A stretch of DNA of 64,000 bases from Sipunculus nudus (Eukaryota > Annelida > Sipuncula > Golfingiida > Sipunculidae): positions 52,697,370 through 52,761,369 of the forward strand of contig CM049307.1 in the NCBI GenBank assembly GCA_026874595.1, written 5' to 3'. The translations under genes and the position numbers were made by a program. Below are positions 1 through 64,000 of this stretch, one piece after another (the stretch's first letter is position 1; every line of letters begins with the position of its first letter). The notes under the pieces are model-generated. The model ran no database searches, was not told the DNA's origin, and saw only the letters and a program-made list of their open reading frames with translations.

Positions 1-3000
1 TTTTTTCCTAGCAAAATATAGGAATTCGTAGAAAATATGGGAGTTAGTGGAAGCTCAGATATTTCTAGTCCTGAAAGGTAAAATTGATGAGAACAAAACA
101 GAAGAGTGATCTTGGTATTGTGGATCCTTTGGACATTAGTGATATAGCAGTATATCATGTCATGTTATAATACATATTGCAATATTTTTCTTGATACAAT
201 ACACAATATAACATATCATTATGTACATGTGTGTGTTATGATGCAGGTTTTGAAAACAATATTTTTTGTTGTTATTCATATGTAACCTCTCATAACAATT
301 ATTTCCAAAACATAAGCAGTTAGCTAATCAGATTCTGATCACCTTGTTTCCAACTTGCTTACATTTAGTGTATGGCACTTAGAGACTATTGTTAAATGTC
401 AGACATCATAATGAATGGGATGATCAAACTTTTTAAATGTCTTGATACAAGGACATCTTATGGTGCCAATAGAATAGTAGACAAAATCATAATTAAAGCA
501 TATTTATCTCTAATATCAAGTATGTTGAAAAGGTATTCCATTGCCAATTGTAATAGAGTGAACTTTTACCATTCTTTAATCGAGCTTAATTAACCTGATT
601 GGTCATCAGCAGTTTATATGTGTAAAATACCAGGGAAAGTTAATTGCTCTTGACAGGCATATGTGTTAATTACATTGGCAGACAGAAATTGCCATTAATT
701 TGCATTGTCAAGACTTTGTATATATACTGGAACCTTATACTGAAGAGAAAGAGACTATAGGAAGAACATTTAGCATAAAGAGTTACAGTTTAAAGCTTGG
801 GAGTCTGTAACCGTGCAGTTTGAAAATTTCAAACTTCATATAATTATTTTAGAGACTTAGAGAACGCTTGCAGTGGAAGGAGATAAGCAAGTGATTGCTT
901 GAGTCTGCTGAGGAATATCAGCTCAGAACCCTGGGTACAGCAACATACATTGTTTCAAACCTTTGAAAGTAATCAGTATTGTTTAGCAGAGTGAACAAGG
1001 TAACAAGACTCTTGAAGAGGACAGTGCTTCATATGTACAAGCAGTGTGAGTGAGTACTAGTGGTGTGCCAATTAATCAATTAAATCCATGATTGGTCATT
1101 TTCTTTCAAAATTGCTTAAAATGATAGCAGTTTTGCATAATCTTTTAAAAACGATTATGTTTGCACATGCAAAGAATTTAATCCTGTCAGAGGTATACGA
1201 ACACAGAGCAATGAACAGCATCAAAAGGGAACCTTGGACAAAATAATCATCGGACAGAAAGTCTACCGTAGCTGATAGACTGATAGTTTCATTATGAATA
1301 CTGATGTACATGTCATACTATTTACTAGAGTCAATAATACAGGTACCAGTACTGGTTTACAGCAGATTTCAAGGTAATATAGAAAGTACATAAAATAATC
1401 GATAAATAATCGATCATCAGTTGTTTTTATTTTTCAATTGTCGATTACGCTTTTAAAACCAATGCATACCTCAAGTAAGTTCTATAAATACAAGGGTTAT
1501 AATGGTAAAATGGTGTATATCTAGATACATTGCAAAAATTAAGGAAAATATAGTACCATGAGCATGAAATGCCTTTGTATCAGTATGTTGATATGATTTG
1601 ATAATAAGAAATGCTACATTTAATAAGTCTTCCAGTGCTATATAAGTTATGTAAGGTGAAATATGATTGGTCAGAAATGAGTTAACAGGATTCTGATTGG
1701 CCAATTGTTATGACTGATTGTTTGGAAATAAATTTAATTAAATGCTATTTAGAAAATTGAGAATTTAATGATTGAGTTATATTTCTATCAGTAAAGAAGA
1801 CAATGTGCCTGGAATCCAAACAATAGTATACTGTTCATTTATAGCATCATTTGTCAAATTGTAAAAGAAGAATTGTGATATTATGCAACACTATCATATC
1901 AAATAAATTGCTACCATACTGTAACACCAGGAGTGATTAAGTTGTGAAGTAGCACCTGGGAAGTAACATAGGGGTGACTGTTAGTTCCTTGATAACTCTA
2001 AAAAGCATGTTGGGGAAGCATTATCAGAACAAAACAGTCACCCAAACAGTTTAGGTCACCAGCTGTGGCATGCTTCACACTATACCATTAAAACCACTGT
2101 AAATATCAAGATTTTTATCAAGAATATGTGATTTTGTACACAAGGCTTACCTTTGTATTATTGTTTGTTTCACCAAGGGTTGGCCCTGTATTTCTTGTGA
2201 TATTTACGTAAAAGTTTGTTAATGTTGAATATTTACCTGCTAGTTTTAAGAAGATAGATGTAGTTGGTTAAAGATTTAGTAACATACGAAGCTGTCACCA
2301 AGTGCTTGAGATCTAATATATAATCCCTTCACCCAACCTCTTTGGGCCCCAGGTGCTCAACAGGCCAAATACTGCCTGGGTGTAGTATGTCTGTGTGTCA
2401 GATGCAAGTAATATGTTGTTTACACAGAACACACACAGCGTCATGGCTCATACAAGCGCACTTGAAAACGACGAAATATCCCTTGAAAATGACGATGTAT
2501 TTAACAGAAGCGACTTGCCCTGTTGCCACACCAGCTTATGAAAATAGCGTTCAGGTTGAACTGTCATGACTAATATTTCAGATGCAAGGTTTACTAGAGG
2601 TTATGAACTAGATAAGATGAAAAAAACACATGCTTGATGGGTACAGCTGATTTTTATGCAACAAGGGAATGCTTCTATTAGAACCCAACACTTGTAAAGA
2701 GTCTGAGTAAACAATGAAATTAATGTCCGACAAAAGGGTGCATTTTATCACCATGTGCTGACTGATGTGACATTGACAAGAATACCTTGCATCAGCCATT
2801 GATGTTGGTAGTACATATATTATAAATAATGTCATCACCATAAAGAAACATAGAATCCTTAAAAAAAACATATGGTTATGCAGGTCACCTCAGATATTTA
2901 CTAAGTGGATTTTGCATTAGATGTCACCCTCATGCACTCTTCATAAAATTCACCCAAAATGCATTCATAATGATTATAGAAATGTGATACATGTTTAAAA

Positions 3001-3611
3001 GCATAAACTTTCATTATAATTCAGACCTTTATATGACTATAGTCACGACTCTTTTCATACTGGCTGGATTTAATGCACACTGAAAGTTATAACATCGGAC
3101 AATCACATGCAGTTCACATGACAGTTTAATCAGGCAGCTATCTGACTGTGACTTCAGCAGTGCTGCTACAGATGTAATCCAGCAGTGTGAACTCTGCAGG
3201 GAGTCTGTATTGTTCTCTTCATCAGCCACAGAAGCATTCCTTGTCTGTAAACTAACCCAGTCAGTGAATGAGGCCCAGGTGTGGGAGGTGTTTAATAGTG
3301 GTAATCTTGATATACCACTATCCTGCTGCTGTGTACTTCTAACAGACCTGAGTGGTATGTTATTACCATTTGTGTAATGGGGTTTGTACATTAAGGTAAG
3401 CTCAGAATGATATTTATTTATAATCTGAATAGCCTTATTGGTAAGGTATTTGTTTGGATGTGTAGCATGAGAAAAATGGGAATTGGATAATGTAAATATA
3501 ATGGAATAACTTTGGAAATGATATATTCTGACTAATGATCTTCCAGATAAACAGCTTCAAATAAAAAAAAAAGAAAAAGAAAAATTATATGGATTTATTC
3601 AAATAATTATT
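1..3611. other. non-coding AT-rich stretch
   Basis: I see no coding exon with splice sites and no recognisable protein in any frame. A TATATA run near 718-724 is followed by a less AT-rich stretch (about 750-1050) containing possible 5' splice sites (AAG|GTAACA near 1000). It could be a non-coding first exon of the downstream DCUN1D3 gene, but nothing in the sequence proves this. Short open frames here look random. Confidence 0.4.
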
Positions 3612-4189
3612 AGGGCCCCGCTTGACAAGCGGGTGCCCTATAGTGATCACTGTGTCAGTCCATCCTTCTGTCCATCCGTCCTTCCGTCAGTGACACTTTA
3701 TTCGTATGCGATAACTCAACAACAACATACTGCAGCTTTCCCAAATTCACAGGGTTGATTGGTACTTATGAGGGCTCCAGACCTATCGAAGTATAGACCT
3801 GTCGAAATTCCAATATGGCCCCCATAGCCCAATCGCTGATTTTCTTTCGCGCGCGATAACTCAACAACAACCTACTGCAGCTTTCCCAATTTCACGGGGA
3901 TCATTGGTGCCTATGAAGGCTCCAGACCTATTGAATTACAGACTGGCTCAAAATCAAATATGGCTAAAAGATTACATTCGGTGATTTTCTATTGCACACA
4001 TTATTTCAGACATATCTTGTTTAATATCATTTGATCCAGTAGGATTTTTTCCATCATGCATATGGACAAAAACCTGTTTCTGTTTGTCATATTTTTCAAA
4101 TTTAAATTAATTTTTCACCCATATGTAAAATAGTCCAGCACTTGCAGAAACGCGGGGCCGTCTGAGGACCATTGTCCGACCACATCTAG
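3611..4189 (+). mobile_element. HINE-like (non-autonomous Helentron-type) element
   Basis: The left end begins TAGGGCCCCGC and folds on itself (CCGCTTgacAAGCGG). The inverted partner GCGGGGCC lies at about 4152-4159, not at the right tip. It is followed by a small hairpin, GGACcattGTCC (4166-4177), and the element ends in CTAG with T next (4186-4189). This offset inverted repeat plus 3' hairpin plus CTAG end is the Helitron2/Helentron plan. Inside are TCCG/TCTG-rich simple sequence and two copies of a ~145-bp unit starting GCGATAACTC at 3708 and 853 of the same kilobase (3853). No protein is encoded, so it is non-autonomous. Exact left boundary is uncertain. Confidence 0.7.
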
Positions 4190-7100
4190 TATTATTAATC
4201 GGATAAATGAAGTTTGTACCTTTCAGACCTACAAGGATGGTAGTGATATGTAGGAAAACAAGCACAGGACCACATGGCCAAAATGTCAGATTGTGAATTC
4301 TTTACTGAGGTTTTATACAAGTATGGATAGGTGATGAACTTGTGTTTGAAGTGTATACAATCTAGATAACGTTTACATTATGTAACATCATTGTTAACTA
4401 CCGTAACTTGATAATTTTTCTGTTAACTATGCAGAAGTGACCAATTTTGGCAATAACTCTACCACATTTGTATCATCAAATATGTCTCAAGATTCTAAAC
4501 TTTATGGGGAACTTTGCAAGGGAAGAGAGGTTCTGACAACAAAGATCACCATGTTATAGGCAAAAGATAATAAGATTGTGTAAAGATAATAAGATTTCAC
4601 AAATATAATGGTATTCCGCAAAGATAATCAGATTTACATGGCAGGCCTTGAGTTCTTATTCAAAAGTACTCTATATTAACTGTCACCTTAAGCCATTGTC
4701 ATCAGCTGTACGGCTGTCACTCGGAACACCTCGGCTGAATCCATGGCTCCTAGCCTGGGATGTACTTAGTGAGCCAGCGAGGCAAGGTCATGGCCAGATC
4801 GATGGCACACATGTTTTGCACTATATAACAGCAAAACAATAAATCTTGTGTGCAGATAATACCAATCCTCATAGGTTCTACCTTGAAAGTGCTGAAGCAA
4901 AGCAAATTCACCGTCAAAACTTAGAAAATAAAAATCCCAGATTTACCATGTGGTTCTGAATGACTGAGGACAAAGTTTACGCAAAAAGGTCTATCCTACT
5001 GGGTGATTGATATATGAGGCAACTTTGACAAATGAATTTTCAAGATAAATCTGCAGTCAGAACATTGCTAAATTTGATGTTCAGCAACATATCAAGCCCA
5101 TAATATAAACCCTATTATAGCTTATCAATGTATTCTTTTTAAAAACTCTGGACATTGAGCTCTTTTTTTGGCGAGCAAGTGGATATGGCAATTTGGTGGA
5201 TTTTTGCTGAATGACATCATATATTTGGAGTATCATTGAGCCTCGCATACATGCAAGGCCTGATTAGCAATGATAATTCGAGGTGTGCCAAGTGGTACAA
5301 CTGTTTCTGCATCACATGATGCTAAGAATGCACCCACTTATGTTCACATGATTTTGATAGCTCTTCCAGTAAATCCTGATTGTGTCCAATCTTGGGCAAA
5401 AGTGATGAAAAGTGACCATTCATCTTGCACCTTCATTCTTTCATCCACCATCATCTAATACCAAACGCAGGGTTACCTCCAACTTAAGGATACTGCTGGC
5501 TTAAGGGTTTACCAGTTATAATGGGGTACCAAAACCAGAAAAGTTAAGAAACTTCAGTCCAGCTTTAACAGGTCAGCCTTGAGAGTCTGTAATAAAGAGA
5601 TGTTCATAATAGAGAGAGCATTGACCCATGAGTCTAGTTTTTACAGGTCTACCTGGAGTATCACTTAGAACACCTCATCTCGCACCACACTTGATATTAA
5701 GGCTCAGGTCACAGTAACTTGAATCCCTATTTGCAGTTGTGTTTTTATAGAGAAATGGATGAAACTGTGCACAACATGAGTGTATATCCATGCTTTGCAT
5801 GGTGTGATAGCTTGTATCACTAAAGAGGTGTAATATGCTCTGTCGCTTTCTTCCCATTTCCTCCTAAAATAAGGATTCAAGCCACTGTGCTCAGATGTAT
5901 GTATCTAAGGCCTCAGGATATGCCTATTGAATGGGTATTTTCTGTGCCAGAAGTCTTGCAAACAACAACCAAGATTTATAACTTAATAAATTTCATACAT
6001 TTCATACCAAAGCATTAATAAATTTCATACCAAAGCATTGATTAAACAAGAACAGTTAAGCATTTACCAAAATTGTGAATATACTTTTATAGGCGCTATA
6101 ATAAGCTATTTGGTCATGCCGCAAGGCGTCTTTGTGTATATCATGGCAACAGGACATAAAGTGAAACAGCACGAGAGTTAAGAAAGGGCACCTTTTGGAG
6201 TCAACCTTATCCTCCATCAGCAAAAATTAGGTGAAACTACCGCAATGCAAAAACTACATAAACTATATGAGTCTCTTGCAATATATTCCTTAAACATAAT
6301 TATATCAATCACATGCAGAGCATGTCTCTTTAATTGTTGCTTTGTTTTTAATTGCCCAGGGATGGGGCCTTGACCCTGTCTGCTGAACTTCTTTCTGAGG
6401 CAAAATGGCTGTGCCCTTGATACATCCAAGGTGTCCTTTAAGGAAAAGAGCCTGAAGAGAGGCCCTTAACTCCTAGCAAAAGTTGAAAGAGCCTCCCACG
6501 AGTGTGTTGCACTTGCGACACAAATATAACCTAATGAACATGTGAACATCATATCTACCTGTCCTTATGGTATGAAAGTTGTAAACCAAATGAGTTTTGC
6601 ATTGTCTAAAATGCCTGTTTACTACATGGCTTGATGTTATTTTCCCAAGCACAATACTTATCTGGTTAAAAATGACAAAATAGCTGTTAAAAATGGCAAA
6701 GTTTCTGGTAAATGCTGATAATCCCGTCATACACCTAGTTCCAGTTTTTGCATACAGGTTGCAAAGTCACAGCAAATATGTCAGATAAATGGTTTTCTAG
6801 CAGAGTTAAATAGAATAAGACACCTTTGATAGGTATGTATAATTCTCACTACAAGTCAAGAGTGATCTTTGAATTAGAAATGGTAGCTCTAGGCAGTGAA
6901 GGAATTATAGGGAATATAGGAGGACTTGTTATTACGGGTGCTGGGGAAAGGAATGTTTGGGTAGGTATGTTGGTTGTACATACACAGGGTGTAAAATGGA
7001 AAATGTTTAAATTGCAGACAGTGAAAAATGTGTCATCAATCTTTTACATGTCATATTTTTTGCCATAAACCTTGAGTATTGCTGTACTTAGCGACCCAAA

Positions 7101-7501
7101 TATATCATGTTACAGTTCAGCAGTGTCTGTCTGAAACTTGGAGGTGACAATTTCTTTGATGTTTAAAAGAGTCTGTGTATTTCTATAAATATCTGTGACA
7201 GGAAGATAAATCTGAGCCAGATATGTCAGTCACCTGGAAATATTTTCTGAGTCTACAATTAAGGGATGTATGTATCAGATGATGATGATTGATAGGCTCC
7301 TTTAGTATTTTAAACCTTTTTACAGAGAGGTGAGTGTAAGTAGTTTTACTGTATTTACATTTACATACCTTTGACAGAAAGGTATCAGTAAACAGGGTTA
7401 CATTTAACACCTTAAATATTATCAAGGTCTGCAGTGGCTGTCTGCAATTGGTAGATGTCTGTTAATAGAAAGTACGAGATGTTCTACTCTATTTGCACAT
7501 G
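4190..7501. other. non-coding stretch
   Basis: No exon, RNA gene or clear mobile element boundary is visible. Open frames of 60-85 codons occur at chance frequency, with no start context, no splice sites in phase and no recognisable motif. Confidence 0.4.
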
Positions 7502-7907
7502 TACAGTGAAACTCCTCCAAGCCGGACACTCCGGGGACTTAAGGATTTTGTCCATATTAGAGAGTTGCAGTATTTAAAAGAGTTTGGCATATTGCGTTAA
7601 TTCTTCATTGAATGTTACTGATGTCGTCTGTTTTGATTCATTGTATGCTTAATTTAAAATTTATAAATTATAATTTAAGTATTTTATAAATAGCTTAAAT
7701 TTTTTAATATTAAAACATAATTTTATCAGTTTAAATTTTTTATAAAATTGTCCTTTGACCAGTAAAGTGAATTGGCTGCTTAACTGAGTTTAGGTCAAAC
7801 ATAATATTTAGGCAAATTTGAACATGAAGGGACTGACTGAGATTCAGTGTCCGAATAAGTGAGTTGTCCACTTTATAGAGTTGTCCGCATGAAGAAGTTT
7901 CACTGTA
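7502..7907. mobile_element. MITE with TACAGTGAAACT ends
   Basis: The left end TACAGTGAAACTCC (7502) is mirrored by AAGTTTCACTGTA at 7895-7907, so the segment is bounded by inverted repeats with TA at each tip, as in mariner/pogo-type elements. The inner repeats also match loosely: GCCGGACACTCC near the left and GAGTTGTCC near the right. There is no transposase. A shorter relative lies at 21302-21465. Confidence 0.65.
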
Positions 7908-9029
7908 TATCTCATCTCCCCGATGACTCTCAGAGACACAGACAATGCATATTCCATGCAGCACAATTTGGTCACACACAGCGCCATAGGCTGAGTGAAT
8001 ATTGATCTTAGGGTTGTTGTATAATTAGTCCATTTCACATGCAGCCCAAGGTGTTGAATTATAATCTGACTTGGTGGGGAGTGCCGTTGGTCAGTGAACA
8101 TTAATACAGACTGCTGCAGCAAGTAAGTCAGCCCTTGCAGCATCTGTTACAGCAAGTGATGCTTGCTGCTTACAACATAACAAGACTTGACTCATGTGCC
8201 ATTGACAAAGTATGTAAATTTTATATAATGATCACTATATTATTGCACTTGTTCTCTTGGTGACTGGAACCACTCAGAATTTCCAATAACTCGCACATCC
8301 ATACATACATACTCCTGTGGGATTTTTGTGTCAAATTTTTGTGTCATCCTTGATCTAGTGCTGACGTTATTGTTTGCCTCCTCTGTTGCAAATTGTGGCT
8401 GTAGGCATACTTTTAATGCTGAGCTACCTATATATAGCTGTCTATAGGTTGTTGATTACGTTCTCCGTAGGGTGTGGTCCTGATGTGGACAACAGCCTGT
8501 GTACTGAGAAGTAATCTCAGATATCTTGAAAGTACGATGTATGGATATTGTTTTATTGACACTGTAACCTTGGTATCTTGGAGAATTATTTCATGATGGT
8601 CAAGAGTACTGTAAATGATAAAGATTATTAAATTATCTTAATTAAGTTTTGCATGGATTATTGATATATGTATCAGATTTCAAAAGTGTAGAGGTACATA
8701 TTTTTATTAGCATATTATCTGGCTAAAAATGGGAAAAAAATTCCTTACCCATATCATAGATTTTCCTTTCTTTAATGATTCATAGTTATCTTATTAGATT
8801 CTGCCTAACAAAATGATTGATATAAACCAGATAAAACAACATACCAAAGGTGCAAGTAATGTGGGAGCTTACATATAAAAATGACGATTATGGGTCAAAT
8901 TGGTTATCTGCACAGGTGTGGTAAGTTTATTTTGTAAAAAGTATACTTTAAATATGATTACTATTTCATATGCAATGGTCAGTTTAGTAGGGAACATCAC
9001 ACAATCACTATTTCAGTCTCCCTTAGGCA

Positions 9030-9205
9030 GATTTTAAGTTAATTGGATGATACTTGACAGATTTGAATGTCAGCTGGATGATACAGGACAGATTCTAAAT
9101 TCACGTGGATTATATTGGACTGATTTTAAAGTCACCCTGATGATGTTGGACAGATTTGAAGTCACCTAGGTGAAATCCACATTGCAATTTCAACTGGAAT
9201 TTTAA
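9030..9205. repeat. degenerate ~36-bp tandem repeat
   Basis: About five diverged copies of a unit resembling GACAGATTTgAAgTCACcTGGATGATaTTG run head to tail, with spacing of roughly 35-40 bp. No coding content is evident. Confidence 0.6.
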
Positions 9206-10099
9206 TATCCAACTGGATATCATTGTTGACAGACATATATTTATACATATATAATATTAATTTCCTCTGTTAGCCTCGAAGCTCGTCAGCATTTATTCAT
9301 TTTCAGACAGAAGGGTGTGGTTGTGGATCATGATTGGTATGTATGCTCCACAAGTTCCCAGTGTTAATTATGTAATGGAATACATTAGACTGTTGATCAA
9401 CATCTATTATATATCTCAACTGAGTCCAAGGTACCAGTAATTACTCATTCAGTTACTTACACAGTTTTCCTTTCAGCAGGAAGGGGGCGCTTGGTGTCAG
9501 CTCAATTTGTTGAAAAGTGTCCTCTTGTGGGACATCCATAAATTGATCAGATTTTTATGTTTTAATAAGTCATGTTAATTAATTACAGTTGCTGCTTTCT
9601 GCATGACAGTAAATTTTCTGTGTGTCCAATTTAATCTTAATAATAAGGGATGCAGTTGAACATTTATAGCTTCAGTACATTAAATTCTGGAAAGTACTGA
9701 TGGCGGCCCTTCATATCGAATGCCGTTGCTCATCAGACCTGCTTTACACAGGCACATGTTGTAATTCTAAGGCTACAAATTTTACAATTTTGCAGATGAA
9801 ATACTGTTTGTGTGATGAATCTGAAGGGAATGACATTAATATTGCATCTTTATGGGTGAGGTCTTTTTGGTAAAACCATAGTCTTGTTGCAAATGGTGTA
9901 ACCATGCGAACAGTTCAAATGCAAATGCATTAGTAATTGCATTTCCAGTTGAATCATTTTTATCACATTTGCTTTTAATAATACAGGCGAAACCTTTCCT
10001 TACAAACAACTTTCTGTCTGGGACACCTCTAAGTTACAGACCTTTCAAATGGTCAGGACTTATATTCCTCATGCAGCGGTCATACACTGAATTTGTCCC

Positions 10100-10440
10100 A
10101 TTGCAGACATCATTTCGTGTAACCGCTATTTCCTATGGCAAGGTTCTCTGGGCAGGAACACCAGAGTGCGCACAGTGCAAAGAATTGTAAACAGACCACT
10201 GATATTACAATGTGCATCAAGCTGAATCTAAAACATGAGACACCCTCTCTCCTTGGTCTGATAACACCCGTTCTGGCAAAGGGCCAAGAATCAGACCAAT
10301 GAGAGCTTGTGTCCCGGTGTAATCAAACCAACGAGAGTGGGTGACACATGTTTAAAATATGGGCTTAATGCATAATGCACCCTGGTGTTCCTGCCCAGAG
10401 AACCCGGCATAGAAAGCCACGGTTACACAAAACCATGTGT
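10100..10440. mobile_element. foldback/MITE-like element with nested inverted repeats
   Basis: A perfect 23-bp inverted repeat pairs 10142-10164 (starting GGTTCTCTGGGC) with 10382-10404. The pairing extends imperfectly outwards through GGTTACAC-type sequence near 10119 and 10421. The interior holds a second inverted pair, GACACCCTCTCTCCTTGGTC near 10240 against GACCAATGAGAGCTTGTGTC near 10296, plus a third related copy near 10325. The whole segment could fold into a long compound hairpin. The 73-codon open frame crossing its left arm is not a gene. Confidence 0.65.
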
Positions 10441-12485
10441 GGGATGACTGCAGTGTATAATTACCTGCTGCATGAGTAGAGTAGTCAGAACTATGAATAG
10501 TATAGATCTGGAGGTTTATGACCTCTCAAATACAAACACCTCAGGGCAGGTAAAAACTCTTGTAAAACTGTATCTGCATTTGGTATATTTAAACATTTGC
10601 TTTAAATTTATATGTACTGAGCTGTATTTACACCCAACCCTGATATATTAAAGCATTATTGATATAGTTAATATGATGAAGTAAAATTTGAGATAGTCTA
10701 TGCCTTACCTTATAATTAATTGTTATTATTGGAAAATAGACACATATATCATGTAATACTGATAATGACACAAAAAACATTGAAGTTGCATTAAAGTGTG
10801 GTCAGATTTGAGTAAAAGTCACTGGTAAAATAACAAGTAATCAACAGTTTTCAGACCAGTATATTGAAATATGCAACTAAAAAAAAGCATAAAAAAAACT
10901 TTCCAGAGCTTGATAGATTTTCACCAAATTCACCATAACTACTTACCAATAGATTATCTCGCCCAAGTCCAATAATTGGCAAAATCCACCCATATTTAAT
11001 ATGGTGTTGCCCTGATAACTTATCAGGAATATGATGGATTTTTATGAAACTCATTGACTAAAAAATATTAATCAATATAATATCTCACCTAAGTTTGATT
11101 TCTGGCAAAATCCATGCATCTTTAATGAGGTCAGAGGTCACAAGAATCCAGTGGCACCATGATGACTTACCAAAAATCTTATGGACTTTAATGAAACTCA
11201 TTATGAATATTAATCAATACAGTTTCTCATCTGAATTACATTCTCAGCAAAATTCACTCAAATTTAGTGAGGTCAGAGATGACAAGATATGCAACAGGTG
11301 CATGATGCACCATTTGCGTGCTCTTTGTTTTATTTTTTTTCTGAGCTCAGCCTCTAATTATAGCATGAAACACACTAGCTGACATAGTCTAAACCTAACA
11401 ATACGGTAACAAATGCAGAATGCACACAGACAGTAAAACCAGTGATCTTTCCAAGTTTTTTGTAAGCTTAGCCCAGAATTACTGCATGGTACACACCAAC
11501 CATTCACACTTATTTTTTCAGCCATGAACCGGCAAGAAAACAGCAGCTAAATATATATGTACAAGTCCTCATGATACACACAGTCTACTCCAGCTAGGTA
11601 AATCTAAATTGCATGCCACCAGGCTTGTAAAACACACAGGTTCACACTGTTAGTGGCTTTGTGATGTAAGACTGTGTGTGGTGCTGTAAAGCTAACCAGC
11701 AGCAGCTGCATCACAGCCTGTTTACAGGCTTGTTATATGTTTATTTATCGTGTTATTATCATTCCTGAAGTTTTTATAGGCTGGATATTTCAGGGACGAG
11801 ATAACTTTGCTGGGTTATTATCCAAAATAATTAATTCTGGGGGAGAGTGATTTACCTTGTACGTTTAATGTTGTACCGGTGTGATTTATCCAGTATAAAT
11901 TTATGTTAGATGAATGTTATGTAATAAGTGTAAGTTTAATGTTTATTAACCCCATATATATTTATTATAATTGTGAAATCTGTATCAAATTGCCCATTTA
12001 TTTATAAATCTTTTTTAACAATTCTGACAAGAAAGATCACTACAAAATACATTAGCTATATTTGTCCAAAATTGTAAAATGCTGAATATGTTGTGTTTCC
12101 TCCCAAGATATTATTCCTATAGTGCATTTTATAAATGGCCTTTTCTGCATCCATGGGTTGCTATTCTTGATGGAGTTTTATTTTTGGAACTGAATTTGAA
12201 AAATGAAAAGGGGGGAAGTGTCCCCAAATTGCAGTGAACCACTGATGTGATTGCAGGACAGTTTGTTATGCCAGTGTCTTAGGATCTTTTTAACATTTCT
12301 GATATGTATTTGTTTTTCTGATTGTGAAATGAACGTTGTTTTTTTTCAACTAGTCTATTTAGTCTTCCTGATCCAGGTTCAGTGATTTTTATTTGGAGAT
12401 TATGATATATTATTTGGGAAATTAAATATTCTACACATCCTTTTTCACTCATTATTTACATTTCTCTCATAGAATTCTGGTTTAT
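10441..12485. other. non-coding stretch with an eroded tandem repeat
   Basis: At about 10950-11290 there are two to three diverged copies of a ~125-140 bp unit containing ATCTC.CC.AAGT...GGCAAAATCCA...TTTAAT.AGGTCA. Units of this size and composition resemble the inner repeats of the HINE-like elements in this window, but no ends are visible. The remainder shows nothing recognisable. Confidence 0.4.
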
Positions 12486-12920
12486 TGTCCCCCTCTTCTG
12501 CAGAATGGGGGACATTGATTTGGGTTTGTCTGTCTGTTCATATGTCTGTCTGTCTGTCTGTCTGTCCGTCAGGTTTTCATTTCTGTGTGATAACTTTCCT
12601 AAATATTGTCTGATATCATTCAAATTTGGGTCAGTGATTGCTCTCATACATAGCTTGGTTGGAATCGGTTTTAGAGTGTCTGTCTGAAATGTCTATCACC
12701 AGCTCCAAAGCAAACAAAAATTTTCCCTTTTGTACCAATTCACAACAAAATTTATGACATGGAGACATCTTCAGGGAACAGTGAAAACTAAAACACAGGC
12801 ACTATGACATGTGGAGACATCTTCAGAGGAAAATAAAAACTAAAACATATTCAGAAGGCAAGCATTAAGGGGGACAACAAGAGGTGGAAGTGGGGGACAT
12901 AAATTCCACAAATTTGCTTG
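12486..12920 (+). mobile_element. HINE-like element with TGTC microsatellite
   Basis: The left end TTGTCCCCC forms a hairpin with GGGGGAC at 12507-12513. The inverted partner GGGGGACAA recurs subterminally at 12869-12877. It is followed by a hairpin arm pair GTGGAA/TTCCAC and an end at CTTG followed by TTTT. A (TGTC)n tract sits near the left end (about 12541-12570). This is the same plan as the elements at 3611, 17047 and 51335. No protein is encoded. Confidence 0.65.
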
Positions 12921-14036
12921 TTTTGACTATACTCTATTCCAGTACCCCTGTCTACCTAATTTTTTGCAATATTTCTTTCAGATTTATTAAGTTATCAAAG
13001 AAAGTGATGTGGTGATTTATGATGATTTTAATAAGTATAAAATAAAATTTTTACTTTGCAATGTCAGGAATGTGGTGACTTGTCAAAAAGAGCTGCAAAA
13101 ACTAGTGGGTCATTTCAAGTGCTTATATCTGTTTATTACTTGCATGTGTGACATAACAAAAACATGTACAAATTCCATTGTGATGTCATTTCTGTGTATT
13201 GTCAAATGTATGTTTAAGATCATCAGCTTGGACCCACATAAATACAGGATATGTCACAATGCTGGGTATCAGTTTAGTCAAATTTTGTCCGATTTGAATA
13301 TATGGATTCCATACAAGCGAGGTGGTTAGTTTTTTGCTAGATAATCACTGCATTTGTCTGATTGGCCAGTGATGCTAAAAGATGTAAGTTTTAGTGCATT
13401 TTACAAAAATATCACCTTAAATTATGTGGGTAGGGGTAGTGGAATTGTGTAAACTGACATCATTCTGTGGATCTGTTTGTTGAGTCCATTTTATTCAAAG
13501 TACTATGCCTTATATAACACTCATCAACGCACCAGTTATGGTTGGCACTTGCTGCCATTTGACCTTTTTTTCAGAAAAGATTGACAAAAACTGAAGTACT
13601 TATGTGGTATACTCCAGCTTTGCTAATTGATAAGACCAGATGTTAGTCATAGTGTTTTAGGGGAAATTTAATTGAAAACTGCAGTAACCAGGATTAGAAT
13701 TGTTCTTCATTCCTGAAGATGACTCAGTATTGCTTCCTCATTGGCATCTAAAAAGGTCACTCATGCCTATTATGAATGCATCTTTAGATTTACGTATCTC
13801 TTCAAAGATTTCCTTAAAAAAAGATATCCCTAAGTATATTGTACATTTGGCAGCCATTGGTTCAATGTCTGCTGGCGGCATATCCTAAAGCAAAAGTTTG
13901 CAGTAGTGTATGACACATTTGTTTCATTAGTTTATCTATATTTTACTTTTGTGGAAGAATTCAGTTGATGCAGTATTCACTGTAGGAAATACTAATGCTT
14001 TAGCTGCAGTGTAGTGTTTGGCAAGTCTTTTCAACA

Positions 14037-14225
14037 TTAGTGGCTGTCCAGGATTTTGAAAGGGGAGGGTCCAATATAAAGAAATCAATAAGAAAACCTG
14101 GAAAAATGCTCCCCAGATCCAAAAAAGGGAGGGGTCCAGGCTGAAAAAAATTGGTTTAAAACCCCCCAAAAATGGTTGTTGCAGCTCAAAAGGAAGGGGT
14201 CCTGACCCTCTGGATCTGCCACTGA
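14037..14225. mobile_element. short TIR element (MITE)
   Basis: The left end TTAGTGGCTGTCCAG is roughly mirrored by the right end, whose complement reads TCAGTGGCAGATCCAG. G-rich inner arms (GGGGAGGGTCC against GGACCCCTTCC in the complement) extend the match. It is 189 bp long with no coding capacity. The ends are imperfect, so it is an old copy. Confidence 0.55.
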
Positions 14226-15229
14226 CCATATCTAAACACACAATGCAGATCACATCTGCTTAAAGAGACAGTTGTGCTATTATGGTACATTTGTGGAAGT
14301 GTAGAGCCCCCAAATGATTGCAACATCTAACTAACCACCTATGAGCTAATACAAAAAAATTATAGCAAGTAGAAAAGAAAGTGAATAAAATGTGTAATCT
14401 TAGTACAAATCCATAAATGCCTTATCCAACCAAGACAAATACAGTGAACATAAACTCAATAGAGGGTATGTCAATAAATTTTCTATGAGGAAGGCACTTG
14501 AGTATTTTTAAGTGATTCAGATTAGGTCACTTCACCTGTGGTTTGTAAGCTGTTATGTTAAGTCCTATTAAAGTGATGTGGCACAATACTTAACATTGTT
14601 GTTTCAGGGTGTTACTGGTACTGGAAAATACAAAAGTTGGCGTCTTTTTTGAGGCATCTGTGTGTAAGTTAGTGGAGAGCTCACATAGTTCCCTGTCAGT
14701 GTGTGTTTAACAAGTTTCTTCAAAGCCTGGGTATTGTTTACCCATGATTTGCACTTTTCGTATCTTGACCTTGTGGGTTGATCCTGTTGATCCTGAACTG
14801 TAGCGTACGTCACATGGGTTGCATGGCAGCCGTGATACAGCACAGGCACTTTAATGATCACTCTGTGTACAGTACCACACCGTAACGTTACTTGTGTTTT
14901 ATAATGCCTGAGTGGACTGGTATATCTTGATTTTCATCCTGCTGCACGAGTGCTGCATTCACAGTGAGTAGACCTGTGTCTATTTATCTGGTACTCATGC
15001 AGTCTACATAAGTGTACCTGTGGCCAGCACTATACTCATGTGCCTACTTATACCAGGTATTTTAATTATATATTCTTTTGATCTATAACATCATAAGTAT
15101 TTACAGTAAATGTCTGGGGGAGTTTCATAGCACAAGCTGTGAGCTATATTGTCATAATCATTATGCAAGTGAAACCTATGTAATGTCAACATCTATGCAT
15201 TATGGGTAGGTGGCATTTATTTCTGATAA

Positions 15230-15600
15230 CTATGGAATCAACATGTTTGACGTCAACATGACACATATGTGTTTGGTGTCAACAGGACATATGTATCTAT
15301 AGGTCTGTTGTCAGCTAGTCCTGTTTGTCTAGTGTTATTGGACCCATTTGTCTCAGGTCATCAGAACGTATGTCTGATGTCAAAAGGACATATGTTTAGC
15401 TGATGTCATTAGGACCCACCTTGACCAATGTTTTATGACAAAGAATGTCTAATGCCATTAGGACCTGTGCTTATATATAGGACCTTTGCTTCCAAATGTC
15501 ATCAGGACAACTGACTAATGTTATGGGACCTGTGTGTCTTAAGTCATTATGTCTCTAATGTTATCAGACATACCTGTCTGATGTTTTTGGGAGTCTATTC
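15230..15600. repeat. degenerate ~30-50 bp tandem repeat
   Basis: About a dozen diverged copies of a phrase like TGTCTgATGTCATcAGGACaTATG occur in succession. Copies differ by substitutions and small indels, so this is an old minisatellite. No function is evident. Confidence 0.6.
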
Positions 15601-16230
15601 GCAAGACTGGTTCCTATATGGCCAATATAGTACCACATATTATGCCTCGGCCAAGTGGTATTGTTTTTATCATTGTTAGTTGGTTGTTTCTTTTTCTGTT
15701 TGCCAATTTACAAGAAAAGTTAGTTAAAAAGGGATTTTGTGATTTTGGGTGTAGGGTAACACCTAAGGATCAGTCCATTAAGTTTTGCTGGCAATCTGGA
15801 TCATCATATTATTGTTATTAGTGAATTAAAAAATGCTTTACCATTTTATGAGTGGGCAGCTCAGTTATCATAATGAGCACCAGATCCATTCACTTGTATC
15901 AGGAGCCTCCTTTGCTTGTGGTCCATCCATAGAGTTGGTGAACTGTGACACACATCTGTGTTGAACACACCAAAGTTTGATAAAATTCTGACAGAGGTAT
16001 ATATGTGGTCTCTGACTACCTTCTGTTTGAAAATTATTGTTTGATTAATTATTTGTAGGACCTAACTAACATCAGTTATGAATGTATGATTGATCCATGA
16101 TAAACTTTAAATTAAAGCCAGCTATTCACCTACCTATTCTGTAGCATTCATGTGAAATCTGGCGTTCTCTGTGTACATATTGATTAACTGAAGGTGATTG
16201 ATTCTTGTTAAGAAAAACTCTTATAATGAC

Positions 16231-16560
16231 TGATGTATGAGATTGTTTATTTATAACCTGTTAGTAAACACGGTGGAATGTTTGCCAGTGTTGATAAACA
16301 GAGAAAACGTGTTACCTAAGGTGGTTGGTTGCATATATGTAAAGATGTAGAAAGTTCACTTGTTGCAAAAACACCCTTTGCAAAGCTGTGCTTCATTTGG
16401 TTTGCTGGCAGATGCCCTTGTTGAATGTGTCAGGATAATTTATTGTTGGCCCCCACATGTTATAAACATGAGGAAACAAAACAAAGCGGCCTCTGTGTGG
16501 TGGATCCGCATATTCCGGCCTATTTTTATGACAGTTTTCAAGGGATTATCTTTTGTTGAA
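16231..16560 (+). repeat. dispersed repeat family A, copy 1
   Basis: This segment matches two other places in the window: 32155-32450 on the same strand, and about 58050-58362 on the opposite strand. Shared landmarks in order are TGTATGAG.TTGTTTAT, GTTAGTAAACAC, GATAAACAGA, GGTGGTTGGTTGCATATGT, CTTGTTGAATGTGT, ATGTTATAAACATGAGGAAA, AACAAAACAAA and TTCAAGGGATTAT. It has no open frame, no clear tRNA-like promoter boxes and no TIRs that I can see. A SINE or a relic of a longer element is possible. Confidence 0.6.
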
Positions 16561-17091
16561 AGGAGTCAGATATATGAGTAGACCCCTTTAAGTTGCATGG
16601 TTTTATCTGCTAAAAATAGAGACACTTAACACCAACAGTTTGTTTGAAGTATTAAACAGGTGTAATTATATAAATAGTAACTGTAATGTCATAAGGGTAC
16701 AATTCAGTGTACTATTAATAATAATGAACTGTCATATCATCATGGTCTTTGTTAATGTTAGTATTAAATGCATTATAATATCCCAAGATATTACAGCCAA
16801 AAAAAAATCCATCTGTCAGCACTTCAAAAAAGAAAATTGAAATGCAAATTGGGTAATTGACATGGTTCATGTTCTGTAAGTTTTACCCACAATGCTCTGC
16901 TGATGTTTTTTTTTTAAATTCTTGTTCATGCCAAATAACACATGTGCTAGGTATTCACAGAATTATACAATCCCCCAGTCAAGGTACTATTGCCATTGGA
17001 TACTGCACCTGACATTTCCTGTATGAGTATTGGACTGCTAGTTATTGTATCCCCAGACAAAGTCGGGGGATACTATGTTTTCATACCGGTC

Positions 17092-17116
17092 CCGCCGCCG
17101 CCGCCGCCGCCGCCGC
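17092..17116. repeat. (CCG)n microsatellite
   Basis: A run of about eight CCG triplets just inside the HINE-like element left end. In one frame it would encode a proline run, but the 65-codon frame around it is not a gene. Confidence 0.85.
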
Positions 17117-17220
17117 ATATAAATCTTGTTGGCGCGATAACCCAAAAAATATTTCAAGGAACTTTACCAAACTTGGTATATGTATAGATATGGGTGAGAG
17201 GACGACGCCTATTTAAAATG

Positions 17221-17232
17221 AGGTCATGACCT
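17221..17232. promoter_or_regulatory. AGGTCATGACCT palindrome
   Basis: A perfect inverted repeat of the AGGTCA half-site with no spacer, the form bound in vitro by thyroid/retinoid-type receptors. A related GGGTCATGACCT lies at 17549-17560. Whether it acts as a site is unknown; it lies within a mobile element. Confidence 0.35.
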
Positions 17233-17639
17233 TTACTAGGAGAGTGTCCTTGACCTTGAATAGGTCCAATTTTGGGGAAAATCACACAAATTCTTTAATA
17301 TCTCAAGAAATCTTGCATGGATTTATCCCAAAATCAAGTTGATGGAAGATCATGGATAGGGTTGTCATGTTCCAGAAACTGGTGGCGCCACCTATTATTC
17401 TTTACTTGTTTTTGTGCCGTTTAATACCCCCAAAATTGCCACCTTACAGTACTGTGAGCATTATAAGTCAAAAACTAATGGACAGATTTCTTTTATATTA
17501 TGCATATACATAGGTATGGGTTATGGGATGATGTTTATTTAAATTGGGGTCATGACCTTTCCTATGATAGTGGCCTTGACCTTGAATATTGCCATATATG
17601 GTGAAAATCACACACCTCTTATGATATCTCCAGTGTTGA

Positions 17640-19800
17640 TAGCCATATGGATTTCAAACATGACTTATGTATGGCCCACCACTAAAGTAAGAACCCTATA
17701 GGTTCTAGGGTCATGAGGTCAAAGGTCAAGGTCACTGGACTGGCATTTTATAAGATACTGTGGATGCATTTTAAGCCAAACTTTCATCTTAGGTCTTCCA
17801 TCTTGAATATATAGCTCACTTGCCAGTAGTGGATGATCCATATAAATTTTGGGGTCACAAGGTCAAAGGTCAAGGCCACAGGAGCTATCTGTCCAAAAAT
17901 TAGTTTCTGGATGATAATTCCTGCTTTTATTGATGTATTGATTTCAAACTTGACTTATATATGTCCCATTGAAAAAGCAAGACTCCAATTGATTTTGGGG
18001 TCATGAGGTCAAAGGTCAAGGTCACAGGGCACATCTTTAAAAAGATTGTGGATGCATTTTCAGCCAAACATTTCATCTCAGACCTTTCATCTTGCACATG
18101 TAAGTCATCTGCCAATAGAGGAAGACCCCTATCAGTTTTGAGGTCACAAGGTCAAAGGTGAAGGTCACAGGAGCCATCTGTCCAAAAATTAGTTTCTGGA
18201 TGATAATTCCTTCTTTTATTGATGTATGGATTTCAAACTTGACTTGAATTTGACCCATTGGAAAAGCAAGACCTGAATTGATTTTGGGGTCATGAGGTCA
18301 AAGGTCAAGGTCACAGGAAACCTCTTTAAAAGATTGTGGATGCATTTTCATCCAAACAATTCATCTCAGATCTTTCCTCTTGCATATATAGTTCACCTGC
18401 CAAGAGTGGAAGACCCCTATCAATTGTGAGGTCACAAGGTCAAAGGTGAAGGTCACAGGAGCCATCTGTCCAAAAATTAGTTTCTGGATGATAATTCCTG
18501 CTTTTATTGATGTATGGATTTCAAACTTGACTTGTATATGTCCCATTGGAAAAGCAAGACCCAAATTGATTTTGAGGTTATGAGGTCAAAGGTCAAGGTC
18601 ACAGGACACACCTTTAAAAAGATGTGGATGCATTTTCATCCAAACAATTCATCTCAGATCTTTCATCTTGCACATATAGTTCACCTGCCAAGAGTAGAAG
18701 ACCCCTATCAATTGTTAGGTCACAAGGTCAAAGGTGAAGGTCACAGGAGCCATCAGTCCAAAATTTAGTTTCTAGATGATAATTCCTGCTTTTACTGATG
18801 TATAGATTTCAAACCTGACTTGTATATGTCCCATTGGAAAAGCAAGACCCAAATTGATTTTGAGGTTATGAGGTCAAAGGTCAAGGTCACAGGACACACC
18901 TTTAAAAAGATGTGGATGCATTTTCATCCAAACATTTCATCTCAGATCTTTCATCTTGCACATATAGTTCACCTGCCAAGAGAGGAAGAACCCTATCAAT
19001 TTTGAGGTCACAAGGTCAAAGGTGAAGGTCAAAGGAGCCATCTGTCCAAAAATTAGTTTCTGGATGATAATTCCTTCTTTTATTGATGTATGGATTTCAA
19101 ACTTGACTTGAATTTGACCCATTGGAAAAGCAAGACCTGAATTGATTTTGGGATCATGAGGTCAAAGGTCAAGGTCACAGGAAACCTCTTTAAAAGATTG
19201 TGGATGCATTTTCAGCCAGACAATTCATCTCAGATCTTTCCTCTTGCATATATAGTTCACCTGCCAAGACTGGAAGACCCCTATCAATTGTGAGGTCACA
19301 AGGTCAAAGGTGAAGGTCACAGGAGCCATCTGTCCAAAAATTAGTTTCTGGATGATAATTCCTGCTTTTATTGATGTATGGATTTCAAACTTGACTTGTA
19401 TATGTCCCATTGGAAAAGCAAGACCCAAATTGATTTTGGGGTGATGAGGTCAAAGGTCAAGGTCACAGGACACATCTTTAAAAAGATGTGGATGCATTTT
19501 CATCCAAACATTTCATCTCAGATCTTTCATCTTGCACATATAGTTCTCCTGCCAAGAGAGGAAGAACACTATCAATTTTGAGGTCACAAGGTCAAAGGTG
19601 AAGGTCACAGGAGCCATCTGTCCAAAAATTAGTTTCTGGGTGATAATTCCTGCTTTATTGATGTATAGATTTCAAACTTAACTTGCATATGTCCCATTGG
19701 AAAAGCAAGACCAGATTTGATTTTGGGGTCATGAGGTCACAGGTCAAGGTCACAGGAAACCTCTTCAAAAAGATCAAGGTCACAGGACCAACATCTTTAA
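17640..19800 (+). repeat. 288-bp satellite array with nuclear-receptor half-site clusters
   Basis: About seven and a half monomers of 287-290 bp. Each holds two related halves. Type-A clusters read TGAGGTCAAAGGTCAAGGTC and start at 17714, 18004, 18293, 18581, 18869, 19157, 19445 and 19732. Type-B clusters read AGGTCACAAGGTCAAAGGT(G/C)AAGG and lie near 17851, 18141, 18429, 18717, 19005, 19293 and 19581. So a ~144-bp ancestor was duplicated, then amplified as a dimer. Monomers 864 bp apart (18361 versus 19225) are nearly identical, indicating a three-monomer higher-order unit. Open frames here on both strands are by-products of the repeat. Confidence 0.85.
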
Positions 19801-19946
19801 CAAGATTGTGGATTGTTAGATGGAAGAAACAATGAATATGCCAAGTGTCAGTATATGCTGCTAAAAATGGGGGTCTATTTATAAAGGGGTGGGGGCCTAC
19901 TATGTCTGGGGATACTCTGGCACCTGCGGTGCCAAGAAATGTCTAG

Positions 19947-21301
19947 TTTATAAGTATCTTCATTGTGCAATTGTTATATCTAATAAAAGCTTCAACATAG
20001 TACAAGTACACATGCTGATATCAGTTAATATATCTGACACAGTTTGTCAAATAGTATTTATATTATATCAGTCTCAATAAATTTTATACTATATTAGATT
20101 TTGAAAACAACTTCACATCCAAGACTGCATAATTATTAAACAAAACTAAGTTATTCCAGTAATATTGAACAGTTAATTTAGAAATAATACATAGAAAGCT
20201 GCAGAAGAGAATATAAAATCATGTGGCCTAGTTGTTGGAATTTATGCATGTGAAGCTTAAAAGTATCCCGTAGGCTCCATTAGTGGCCTTTAGGGCAGAA
20301 TACTGACATTTCAGTTGAGCCTCAGGGTTTGTCCTTAGAGGTTATTAGTGAGAAAATGGTTAAATTTATGTAGAGCCTCAAGGTTTTGCTCTAATTTAAA
20401 AAACAGGTGATGGATTGTTGGTCTGTTTCCAGCTCCATTTATAGAACACCTTAATACTGATAGGGGGCTTTCCGTCACAGTATTTATTATCATATTGTGA
20501 GTTGACCAATGTCTTTATTCAATAAACAGTGTGAACTACTAGCTATTATAATGGTTGGTGAATGTGAATATTGTTTATCAGGCCAGCCTTGAAATTTAAT
20601 GAAAATGCTGAAAAAAAACCTGCAAAAACGGGTAATTTCTCCCACTGACAGGTAGGGGAGGGTTTGTCACCCCAAAAACCAAATGCAAACCCCCCCCCCC
20701 CCCCATCACCTCATTATCAAAAAAGTCACATCAGACCTTCAGGCCATTATTGTATCTTTTAAAGTGAAAACAAGAATATACAGGGACAGGAGTAAAATAT
20801 ATCAAGCTGATACGTGTATATGTCTGGGACCACCAGCTCATAGATAATCCTATACATCACCGAACATCATAGTCAATATCAGAATGAGGCGATGGATGTG
20901 TGTGTTTGTCTTGCTCTTCACAGATGTTGAGTGTCTGCGGTCCACATCTGTTGGGATCACAGTCTGGGCAGTGTAGGAACATGCATGTTTGTTGTGGAGG
21001 TCGCACCATTTTTGTCTCTTAATAAGAAATTTGCAGTCCTTGAAAAGATCCAGTGTTTATATTTTTTATAATATACTGAGAAAGCTTTATACTTCCCTCC
21101 CTCTCAAGTGTTTGTTGTTCTCTGTATCAGTGTTTACAATACAGGGGGAACCATTGAGAAATTTAGTTTAGTTTTACCACCTTTAAGCACCTGCATGTAT
21201 CATGTTATTTTACATTCTATGATATAATGTTATGGCAATATGTTATATGGTATAAAATGATACGGTTTTAGTTGTATGTGTTATGAATGGTATTATGTAA
21301 A
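19947..21301. other. non-coding stretch
   Basis: There is a poly-C run near 20691-20704 and otherwise AT-rich DNA. No exon or element boundary is seen. Confidence 0.4.
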
Positions 21302-21465
21302 TACAGTGGAACCTGTCTGAAAGACCACTTGTCTATTAAGACCACCCTATTTTAACCAAAAGCATTCACATAAGTTAATACTGACCTATCATATAACACC
21401 ACCCTTGAATAAAGACCTCTTTTGTCCAGTCCCATAGGTGGTCTTATTACACAAGTTTCACTGTA
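21302..21465. mobile_element. 164-bp MITE with TACAGTGGAACC ends
   Basis: The left end TACAGTGGAACCTGTCTG is mirrored by ACAAGTTTCACTGTA at the right. Inner arms match too (AGACCAC at 21322 against GTGGTCT at 21438). It is related to the element at 7502-7907 and has the TA-tipped ends of mariner/pogo-type elements. It lies about 0.2 kb before the DCUN1D3 coding exon, inside the upstream intron. Confidence 0.7.
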
Positions 21466-21670
21466 TATCATAGATGTGTATCGTGATATATACTGATATA
21501 TAATATATATATAACATATATTAAACCAGTTAAACTTATTAATTCGTAATATTTCTGATTTTGTCACATTTTTACTCAAGGTTTTTGTAAAATAGCATTT
21601 CCAGCTTTAATATAGGGATGAAAATATAAAACATTTCGAATTTTTTTAAAATATATATATTTTTTCTTAT

Positions 21671-21679
21671 CCTCCACAG
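21671..21679 (+). promoter_or_regulatory. 3' splice site before DCUN1D3 coding exon
   Basis: A T-rich tract ending CCTCCACAG immediately precedes the 5'UTR part of the coding exon, 48 nt before the ATG. It implies a spliced, non-coding first exon somewhere upstream. Confidence 0.7.
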
Positions 21680-22636
21680 GGCAGCAGGCCCAGGAAATAA
21701 ACACGGCGTGGTAGCTCCAGTTGACCAATGGGGAAGTGCCTTTCATGTTGTGAGGTGCCAGCCCAGCCCACACGCAATGGCCATCCACACACGACGCACA
21801 GGAAGGCACCTGTGACAATGCACTCAATGACCTCTAAGGCATCATTACGAGAACCAAAGTCTGTCTTGGTGGTTGGGGGCGGTGATTCTCAAAATACCAG
21901 GATGATAACCAACACGGATAATAAAAAGCCGGTGTTCGCACAGTACCCCAAACTGCCTCCAATCCGTAAAGCAAGTGCCGACAGTAAACGTCTGTCCCTA
22001 ACTCCCAAATGTGAATTCTCTGAAGCTAAGATCAATAGTTTGTTTGAACAATACAGGGACCCAAATACTGATGCAATTTTAGCGGAAGGTATCGAGAAAC
22101 TTTGTAACGATCTGGAAGTGAAACCAGAGGAGTTCCAGGTGCTAGTTCTGGCATGGAAATTTAACGCAGAGACCATGTGCAGGTTCACAAGGTCAGAGTT
22201 CAGCAATGGTTGCAAGAAGCTCAAAGTGGACTCCATTAAAGGTATTCAGTCACGGTTTCCTGACATGCTTCGGGACGCAATGGACAAACATGAGTTCAAA
22301 GAGCTCTACCGTTGGACTTACAAATTTGGTTTGGACACTGATATCGGCCAGCGAACATTGCCAGTTGATATGGCAATAAGCTTGTGGCTTCTAGTCTTTG
22401 CACAGAGTGAGCCACCAATACTTAAACGTTGGATAGAATTCCTGGAGAGACATCCAAGCATCCGGGGCATTCCTAAGGACACGTGGGATATGTTTTTGAA
22501 CTTTTGCGAACATGTGGGAAATGATCTCAGTAATTACGATGACACGGAGGCTTGGCCGAGCCTCTTTGATGATTTTGTGGAATATGAAAACGACAGGGAA
22601 AACCAAAACGTCCAGGAAAAAGAGGAAAAAGAGTGA
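21680..22636 (+). CDS. DCN1-like protein 3 (DCUN1D3), complete CDS in one exon
   Basis: Encodes 302 residues (ATG 21728, stop 22634-22636). DCUN1D family proteins bind cullins and the NEDD8 E2 enzyme and modulate cullin neddylation. The PONY/DCUN1 domain spans about residues 99-287, with family signatures KINSLFEQY (101-109), LAWKF (141-145), RFTRSEF (152-158) and WPSLFDDFVEY (276-286). There is no N-terminal UBA domain. Instead the protein starts MGKCLSCC, a glycine-2 myristoylation signal with nearby cysteines that could be palmitoylated. This membrane-anchored N-terminus distinguishes DCUN1D3 from its paralogues. A pyrimidine tract and CCTCCACAG end at 21679, so at least one non-coding 5' exon lies upstream; I could not place it. 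Residues 10-95 are low-complexity and poorly conserved. Reverse-strand frames at 21889-22236 and 22391-22606 are shadows. Confidence 0.96.
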
Positions 22637-25559
22637 AAGCTTCTCGTTGTGGTTTCAGTGATGGCTACACTTCACAGTCACTCGTGCTCACACCAGTTGT
22701 TGTGTCTAAATGTGTTCACTTTTGGTTTTAAAGCATGTTGTCTTCTGTTGACCACCTGTGTGGTTCACCACACATCCTCCAGGGGGCCCTCCTTTTCAGG
22801 CTTCAGTGAAGTACAAAGATAAACCCTCCTGGGGAACTGTTTCCAGTGCTGAAACAGAGTGCAAATTTTGAGCTCGGGTACTCTACACGTTTTACTCTCC
22901 TCTGACTCCAGTAGTTGTCAGAGTTGCCATACTCTACAAGGGAATGTTTGAATCTAAAATATGACATATTAAATGGGAAATCTAAAAAAAATGACAAAAT
23001 GGGAATTTTAATGTCTTTCTAAAATGACCCAGGCATGTATGTAGGTGCATAAGAAATATAAAACTTTCACATTTAAGGTGGTTAGAACAGGTATGAATAG
23101 GTCCTGTAGCACTTAAATTTTGAGGCAAACAATATTTATATTGGTAAGATATAAAACAAGATTCAAAGGCTTAATTAATAATATGTGACTGATATCTTAA
23201 ATGCAGGCCCATTCCAGTACCCAAAGTCAGGAATTCTGACTCTTTGAATCGGGATAGAATTTCTTGACTCTAGTACTCAATTCAGCACTTACTGTTTCAC
23301 TAATGTTATGAAGTAAACGAAAAAAAAATATAAACAAAGAAAGATACATTGATGTTTGTCCTGTGTCTGTATGCTTAAATGGAATGGATATACAAGAAAG
23401 CTTGTTACAGATTCAGTGTTGGCAGCAAATGCCCACTGCACATTACCCTGGTCTGCTAGGTCCAGAACCCTTGAGCCAGAATTGCAGGTTTTGTTAAATG
23501 AAAGCCGCTACAGACACAAAGAACCCTCAAAACTAATAAAAATACAGAATTCTCTCACTTTCATCGTTTGACATATGGCAGATTGTTTTTATTTTGTTGA
23601 TATAGCAGACCCAAAGTGTTAGAGTCAAACATCACCAACAGATGTCCCTAATGTGGGTGAAAAGGTCTATTGTGTTTTGTTGAAAGAATGAAGCACAGTA
23701 TTTAAAATAGTTCACCTAGTCTTGGACACAAATTTTTATCATCAGTTGTTAGCCTCACAATTAAAGTACTTATATCCATCCCACCTCCCCCCCCCCCTCT
23801 GTTCAGACCCTGTTTGCATATAAGGCTAATGATACATCTCTTAACAAAATACTATAAATCATTGCCATATCTGTCCCATTGTGACAAAAGGCTAAATTTA
23901 GGGCAGTCAAACCAGAATATATGGAATATATGATAATGCAACTTCCTGTGCAGAACCCCTCTGTTTAAAATCTGTCCAAAGGTCATTTAGAATTATTATT
24001 AAACCCATAAAATTAATATCATTTTATAACCTGATACATTATTTTCTACTGTTGTATTGATTAATGAATTTTTGTACATTTTCATGTGGTACTTTATAAT
24101 ATAAAAAAATCAATATTGTAAAAAAAAAACACGCTGTTTTATGAATCCACTAAGAAATCACTTCTGGTCAGATGATATTAAATTTCATTAAAATATCTCA
24201 AAAACTTTTTTCCTCCACCTTGTCTCTTTCTGGTTTCAAATGAAATTCATAAGTTTTAATTGATACTTAATATAAAATTTCAATGTTTAACTTATTTTTG
24301 ATTTGCTACCAGAAAATCACTGGATCAGGTTTAAAATAATATATACTATATGGGTTTAATATAAGTTTGGATAACATTTGATTTTAAATGTTTTAAAAGT
24401 TTTTTTTTCAGGGATGCTACCTTCAAAACCACTAACATGGGGACTCTTGACTGGTCATAAGTTGACAGGTTGTTAGGCCATACAAATAAAATACTTATTG
24501 CTGTAAGGATTCATTGCTACTAATTTTTTAGTTAATCAAATTTTTTTTTGTGCAAATGAAGATCAAGTCCTTTGTTGATGTTGCTAAATTTTGCTGTGGC
24601 ACAGATTCCTCATATAAAATCTTAAAGTATGGAAAATGGAATTTTAATTTTCCATAGATCATAAACACCATTTCAAGAAAGGAGCAAATTTTGTATTTTT
24701 TGGCAAGCTAGCAAAATTTCAAAACCAAGAAAAACATTTTCTTTAGAACAAAAAAAATGTCTTGGTTTGGCCTAAGTGTTTGACATGCAGCCATAACAAG
24801 TAATTATGTGGCCAGCCTCGGACTTGAAAAAGTGGGATTTATATGAATGGTGGTTGTGTTAACAGGGTTGGAGAGAGGTGAGTGTATGTAGACAGCAGGG
24901 CAGCCCAGGACGTATTCCAGCATCATTTATGCTTTGTGTATTATTAATGGGAATGCCTGTTCCAAGTACTGACATTTAAAGCATTTATGTACTCTTTGAC
25001 AATCAGTTATCTGCCATAGATTTATTTTGAATGGAATCCAGTGTCACATTACAGAGCTTACAGTTTACCAGAATTGACATAATCCTTGTACTTTGATGGA
25101 TGTATGGATTATTTATACATTAGTGTGTTCAAAACTTGATCTGTTTTAATGCATTGGCAGAGATTACCAGGTCTACAGTATTGTCATAAATCTTACAGAG
25201 AAATAATGTTGTGGCTTTATTTGTTCACTTGCACTAGAAGTTATAATAGTGATGATGTAAACCACACGAGCACCCCTTGGTAAAAACTGCACTCTACTGT
25301 CATCCACCTTAAACCTGCAATGCTACTATCTGTAGTCAGAATATTAGCTAGACAGCTGGCATTTAAATACATTTAAAAAATATGCATACAAGACCAGGAA
25401 ATTCACTGATTAATAACATTTCAAGCTTTCTGTGAATCACCAGGTACATTCTAATTAAAAGACCTGAAAATTTTAATTATGGCCTTAAGACATATGATAC
25501 CTCCATTTTCAGAAGTCAATCAGATTTTCCATTGGCCACCAGTCATATGGGCTTTTGTG
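22637..25559 (+). other. DCUN1D3 3'UTR and AT-rich intergenic DNA
   Basis: Contains no further exon that I can support. Candidate poly(A) signals AATAAA on the + strand lie at 23535-23540 and 24485-24490; either could end the DCUN1D3 transcript. A poly-C run lies near 23788-23797. Confidence 0.45.
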
Positions 25560-26200
25560 TTCAGAGGTCCTTAAAGAGTTTTCATTTGCTTTCGGATGCA
25601 TAGTGCTGTGTCCTTATGGCCTTCAGCTTATGGTCTTGTGCTTTTGAAAAGGTCCTTAAAATTGTTGTTAAGCCTTTAGTCATTCAGGCATGAAGTACTG
25701 TGTCCTTAGCGCCTCCTGCCAATTGTATTTTGCTCATAAAAAGGTCCTTAGTATTGTTCTTAAGCCTTCAGGCAAATAGTCCTTTGTCCTTATGGCCTCC
25801 GGCTAATGGTCTTGTGCTCTTGAAAAGGTCCTTAAAATTGTTTTTAAGCCTTCAGGCATTTAGTGCTGTGTCTTTATGATCCACAGACATCATCCTGTGT
25901 GCTCATGGTCCTTGGTCACATGATCAGGTTTACTATTGGCTTCAGGCATACTGTACTAAGTGCTTATGAGTCAAATTGTCCTTGTATTCTACAGGCACAT
26001 TGTGCCATGTCAACATGGACTTCATTCACAAAATGAGTCCTTACGGGCTCAAAGCAGATGGTCCTTTGTGCACAGAGGTCCTGTGCATGTTCTTGTTGCA
26101 TTTAGCCATATGGTGCTATGTCAACATGATCCTGTGACACATGGTCCTGTGTCTATATGGCCTGGAGGCACATTGTATTTTTTGTTCCCATGCCTCTGCT
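25560..26200. repeat. degenerate ~100-bp tandem repeat
   Basis: Three or so diverged copies of a ~100-120 bp unit containing AAAAGGTCCTTAaaATTGTT.TTAAGCCTTcAGGCAt..AGT.CTGTGTCCTTatgGCCTcC run from 25560 to about 25880. More eroded phrases of the same type (GGTCCTGTG, GGCACATTGTG) continue to 26200. It is non-coding. Confidence 0.6.
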
Positions 26201-26216
26201 ATTTCAGGCATGGATA

Positions 26217-26285
26217 AATGCAGTTGGACCAATTGGACAAATGTAGTTGGACCAATTGGATAAGTACAGTTGGACCAATTGGTAA
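26217..26285. repeat. 23-bp tandem repeat, three copies
   Basis: Three near-identical copies of a unit containing GTTGGACCAATTGGA follow one another. Each carries a palindromic-looking CCAATTGG core. Confidence 0.75.
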
Positions 26286-26289
26286 AATG

Positions 26290-29200
26290 AAAATGGATTG
26301 ATTGTTACCTCCTCTGTAGACAAATGTAAGCCTGTTGCATCTGCTTAAGCTGCTGTCTATATTCAAATGAGTTCCTGGTTCACAAAAGCCAAATCTCTTT
26401 GGCACAGCTCAGTCCTGAGATACAAGAAACTCTTTCTGGAATACTGAGAATCTATGGTGACATAAAGCTGAGGAGATGGTTAAAAACTAGAGGAAAAAAT
26501 GTCATTTTATGATCACCATATTTAAAGATTACTGTGTAGCTCATGTCCTTTCTTGTCCAAAAGCCTACTTGTTTCTGATTCTTTCTCTGTATTAGTTAAC
26601 AAACCTGGGCAACCATCCAGGATCTGTTACAGAAAATCTTTTAGGATTTTTGTGTAAGTAGAGCCCATATACCTGTTGTTTCAGAATGTTTCAGAGTGGT
26701 TGTTTCCCTGCATCAGTACCCAGACATTTTCAGAGCCTTGTGGGCTGTGGATGTGTATGCTGACTGTCTTAAAGACAGCTTTGAGTCCTTTGTCATGTTT
26801 GTCATAAGGTTCATTCTTATTAGATTGCTTCTGTAAGCCTTTTGGTCTGGGTATTTGAGACACAGTTCAAACTCTGAATATTTTCAGTATACTTCTGATG
26901 AGAGTTTATTTAATAGAAATACTGTAACAGGCAATTTGACATCACATCTGTGGTGGCTTGTGATCCTTTGCATCAATTAGTTGCACATCCTGTTGAAATA
27001 TAATGAATATTTGGCAGTTTGGTTTAAGATGGCACATTGAGCGTAGCCAGGAGCATAATATCATCAGTTTGTATCAATTTCAGGTCAACACAGTTTCCAA
27101 TATGCTTATTGAGTTGTTTCACCCATGAACTTGACATTCATCAAGTTTGAATAATTTTTCAATCTTAAAAAGTCTTTTCTTTTACCTTATGGAAAGATAA
27201 ATACTTGTATACCTTCATCAGGAGGGGGAAGGTATTATGTTTTCCACTTGGTTAGTTGGTTGGTTTGTCTCTTGTGCAACATCCAAGGAACAGTCCATTA
27301 AATGTAAAGGTAATCTTGTCCACCATAATATATTGGTACCTTAATTCAGAGGGTCATGACCATTATGATACAAAGTGGTTCTTTCTCCTAGTTATCAGCC
27401 ACCCAATCATGGGTGGATTAATATAATACCTTGCCACTTAACAGAAATATATAAATAGGGTACCAGCCTTGTATGAAATCTATAGTTGAAGAGGTTTCAC
27501 AATATTTCTTTCTAAACTACACTCAAGAGGGTACATGTTTAATCAGCATCATTTCAGTGTGTGTATTCTTGCTGTTATTAAGTCTGTGTATTTATGGATG
27601 GCCTGGCATATCCGTAAGAGTAACACATGTGCCTCTGTGCTTGTATCGTTTAAACACATGCATAATCGCCAGATCATGTATATGTGGTTTTGTGATAATC
27701 TATGGATACACAGTGACTCCCAGTACTGTAAGTACTTAAAGATACTGCTGGTACTGTATAAAAGCTGTCATTAACAATGTGGTATTAAATCTGTTTTGAG
27801 CGTCATAAAAAAAAAAATAAATCAGGCTTAAATCTCTGCTAAAATTATGTCTGCATGGCTTAAAATTGGCACAAATTTTCTATTTCTTTTTAATAAGTTT
27901 TCCAAATTTATATTTTGTTAACAATATGATAGTTGCAGTAATACTGTAAAAGCCAGGGTGACCTCATTTGAACTACCACAATCAAAAAATTGTACACTTA
28001 TATATATATATATATATGCCTTAAACAAAACAAATTGTTTTACAGAATCTTTGCTTTTTTTAACAGATCAAACTATATTTATTTTTTGGGGTGAATGAGT
28101 ACCAGGTTCCAGTATTAGTGTTGCTATACATTTCTCCTGTACCTAAGCCCCTGCAAAGAAATTATCATTACATGCATTAAAGGGGGCATTCCATATATGC
28201 TTATGCAGTATGGTTCCCATATGCAGCTTGGAATGGAACATTTAATTTTTCTGAGAGTGATTACATTAAATCAGATGCAGTATGGATGTGCATGCAGCTT
28301 ATTTTGATTGCTCACAATAGAGATTGAAAACAAATATGCATGGTAATGGCCAGTGAAATTCCAAACTTTTATGTCAGTGACATGATATTCCTCAGGCAGG
28401 TGACTTCTCTACGCATACTATAGGGATATACATACATATTATTTGAACCACAGGTGTCCATTTCTGGCTGCATATTAATACATACTGCATCCGCATTTGT
28501 ACCTCATAGGCTTATATAGTATGCTTAAACTTTATAATAGAAAGTTTTCATTCATAAAGATATAGTTAAAAATGGAATTAATTTTGTGTTTTTCTTAAGG
28601 CCCATTTCAAGAATTGTCCCATATTTTGGTATCCTTCCTGCAAATTGGCAAATTATCACATTTTCTTCAACTGGTAAATTAAAAAAAAAGAAAGAAAAGA
28701 AAAATACACCTGCTGTGGGCCCAGTATCTATTGAACAATTTATTTTGTATGTGTGGCCTAATGTACATTATGTGAAACGGGAAAGAAAAATTCACTGCAA
28801 GTTGCATAAACTCAAAACTACATGTATGTTAGATATCATGTGATCTTGCAGATTGTATGCTGGGTGCAATGCTTGTAATCATGGAGCTTAAATATGGGGC
28901 TTACCCTTATTTGTTAATTCAAATCAGATATTCATATCATTAGCTCATTTGTATCTTTAACAATGGCAGCCATTGGTAAAAAGAAAGGGTTGTATAATTT
29001 ATTGAGGCCACAAGAGTCACCGTTATTGTCATATGTGAAGTCATTTTATCAGCATTTAATGTATATTATTGTCAAATAGATATTAAAACCAGTGTTCTGT
29101 TTTTATTATTTTAAATGTGAATATGATCAAAATGTTGTTACAACTAACATAGGTGTTTTCATTCCCTCAGTAATCTCATTCCAGAGCATAATTTTCAAGT

Positions 29201-29499
29201 TCTCTTGTACAGATTCATCAATGTAATCTCATACTTGAACAGTCAGGAGACTCCATGCTGTTCTTAATGATAACAAACTCTTGTGAGTGTGGATTACTTA
29301 CATATGAGACTCCAGTGTGCATAAGTTACCAGACTGGGAGACTCCTGTGTTTAATTCTCCTAAATATGAGACTCCAGTGTGTTAAGTTTGCTTGCAAATG
29401 TGACTCCACTACCAGCTGTGAGTCAGCTTCAAATTCCCTCAGATGATCAGTTTGATAGACCATACTTTTCCATGTTTAGGTTCTAGTTCAGTGGGACTT
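26290..29499. other. non-coding stretch
   Basis: At 27209-27235 there is a hairpin (ATACCTT...AAGGTAT) followed by T-rich sequence, resembling a HINE-type left end. A second hairpin, CCACCCaatcatGGGTGG, lies near 27400-27417, but no convincing right end is visible. A (TA)n run lies near 27998-28016. No exon is supported. Confidence 0.35.
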
Positions 29500-30570
29500 A
29501 GATGTTTTTTATCCTGTGTGTGTTAACTATTTGAGACTCCACAGTTTCATGGTACCTGTGTGTGTTTACATTGTGAGGTTCAGGTCTGTCTGTTACCCTC
29601 TGTGTTTCAACGCTGAAACTTGGCATTATGTTACCCTGTGTATAAAGCACCCTGTCAGACCCCACACTGTTAAACTGTGTGTTAGCACCTTGTCAGACTT
29701 TTCACTGCTACCCTATGTGTGTTAGCACCCTGTGAGACTCCACACTGTTACACTGAGAATGTTAGCATGTTGTGAGACAGAGTGATTGATCTTTTGTGTG
29801 TTTTAACACTATAAGACTCCACACTGTTACCCTATTTTTGTTAGCACTCTGTGAGATGCCACACTGTTGCCCCATATATGTTAGCACAGTGTGAGACTCC
29901 ACACCACTATCCTGTATATGTTAGCACCATGTTAGACTCCACTCTGTTACCCTGTATATGTTAGCACCATGGGGGACTCCACACTGGTACCCTGCATATG
30001 TTAGAACCATGTTAGTCTCCATGCTGTTACCCTGTATAAGTAGGCACAGTGTGAGACTCCACACAACAGTGAACAGTGTTACCTTGTGTTACCCTGTATA
30101 TTTTGGCACAGTGTGAGACTCCACACAACAGTGAACAGTGTTACCTTGTGTTACCCTGTATATTTTGGCACAGTGTGAGACTCCACACAACAGTGAACAG
30201 TGTTACCTTGTGTTATCCTGTATTTTATTGGCACAGTTTGAGACTCCACACAACAGTGAACAGTGTTACCTTGTGTTACCCTGTATATTTTGGAACAGTG
30301 TGAGACTCCACACAACAGTGTTACCTTGTGTTACCCTGTATATGTTGGCACAGTGTGAGACTCCACACTGCTACACTTTGCACGTTAGCTTCATGTGAGA
30401 CTCCACAGTTATCCTGTATATGTTGGCACAATGTGAGACTCCATACTGTTAGTAAGTAATACCCTGTTACCCTGTATATTTTGGCATCCTGTGACACTAC
30501 TTACTGTTACCCTGTACATGTTGGCATCATGTGAGACTCCACTCTGTTATACTTTGTATGTGTGTATGTT
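29500..30570. repeat. TGAGACTCCACA minisatellite, with 62-bp higher-order copies
   Basis: About two dozen diverged ~40-bp copies of a phrase like TGTTAGCACcaTGTGAGACTCCACACTGTTACCCTGTATA. Between about 30010 and 30360 a longer 62-bp version with an inserted CAACAGTGAACAGTGTTACC is amplified about five times with high identity, a younger expansion nested in the old array. The 75- and 86-codon frames here are repeat by-products. Confidence 0.8.
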
Positions 30571-33500
30571 AGCACCCCCAAAACTCCCCGTGGTTCAGAT
30601 GCCATTATGTTTTCCACCAAAATGATCTGAATAAGGTTCCCTTGTATTGTACACCATTCTGTTAGGTTATGTTGTGTTGTGGACTTCAAGAACTTAAGGA
30701 TACCATTCTCTTAGACACCAGATGGTCTCAGCTGAAGCCGTGCTGTGTTTAAATGAGACTCCTCTGTTTAGTCCACTGTGTTTTGGTCACCCTGTCAGGG
30801 AATATAATACTTTGAAATTTGCACCTTTCCAATGGAAAGGCATTAATACAGGTTTGCCTCTTTCCATTAAAGATACATCCTACCATCATATCAAACTTTC
30901 AGTCACTCTTTGCGCACTGTAAACCTGATTCTGCAATATTACATTCCATCCCACATGCACACTTGCATGCAAAAAGAACTGAATCTTTTCAATAGTAACA
31001 CGTTTGTGCAGTGAAAAAACAGGAAAATATAGGAGATGAGGGCCTAAATGCCAGAAAGTTTAAGAAATTATAGACAGTATTCATTGTGAAATATATGCAT
31101 TCGGTGGAACACCACCTGTAAAAATTACATTATCGTGTCATGTTTGTTACTACTTATCATCTACTAATGTGGAAAAAGTGTAGCGGTTCACCTTTCGAAC
31201 GGATTGGTTCAAAATGAAAAACCTTTCTGTGCACATATTTGCCTGTCTGAGACAGGCGGAAAGGTGTTATTACAGCCCCTGCTTATGGTTTGTATACCAA
31301 TGTGCAAGGCTCTGTTGAGACCCCCTGTGTATGTGTATTTGTTTATCACCACAGCTTTGATATCCATTTGGTGAGATGCCCTCTTGTCCTCTGCAGTATT
31401 CATATTGAAACAGGTGGTCATATCATTGTTTAGACATGAATACTGAACACTTTTTACTTGTGTTGTCATTCCCAAATGCTTTCTGTCATGTATTATTATT
31501 TTACAGTTGGGGAAAGCTGTATTAACAGTGGAATTCTAGTCATTCAATTATCATATTTGAGCAAATTAACTAACTTAAATAAAATAGCTATTTCACAAAT
31601 TTATCTGTAGCATTAGATTATAACAATTTAACAAACATTTGTAAATTATAACACTATTTTTAATGTCTAGGAATTATGTTTATGTATTTGTTTGTAAACA
31701 TCAAGGGGTTGACATTAACACAAGAAACTACTTGTCCAGTCATGCAGGCAAGTAACATCTAGCTAGCTTTTACTTGCCTAAATGATTTTTCTTAGAAACT
31801 TTTAAAAAAATTACTGTTTTCAAAATACTAAAGGATTTGTCAATTGCAGCAAGTGCCAACTATGGAGGTTGGTATGTGTGCTCCTCCACACTGCCACAGT
31901 CAGTTTACCCAGAGGGTTTGTAGAATAGGGTGGTTCAGGTTTTGGTCTTTGCAGATAAATTAAAACTTATGATGTACAACCAAAGATGCTCTTGACATGT
32001 GTCAGCATAACAGTATATATGTCCTTATCCTTCTTGCTTAAAGTCAGCTATTCGTCAGCCTTATTTGTAGAATTACTGTGATTTCTGGCTCACTTTGGGT
32101 CCATATGAATGAACTTTAGTAATCCCTGCAAAGGAAATGTTTTAAAACACCAGATGTATGAGCTTGTTTATATATAAATTGTTAGTAAACACATAACATG
32201 TTACATTGTTGACAAACAGAAAAATCACTGGACTGAGGTGGTTAATTGTGCATGTGCAGAAGTTGAAATATCACTAGCCATTATGCGTGGGAGCATGTGA
32301 AGTAAATTTATATGGGTTAGTCTGATTATCGCCAATTTTCCTTGTTGGATGCGTTTAGATTTTGATTGGTGGCCATTTTAGCAGGCCCCTCAAGTGTTAT
32401 AATCATGAAGATGAAAACAAAACAGACAGCCAGTGCATAGTTGGATAGATGTTTTTTTTTAGTTTTTAAAAAGGTTGAAGATATTATTATAAATAATAAA
32501 AAATGTCTGATATCAGACTTGGCCCGTTGAACACTAGGCATGAGGAAGAAAGGTACATTTTACTGTCATGTGAACCACTAGATATTGGGGTATATTCTAT
32601 ACACCAGCAATCCTAAGTAACAAATATTGTAATCCTTCAAACATATCTGACATCACTACATACCAGCTCAAGATTATTAACACATGATAATCAAATAACA
32701 GGGCCATGCTGACATAATCCCTGGCTTTCATATATGTTGCACCATATAGTTATTAATAAAATCAGGTTACTTATAGGCAGTGTGCATTAACAATCAAATA
32801 GCTGCAGTAGATCATAGTCACACTTAGCAAGTATAGCTAAGTTAGTGACTGTTCTGTGTGATGGTCATTTGAGCAACTTTTCTGCTGTAAGGATTCATGT
32901 ATTTTTAGGCCATAACAAGAAAAACAGTTGTCCTACTCTTATAGTCACTGCTCATATTTATCATTTAACATTTTATGGAATGCGTGAATGATCTCCATTA
33001 TGAATGCTGTTAATTGCTACTCTACCCTTCAAAGAAATCATCCTTATGTGTATCAAAAATGCAAGATTTCCATTCATAAAGCTGTCTTTGAAAATAGTTT
33101 GAATTTTCATTCGTGATTCCAAGAATTGACTCTCACATTTTTGTGCCTGACCTTCAAGTTAGAAAAATTTCTTCAATTTGGATTGACTGATCATTAAATT
33201 TTTGTTTCACCTGCTAGCTCCACATTTTTGGTTAAAAAATCTGTAGGACAGTTTAATTTATAGGCTTTGGCCTATACTGTGCCTGACTGCAGTATATTTG
33301 AGTTGCTGTGGCATTATGGCTGAAAGCTGATTGCTTTCTTTAACATTTACTTAAAGTGACTGTAATTTCTAAAACCCATTTCATTAAATGGGATGTCTTG
33401 AATATTTCTTAAACAAAGGCTAGAGTAACTGAGTCATTCTTTCAGCTGTGCACCTGTAAACATTACAAGCAGACTTTCTTAGCAGTTTTTTTTTTTTTAC

Positions 33501-36500
33501 ACTCAAGACAATCATTCTATTCTGATCACACTTTCCTCTGAACCAATGACCCAACAGGTCACCACTATTTAGTTACAGCTATAATATCTGGCCTTCAGGC
33601 AAATACAGGTCAGCTTTAAATACCTGAATTTTGCTTTTATATCTGTCTGCTCTTTGACAATCTGTTGTTTAGCTAAGAACTTCATTTTGTGGTTCTTTGG
33701 TTTCCATGTATGTGACATGGTAGTAATATTTTATACTCTGTTTTTCACATTTCTGTCACAATACTGCGGTCCTATACTCATCGGGCCCTGCATGCTAATG
33801 GTCTCTGAAAGTATAATGAAAACATATGAAAGTGATGGTCTCTGGAGGCTGCATATATAGGGTCCATAGCCAATGGAAAAAAATACTTTTAGATAAATAC
33901 CATTGTTCTTCTTTCATAATAGACTGAACCTTAGTCCTATATCCTGGCTATGAATACAATATGAGCATAAATTCTAAACCTTGCACATATTCTCGAGTTG
34001 ATATTAACCTCTCCCTATTCAGGAGTGGCGTCTCATGGAGCATTTTTTTTTTACCCCATTACTCTAAAAAATTGAGTTTTGTTGATACAAAATTGGGCTG
34101 CAGTTGTCTGACCCTCTTGAAATTTGTATGTAATTTCAAGATACTTGTGTTGGAATGATTTTTATTATTCTGTGTATTCATATTTCTGCCTATGCTTTCC
34201 CATGTAAAATGGAAAAGTGCAGATATCATGATCATTAAAATTCTGGTTGAATCCAAAGTTAATACAGAAAGGTTTTATCTTGCAAAAGGGCTTATTAATA
34301 GTACTAGATTTTCTTCACCAGAAAAATTAGTACTTTATAGCCTTTGTTTTACATGGTATATATGAAGCTATATCTTTTATCACCAATCACAACAAACCAA
34401 AGCATTCACTGCAGGGCAACTTTTTTCTTTGTGAATATGAGAATCGGTATTTTTTTTTTGTTCTTATAGAAAACATTTAACATCAGTGTGTCACATTTTC
34501 GCTGACCAGAATTGTAGCCATTGTACCACTGAGCGAAAATAAAAAAAGACAGAAAAAATTTAGCTGGGGCTATTATATCAACATTAATATAGAATAAAGA
34601 TTGCAAAGTGAAGCTTTGCTTGTCTCTGTATCACTATGCATAGACTATGGTAAAATCCCAAGATTTCCCAGTCACACAGTTGATTGTATCTGCCTCAGTG
34701 CACAGACAAGGGATTGAGATGAATGTCAGAAAGATGGGGACCATATCATACTTTTTTTTGCTACCATATTCAGAAGTTCCTTCAGACAATGCCTGGGCTC
34801 CCAGGCCTATGTGTTTCTGGATAGGGAACATGTTGTTCCATTATGATTATTAAATGTTTCCAATGTGTTGCTTTGTGTGTGTGTAAGTGGTAGTTAATCC
34901 CAAGGATTAAAGGGTTATAACTGCAGTAAATTTAGGGAAATATTGAACCTCGCTATTGAGGTATTGCTTTTTGTATCAGATGCTCTGGCTGCTTGTGACA
35001 GGTTTATGGTCAAATTGTAATGTATCATCTACCAGGTCACTGTGGCTTATGTAACCTGTATAAAGTTGTGTTACTTTATATGTTATTGTGAACTTGATAA
35101 TGTCAAATTGCCTCAACTGGTGTATCCAGGCTCCTGTCATTTTATTAATTGCTTCATGGTATTTGCACTAAATTTTAAACAGCAACTGATACTTAAGTGA
35201 TATTTGCTGCATAAGCCTCTAACTAGCAGTTCAGAATGGCTACAAATCCTTAATGTATTTTAATTTATAATATTTAAAACAAAACATTAAATAATATGAT
35301 TGTAGCAGATTGCATTTTCTGGTTATGACAAACTCATAGACTTAAATATGGGCCATGGGAATTTTTGCAGATTTATTCATTAATCAACAGTAAAATAAAA
35401 TTATAATACTTAAAAAGAAAAAAAGGTATGTTTTATAATTATGTGTGACTTAACAGGTTTAAGTCAGGTTTATATCTTGGTATGTTATATTGACCTTGAC
35501 CTTATACCCTTGGTGACCTTTCTTCCTTCCCACCATTCAGTCAGGCCTGTTAATGAGATATTTTTATATATGCCATGCTGCCAGTGCATGTTTTATATAT
35601 TGTACAGATATTTTACTGTTGAAGATAATTTTCTCAATGCAGCTCTGTTTTATTATCACTGGAAGTTATTCTGCTGATTATAAAGTTGAACTTAAGTTAA
35701 TGGGACTTGTTTAAGAAATGTTTATGCTTTCTGGTAAATATGCATAACTGCCACAACATAAATAGGCACTCAGATTTATTTTGTGCGATGTTTAATTTCA
35801 TTGAATATTTTACTTTATTGTGATCATTTTCTATGTGCTGTGTAATAAAAAAATTGACATGGTGTGAGTTACAATGGAGTTAATAAACTGGAAAGACAGT
35901 CTACTTTATTGTGTTTGAGTGATTATGTTACTTCTCTCAGTGCTTTTAATCTTTATTATCTTGTCCATACATGAGCTTTGGCTGAAGTCAGCCATCACTC
36001 CCAAACCACCATGCATTATAATATGTACCTGTAACATGCAGCATTTTAAATGGCTGCTTTAGTATCAGAGGAAATGTTCAAATCTGTTATTTTTTCCAGT
36101 TTTTCCAATCAAGTATTGATGAAGTATTGATTTGCATGACTTAAAAGCTTCAACATACAGTAAAATAACATGCTGGAAATATACCTCTAGCTGGCAATGC
36201 CTGAATGTCATAATTTAGAAGCCAACAGAATTAAGCTTGCTAAATTAATGACTGTTTGCCACAGTAAAATACCTGACAAACTAAGAACGTAGTTTTTACG
36301 AAATATATAATGGAAGGTGTATTAGAATTAAAAAAAAAAAATATGCTATGTGTCTGTTATACCAATTGATTAACAGGACCTCATTATGGGCTTTCTGCCC
36401 CAAGCTGTCTGTATCTTTATCCTGAATAATCTAATTAATCATATATTTATTTTCAAATATAGTAAGCCTATGACCGCTGTTAAGAAGTAGAGATAGCAAG

Positions 36501-37737
36501 AAAGATTTATTAGAAAGCTTGGGAGTGTGAGCAAGACTTCCCAAAATAAACTTTACAACAAACTGGCTGTTCTATTTTGGCAGAGTTATGAGTTTTCTCA
36601 AAATATTCAAATAGTCCCTTTTCCTGCAGATTAATTGCAATTTCAACAAAGATGGGTGTGTGTGAGGGAGGGTGTGTGTGTATTATATATATATATATAT
36701 ATGGGGTGTATGTGTGTTATCATGACAGATTAATTTCTTTATAAATGGTAATAATGATTTAATATATCCTGATATACCTTTCAATATAACACAGAGCAAA
36801 GACATTCTGTGAATTCTAAAACACAAAGCCCAACTCAAAAGAAGATAACTGCCAGAAACCTGAAAGTAAGGAAAATAAAACCACCAATGTGAATCCCTGA
36901 TAGCAGGTGCCACCTACTGTGTGATCTTGGTACTAATAAATGGACCAAACAGTAATTTTAGAGAAGTGCAAAAAATCAGGACTGGACACATAAAACATTT
37001 CCCCTGTGGTTTTAATCGATACTTCGGTTTTCAGTTTCGTCCAGATTTTACTTATTAAATCGATTTTACTTTACGGAATGATCAATGTATTAAACAGGTC
37101 TACTGTTCTAAGCAGAGACGAGTCTACAAAGACTGGTCTCTCATACCCATTAAAAAGCAGGTTGTTGTCACTGTGCTGGGCAACAGGACGCCAACTCCTG
37201 TCAAACTTGAAACAGTTTTCCCACTTCGTCTTTCATGGCAACCTGGACAAAATCTCATCAGATACCTATCCGCTTAAAGGTTTATGATCAGACATCACCT
37301 GAAAGTTCAGGAATAGACAAGAGTGTATGAGATTTGACTGAAAACCTAGGACTCGGTTGGAACAGGATCAGACACCAGTGCACAGTGCCAGTGGTGCAGG
37401 GAACAGTCTCAAAAGGCAAACATTTGTTGTATTATTTTAATTGATATATTATATTAAAAGAAATATGATATATTATTTGGGTCGTGTACACACAGTTCAA
37501 TTGACCAGTGAATTATACACCAAACTGTATTGGTTTTGACACTTTTTTGACACTTCAATGCTGTTAAATCATTATAAGATGCACTTCCCACGGTTAACAA
37601 AGTTTAGGTAATAACATTATTAACAGTCAAAAGATTGTTGAGGCTTACTTGTGGTTGGTGACATTGTTACTGTAAACTCAAACTGCAGATAGGAAAAAAG
37701 TCACTAACAGTAACAGCCGCTAAGTGTCATCAGTGGA
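30571..37737. other. non-coding stretch upstream of the EF-hand/death-domain gene
   Basis: Apart from the dispersed repeat at 32155 I see no exon or RNA gene. A (TA)n/(TG)n run lies near 36660-36720. The region just before 37738 should hold the promoter and 5'UTR of the next gene, but no clear TATA box or initiator can be singled out. Confidence 0.4.
32155..32450 (+). repeat. dispersed repeat family A, copy 2
   Basis: Matches copy 1 (16231) through TATGAGCTTGTTTATATATA, GTTAGTAAACAC, TTGACAAACAGA, GAGGTGGTTAATTGTGCATGTG and, further on, GTGTTATAATCATGA followed by AAAACAAAACAGACAGCC. It is more diverged than copies 1 and 3 are from each other. Confidence 0.55.
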
Positions 37738-37846
37738 ATGGGAGCATATGCCAGCGGCTTCCAGCCGGAGCAGGGACAGTCAGTCGCTGCAAAAAGCACT
37801 CCCAGTCAGCCGGACTGGATAACAGCACATGCTACAGCAACAGGCT
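37738..37846 (+). CDS. EF/DD gene exon 1 (N-terminus)
   Basis: Codes residues 1-36 plus one base. The ATG has G at -3 and G at +4. The exon ends GGCT|GTGAGT in phase 1, and its T joins exon 2 to give leucine 37. The encoded segment is serine/alanine/glutamine-rich and probably disordered. Confidence 0.75.
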
Positions 37847-40800
37847 GTGAGTATGACTGTTTTTAAGCTATTGTTTTGTTGATTATAGAATTTTTTTGAC
37901 AGAGAATATTATTGTACTGACAGGTAAACCCTTCATTGATTATACCTACAAAGTTTTATGCATTAATAAGGGGGGAAATCAGCTGTTGTAACATATTTGT
38001 TCACAGCTGGTATATCTTCCTTTTTCAGTAATTTTCCTCTTTTCTTCTATTTATTTTTAAAGAGTAATCTGTATAATCCATGGTTAAAGGCAGTAATCTG
38101 TATTTAACTATAATAGACCTGATTTGAACAAGTGAACTTGGTGTGTATGCAAGTCTGTGTATACCACTTATTTTGTTACAGTCTCTGTGTATATCTATTA
38201 CATAAAGCATCATAAACACTGTAAAAATATTTACTTATATAGATTATTATATTTTTATTATATATACAGATTGAAAATATCTTCAGGTTCCAAAAATTAG
38301 TTCCATTTCAACCATATCTGATTGAAACCATTGGAATGCTTTTAATTAAAGCACAAGATCTGCAATGATGTATTGACTGTTAGTTTATGTGTAATAATTG
38401 TGTACATGTATTTGTGTGTAAATATCATTTGGCTTGTTCAGCTTTAATTATGAATATAAATATTTGCAGTGGCCATTGTGGAAGTTGAACGCCTGTGGAT
38501 ACGCTTCAAGCAGCTTGGATGTAACAGGGATGGGGTCCTTACACAAGAAGCCTTAACAAAACCAGCAGTTAACAGTGATGTCTTCATGAAAAATGTAAGC
38601 TTAAACCAGCAGTTAACAGTGATGTCTTCATACAGTGCTGTCTTCATGAAAAAATGTAAGCTTAAACCAGCAGTTAACAGTGATGTCTTCATGAAAGATG
38701 TATGGTTAAACCAGCAATTAACAGTGATGTCTTCATGAAAGATGTAAGGTTAAACCAGCAATTAACAGTGATGTCTTCATGAAAAATGTAAGCTTTTTTA
38801 ACCAGTACACAACAGTGATGTCTTCATTAAAAAAATGTAAGCTTAAACCAGCAGTTAACAGTGATGTCTTCATGAAAGATGTAAGGTTAAACCAGCAATT
38901 AACAGTGATGTCTTCATGAAAAATATAAGCTTTAACCAACAGTTAACTGTGATGTCTTCATGAAAAATGTAAGCTTTATTAACCAGTAGACAACAGTGAT
39001 GTCTTCATGAAAAATGTAAGCTTAACCAGCAGTTAACAGTGATGTCTTCATGTAAATATGTAAGCTTAAACCAGCAGTGAACAGTGATGTCTTCATGAAA
39101 AATTTAAGCTTAAACCAGTAGACAACAGTGATGTCTTCATGAAAAACGTAAGCTTATAAATAATTAGGAAAAATTTCTTTTGGATGGAATTTAGAACTTA
39201 AACTGTGAGATCGATACAACTCCCCTGGAATTGTTATAACAATTTAACCTAAATATATCATTCTGAGGAATTCAGGCTTCTGCCATGTGAGTAGTCCTTC
39301 ATGTGGAATACGCCACAAGCCATGTTTCCATTCACTTATTGACCTCCCTACTCCCAAGTTCATTTTGTGCATAAATTCTTAAACAAGTATTTGCTTTCAC
39401 TTTTTTGCTCCATTTTTCCCATGTACAATCATGCATAGCAGTATGTCACTGCAAAATATTCCTGGAAGTCCTGGAATCCAGACCCACTCCAAAATCTATT
39501 GAATTCATCAATGGCGAGTTCCTAAAATGCCCTAAATATTTCATGAGATTCCATTCATAATCGCGTGAATTATGTTTTTAACAAATACACTCGAAATGGG
39601 ATAAAGTCATAATCTCATGGCAGAGGCAATTATGGATATTATTTTTAATTATGTTATATATTATCATATATGCTTCATATGAAAGAGGACAATTATTTAT
39701 ATGTATCTAAATTTTAAGTACATTATCTTATATACTTTTTTTCAGCAATTAAAAAAGTAAAACTTTGCTATTGGGTATCAAGATGTTATTTCAGTGGTTT
39801 GCATGTACATATATTATTTGATATTTGATTTTTAAAATCAGATTCACCATTATACAATAATATTATTACAATTAACAAGTTATAAGGTACATATATATAT
39901 AGCATATTTATTTATTTATTTATTGCAATGTATATACCATCAACCTAGTCTTAACAACAGAAATGCTTTCATAAAAATTAAAAAAATACCTGCAGCTGAA
40001 AGTTGTTGATTCGGAATATTTCAACATTTCATATACATTTACAATACATAATCCTTGCATGGATATATCATGCTAGTATCTTCCTGGCTTGTCTTTCAGA
40101 TTTTGGTCACCATGCGCTCACCAGATGGCAGCATTGCCTTTGAAACCTTCTTGAATGCCTTAAAATGGACTGAGGCAGCACATCTTGAATCTAAAATAAG
40201 AGGTTTGTTACAAGTAACATGTTTTCATGTAAATATGTGCATACACATCTGCTTGGTGCATATTGATGTGAATCATATTAATGCTTGATGGCCTAAATTT
40301 TTTGCAACATAAAAAGTTCAATGATTGAAACTTTTTTTTTTTGGGGGGGGCATAATACATTAGATGTGATCAGTCAATCAACTGAGTAAATTATGTATAC
40401 ACATTTTATACATTTGGAACTGGCATCAAAAATATTTACTGGTAAAGAACAGCTGTATTTTTCTCTATGTTATATATTTGTAGGTACTTTTCTCTATGTT
40501 AGTTTTTGTTTGTTTTTTTTCTGTGTTAAACATATGTTGGTATTTTCCCCTATGTTATAAATTTGTTGGTATTTTATCTCTATGATATATATATGTTGGT
40601 ATTTTTCTCTATTTTTTATATTTGTTTGTATTTTTCTGTGTGTTATACATATGTTTGTATTTTACTCTATGTTACATATTTGTTGGTATTTTTCTGTATG
40701 TTATATATTTGATCGTATTTTTCTCCATTTTATATATTTGTTGGTATTTTTCTCTGTGTTATACATTTGTTGGTATTTTTCTCCATGTTATATATTTCTT

Positions 40801-43800
40801 GGTATTTTTCTTTATGTTATATATTTGTTCGTACTTTTCACTGTGTTATATATTTGTTCGTATTTTTCTGTATTTTATATATGTGTCAGTATTTTTCTCC
40901 TAATCAGGTGTGTTCCGGCTGTTTAATGGTGGTTACCCCGTTGGGAGAGAATTATTGATCAAGATTTTACACAGAACTTACCCAGAAGATAGTCAGGTGA
41001 TTCTTACCATTCATTTAAACCAATTCCTTAAGAAATGAATCCACTGATCATATAAATTCATATTGTATAATTAATTATACAGAATATACCCTGTCTAAAT
41101 TCATGCTTTGTTGCTATCTATGTTTAGATTTCTCACCATGACGAAAGTCTAATAATCATATAGTTAGGCCAAAAAAATAAAAGGTATGGTTCTCAGGCAC
41201 CGCCCACATCAATTTTAACCCCCCCCCCCCCCCCGGCATCAACAATTTTTATTTTGATATTTATCTTTCAAGAAGATAAATAATACAATTTATGTAGTGC
41301 TTTAATCTGTTTAGCAAAAAAAATTTCCCTCATCAAATGACATTTTTATTGAAACATACAAAAAAGGACAAAAATAAAGTACCGCCGCCTGCAGTCCTAA
41401 TTTATGAAAAAAGGCCCTGAGAACCAGGCCTTACTGTCCTTGTGGTAATGCACAATGTCTTTTGGAGTTACTGACAGACAGAATGTCAGATGATAGCTTT
41501 CTTGATTTTATGACAGGTGGCACCAGCTTCATTCACGTTCACGCTGCAGACATAAATGCTTATATCTCCAGACTCGTTTGACCAATCAGGAAAAAAATTT
41601 GACACAAATGTAGCCCTTGGATAGCTTTATAATATACACAAAAATGTTGGCTCCTCCTGCAGCCATTTTGCAGAGTGTCTATCTGTTTGTCTGCTGTGGG
41701 ATAAAATCACTCATATCTCTGCAGTGGTTTGACGTTTCAACCTGAAATTTTGCATGTGTATACATCTTGGATAGTTTCTCGTTCAAATAACAGGTGGCGC
41801 CACCTACAATCATGTTTACATGGCAGACTTCTAATATGTAACACACGTAACTCTATTTCCCCTTGCCTATCAATCCATGCCTCACTTAACCCGTCCTACT
41901 CTGATTTTGGCAGATACACGTAGTCGCTTGTGGACTACCCGTATTCTAGTTATCACACATGTGGAGGTCTAAGGGTAACTCGTTCCATAATTTTGGTGCA
42001 GCCACTGAAAAAGAACAATCACCATATGTTCTCATATGAGCAGCTGGTTGACACAGAAGATGCTGGTCACTGGAGAGTAAACTATGTGATGGCTGGTATG
42101 GCTGCACAAGCTCAGCAAGGTGGCTATGAGCACTACCCTTAACACGTGTGTTTGAGAGAAAATACTTTGAAGCTTATTCTCTGTGGCACAGGCAGCCAGT
42201 GGAGTTGCTGTAGGATGTCTGAGATACTGTCTCATTTACTTTCTTTACTACAATCTTGGCTGCAGTGTTGAGCACACACTGAAGCTTTTTCGTAACTGAT
42301 GCCGAGATATTAATCAGGAGCGAGTTACAGTTGTCAAGCCTAGATGTAATAAAAGTGTGCACAAGTTTTTCAGTTGCTTCTCTGGTGAGCATGTGTCTGA
42401 TGGCAGCAATGTTGTGCAGATGGAAGTATTAGGATTTGCACACAAACTTCACATGCTGCTCCATGTAACATTTATTATAATGCTTTGTATTATGCATACA
42501 AGGTTTATGGAGTATAAATATAAATTAGTACCCATAAGGCCAAAAAAAAGTATGATTCTCAGGCACTTTTTAAAAAATCAGTGTGGGCAGGTGATTTCTT
42601 TTTTTTTTACCCTTAGTATGTTTTGATAAAAATGTCATTTGATCAGGGAAAAGCATGAAAGTAACAGAATTTTCTGGCTTAACAGGTAAAAGCACTACAA
42701 AACAATAGAAATCTTATCAAGATTGGATTTTTCTATCTTCTTGAAAGATGAAAATAAAAATAAAAATATTTGATGCAGGGGATTAAACTTGATGCTGGCG
42801 TTGCCTGAGAATAATACCTTTTTTGGCCTAACCTGTGTATTTTTTGAGGAAACAATTAAATAAAATAAAATATCATATAGATATGAGGATTTAATAGGTA
42901 CTTCCATAGTTGTATGATTTCATCATTACCCGGTAGTTTTAAAAGCAAATTTTAACTTCCATGTAGGTGTATTATCACTCTTATCATTAAGTTGTATTAG
43001 AGATGAATATGATCTTAGAATGGTTTACATTGAATATCTTATCTATTCTTCTTGTGAAGCACACTTGATGTAATATTCAGTATAGAGCAATTTAAATCCT
43101 GTAATTATTTATATCATATGGGTGCACTGAATATTATGGTAAATGAAGTACTCAGTAACATTGGCACATGTACTTACCTAATGATATCTTCTTTTACAGC
43201 AATCTATCCGCCGGGTGGCTGATATATTTATGCAGCAGATGGATACCAGGAATAAAGGTAAGCACTACGAGTGTTTAATTATCAGGTAACAGGAGTTAGT
43301 GTTGTGAGGATATCCGTTTTTCATATTATAATAATGATATTAAGTTTACCGTAATATATCGTGAAATTGTTATATCAGTGTCAGGTGTGGTAACACTACT
43401 GACAATTGTGGTATGACCTGTCACTGGGATCAACTAAAAGCCAGCGAATCAGAGATTTGGAGAACTTGCTGTCAGCTTATTGACTGTTATAATTTTGAAC
43501 ATGCTTATATCCCATATTTTGATATTATAGAGATAAGTTCTCTCTAAAAATACATGTGACTAATTTAAATAAATATAATTCTTGAAAATTAATGTTTTCT
43601 TGACACACACAATCCTTTATATATGTCACTTTTGTCTGTCTTGTGTCCAGATGGCAAATGATTGGAACTATATTTGAATTGAAAGATTTAATATATTTAA
43701 AAAAAAATAAATTATTCCTCCACAGGTGTCAAAGAACCATCCAATTTTCAGATCAGTCCTGGTATGTTTTTGACAGTGCAATGTTCATACACTAGGCCAG

Positions 43801-46800
43801 TTTTAAATGTTTTGTCAACTAGCAGTCACTTTTCATCCACTATATTGATTTCAAAACTGTGTTTTAGCTGTTCTTTTGAATACTTATATATTTTAACATT
43901 TTTTATCATTATCATTTGCCAGATTATACTTTGGTATTGTGTGTAGAGTACATTTCATTATGATGCTACTTCTAACATTCTGGGTACTACTTTCATAACT
44001 TTGTTGATTTAGTCAGGATTTTTTTCTGGGTTTGTGTGGACATCACTTTAAAATTTTACATTTTTAGTACATGAAAATTTTATGCTGTGTGGACTTTTTG
44101 GGGATTATATCTGCTTTCTATCAGTAACACTTCTGTGGACTTTTGGGGACTATATCTGCTTTCTATCAGGAATTAACACTGTTGTGTGGACTTTTTATAA
44201 TACTATAATTGTCATCTATCTATAACTGTTTGTTGTGTAGATATTGGGGTGTTTACATTTGCTCAGAATCTCTATGATGACAGTATTTTTTCTCAGCTTG
44301 GTTAAGCCAATCACACATTCTCATCCTTTTTGCCAGCATAGTTGTTTTGTCAGTAGCAGGGCATGTTACGTACATACATGTTATGATCAGAAAATATAAA
44401 AAAATTGACAAAATGTTTTACAACATTAATATTTGTTTATATTCATTTATTTTCACACTATTTACATCAGTGATGTAGGACTTGAGTCCGGATTTAAACT
44501 CGAGTCCAATTTTTTAGGGACTTGTACTCAGACTTTAACTCAATTTAAGGGTCCTGGACTCAGACTCTGAGGTAAGGACTCAAGAAATCAGTCCGAGTCC
44601 ATCTCAAGTCTAATAAAAAAAAATACTGTTATGTATTATAAAGATATATGTACATGTACAACTACAAACAGAATATTACAAAATACCAACACAATATGTG
44701 GCAAGCTTTGCTCAGCATCAGGAGCTATAAATGTAATTAACCACCAAAAGTAAAAGTATGTGTGAACGAACTTAAATATGTACATGATAATCTGAAATTT
44801 CCATTTTAAATTGCATTTTCAGGATATCAGACTGAGACTTGGATTCAGGTCCAAAATGACAGAGACTCGAAGAAGGTTGACTTTTGACTAGAAACCCAAG
44901 GACTCGGACTTGGACTCGAGTGGCCGTGACTCGGACTTGCACTCGGACTTGGATGGTGTGGACTTGACTACCTCACTGATTAACATATTTTCATAAAATC
45001 CAAATTCAGACCAGTAATAATATAAACCGTACTTATCATAGGGTTACTCCAATCTCATTCATTATATAAACAGAAGTCAGAATAATTGAAAACTAGACTC
45101 TTCTAGAGCAGAAACTGGTACTATCAGATGACACATCACTTTGCCCAGTCCATGAAGAACAAGATTTTTAATGACAAATTAATAAGGAATCTCAGTTTGA
45201 AATTTTTTTTATGATCTGGTTTTGCTTATAACAGGAGACACAAAGCAGTCATACTTTGTAGACTTTGTGATGATCTTGTCTTTATTTATAACAGGAGATA
45301 CAGAGGAGTCACCGTTTGTTAATTTTTTTTATTATTCATTATTTGTTTTTAGCAGGAGAAATAGAGGAGCCTAATTTAGTAGACTTTGTGATGATCTTGT
45401 TCATATTTATAACAAGAGAAATAGAGGAGTCACAGTTTGTTGACTTTGTTATGATCTTGTCTTTATTAATAACAAGAGAGATAGAGGAGTCACAGTTTGC
45501 AGACTTTGTGATGACCTTGTCTTTATTTATAACAGGAGAGATAGAGGAGTCGCAGTTTGAAGTGTTTGTGATGATCTTGGCTTTATTTATAACAGGAGAG
45601 ATAGAGGAGTCACAGTTTGTAGACTTTGTGATGATCTTGTCTTCATTTATAACAAGAGAGATAGAGGAGTCACAATTTGTAGACTTTGAGATGAGCTTGT
45701 CTATATTTATAACAAGAGAGATAGAGGAGTCACAGTTTGTAGACTTTGTGATGCCCTTTTCTTTATTAATAACAGGAGAGATTGAGGAGTCACAGTTTGT
45801 AGACTTTGTGGTGATCTTGTCTTTATTTATAACAAGAGAGATTGAGGAGTCATGGTTTGTATACTTTGTGGTGATCTTGTCTTTATTTATAACAAGAGAG
45901 ATAGAGGAGTCAGAGTTTGTAGACTTTGTGGTGATCTTGTCTTTATTTATAACAAGAGAGATAGAGGAGTCAGAGTTTGTAGACTTTGTGATGACCTTGT
46001 CTTTATTTATAACAGGAGAGATAGAGGAGTCACAGTTTGTAGACTTTGTGGTGATCTTGTCTATATTTATAACAAGAGAGATAGAGGAGTCAGAGTTTGT
46101 AGACTTTGTGGTGATCTTGTCTATATTTATAACAAGAGAGATAGAGGAGTCACAGTTTGTAGACTTTGTGATGATCTTGTCTATATTTATAACAAGAGAG
46201 ATAGAGGAGTCAGAGTTTGTAGACTTTGTGGTGATCTTGTCTATATTTATAACAGGAGAGATTGAGGAGTCATGGTTTGTATACTTTGTGGTGATCTTGT
46301 CTTTATTTATAACAAGAGAGATAGAGGAGTCAGAGTTTGTAGACTTTGTGATGCCCTTTTCTTTATTTATAACAGGAGAGATAGAGGAGTCACAGTTTGT
46401 AGACTTTGTGGTGATCATGTCTATATTTATAACAAGAGAGATTGAGGAGTCATGGTTTGTATACTTTGTGGTGATCTTGTCTTTATTTATAACAAGAGAG
46501 ATAGAGGAGTCACATTTTGTAGACTTTGTGGTGATCTTGTCTTTATTTATAACAAGAGAGATAGAGGAGTCAGAGTTTGTAGACTTTGTGATGACCTTGT
46601 CTTTATTTATAACAGGAGAGATAGAGGAGTCACAGTTTGTAGACTTTGTGGTGATCTTGTCTATATTTATAACAAGAGAGATAGGGGAGTCAGAGTTTGT
46701 AGACTTTGTGGTGATCTTGTCTATATTTATAACAAGAGAGATAGAGGAGTCAGAGTTTGTAGACTTTGTGATGACCTTGTCCTTATTTTTAACAGGAGAT

Positions 46801-47274
46801 AGAGGAATCACAGTTTGAAGTGTTGTGATGATCTTGGCTTTATTTATAACAGGAGAGATAGAGGAGTCACAGTTTGTAGACTTTGTGATGAGTCTTCCCA
46901 GGGACACAGTGAATGCTCTGATGGAGTTCCATGTGGTCCCTCAAGAAATTAATGCTGAGGCTCACAGGGCATTCACAGCCTTCTCACATCAGTCACAAGT
47001 AGGTGTAACTGGAGTTGAAATATATTAAAATTCTGAAATATATAGAAAATTTAACATATAAAAGCAAAATAGAAATGTAAGATGACTGTACATATTGAAA
47101 AATGGACAAAATAAGGGGAAAATTGTAACAGACAGTAACTTTGTATTTTAAGTACAGAAGAGTACAAGTAGGGGAAATATTTGTTACCTGTCTGGAGGTT
47201 TTGAATATAAATACTTATTGTTAGTGCGATTTGCTAGTCTTAAAATACTTAATTATAATTGATATAACAATAGT

Positions 47275-47308
<34 letters not shown>

Positions 47309-49348
47309 TAATAATTGATCCTGTTTTTCTTTATTTTAATGACATTGAAGTAATTTATGGACAACATGTTTACTTCACTGACCTAATCTACAGCCGTATG
47401 ATATTTGCAGCAGCCTTACAAAGAAAGCTCTCGTCAGATACCAACAGATGGCATACTCCAAAGGATCGCAGAAAAGGCCTCCTCCAGAGACTGGCTGGTG
47501 CTGGCTAACAAGCTGGGCTACACTGCTGAGGACATCCAGGAATTTGAGCACTTGAATCCAGCTGACCCTACAGGCCAGGTGAGTGCTACATCTTTAATAT
47601 ACCCTTTGTGGATTGGTTTCTGTGGGGTACAGCATAGCCTCTAGTTGGTTCATATTTCTTCAGAGGAAAGGTGAGGTTATTCATTGTTGGCCCCCACCCA
47701 GAGTGAAAGCTTTGCAGGCTTAATTGGAAGACTGTGTCCAACAGTTATATTTCACCCACAGATAATTCAAATTTTTTTCAGACCCTGGTTATTTTTTTTC
47801 AGACCCTGGTTTGACCTGGCTTCTTAACAAAACTGGCTTCTATTTACGGCCTGTTTTTATTAAAAAAGATAAATTAACATGCTTGTCAGACAAAACTTAA
47901 AGAAGAATACGTCAAAACAGTAACCTGTGACTGCCGGTCACTACTTGGGGACACAAATTGAAAACATCGCTGGTACACAAGACTGTGTTTATGAAATTTC
48001 CTTAGATGCCATTTCATCAGATGCAGTCTCTACAATCACGCACCATAGTAAGAATTTTTTTGGGAATCACAGCAAGAGATTGCAGTTGTCCACAGAAATC
48101 ATTCCAGTGTTTCATGTGGCTATTCCATTTATTTTACACCACATCACATGCAGTTGGTAACATTGTTTCCCTCTGGGCACAGGGTGGCTCTTCCATCGAA
48201 ATATATGGGATTTGTACATATAACCGCAACTCATTTTCATGACACTTTCCTGTGTGATCAAGGAAATATGGTATGGTACACAGTACACATCCAAGAACTG
48301 CTTGTTCAGTGCCCTAATTCTGGCGGAGGTTAGGATTAATGTGTGCTTTGTAATTTGAAACCAAAATGGAATTCTACTGAATTACACTGTCCTCAGTTAA
48401 GGAAGCATCCCTGGCAAAATCCTCTAAATTTAAAATCAAACAAAAGGCAGTTTCAGATGAAGATTAGACCCCATAAAATATATATCATATTAAACCTGGT
48501 ATAGAGCTCTTTCTAATGATACATGAATTTAGGAAATTGACATACATACATTTTTAAATTAAACATTTTTAACAAATTTTAAATTTTAAAATGGTACATA
48601 TTTTTAAGCAACCAGTAAAAGCAAACCACCTTTTAATGGGCTAATATCATACTGCATTACAGTATCTCTCAAGTTGTTTTTTTTTTTTTTTCCTCTACCA
48701 TGTTTCTTTCATGTCTATAAATGAAATTTGAATTTTCTTATTGAATCAAATTAAAAATTTCAATTTTAAGTTAGAAAGAAACGTGATACAGGAAAAACAA
48801 AAAAAAATGATCTTTAAGCTAAGTATTTACATCTACAGATTTCCATTTTGGTTTAGGACTACATGCAAGGATGGTAGCACTCGCTTCCTGTCATTTTAGT
48901 TTATATTCTGATGTCACCCAGGCCCAGTGTCTACAGCACCTGCAGGTCCTGGGTGTTTAATCATCCCCATTGGTGGGCCATAACACCAAGGAACCTCCCA
49001 AAGACACACTCATTTCTAAGCGATATACTGCTGTGGGGCACAGCCTTCCCATTTAGCTTGCAGAGCCCTTACCCTGGCTCAGGGCTGACTGTGAAAATCT
49101 CACTGCTCCTCAGCTGAGATTTGAACTCACAATCTTACATCTTTGAGCCCTTGTTACCCCTGAGCCACAGAAACATAGACTGAAAATGGGGTTTATAGAG
49201 TGTATAAATTATGTTTCCTGTGCTGTAGGTATACAGCATGTTGACAGCCTGGAGAGACAGAGAGAGACAGCAAGCCTACTCAGGAACCCTGGAGAAGGCT
49301 CTCAGAGACAGCAACATGAATGACATAGCCATCATGTTACACCCATAA
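37738..49348 (+). CDS. EF-hand / death-domain adaptor-like protein, nine coding exons
   Basis: Joining nine exons by GT-AG sites and phase gives 954 nt, 317 residues. It starts MGAYAS, which fits an N-myristoylation signal. Residues 38-190 align by eye with the four-EF-hand fold of calcineurin B (RLWIRFKQL, DGVLTQE, PDGSIAFETFL, KGxxx, EIEESQFVDFVMSLP). All four loops are degenerate: the acidic residue at loop position 12 is lost in each, and loop 3 is shortened. Residues about 235-317 form a death domain (RDWLVLANKLGY, IQEFE, VYSMLTAWRDR, GTLEKALRD, DIAIML), the fold used in apoptotic and innate immune adaptors. Inference: a membrane-tethered signalling adaptor, with the EF part acting as a protein-binding rather than calcium-sensing module. 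I do not recognise a named family with this combination. Exon structure is predicted from sequence only. Confidence 0.85.
38470..38594 (+). CDS. EF/DD gene exon 2 (EF-hand 1)
   Basis: Preceded by TATTTGCAG. Codes residues 37-78, with EF loop residues N55-x-D57-G58-x-L60. It ends ATGAAAAAT|GTAAGC in phase 0. The last ~36 nt of the exon and the donor are the first copy of the adjacent minisatellite, so which copy provides the real donor is uncertain; the first gives a clean join to exon 3. Confidence 0.8.
38558..39155 (+). repeat. ~44-bp minisatellite made of an exon end plus 5' splice site
   Basis: About 13 units of AAACCAGCAGTTAACAGTG followed by ATGTCTTCATGAAAAATGTAAGCTT. Unit 1 is the end of coding exon 2 and its splice donor. 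Eight units keep GTAAGC at the donor position, two have GTAAGG, one GTATGG, and two have lost the GT. Using a later donor would add repeat copies to exon 2, but in-frame reading meets a stop at about 38736. Confidence 0.9.
40100..40202 (+). CDS. EF/DD gene exon 3 (EF-hand 2)
   Basis: Preceded by GTCTTTCAG. Codes residues 79-112 plus one base, including PDGSIAFETFL. It ends AGAG|GTTTGT in phase 1. The donor is weak at +3/+4. Confidence 0.85.
40445..40900 (+). repeat. ~30-bp minisatellite forming the pyrimidine tract before exon 4
   Basis: About 15 copies of TTGGTATTTTTCTCTATG followed by TTATATATTTG run up to the 3' splice site at 40907. The last copy supplies the pyrimidine-rich tract (TATTTTTCTCC) immediately before TAATCAG. 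The 93- and 114-codon frames through it are artefacts. Confidence 0.85.
40908..40996 (+). CDS. EF/DD gene exon 4 (EF-hand 3 region)
   Basis: Preceded by CTAATCAG. Codes GVFRLFNGGYPVGRELLIKI and onward, residues 113-142, ending AGTCAG|GTGATT in phase 0. Compared with calcineurin-B-type proteins the loop is shortened and lacks acidic ligands. Confidence 0.85.
41164..41433. mobile_element. MITE with TTAGGCCAAAAAA ends, copy A (intron 4)
   Basis: The left end TTAGGCCAAAAAA then GGTATGGTTCTCAGGCA is mirrored by CCCTGAGAACCAGGCCTTA at the right. A second copy with better-preserved ends lies 1.4 kb downstream. Inside are a poly-C run (41219-41234) and TATCTTTCAAGAAGATAAATA. It has no coding capacity. 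Confidence 0.7.
41510..41925. repeat. diverged direct repeat with AGGTGGCGCCACCT palindrome
   Basis: Two diverged ~200-bp copies share CTTATATCTC.GCAG..., TTTGAC, CTTGGATAG and ACAGGTGGC(A/G)CCA. The second contains the perfect palindrome AGGTGGCGCCACCT. The core GGTGGCGCCACC also occurs near 17381 inside the HINE-like element, suggesting this is a fragment of such an element. Confidence 0.45.
41936..42475 (-). pseudogene. CR1/L2-type LINE fragment, 3' end of reverse transcriptase ORF
   Basis: On the complement the pieces AAIRHMLTREATEKLVHTFI, TSRLDNCNSLL and, near 41960-42010, FSVAAPKLWNELPLDL are the family's characteristic C-terminal reverse-transcriptase tail. Frames are interrupted between them and the 5' portion is missing, so it is a dead fragment in intron 4 of the EF-hand/death-domain gene, antisense to it. 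Confidence 0.8.
42535..42831. mobile_element. MITE with TTAGGCCAAAAAA ends, copy B (intron 4)
   Basis: Left end TAAGGCCAAAAAAAA then GTATGATTCTCAGGCAC. The right end is GCCTGAGAATAATACC then TTTTTTGGCCTAA. The ends pair over about 30 bp. Related to copy A at 41164, but its interior is different or inverted in part. Confidence 0.75.
43200..43257 (+). CDS. EF/DD gene exon 5 (EF-hand 4, first half)
   Basis: Preceded by CTTTTACAG. Codes residues 143-161 plus one base, QSIRRVADIFMQQMDTRNK. It ends AAAG|GTAAGC in phase 1, within the fourth EF loop. Confidence 0.85.
43726..43761 (+). CDS. EF/DD gene exon 6, 36-nt symmetric microexon
   Basis: Flanked by CCTCCACAG and GTATGT, phase 1 on both sides. 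It adds 12 residues (VKEPSNFQISPG) without changing frame. Exons 5 and 7 joined directly would give an EF loop of exactly 12 positions (DTRNKGEIEESQ), so this exon interrupts a complete domain and is a strong candidate for alternative splicing. Confidence 0.65.
44091..44215. repeat. ~50-bp tandem duplication in intron 6
   Basis: Two close copies of TGTGGACTTTTGGGGA(T/C)TATATC then TGCTTTCTATCAG, and a third partial copy. CTTTCTATCAG ends each, resembling a 3' splice site, but no coding exon follows. Confidence 0.6.
44467..44979. mobile_element. GAGTC-rich TIR element (intron 6)
   Basis: The left end TCAGTGATGTAGGACTTGAG is mirrored at the right; its complement reads TCAGTGAGGTAGTCAAGTCC. The arms are filled with repeated GGACTC/GAGTCC words. 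It is 513 bp with no coding capacity; a non-autonomous DNA transposon is the best reading. Confidence 0.7.
45230..46852 (+). repeat. 60-bp minisatellite made of a 3' splice site plus exon start
   Basis: About 25 units with an exact 60-bp period over 45421-46800, plus degenerate leading units and a final 57-bp unit. Each reads TTTATAACAGGAGAGATAG then AGGAGTCACAGTTTGTAG then ACTTTGTGATGATCTTGTC. That is the acceptor and first ~40 nt of exon 7. Among the 23 regular units, eight end AACAGGAGA, keeping the acceptor in the right phase. The others read AACAAGAGA, which would shift the site by one base. Because 60 is divisible by three, the array is open for 500 codons (+) and 522 codons (-); neither is a separate gene. 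Confidence 0.92.
46853..46998 (+). CDS. EF/DD gene exon 7 (end of EF-hand 4 and linker)
   Basis: Preceded by TTTATAACAG, the last copy of the repeated acceptor. Codes residues 175-222 after completing glycine 174, with GEIEESQFVDFVMSLPRD then a helical linker. It ends TCACAA|GTAGGT in phase 0. This copy alone continues into unique coding sequence. Confidence 0.85.
47275..47316. repeat. (AAT)n microsatellite in intron 7
   Basis: About a dozen AAT/ATA triplets in a row. Confidence 0.85.
47411..47578 (+). CDS. EF/DD gene exon 8 (death domain, first part)
   Basis: Preceded by ATATTTGCAG. A second AG three bases later would remove one glutamine (NAGNAG-type acceptor). Codes residues 223-278, including the death-domain core DWLVLANKLGY and AEDIQEFEHLNP, ending GGCCAG|GTGAGT in phase 0. 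Confidence 0.9.
48905..49174 (-). mobile_element. tRNA-derived SINE in intron 8
   Basis: The complement starts GTTTCTGTGGCTCAGGGG, an A-box, followed about 40 nt later by GAGTTCAAATCTC, a B-box (49116-49128 on the + strand). Spacing and order are those of a tRNA head. The body continues for about 200 bp without coding potential. The tRNA-like part lacks a foldable complete cloverleaf, so it is not a working tRNA gene. It is antisense to the host gene. Confidence 0.7.
49229..49348 (+). CDS. EF/DD gene exon 9 (death domain end, stop)
   Basis: Preceded by GTGCTGTAG. Codes residues 279-317, VYSMLTAWRDRERQQAYSG and onward to IAIMLHP, then TAA at 49346-49348. This contains helices 4-6 of the death domain, including the conserved tryptophan. 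Confidence 0.9.
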   Translation, partial: VYSMLTAWRDRERQQAYSGTLEKALRDSNMNDIAIMLHP

Positions 49349-49638
49349 TTCATCACTGTGGTCTCCCTGTCCCTGTTCAGCCATGGAGGGCAAGTGGACC
49401 ACATGAGTGCAAACCTGAGCCACTTCTTCCAGTGTTGCCACTGGAATTTATCAGCCTTTATTACAGCTGGCTGGTAAGAAAACACAAAAAGTGGCAGACT
49501 TTTCACCCATGAGAGCCAAATGGAAAATCTATAGAGGTGTTTAGCAGGCCACCTTTGGCAAGAAACCTAAATATAATCAAATTTTTTTTAACCAAAAAAT
49601 ACATTATCAATATAATTACCATAACTATATTAGTTGGT

Positions 49639-49641
<3 letters not shown>

Positions 49642-49693
<52 letters not shown>
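49642..49693. repeat. (TA)n microsatellite
   Basis: An uninterrupted alternation of T and A about 50 bp long. Confidence 0.9.
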
Positions 49694-49697
<4 letters not shown>

Positions 49698-49958
49698 TTA
49701 AATTAATATTCCATCCTTCACGTCATCACTAATGGTTATTTGTCTTCAAAACAAATATATCTACAGAGTTTCATTGTATTCTGATTAAGTGCATTATTTC
49801 TTGCGAGAATGTGTGGTTTGTTGTTTCCTGATTTTTCAGTGCATTGTTATATTGATCTATGGAGGTGCGCTGATATTATTGATGTCCCTGATAGGTTCAA
49901 TCTTCATAAAGTGGTATAAAAGGCTTAGCAAAGTTCAGTTTCACAACTAGCATCATAC

Positions 49959-50002
49959 TGACACTCTGGCATTAAGACCAGATTACTGGCGCCAGAGTGT
50001 CA
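49959..50002 (+). other. 12-bp stem hairpin
   Basis: TGACACTCTGGC (49959-49970) pairs perfectly with GCCAGAGTGTCA (49991-50002) around a 20-nt loop. It abuts the 75-bp duplication and lies within the presumed 3'UTR. Confidence 0.6.
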
Positions 50003-50148
50003 TGACATCTACATCTGAGGATCGCATTATAATGGCTTATGAAGATGCAAATATTTTCGTCATTTCTGACAACGTCATGACATCTATGTCTGAGGATTGC
50101 ATTATAATGGCTTATGAAGATGCAAATATTTTCTTCATTTCTGACAAC
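49999..50148. repeat. 75-bp tandem duplication
   Basis: Two copies with a period of exactly 75 bp, starting GTCATGACATCTA at 49999 and 50074. They differ at only a few positions. Because 75 is a multiple of three, a 66-codon frame runs through; the differences that change codons are not conservative, so coding is unlikely. Confidence 0.8.
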
Positions 50149-51334
50149 GCTTCATGGGCTACAGGTGCACTGTCAATCAACATAAACCAGACCATCCGTT
50201 AGCATTTTTTGTGTACTTTCTAATAATACCAAATATGACCGAGAAAAGTTCCTGTTTAACCCAGCACATTGGTAAACCCCTAGGCATGTTTGTTGAATTT
50301 ATGACTGCATGAACACAAGCATGGCTCGCATGGTTAACAGGACGCAGGCAACTTGCAGGCGACACAGGAAATGACCCGTGTCCATGGAGACGGTGCTTCA
50401 GTTTGGGTTGCGAGCTCACATATATACTATTGTGTTTATTCACTATTCTAAGCATAATATTGAAATTATGGGCCGTTTACCACAATATGAATGCAACCAA
50501 ATGCAAGACCACTGCGATACATTCCTCCATATTACTAGTATCACGACTAGCCCAATTATCCGATTGCCTACTGAGTCGGGTTGTCCCGGCTATTTCACAA
50601 CTCACCTGGATGACATGGAAACCTCCCAGTCTATTTGCTATTTTTGTTGTCATCAATTTATTTGTGTTATTTGAAACATACCTGGTCATACCATTTCTTG
50701 TGATATAATCACACATGAGATACATTGTAACTATCCAAGGAGTTGTGGGGGGGGGGGGGGGACAAATAATTCCTCATATAGACAAAAGTTTATATTGTTA
50801 AGTGTATGTTATATTTGCATGTTAGTCATCCTGTTAATGAACCATGGGATGTTAATCATCAAATTCATCATAATCAACTCATAGAATGTAACCAATGTAT
50901 CCAATATATACATTTACATGTATATTTGTTAATATAGGCTTTGCATGTATAAACAAATTTGTATTTTTGTAAAACATATCACTAGTACTACTTGTATTTT
51001 TAGATGACTGATTGCTTATATATAAGCTGTGATAACTTTTTTTTATGATTAATTTATAATTGTATTTGCTTGTCTAATCATACCTTTTCTAATTCTGTAA
51101 ATCTTATCAGCAATGATAATATCAGAATGCTTGTTATTGAATGAAAAATTAAACAAATGCAAAAAAAAAAACAGGAAGTCTGTATTATTTACTGTATACA
51201 TTTATTCAGAATAAAATTGTGATTTCACAGAAATCAACAGCTTTTCTCATTTTTTTTAAATCATATGCTTCTCATATATATGACAGTATATGAAGTGAAT
51301 TACAATTTCATTTTCAAGGAAGCAATAAATTTTT

Positions 51335-53240
51335 AGCTCAGCTGACTATAAGTCATCTGAGCTATAGTCGTGGTCCATTGTCCGTCATCCGTCCCTCTGT
51401 CCGGCCGTCTGGCCATCCGTCTGTTAACAGGGCATGTTTTGTAACCGTTGGACCTACAATTCCAAAATGTTGCATACCATTAGATGTCCCCAAAATCTCC
51501 TACCATTCTGAAGATTGGGTCATTAGGACTTCGTTCCTTTGAGATATTAAGGAAAAACCTCCGTTATCCATAAAAGCCATTGTTACACTTCAAGGCTGCC
51601 TAATATCAAAACCACTGATCTGTTTTTTATCATATTTAGTATTCATATTCTTCCATACATTTTTTATGAACATACAAAAAATAGATCAGTGTTGGGTATT
51701 ATTTTGAAGTTATGGGCCAAAATATAATGCAATTTTTAAAAAATCAGGAAATATATTTACTCACCTAACATGAGAATTGCTGAAGCTAGAGACTTTTTTT
51801 CAGGAATATAACTTTATTTAATCAAGATTCAATTGTTTACCAAAATTAGATCTGAATTTTGTAAATTTTTCAAGTTATTAGCATAAATAAAAAAATCAAT
51901 ACCTTAAATTTTGTCCAACTTTGGCAATGGCACGTTTTTTCCCTGTAAGCACTGTTGATTTAATTTTCACAGAATATATACATAAGGATTTAATCTTTTG
52001 TAATCTTAAATTTCAAAGGAATTGATTGAAAAGAGTAGCTTTTATTCAAGTTTTCATACACCATGTCAAGTGTTGTTTACATCTAGCCCACCTAGTAGTA
52101 CAGCCTTCACTTGCATTATGTAACCCACCCCAGGCAGCTTGCCTTTTCTCAGCTTGGCCACTACCAGCAGGCTTCCCCTCTGCCCTGCATCCCCCCCCCC
52201 CAGATGGTGCATAAACTAGATGAATGTTATTATTTTCTGTATTTGATTCATTCTTATTCTAGGCTATGCTACATTTTAGATTTTGTATTGTACCACCAGG
52301 GTTATAATGATTAAAGTGCACATTTAATTGTGTCCACAAAGTGGTGTATTGCTATGAAAGTGTGGATGTTCATCAGATAAATAATTCATTACTTCAGAAG
52401 AGTAAAAACTTCACCAGGTGTGAAATCGACTATTAATTCCAGTAATAAATTAAGGCTGAGATAGTAATTAGCACAATGATATTGTTTGTCCCTCATTCAA
52501 CCAACAGTGTGTATACTTTGTTTGAAAAGATGTTTTATTTTATCAAATTTACTGAATCTTTTATTTTATCTCGATGAATAAAATTAAGCATGTACTGAAA
52601 TCTCCCATGTGCAAAACCTTTTAATAGTGATTCAAGGAATAATCTTGTAGATGCTATATTATGGCATTATTTTCTTTTAAATTCAGCTTAAACATTTGTG
52701 ATTTAAAAATAATAAAATATATGTGTATGCATAATATGACCAAATATGAGCTACACTCTTGATATATAATGATTGCAACTTTTGCAACAATTCTAATATT
52801 TTAACTTATATTTTCAGTTTTTTTTATTAAAAATTTATAAAACTTGTAAATGAAAAAAAAAATGATTCAGATAAAAACTTTTAATGGAAAAAGTGGATAT
52901 GCTAAAAAAATAGGCTTATATATAAACTTAAATGTATTATTCCCTTGAAAGTGAAATAAAGGTATTAGTCCATTCTGTCCACTTGCCTGTCCATCTGTAA
53001 ATTTCATATGCATCACATTATCTCAAAACTTTTACTGTTTTTCTTCATGACAGTCTTGTCAGAGTATTAGTTTGCAATCATATATTTAGAACTTTACTAT
53101 AACCAAGTAGGAGGGCCCCTTTCCTTTTAGCTTCTCATATTCTTATATAAATGAAAAACATTACAATAGAATATTTTGCATATTTTGCATTTGCAAAAAT
53201 TTCAAACTTCAGCTGAGCGCCGTGACCCATGGGTCCCTTG
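51335..53240 (+). mobile_element. HINE-like element (AGCTCAGCTG end)
   Basis: The left end AGCTCAGCTGAC folds with TGAGCT at 51358-51363 and is followed by a GTCCGTC-rich tract. The inverted partner CAGCTGAGC lies subterminally at 53210-53218, then comes the perfect palindrome GACCCATGGGTC (53224-53235), then CCTTG and a T run. This is the same offset-inverted-repeat plus 3' hairpin plan as the other elements. The interior of about 1.9 kb is AT-rich and non-coding. Elements with this end sequence are, as far as I know, common in bivalve genomes. Confidence 0.7.
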
Positions 53241-53527
53241 TTTTCCAGGCATTTCAAATGGGCAGAATTTAGATACATTCACTAACACTCTTTATTATAT
53301 GTGTAAAACTTTAATAAATTCATACAAAGCACATTAGATACCATTATAACTCACATTTTACTTTCCTCTCAGTAAATATTCTCAATGTTGGCTGGTAATA
53401 TAGAAAATAATATTCCACAATAAGAAATATAGAAAATATCATTCTTGGTGTTTGCAAGAAAAACAGAAAATATAATTCAAAACAAAATGTAATCCAACAC
53501 AAAGTAATATAGAAATATCATTCTTGT

Positions 53528-53541
53528 TTGAGTATACCAGG
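53528..53541. repeat. target site duplication, left copy
   Basis: TTGAGTATACCAGG, identical to 55613-55626 and immediately next to the pentamer tail of the LINE. Confidence 0.85.
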
Positions 53542-55612
53542 AACAGAACAGAACAGAACAGAGTTTATTCAGGAAAAAGGCCTCGGGCCCAAAGTTCCAA
53601 ACATTTCAACAATAATTCAATCAAATAATTGCATTAGTAGAACATAAAGTAGCAGTCTTATTATTAATTAATATATAATGCAACAAACACATGTAACATG
53701 ACTGCATACCTTAGTACACAATGTATCTATATTGCCATCATCAGTGAATATGTAACACATACTTTAACCATCTATTATTCTTCGTCTCCTTAAAAAGGAA
53801 TAATATACATAAGCAGCAACATTCATTATCTAAATATGATTGTCTAAATTGAATAATTTAATAAAATTTTGTTCACTTGGGTAATGTAAGTCTTGTCTAA
53901 AGTATTTTATCGTCAAATCATTATATAAAATACATTCTTGCATAAAGTGAGCTTCATCCTCAACAATATTGTATCCATGATGCACACAATATTTACAGAT
54001 CCTCTCTTCACGAGATATATTATTTTGACGACCTATTTCTATAGCCAATTCATGATTGGAGCATCGAAGTTTAGCAAGTGCTATGCGATGTTTCTTATTA
54101 GGAATACAATATAAATACTTTTCAAGAGTTAGCATAGATTTGAAAGCACCATAATAATATAATTTACTACACAACTCAATATCACTATGCCAGTTTTGAA
54201 TAGCCATGTCTTTTATTTTAATTTCAAATTCTTTAATGAATATCTCCAACATACTGTGCCATCCAAACATATCCAAAACCAGACTCAAACAGCAATGTTC
54301 TTACATGAGATACCCAATTTGATTTACCACTGTTGTCTAAATTCATCAACAAACTGTAAACTTGTTTCTGATATCTATGTTCTGGCATATAAAGTAATTT
54401 AACCCAATACTTAACACAACATAATAAACAAGTTACAAACAAAGGAATTCTGCCACAATCCCCTAAAGCTGCTGCATTTGGAGTATTCTGGCCTACATTT
54501 AAAATATATTTACAAAATGTGTACTGCACTCTCTGTATAGTTTCTGATTTCTTAAAGCCCCATAATTCGCATCCATATATTAATACTGGTACTACCATTT
54601 GATCAAAAAGATAAAAGAGATGTTTAGTACTAACATATTTACACTTTTTACTGAATTTTTTAATCATACATACAGCTTTGTTTGCTTGCAAAGCTTGCTG
54701 TTGTTGTGTTTTTGACCAGGATAATTTTGTTGAGAAAAAAATACCAAGATATTTATAGTATGGAACCACTTCTAACTGTTTACAATTTAAATACCATCTT
54801 TCAGCTTTTCGTAAAGGACCACCTTTTCTAAAAACCATAATTTTAGTTTTATCTGTATTAATTTTAAAACCATATTTTTCACAAAAATTGTGCAAGAGAT
54901 TAATCTGTTGCTGAAGTCTACCTACAGTATCTGCACAATTAACCATATCATCTGCAAATAATAAAGTCATTACATTGGAAAGATTATCATTAACATATAT
55001 CCCTTTACAATCACTTCTATGTAACATATTACAATACTCATTTATAAATAAGGAAAATAATAATGGACTTACCATGCAACCCTGCCTGGTACCTAATGAG
55101 CATAAGAAATAATCGGTAAGACCACCGTCAGTTTATATACAAGACTGCATTTTTGAATACATTGATTTTATAACATTTAATATTTTACCATTTATACCTT
55201 GTTTCAATAAGACATACCACAATAAATTATGTTGCACACAGTCAAAAGCTTTTGCAAAATCAATATATAAACAATAAAACCTTCCTTTTCTTTTAACTAA
55301 GTATTTCTGAACTAAAGCATGCAAGACATATGCTTGATCAATGGTAGAATACCCCTTTCTATAACCACCTTGAGACTCGGATAAAATATTCATTTCCTGC
55401 ACATACTGAGAGAGCCTTTTATTCAAAACTTTAGTGAATATTTTTCCTGTAACATTCAATAATGATATCCCTCTATAATTACTAGGATCATTTAAAGGAC
55501 CCTTCTTGTGTAGAGGAAATATGATTGCCTTACTCCATTCACCATGGAATGATCCCTTATTAAAAACACTGTTAAACAAAGTATGTAAAAAGGGCAAAAT
55601 AATTTCTAATAC
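53542..55612 (-). mobile_element. 5'-truncated non-LTR retrotransposon (LINE)
   Basis: Flanked by identical 14-bp direct repeats, so both ends are known. On the - strand it encodes the core of a reverse transcriptase: W-S-K-A/I-PLHKKG, NYRGISLL, SQGGYRKG, YIDFAKAFD, LGTRQGCMVSP and the catalytic FADD. This is followed by a C-terminal cysteine-histidine motif (CKYC, then H...C). The 3' end, near 53542, is a short (TCTGT)n tail. The endonuclease and the start of the RT are missing. One in-frame stop (55133-55135) and a frameshift near 54233-54288 break the ORF, so this copy is inactive. The clade is not certain. Confidence 0.92.
53830..55612 (-). pseudogene. broken LINE reverse transcriptase ORF
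   Basis: The 203-codon and 280-codon open frames are in the same frame, separated by a single TAA. The 152-codon frame carrying the zinc-binding tail is shifted. The upstream 44 codons of the longest open frame (55613-55744) lie outside the element beyond the target duplication and are host flank read through by chance. Confidence 0.88.
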
Positions 55613-55626
55613 TTGAGTATACCAGG
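55613..55626. repeat. target site duplication, right copy
   Basis: TTGAGTATACCAGG, identical to 53528-53541; it marks the truncation point of the LINE. Confidence 0.85.
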
Positions 55627-57469
55627 TTTCTAACTGGACCTGAAAACCTGGAATACTCATGGATATTATAAACAACTTTTCCAAGTCCTGGGAAAATGGG
55701 ACTCTTTTAAATATACACCTGGAATATTCATAAAATTGGACCATAGGTCAATGTTGGCTGATTTGGATATTGTTCCACAGGCTCAGCATAATAGGTTTAT
55801 AAAAGAAGCATGTCCTGGAGTCTGCTGGGGAAACTAACAACAGGTGCAAAGGATTACTATTTGGCTTGCAGGCAACTCCATCAGCCCCATTGTTCAATAA
55901 TATATGTACCAGTTACGATCTTAAGTGAGACTACGTGATGCACATATGTGAATGACTAAAGCCCTGTGTTCCCTCTTATTAGTGTTGTTGTGAATTTGTG
56001 ACCTGGAAAAATGCCTAAAAGACCTGGAGAAAACCTGGAAAACTCCTGGAATATGATCTACCAAGTGAGAACTAAACTTAGTATACTATCTTTGATACCT
56101 TTCATAACATTCAACTCTGAAGTTTTTGTTAATTTTATAAACTGATCCACTCATGCTTTTCTCAACTTGTTTCACCCCTGAATTAGCTGAATCAGCTGAT
56201 AACCCTGCCTTTATTTTATAAACTAGCCTACCCTACCTGTTAATTATTTTGCAATTGAAGACCCATTCGATCCAAAAACCGATGGCCCTTCAATAAAATG
56301 AAGACTGGCTTAAACATTTTAATATTAATAGATAACAGTATTAACACAACAACACCCAAGTGACAGGTGAAAATTTTGTTCCACAGGGCATGCCTAAAGA
56401 TAATTTGAGCAACAGATATGCATAACTTTTTTTAAAACCCTACTTACCATATATTAGCATTTTATTAATAGAACCAAATTGGGTTTATTGATGATCTGGG
56501 AACCCTGTGGAGGGCTTTGATTCAGAGTACAGAGTACAGAGTAACAAACTAAACGGTTTTCTGCTGACAGATGGTGCTGTGATAGCCCCTTTGAAAAATT
56601 GTTTAAAATATCTCAAAATAATAATAATTTATTTAAAATGAATCATTAGATTTATGGAGAAATAAGTAAAATTACCCTCATTAGGACAAGATTTGCATAG
56701 TTCTCAACAGTTCAAGACCAAAAATGTGCATGTGTGGCCACGGAGGAGTTCTGTGACAAACATCCAGTGAGACCACCATCAGTTATAATATAGATGCGCC
56801 TTTATAACAAACTCTGATACCCTGGCTTATCCAAGATTCCTGAATTATATGAAACTCCTGATATGTTAATAGGTTCTTCCTAGTATATAATCATATATCT
56901 AGTCCATTCTATGACCCCTGTCCACCTGTTTATTTGTGATAAATTTATTGCATGGCAGGCTGGCGAAGAAAACTTAATATTCAGTATAACAAATGATAAA
57001 TAAAAATTATTTATAGTCTATCATAGTACCCATGTCCCCATGTTTTATTGTCACAAAAACAACATGCAGACAAGGGTTTAGGGGCGGACTATAGTTTCTG
57101 TGATTCACTGTGTCTTTAGCAAGTGCCATTACATAAGCAGTGAGAACATATTTGTGGCAGTGACATGGTTTTTTGTACTTCCTGTTTTTATAAGGGATAT
57201 AAACACATGTAAACTGATATGTTATGCAAACACCTTGCCAAAACTGAATTATATATGTCTAAATAAAAAGAGATTCCTGAGATAAGTATTGGTCTTTTCC
57301 TTTTTACATGCAGACACAAATCGCAGAGCTTTGAATCTCACTTAAGTGCATATGTGGGGTGGTGACTGCAATGTTCTCTAAGATATATTTAACATTTTAG
57401 TCTCACTTGATGGCTAAAAAAACAGGTGGACAGTGATAGTGGAACTGACTATCTTCATGGTTTCATCCT
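55627..57469. other. non-coding region between convergent genes
   Basis: No exon is visible. Repeated ACCTGGAAAA-like words occur near 55990-56050, and a short ACAGAGT repeat near 56525-56540. Confidence 0.4.
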
Positions 57470-57475
57470 TTTATT
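57470..57475 (-). terminator. CRYM poly(A) signal
   Basis: TTTATT on the + strand, AATAAA on the coding strand, 40 nt after the CRYM stop codon. Confidence 0.6.
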
Positions 57476-57514
57476 TAAAATCTAATGAACATCCTTGATG
57501 TGAACGTCAGTCTG

Positions 57515-57585
57515 TCAGCTGGATTGGTCTGCCATGTACTTGTCATATACAAACTTTGAAGCTACCACATCTTCCACAGCCATAC
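57515..57585 (-). CDS. CRYM last coding exon
   Basis: Acceptor TTTTCACAG, phase 1 in. Codes MAVEDVVASKFVYDKYMADQ then SS and stop (TGA at 57517-57515). Confidence 0.92.
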
Positions 57586-60500
57586 CTGTGAAAATACATT
57601 GTGCAAGTAAACTAGTACCTCAAACATCTGAATGGTTTGGGGGACATACAATTTGTTTGGATAATACATATGTGGGGTCAGACATTTTCAGGAAGTATAC
57701 TCCTAGTACGTTGGGCATATCATTATCAACATTTCATTTAATATGTTCATCCTGACATTCAGCAACCATTTTCTTATCAGACCATTTTTAATCATCATAA
57801 ATCCCATTTTTCTTTCAAAAGCTGTGAAAAATTTAATTGTGGTAAATTTTGGGTCCTCAATTTAAATTTTGGGAAAAATAGAATTTTTAGAAAATAGAGC
57901 TAAGGAAATTTGAGGCTCTACTGTATTAACTTAATAAAGAATGAACTATAGATATGTATTTGTGAAGTCAAATTGGCCTGCTGAAAATGACATATTTAAA
58001 AACTTTGGCATAAAAACTTTTCTTCATTTAAAGAAACCTGTTCCAATCTCTGATGTCTATAAACATAATCCCTTGAACCTTTCATAAAATTAGGCCAGAA
58101 AACACTGATCCCTTCGTGCTCAGAATGTTTGTTTTGTTTATATATACTTGTATATACTAGTAACATATTGGGGGGGGGGGCACCAAAATGATCCAAACAC
58201 ATTCAACAAGAATATCAGCAAGTTAGATAAATTAGAGTTTTGCAACATATGCATCCAACCACCTTAGAATAAATTGTTTTCATAAACACTGATAGAATAA
58301 ATGTTTGATAAACACTGATGTGTTTATTAACAGCCTGTAGATAAGCAAGCTCATACATTTATGACAGGGTATTACAAGAACATCTATTAACCCAGGGTTC
58401 ATTAATATGTATACAATGTGAGAATTTGCATAAATTGTTAAGAAAAGTTAGTGAATAGCTTGCTTCAATATCATGAATACTGTGGTTGGCTTCATATTCG
58501 TGAGCCTGAAATTTCGCGATTTCTCCATTTTAATGTTTCGCGAGGGTGTCATTTTCGCGATCTCACCAGAACCTATATCAAATCTTTGGTAAAGCCATTG
58601 CTGTGTGTATTATAATTTGAGAATAATTCATGAGCTTGTGATATTCTCCTCATATAAGGATGGGCCCGTACACACAGCACAGGTTCTTTAGTTCAAATTT
58701 AAGGGAATGTTTTCCCTATACCTGCATGGATGTAACTTATATTAAGATTTCTCACTGTTCTAACCTATTCCCGTTCAAGGATTGGCTACACTTAATCAGA
58801 AGGACACTCAATTGGCCAATTATTCCCGAGGGTGTCATTTTCGCGATTATTTCCCCTTCGCGAATATCGTGAAATTAAAACCCTCGCGAACAAAAAGGCA
58901 ACCACAGTATACCTGCATCAAATAGCGTGTAAAAGTTAGTAAACTAAAGCTCAGAATGATTTACTCTGAAATAAGGCTAAAATGCATGAAATTTTGTGAA
59001 GGTCAAATACACTGATACTCTCACAGAGCATCCCATATTAATTACACAATTTATTCAGACCACTGATCGCTATTATATGTCATACAACCATACCTAGTGA
59101 CTTGAATATTGTTGTCTCTTCTCTCTTGGCTTGTTTCTTTCCAAGAATCATTTCTCCAATCTCAGCATATATTTCACACTGTAACAATTGAATAAGAATT
59201 GGTACAATAACAACACAAACAAATGTGGTGATTTTCAGCAATGATTCACTTGACACTGATGACAACAATTAACTGATTATGAAGAAGACTGGTTATTTAT
59301 CGGATGAGCAAAATATGTTTAACTTAAGTTTTAGTAAAATTTTCTTTTCAACATCCTATTAGAGGATGAATATGGACAGGGTATAGAGAGTCTGGGAGCG
59401 GCTTTTAATAGACATGCAGCCTCAACTGGAGAAAATAGTCTGTAGTGACTACAAAAAGAATATATGTTACCTTTGACTTTATAACATCCCCGCTTTCTTT
59501 GTATGCCCCCTCCAGTGTGTCTGTGTAGACAACTGCACTGTGCATTAGTGATGGGTCAAGCTCACTAAGTTCAGGATTTGGAGCTCCAACAGCTACAATA
59601 GAAAATGATTTAAAATTTATAGTCAGGTATATGTTAGTATACATTTTATATACTAATAATAATCATATTATGACATACAGGCTAAAAACCTGCATATTGG
59701 AAGAAAGGTCTTATTTGCCATTTTCTTGTATAATAAACAAAAAAAAATAATCATTTGAGCATTAGAATACACTGATCATTGATTACCTGTCAGTCTCTGT
59801 GGTTGCCTTATTGTTTGTGAGGGTTTCACATTTGCATTGTTTACAAAAGGGATAATCTTCATGAATGTGATTATTCTTCTGAGCAGGTGAATAGTAATGG
59901 TTATGTAAATTGTGCAAGTTAATGTAAGAAAAGATCATGAAAATTAAACCCTTATGAAATACTGAAAAAGTGGAAATGGACTGAAAATTTAACCCCACAA
60001 AATTGAAATACCCATTGTGTCTAAGAAACCTGTTACCAGTTACCAATATCAATCAACTATTCAATGTATTCTGCATTAAGTTATAAACCATATGATCACA
60101 GACTCTGGAAATACTTGGTCATGTAAAGAATAGGTAGTTTCTGGCAACAGAGTGTGAAGTTGGTGTAAATTATTACACATCACTGCTTTCATGTGTACAG
60201 ACTTTTACCATTTATAATTTACTTAAATGCCAACTATTCTCTGTCAAATTTACATGATTTCTGGCTTACCCTGCTTACATATTAATGATCTGTTGAGAAA
60301 AATGTCATCATACTTTTTTTAGTAAAGTTGCAACCAGACAATTTTATGTACTAAGTACCCTGAAAAGGGAAAAATATAATGCCTTCACTGCTTGGTGGAG
60401 GTATAATGAATTGTCATGAAAAAACTATGAAGGGTCCTACCATTGATGTGAGCACCAGGTTTGACCCATTCTTTCATTAATACTGGAGCACTTGACCCAG

Positions 60501-62391
60501 TCAAGGTGCAGATTATGTCAGCATCTTTTACTGCCTCCTCAACAGAAGAGCAAACCTGAACTCCATATTTATCAGCCAAATTTTGTGCTCTGCTGGGTGT
60601 GCGGTTGTAAACGTTAACCTGTAACAAACAATAGAATTTACATAGTACATGTATACCCATAATTAACATGACCTTTGACATCTGAGCTTTAGTGTTTATG
60701 CACAATAGCAGCCCCCCCCCCCCCCCCCCCATGAGCAGTTTCAAGAAAACTGTGTGCAAAAGTACTCCTAGGTCAGGATTCAAGCCAGAATTTTCTGCCC
60801 AGAGAGTTTGGTGGAAAAATTATGTATATAGGCAAAGTTTATATCAGAATAATACTTTTTTTGGATCATGCCCAAATCCTCAAATTAAAATAGCATTACT
60901 ACAATACTGGTTTGTAGAACTTGCAGATAAAAGTAAGCCAAAATATTTGTGAACTTCATAGAAAAAGGAAAACATTGTATTTACTGAAATTACTCAATCC
61001 ACCAAAGTATTCAGCCATCTCTCTGGTGAATCGTTAATTATTTCAGTCACTGTTTATGTGAATCAGAATGAGGGTTTAACATCTAACATATAAAGATTTA
61101 GGAGGATGTGGGGGTTCTTAATTCCAAGTTATGTACAAACTGTTATGATAGGTCTATTTGTGACATTTTGTGCATTAGTATTCAGTGAAATTATTTTATT
61201 AATATCTGGTTTGCAAATACAGACATCTTATTTATATATAGAGAGACACGTGTGATACAATCTACAAAATATATCCCCTTTAGGTGTTACCAATACTACG
61301 ATTTGTTATTAAATCCTGTAGAATGAATAATATGTGTTTGAATTGTAATGTAAAAGGTATTTTCCTACTGATATATTAGTGTAAACAGTAGTTTATTGAA
61401 TCATCAATAAGGATTGGAAAACAGGGCATAGCCCTATAATAATTCCTCTCCTAAGATACAAGTTATATATTAACATGTTTCAAAAGATAATGGTACAATG
61501 CAATCAAATACAATTCAGTGACAAAGAAATCCCTACTATTAATATTTTTAAGGTCCTTGTGTTCTCAGTATTCATTGATAATTAAATAAAAATTATAAAT
61601 AGGTGCTATAATAATACAACAAGAAATTACAATTTGTGTGGAACACAAAAGAAAATGTAACGCAATAAGCGTATGGGCTATGTTTACAATTGGCCTTGCA
61701 ATAAAATCATGATCAGGCTCCATACACTAATATTTATATAATGTACTGATATTATAAATAATACTGATATATTAGTATGTACTCTGAATATAATAATGTC
61801 AGCCCTTTCAAATATATTATTTTAATGAATTATTATTATTATAATTATTCATTTTGTAATTATTTCTGACCTGTTGGAACTTGTACATCATCTGCATAAT
61901 CTCCAAGTGACTCTCTCCCTGTACACCACAGCCAATGATGGCCAAAATCTTTGGATACGGAGAAGCTAAATACTGAAAATAAACATCGCAACAAGTGTTT
62001 AAGCCATCTATACTGTAAGCACTATTAGGTTTTTTGGCCAAATTTTATATAATAAAATCAAGTTAAAAAATGTATATAGAAAAAAATTCTGGTAATTTGC
62101 CGTGATGAACTGTTATCAGATGGGTGATTCAGGAAACATTTGAATACATACATTGCAAAGTATTTCTTTTCTATTAGAGAGCTACTAACTGTAATTCAGT
62201 TTTACAGTTCTTCAAAATTGTACTCGCACTAGTCTGTCTGGCAAAAGTCAACAAAACAATGTTACTTCAGTCATTTTGTGATTTTAATTATTCACTGTCA
62301 AACTAAAAAGAAAGTTGTTAATATGTGACATCTTTCATATAATAAATCCTGAGTTAAAAAATCATCTAGAATAATTATACAAATATATTTT

Positions 62392-62427
<36 letters not shown>

Positions 62428-62672
62428 GAGCATAACTAATTACACCACCCCATCCACTCCATTGGTCACAGGTATAAAATAAAATGAAGGAACAGTGTGT
62501 TGGTTGAGTGCCTGACAAATGCAGCATTAAAGTTCACTGATGTGCTGCTGTCAAATTAAAAATAATTATAATTGCAGTTGAGTAATCTGATATTTAACAT
62601 AATAAATACCTTAGTGGCGACCCCAGATGCTGCTGCAGTCCTGTATTTGGTGATTTCTTCTCCATCCATGAT
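57515..62672 (-). CDS. ketimine reductase mu-crystallin (CRYM) homologue, 3' six exons
   Basis: Six exons in phase give the C-terminal ~193 residues, matching human CRYM from about residue 124 to the end. CRYM belongs to the ornithine cyclodeaminase/mu-crystallin family. In vertebrates it reduces cyclic ketimines with NAD(P)H and binds thyroid hormone. Visible marks: MDGEEITKYRTAAASGVATK, the Rossmann loop IIGCGVQGESHLEI, VNVYNRTPSRAQNLADKYG, EWVKPGAHINAVGA, ESGDVI, EIYAEIGEMI, TTIFKSLGMAVEDVVASK. All junctions are GT-AG. The N-terminal half should be encoded upstream on this strand, beyond 62672. I found no convincing exon for it before 64000, so the gene is cut by the window edge or has a long intron. 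Confidence 0.95.
58050..58362 (-). repeat. dispersed repeat family A, copy 3
   Basis: On the complement it carries the same ordered landmarks as copy 1, including ATGAGCTTGCTTAT, GGTGGTTGGATGCATATGTT, CTTGTTGAATGTGTTTGGAT, AAACAAAACAAA, TTTTATGAAAG and GTTCAAGGGATTATG. It lies in the last CRYM intron. Confidence 0.6.
58478..58909. mobile_element. CpG-rich MITE with TACTGTGGTTGCC ends
   Basis: The left end TACTGTGGTTGGCTT and right end AAGGCAACCACAGTA are inverted repeats with TA tips (mariner-like). Inner arms pair around TTCGCGA words, and the phrase GAGGGTGTCATTTTCGCGAT occurs twice (near 58543 and 58830). It is 432 bp, with no coding capacity, in the last CRYM intron. Confidence 0.75.
59094..59178 (-). 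CDS. CRYM penultimate exon
   Basis: Acceptor TTGTTACAG, donor TAG|GTATGG. Phase 0 in, 1 out. Codes CEIYAEIGEMILGKKQAKRE then ETTIFKSL. Confidence 0.92.
59471..59592 (-). CDS. CRYM exon with NAVGAPNPELSELD
   Basis: Acceptor TATTGTAG, donor AAG|GTAACA. Phase 1 in, 0 out. Codes AVGAPNPELSELDPSLMHS then AVVYTDTLEGAYKESGDVIKSK, the segment that follows the cofactor domain in the family. Confidence 0.93.
60441..60618 (-). CDS. CRYM exon with second half of Rossmann fold
   Basis: Acceptor TTGTTACAG, donor AATG|GTAGGA. Phase 0 in, 1 out. Codes VNVYNRTPSRAQNLADKYG through VKDADIICTLTGSSAPVL to EWVKPGAHIN. The longer open frame extending to 60783 continues into intron and a poly-C run. Confidence 0.94.
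60709..60730. repeat. poly-C run
   Basis: About 22 consecutive C residues in a CRYM intron. It causes glycine- or proline-run artefacts in overlapping frames. Confidence 0.9.
61871..61972 (-). CDS. CRYM exon with NAD(P)-binding GxGxxG
   Basis: Acceptor ATTTTCAG, donor CAG|GTCAGA. Phase 0 both sides. Codes YLASPYPKILAIIGCGVQG then ESHLEIMQMMYKFQQ; GCGVQG is the dinucleotide-binding loop. Confidence 0.94.
62394..62424. repeat. (TC)n microsatellite
   Basis: About 14 CT repeats in a CRYM intron. Confidence 0.9.
62610..62672 (-). CDS. CRYM exon, most 5' one recognised
   Basis: Acceptor TATCTGTAG, donor AAG|GTATTT. Phase 0 both sides. Codes IMDGEEITKYRTAAASGVAT then K, matching the [20 protein letters not shown] region of the human protein. 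Confidence 0.92.
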
Positions 62673-64000
62673 CTACAGATAAGTATAACAGTACCGTATA
62701 AACTATACTACTATAATTTGAGGATTTGGGCATGGTCACCAAAAAGTGTTATTCCATTCTAAACTAAGCCTCTACAAATCCCCTTCCCAACGAACTCTCA
62801 CCGCAGATAGATTCTCACATGGACTTTGTCCTAAGAATTCTTTCATATTGAATCCCCACACCCTATTCTAAGCCTAACAGGTTTTATTTTTCCCAGTTTC
62901 TCAAAAGTGCATGTTCATGGGGGCTACCATTTTGTGAATACATTAATACACACAAATGTTGCAGGATGGATGTCGAAATTATTGGTATACCTCTAGTTTG
63001 CATCATAACAATACATTACAAAATAAAACTCAAAATGGGAAGAGGAAAAAATATGTTTTGAATGCCCCCTGCTCTTTTCCAGGAGAGGGGATAAATCTCT
63101 GAAGACAACACTTTATTATCATTGCACCTGAGAATATATATATATGAAATACAAAAGAAAATAATCATGTTACAAATTAAATTTTCTGTAATTTAAAGGT
63201 AATACCAGCATCATGAATATTTTTCAGGTATGACATATTTGTAAAGTGGAATATACAGTCCACATAACATTGTTCAAGATTTTAAGGTATGTGTATTTTT
63301 TAATAGGAATTACTTGGTATTTTGGGACACAGATAAACTATCCTTCTCTACAGGCTCTGGGGCATGCACATTGAAAATTCATAAGCTAAAAAAAAATTTA
63401 TGGGAATTTTTCAGCTGACAAGAAAAGTACAAATATCTGCAACAATATTAGAAATGGTGCAGATGAACCACAAAAAGTTTTAATCCACTTTATAGACCAC
63501 TGACAATACACACAATGGTTTGTTGGGAGGCAAAGGTTATTTTTTTGTGTAGCCTTGAACATCTCAGCCCCTGCTTCCTCAATCAGTATTATTACAATAT
63601 CTTTGAAAGAAAAACAACAAAAAGTTGGACAGGTTTATTTGTACATATCCCGGCATATGGTAACACAGTGGCACCCTTGTCCCTGGGGCAAGCAGCTTTG
63701 GTGCTTGTAATTTCTTTTGGACACTCAGCTCTGGTGGTCCAAGTGTATCGTAAATTTCTGGCCGTTGGACCAAGAGGATCAATGCCACATGGCTCTTGTA
63801 GCAATCACTGACCATTGCAGACTAACATACCTCTAACCAGTCAATTGTGTAAATACTGTACTGACAACTAACCCTCACATTTCATTTTAATCAAATAATA
63901 ATCTAATGACTGATGATGGGCTGATGATCAATTATAATGTATGATCAGTCAGGTTGATGCAAATGATCCGATGACTGATCTTGCAGTGCCATAATCATGA
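62673..64000. other. CRYM intron or upstream region
   Basis: No further CRYM exon could be identified. Overlapping frames of 70-98 codons at 63515-63815 on both strands show no family motif and no splice sites in phase. Near 63890-63985 there are repeated GATGATC/GACTGATC words, possibly the start of a tandem repeat or element continuing past the window. Confidence 0.4.

Follow-up and report, generated by a model that had tools for sequence, protein, structure and literature searches.

A 60-bp minisatellite built from a splice junction in an EF-hand/Death gene of Sipunculus nudus, probably an intronic mirage

In the genome of Sipunculus nudus, exon 7 of a gene for an EF-hand/Death protein is preceded by an array of tandem copies of its own 3′ splice site and first bases. 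Which of these acceptors can serve the gene, and does the array lengthen the protein or leave with the intron? We present here the anatomy of this array, the frame outcome of every candidate acceptor, and a comparison with repeats at other splice junctions. The window analyzed is a stretch of 64,000 nucleotides (assembly GCA_026874595.1, contig CM049307.1, positions 52,697,370 to 52,761,369, forward strand), and positions are those of the window unless a contig or segment is named.

The exon boundaries of the plus-strand gene were set by phase and splice signals (Table 1). With 46853 as the exon-7 acceptor, the nine-exon model is 954 nt long and encodes 317 amino acids with no internal stop, and all 8 introns are GT-AG. 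A putative extra exon near 41400 was dropped, because the join from exon 4 to exon 5 is already in phase without it. The predicted protein contains a Death domain (PF00531; Pfam E value, 1.7e-15) and a region resembling calcineurin B and neuronal calcium sensors, for which phmmer gave a calcineurin B chain as the best match (E value, 6.1e-5) and hippocalcin at 0.0011; no EF-hand family was found at the Pfam cutoff. The alignments to hippocalcin and KChIP1 stop at residues 164 and 169, respectively, just N-terminal of exon 7. The start of exon 7 probably encodes the exit helix of the last EF-hand, which would make exon 7 ordinary ancestral coding sequence and the 60-bp array the derived part. 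A search of the genome with the protein returned eight matches at its own locus, none of them to exon 6, and three weak matches at other places (E values, 0.02, 0.36, and 8.2). Between 36000 and 50000, there was no Rfam match to a structured RNA at the gathering score.

Table 1. Positions of the gene model, the tandem arrays, and the features within them
Feature	Position	Strand	Remark
Exon 1	37738-37846	+	Starts at the chosen ATG; gene-model joining
Exon 2	38470-38594	+	Gene-model joining
44-bp array, ~12 copies	38572-39156	+	Copied from exon-2 end and donor AAAAAT/GTAAGC; donor-side mirage
Exon 3	40100-40202	+	Gene-model joining
29-bp array, 15 copies	40455-40899	+	Pyrimidine rich; ends 8 nt before exon 4
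Exon 4	40908-40996	+	Gene-model joining
Exon 5	43200-43257	+	Gene-model joining
Exon 6	43726-43761	+	Phase 1 at end; gene-model joining
60-bp array	45211-46896	+	TRF: period 60, 28.1 copies, 88% matches
Decoy junction copy	45596-45634	+	Same as authentic junction over 69 nt (30 intronic, 39 exonic)
Penultimate unit, 57 bp	46796-46852	+	Two deletions (2 bp, 1 bp); gene frame closes here
TGA	46816-46818	+	Within the 57-bp unit; halts every in-phase upstream extension of exon 7
Exon 7, authentic	46853-46998	+	Phase 1; begins codon 174 with EIEESQFVDFVMSLP
Exon 8	47411-47578	+	Death domain, first part
Exon 9	49229-49348	+	Remainder of Death domain and stop codon
Myosin/dynein junction array	L029, 523-1522		
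Myosin/dynein junction array	L036, 2683-3303		
Myosin/dynein junction array	L046, 604-1046		
Myosin/dynein junction array	L057, 1163-1508		
Myosin/dynein junction array	L012, 1823-2299		
Myosin/dynein junction array	L023, 2592-2883		
61-bp kinesin array	Contig C14, 65439851-65443777; array at 3143-3924 of that stretch		

Each unit of the 60-bp array consists of the last 20 nt of intron 6 and ~40 nt from the start of exon 7. An earlier note on this DNA had read the unit in the same way, and the consensus agrees with the exon at 38 of the 40 leading exon bases and at only 5 of the 20 that follow, but the intron that it called intron 7 is intron 6. The 23 regular units (45416-46795) comprise 19 distinct types and differ from one another by a mean of 5.3 of 60 bases. 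At column 60, 8 carry G (CAG) and 15 carry A (CAA), and the CAA units present instead an AAG acceptor shifted one base further on; the in-phase acceptor in 8 of 23 units and the one-base move of the AG by a G/A variant are thus as first described. The genome search with the protein gave no paralogue that could root the array, so no outgroup polarizes this change. The 57-bp unit carries several substitutions in addition to its deletions.

Upstream of exon 7 lie 11 CAG and 16 AAG copies of the junction, which bears out the earlier picture of a ladder of near-identical 3′ splice sites ahead of the real one. Acceptor strength was gauged by identity to the authentic site, and by this measure nine of the CAG decoys share 33 to 59 of 60 junction bases with it. 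The decoy listed in Table 1 is identical over 69 nt, so local sequence alone cannot ensure the choice of acceptor. When the whole genome (1.43 Gb) was searched with a single 61-base stretch, the 28 matches returned were all at the array locus. Since the search passes over very common words and only one candidate region was scored, it shows no other copy without proving absence. A dispersed satellite was rejected because, within this scope, nothing else matched.

At one end, the copies meet the authentic boundary, and 46853 is the only acceptor that gives an open protein. Two properties of the array suggest coding: the period of 60 and an open reading frame in the frame of the gene, 508 codons long (45292-46815). 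The 500 open codons reported earlier are therefore real, but the TGA that closes them ahead of exon 7 had been missed. On the antisense strand a frame stays open even longer, for 533 codons; the openness of the array simply follows from its period being a multiple of three. Among nine junction arrays in the genome, the period is divisible by three in two (60 and 36 bp) and not in the other seven (44, 82, 31, 53, 77, 55, and 61 bp). Openness and such a period are weak evidence of coding, given the longer antisense frame and the two of nine arrays that have a period of this kind.

Each AG from 45190 to 46853, 205 in all, was tested in turn as the acceptor joined to exons 1 to 6. Site 46853 alone retains the full protein, and none of the 204 upstream sites does; 86 of the tested sites run into the stop at 46816, and the remainder stop elsewhere. 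All 27 upstream junction copies lead to a premature stop, which nine of the CAG copies reach at 46816, the two 5′-most CAG copies at 45372, and the AAG copies after ~5 to 35 nt. The addition of 20-residue blocks by upstream acceptors, as had been proposed, is thus not supported on this haplotype, and an in-frame coding repeat or ladder of alternative exons was rejected because no upstream AG site from 45190 on is stop-free. The distinct changes among the 23 regular units comprise 22 nonsynonymous, 7 synonymous, and 1 stop-type change (a neighboring change makes the last a Trp codon), against a neutral expectation of 21.7, 6.7, and 1.55, respectively; because counts and expectation match, the units give no sign of coding selection.

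The 60-bp array is, in our judgment, very probably a “mirage” minisatellite that is intronic and spliced out, so that the protein stays the ordinary 317-residue EF-hand/Death protein. This kind of repeat is already known from amphioxus, where the name mirage was given to tandem repeats that straddle exon-intron boundaries in Adh3 and the globin genes BflGb6 and BflGb9 (PMC3087553). The passages of that report drawn on here describe mirages at both boundaries, with splice signals retained in many but not all copies, copy number varying between haplotypes, and concerted evolution inside a cluster. Two BflGb6 haplotypes hold 3 and 6 copies of 150 to 160 bp, and the Adh3 units, as cited there, measure 10 to 72 bp (PMC3087553). 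The Sipunculus gene resembles these in having units that span a boundary on the acceptor or donor side, splice signals in many copies, and concerted evolution; in the 60-bp array, the unit consensus carries the acceptor, and the signal persists as CAG or AAG in the copies counted above. In contrast to the amphioxus cases, as far as those passages describe them, it has ~28 copies of 60 bp and two mirages in one gene (PMC3087553). Among the titles and abstract openings searched, no mirage was found under that name outside amphioxus, and the phrase “mirage minisatellite” had no match in the literature search.

Such a mirage would have begun when a tandem duplication took in the junction of intron 6 with exon 7; slippage or unequal exchange would later have multiplied the copies toward the intron. 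The copy touching the body of exon 7 would have remained the working acceptor, held by selection on the protein and probably picked by exon definition with the exon-7 donor. We infer that this last acceptor, 46853, is the one mainly used. The upstream copies, all within intron 6, would be removed with it, so that the mature protein would be the ordinary one, and such arrays could persist because the protein bears no cost.

The array, known from one haplotype, is homogenized in its interior with the edges left out, as expected of concerted evolution, and this is clear at the 5′ edge. Stretches of 300 nt match the reference at 61 to 77% there and at 82 to 88% in the interior; the last two stretches, at the 3′ edge, match at 67 to 79% without gaps, figures that the 3-bp shift, together with exon-7 sequence outside the repeat, partly depresses. 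Three of 13 pairs of units ten apart are identical, which points to duplication of several units at once and suggests that copy number is probably polymorphic. Edge divergence and duplicate units together look like ordinary minisatellite turnover.

Boundary repeats of other kinds have been described. Human internal tandem repeats, which likewise sit on exon-intron boundaries, are reported to give alternative splicing and novel introns in recent paralogues (PMC2812944), whereas the copies of the 60-bp array probably leave with the intron. Intron gain by tandem genomic duplication, as outlined in the part of PMC4974935 used here, also involves duplication within a gene that affects intron structure, but the 60-bp array shows no new intron or exon. 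Minisatellites and splicing in Caenorhabditis elegans are treated in PMC4039745.

Two further arrays lie in the same gene. In the 44-bp array, the frame does not stay open from any of the 8 downstream GTAAG donors counted; a ninth GTAAG donor, at 39148, is outside the counted pattern, 553 nt on and out of frame. The pyrimidine tract of the exon-4 acceptor consists mostly of the last partial unit of the 29-bp array. Elsewhere in the window, a 145-bp repeat at 3708-3990 shares sequence with a segment of a myosin locus (L030, 1-858) and looks like a member of a dispersed family. Long open frames at 53830-55747 on the minus strand resemble a non-LTR reverse transcriptase.

Junction arrays are present at several places in the genome. 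A myosin/dynein sample of 40 merged segments (149,331 bp) around 88 exon matches contained 11 arrays with a period of at least 20 bp and at least 3 copies. Four of these arrays reach across a domain-match edge, against 0.81 expected under random placement (P = 0.006), and with tolerances of 10, 20, 30, and 50 bp the P values are 0.012, 0.02, 0.03, and 0.063. One of the four zero-distance overlaps (S38, a dynein) arises because the domain match overshoots the exon by 12 intron bases; with the last array base at 1508 and the first exon base at 1513, the array misses the true edge by 4 bases. By inspection and translation, 6 of the 11 arrays cross or adjoin a real junction and carry copies of it, on the acceptor side (31, 82, and 53 bp) or the donor side (77, 55, and 36 bp). 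The 36-bp array (L029) has ~28 copies at its donor; the weakest case is the 53-bp array, which falls 4 bases short of the exon and whose unit resembles 7 of the first 9 exon bases. Three exon peptides, compared with solved structures, are dynein and myosin. On contig C2 (44849337-44852248, minus strand), four separate matches to one myosin stretch (profile ~109-153) are possibly tandem alternative exons.

In a kinesin sample of 26 segments (86,285 bp, 39 matches), 0 of 7 arrays overlap a domain-match edge (0.65 expected). One of them, of 61 bp and ~13 copies, was seen by eye to copy the acceptor of its exon together with the first exon bases, which brings the junction arrays found by inspection beyond the EF-hand/Death gene to seven. 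On inspection, 5 of the 11 myosin/dynein arrays and 6 of the 7 kinesin arrays hold no junction copies. Domain-match edges lie inside repeats less often (4 of 254, strict rule) than random intronic windows do (162 of 2,110), and the counts with at least one further copy are 8 of 254 and 257 of 2,110, respectively. Junction-specific seeding is therefore not established, and we do not claim it: the myosin/dynein result is positive, the kinesin result is negative, and the window counts stand against it. Over eight arrays, 77 of 78 counted decoy copies have a bad frame outcome, the exception being one open, frame-keeping extension of 33 nt.

These outcomes bear on whether the 60-bp array could be an attenuator tuned by copy number, in which decoy-spliced transcripts would run into the stop at 46816, or into one before it, and undergo nonsense-mediated decay, array length thereby setting EF-hand/Death output. 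All 27 decoys do give premature stops, nine of the CAG copies share 33 to 59 of 60 bases with the authentic junction, and the stop at 46816 is followed by 180 nt of exon 7 and then, in the model, by two exon-exon junctions. However, exon definition should disfavor acceptors that lie far from the exon-7 donor, and the amphioxus data, in the passages cited, suggest that mirages do not interfere with regular splicing (PMC3087553). As almost every counted copy in eight arrays has a bad frame outcome, the premature stops here need no selection, and we regard attenuation as improbable. A wider form of the idea is that the genome holds very many splice-junction minisatellites whose copy number is a heritable, fast-mutating dial, a length-dependent share of transcripts going to nonsense-mediated decay and so setting gene dosage, that of the EF-hand/Death gene included; this we hold to be decidedly improbable. 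Tandem arrays are easily mis-sized in assemblies, and the copy number itself could be off, but a true array that is much shorter is very unlikely, since 19 distinct types among 23 units are not what copies of a single short stretch would give and similar arrays occur at other places in the genome. Lengthening of the protein by 20-residue blocks, for which we leave next to no probability, is refuted for the haplotype studied by the TGA that ends every in-phase extension, the failure of all upstream AG sites from 45190 on, and the lack of coding constraint among the units.

Read as an intronic mirage, the array offers a natural experiment in which near-identical acceptors 60 bp apart bear on how the spliceosome chooses a site at equal local sequence. 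Should the small sample (4 of 254 domain-match edges by the strict rule) reflect how common junction arrays are, genomes such as this one would be places to test whether mirages lead to intron gain, unproductive splicing, or variation in expression.

Further observations concern the assembly as a whole. Searching for mitochondrial cox1 led to no recognizable mitochondrial contig, and molluscan hemocyanin had no match, as was also the case for the controls. The genes on contig C123 (L002 and L003) read as bacterial by eye, and contigs C60 to C89 carry nine near-equal cox1 frames of 577 to 578 amino acids that are possibly bacterial.
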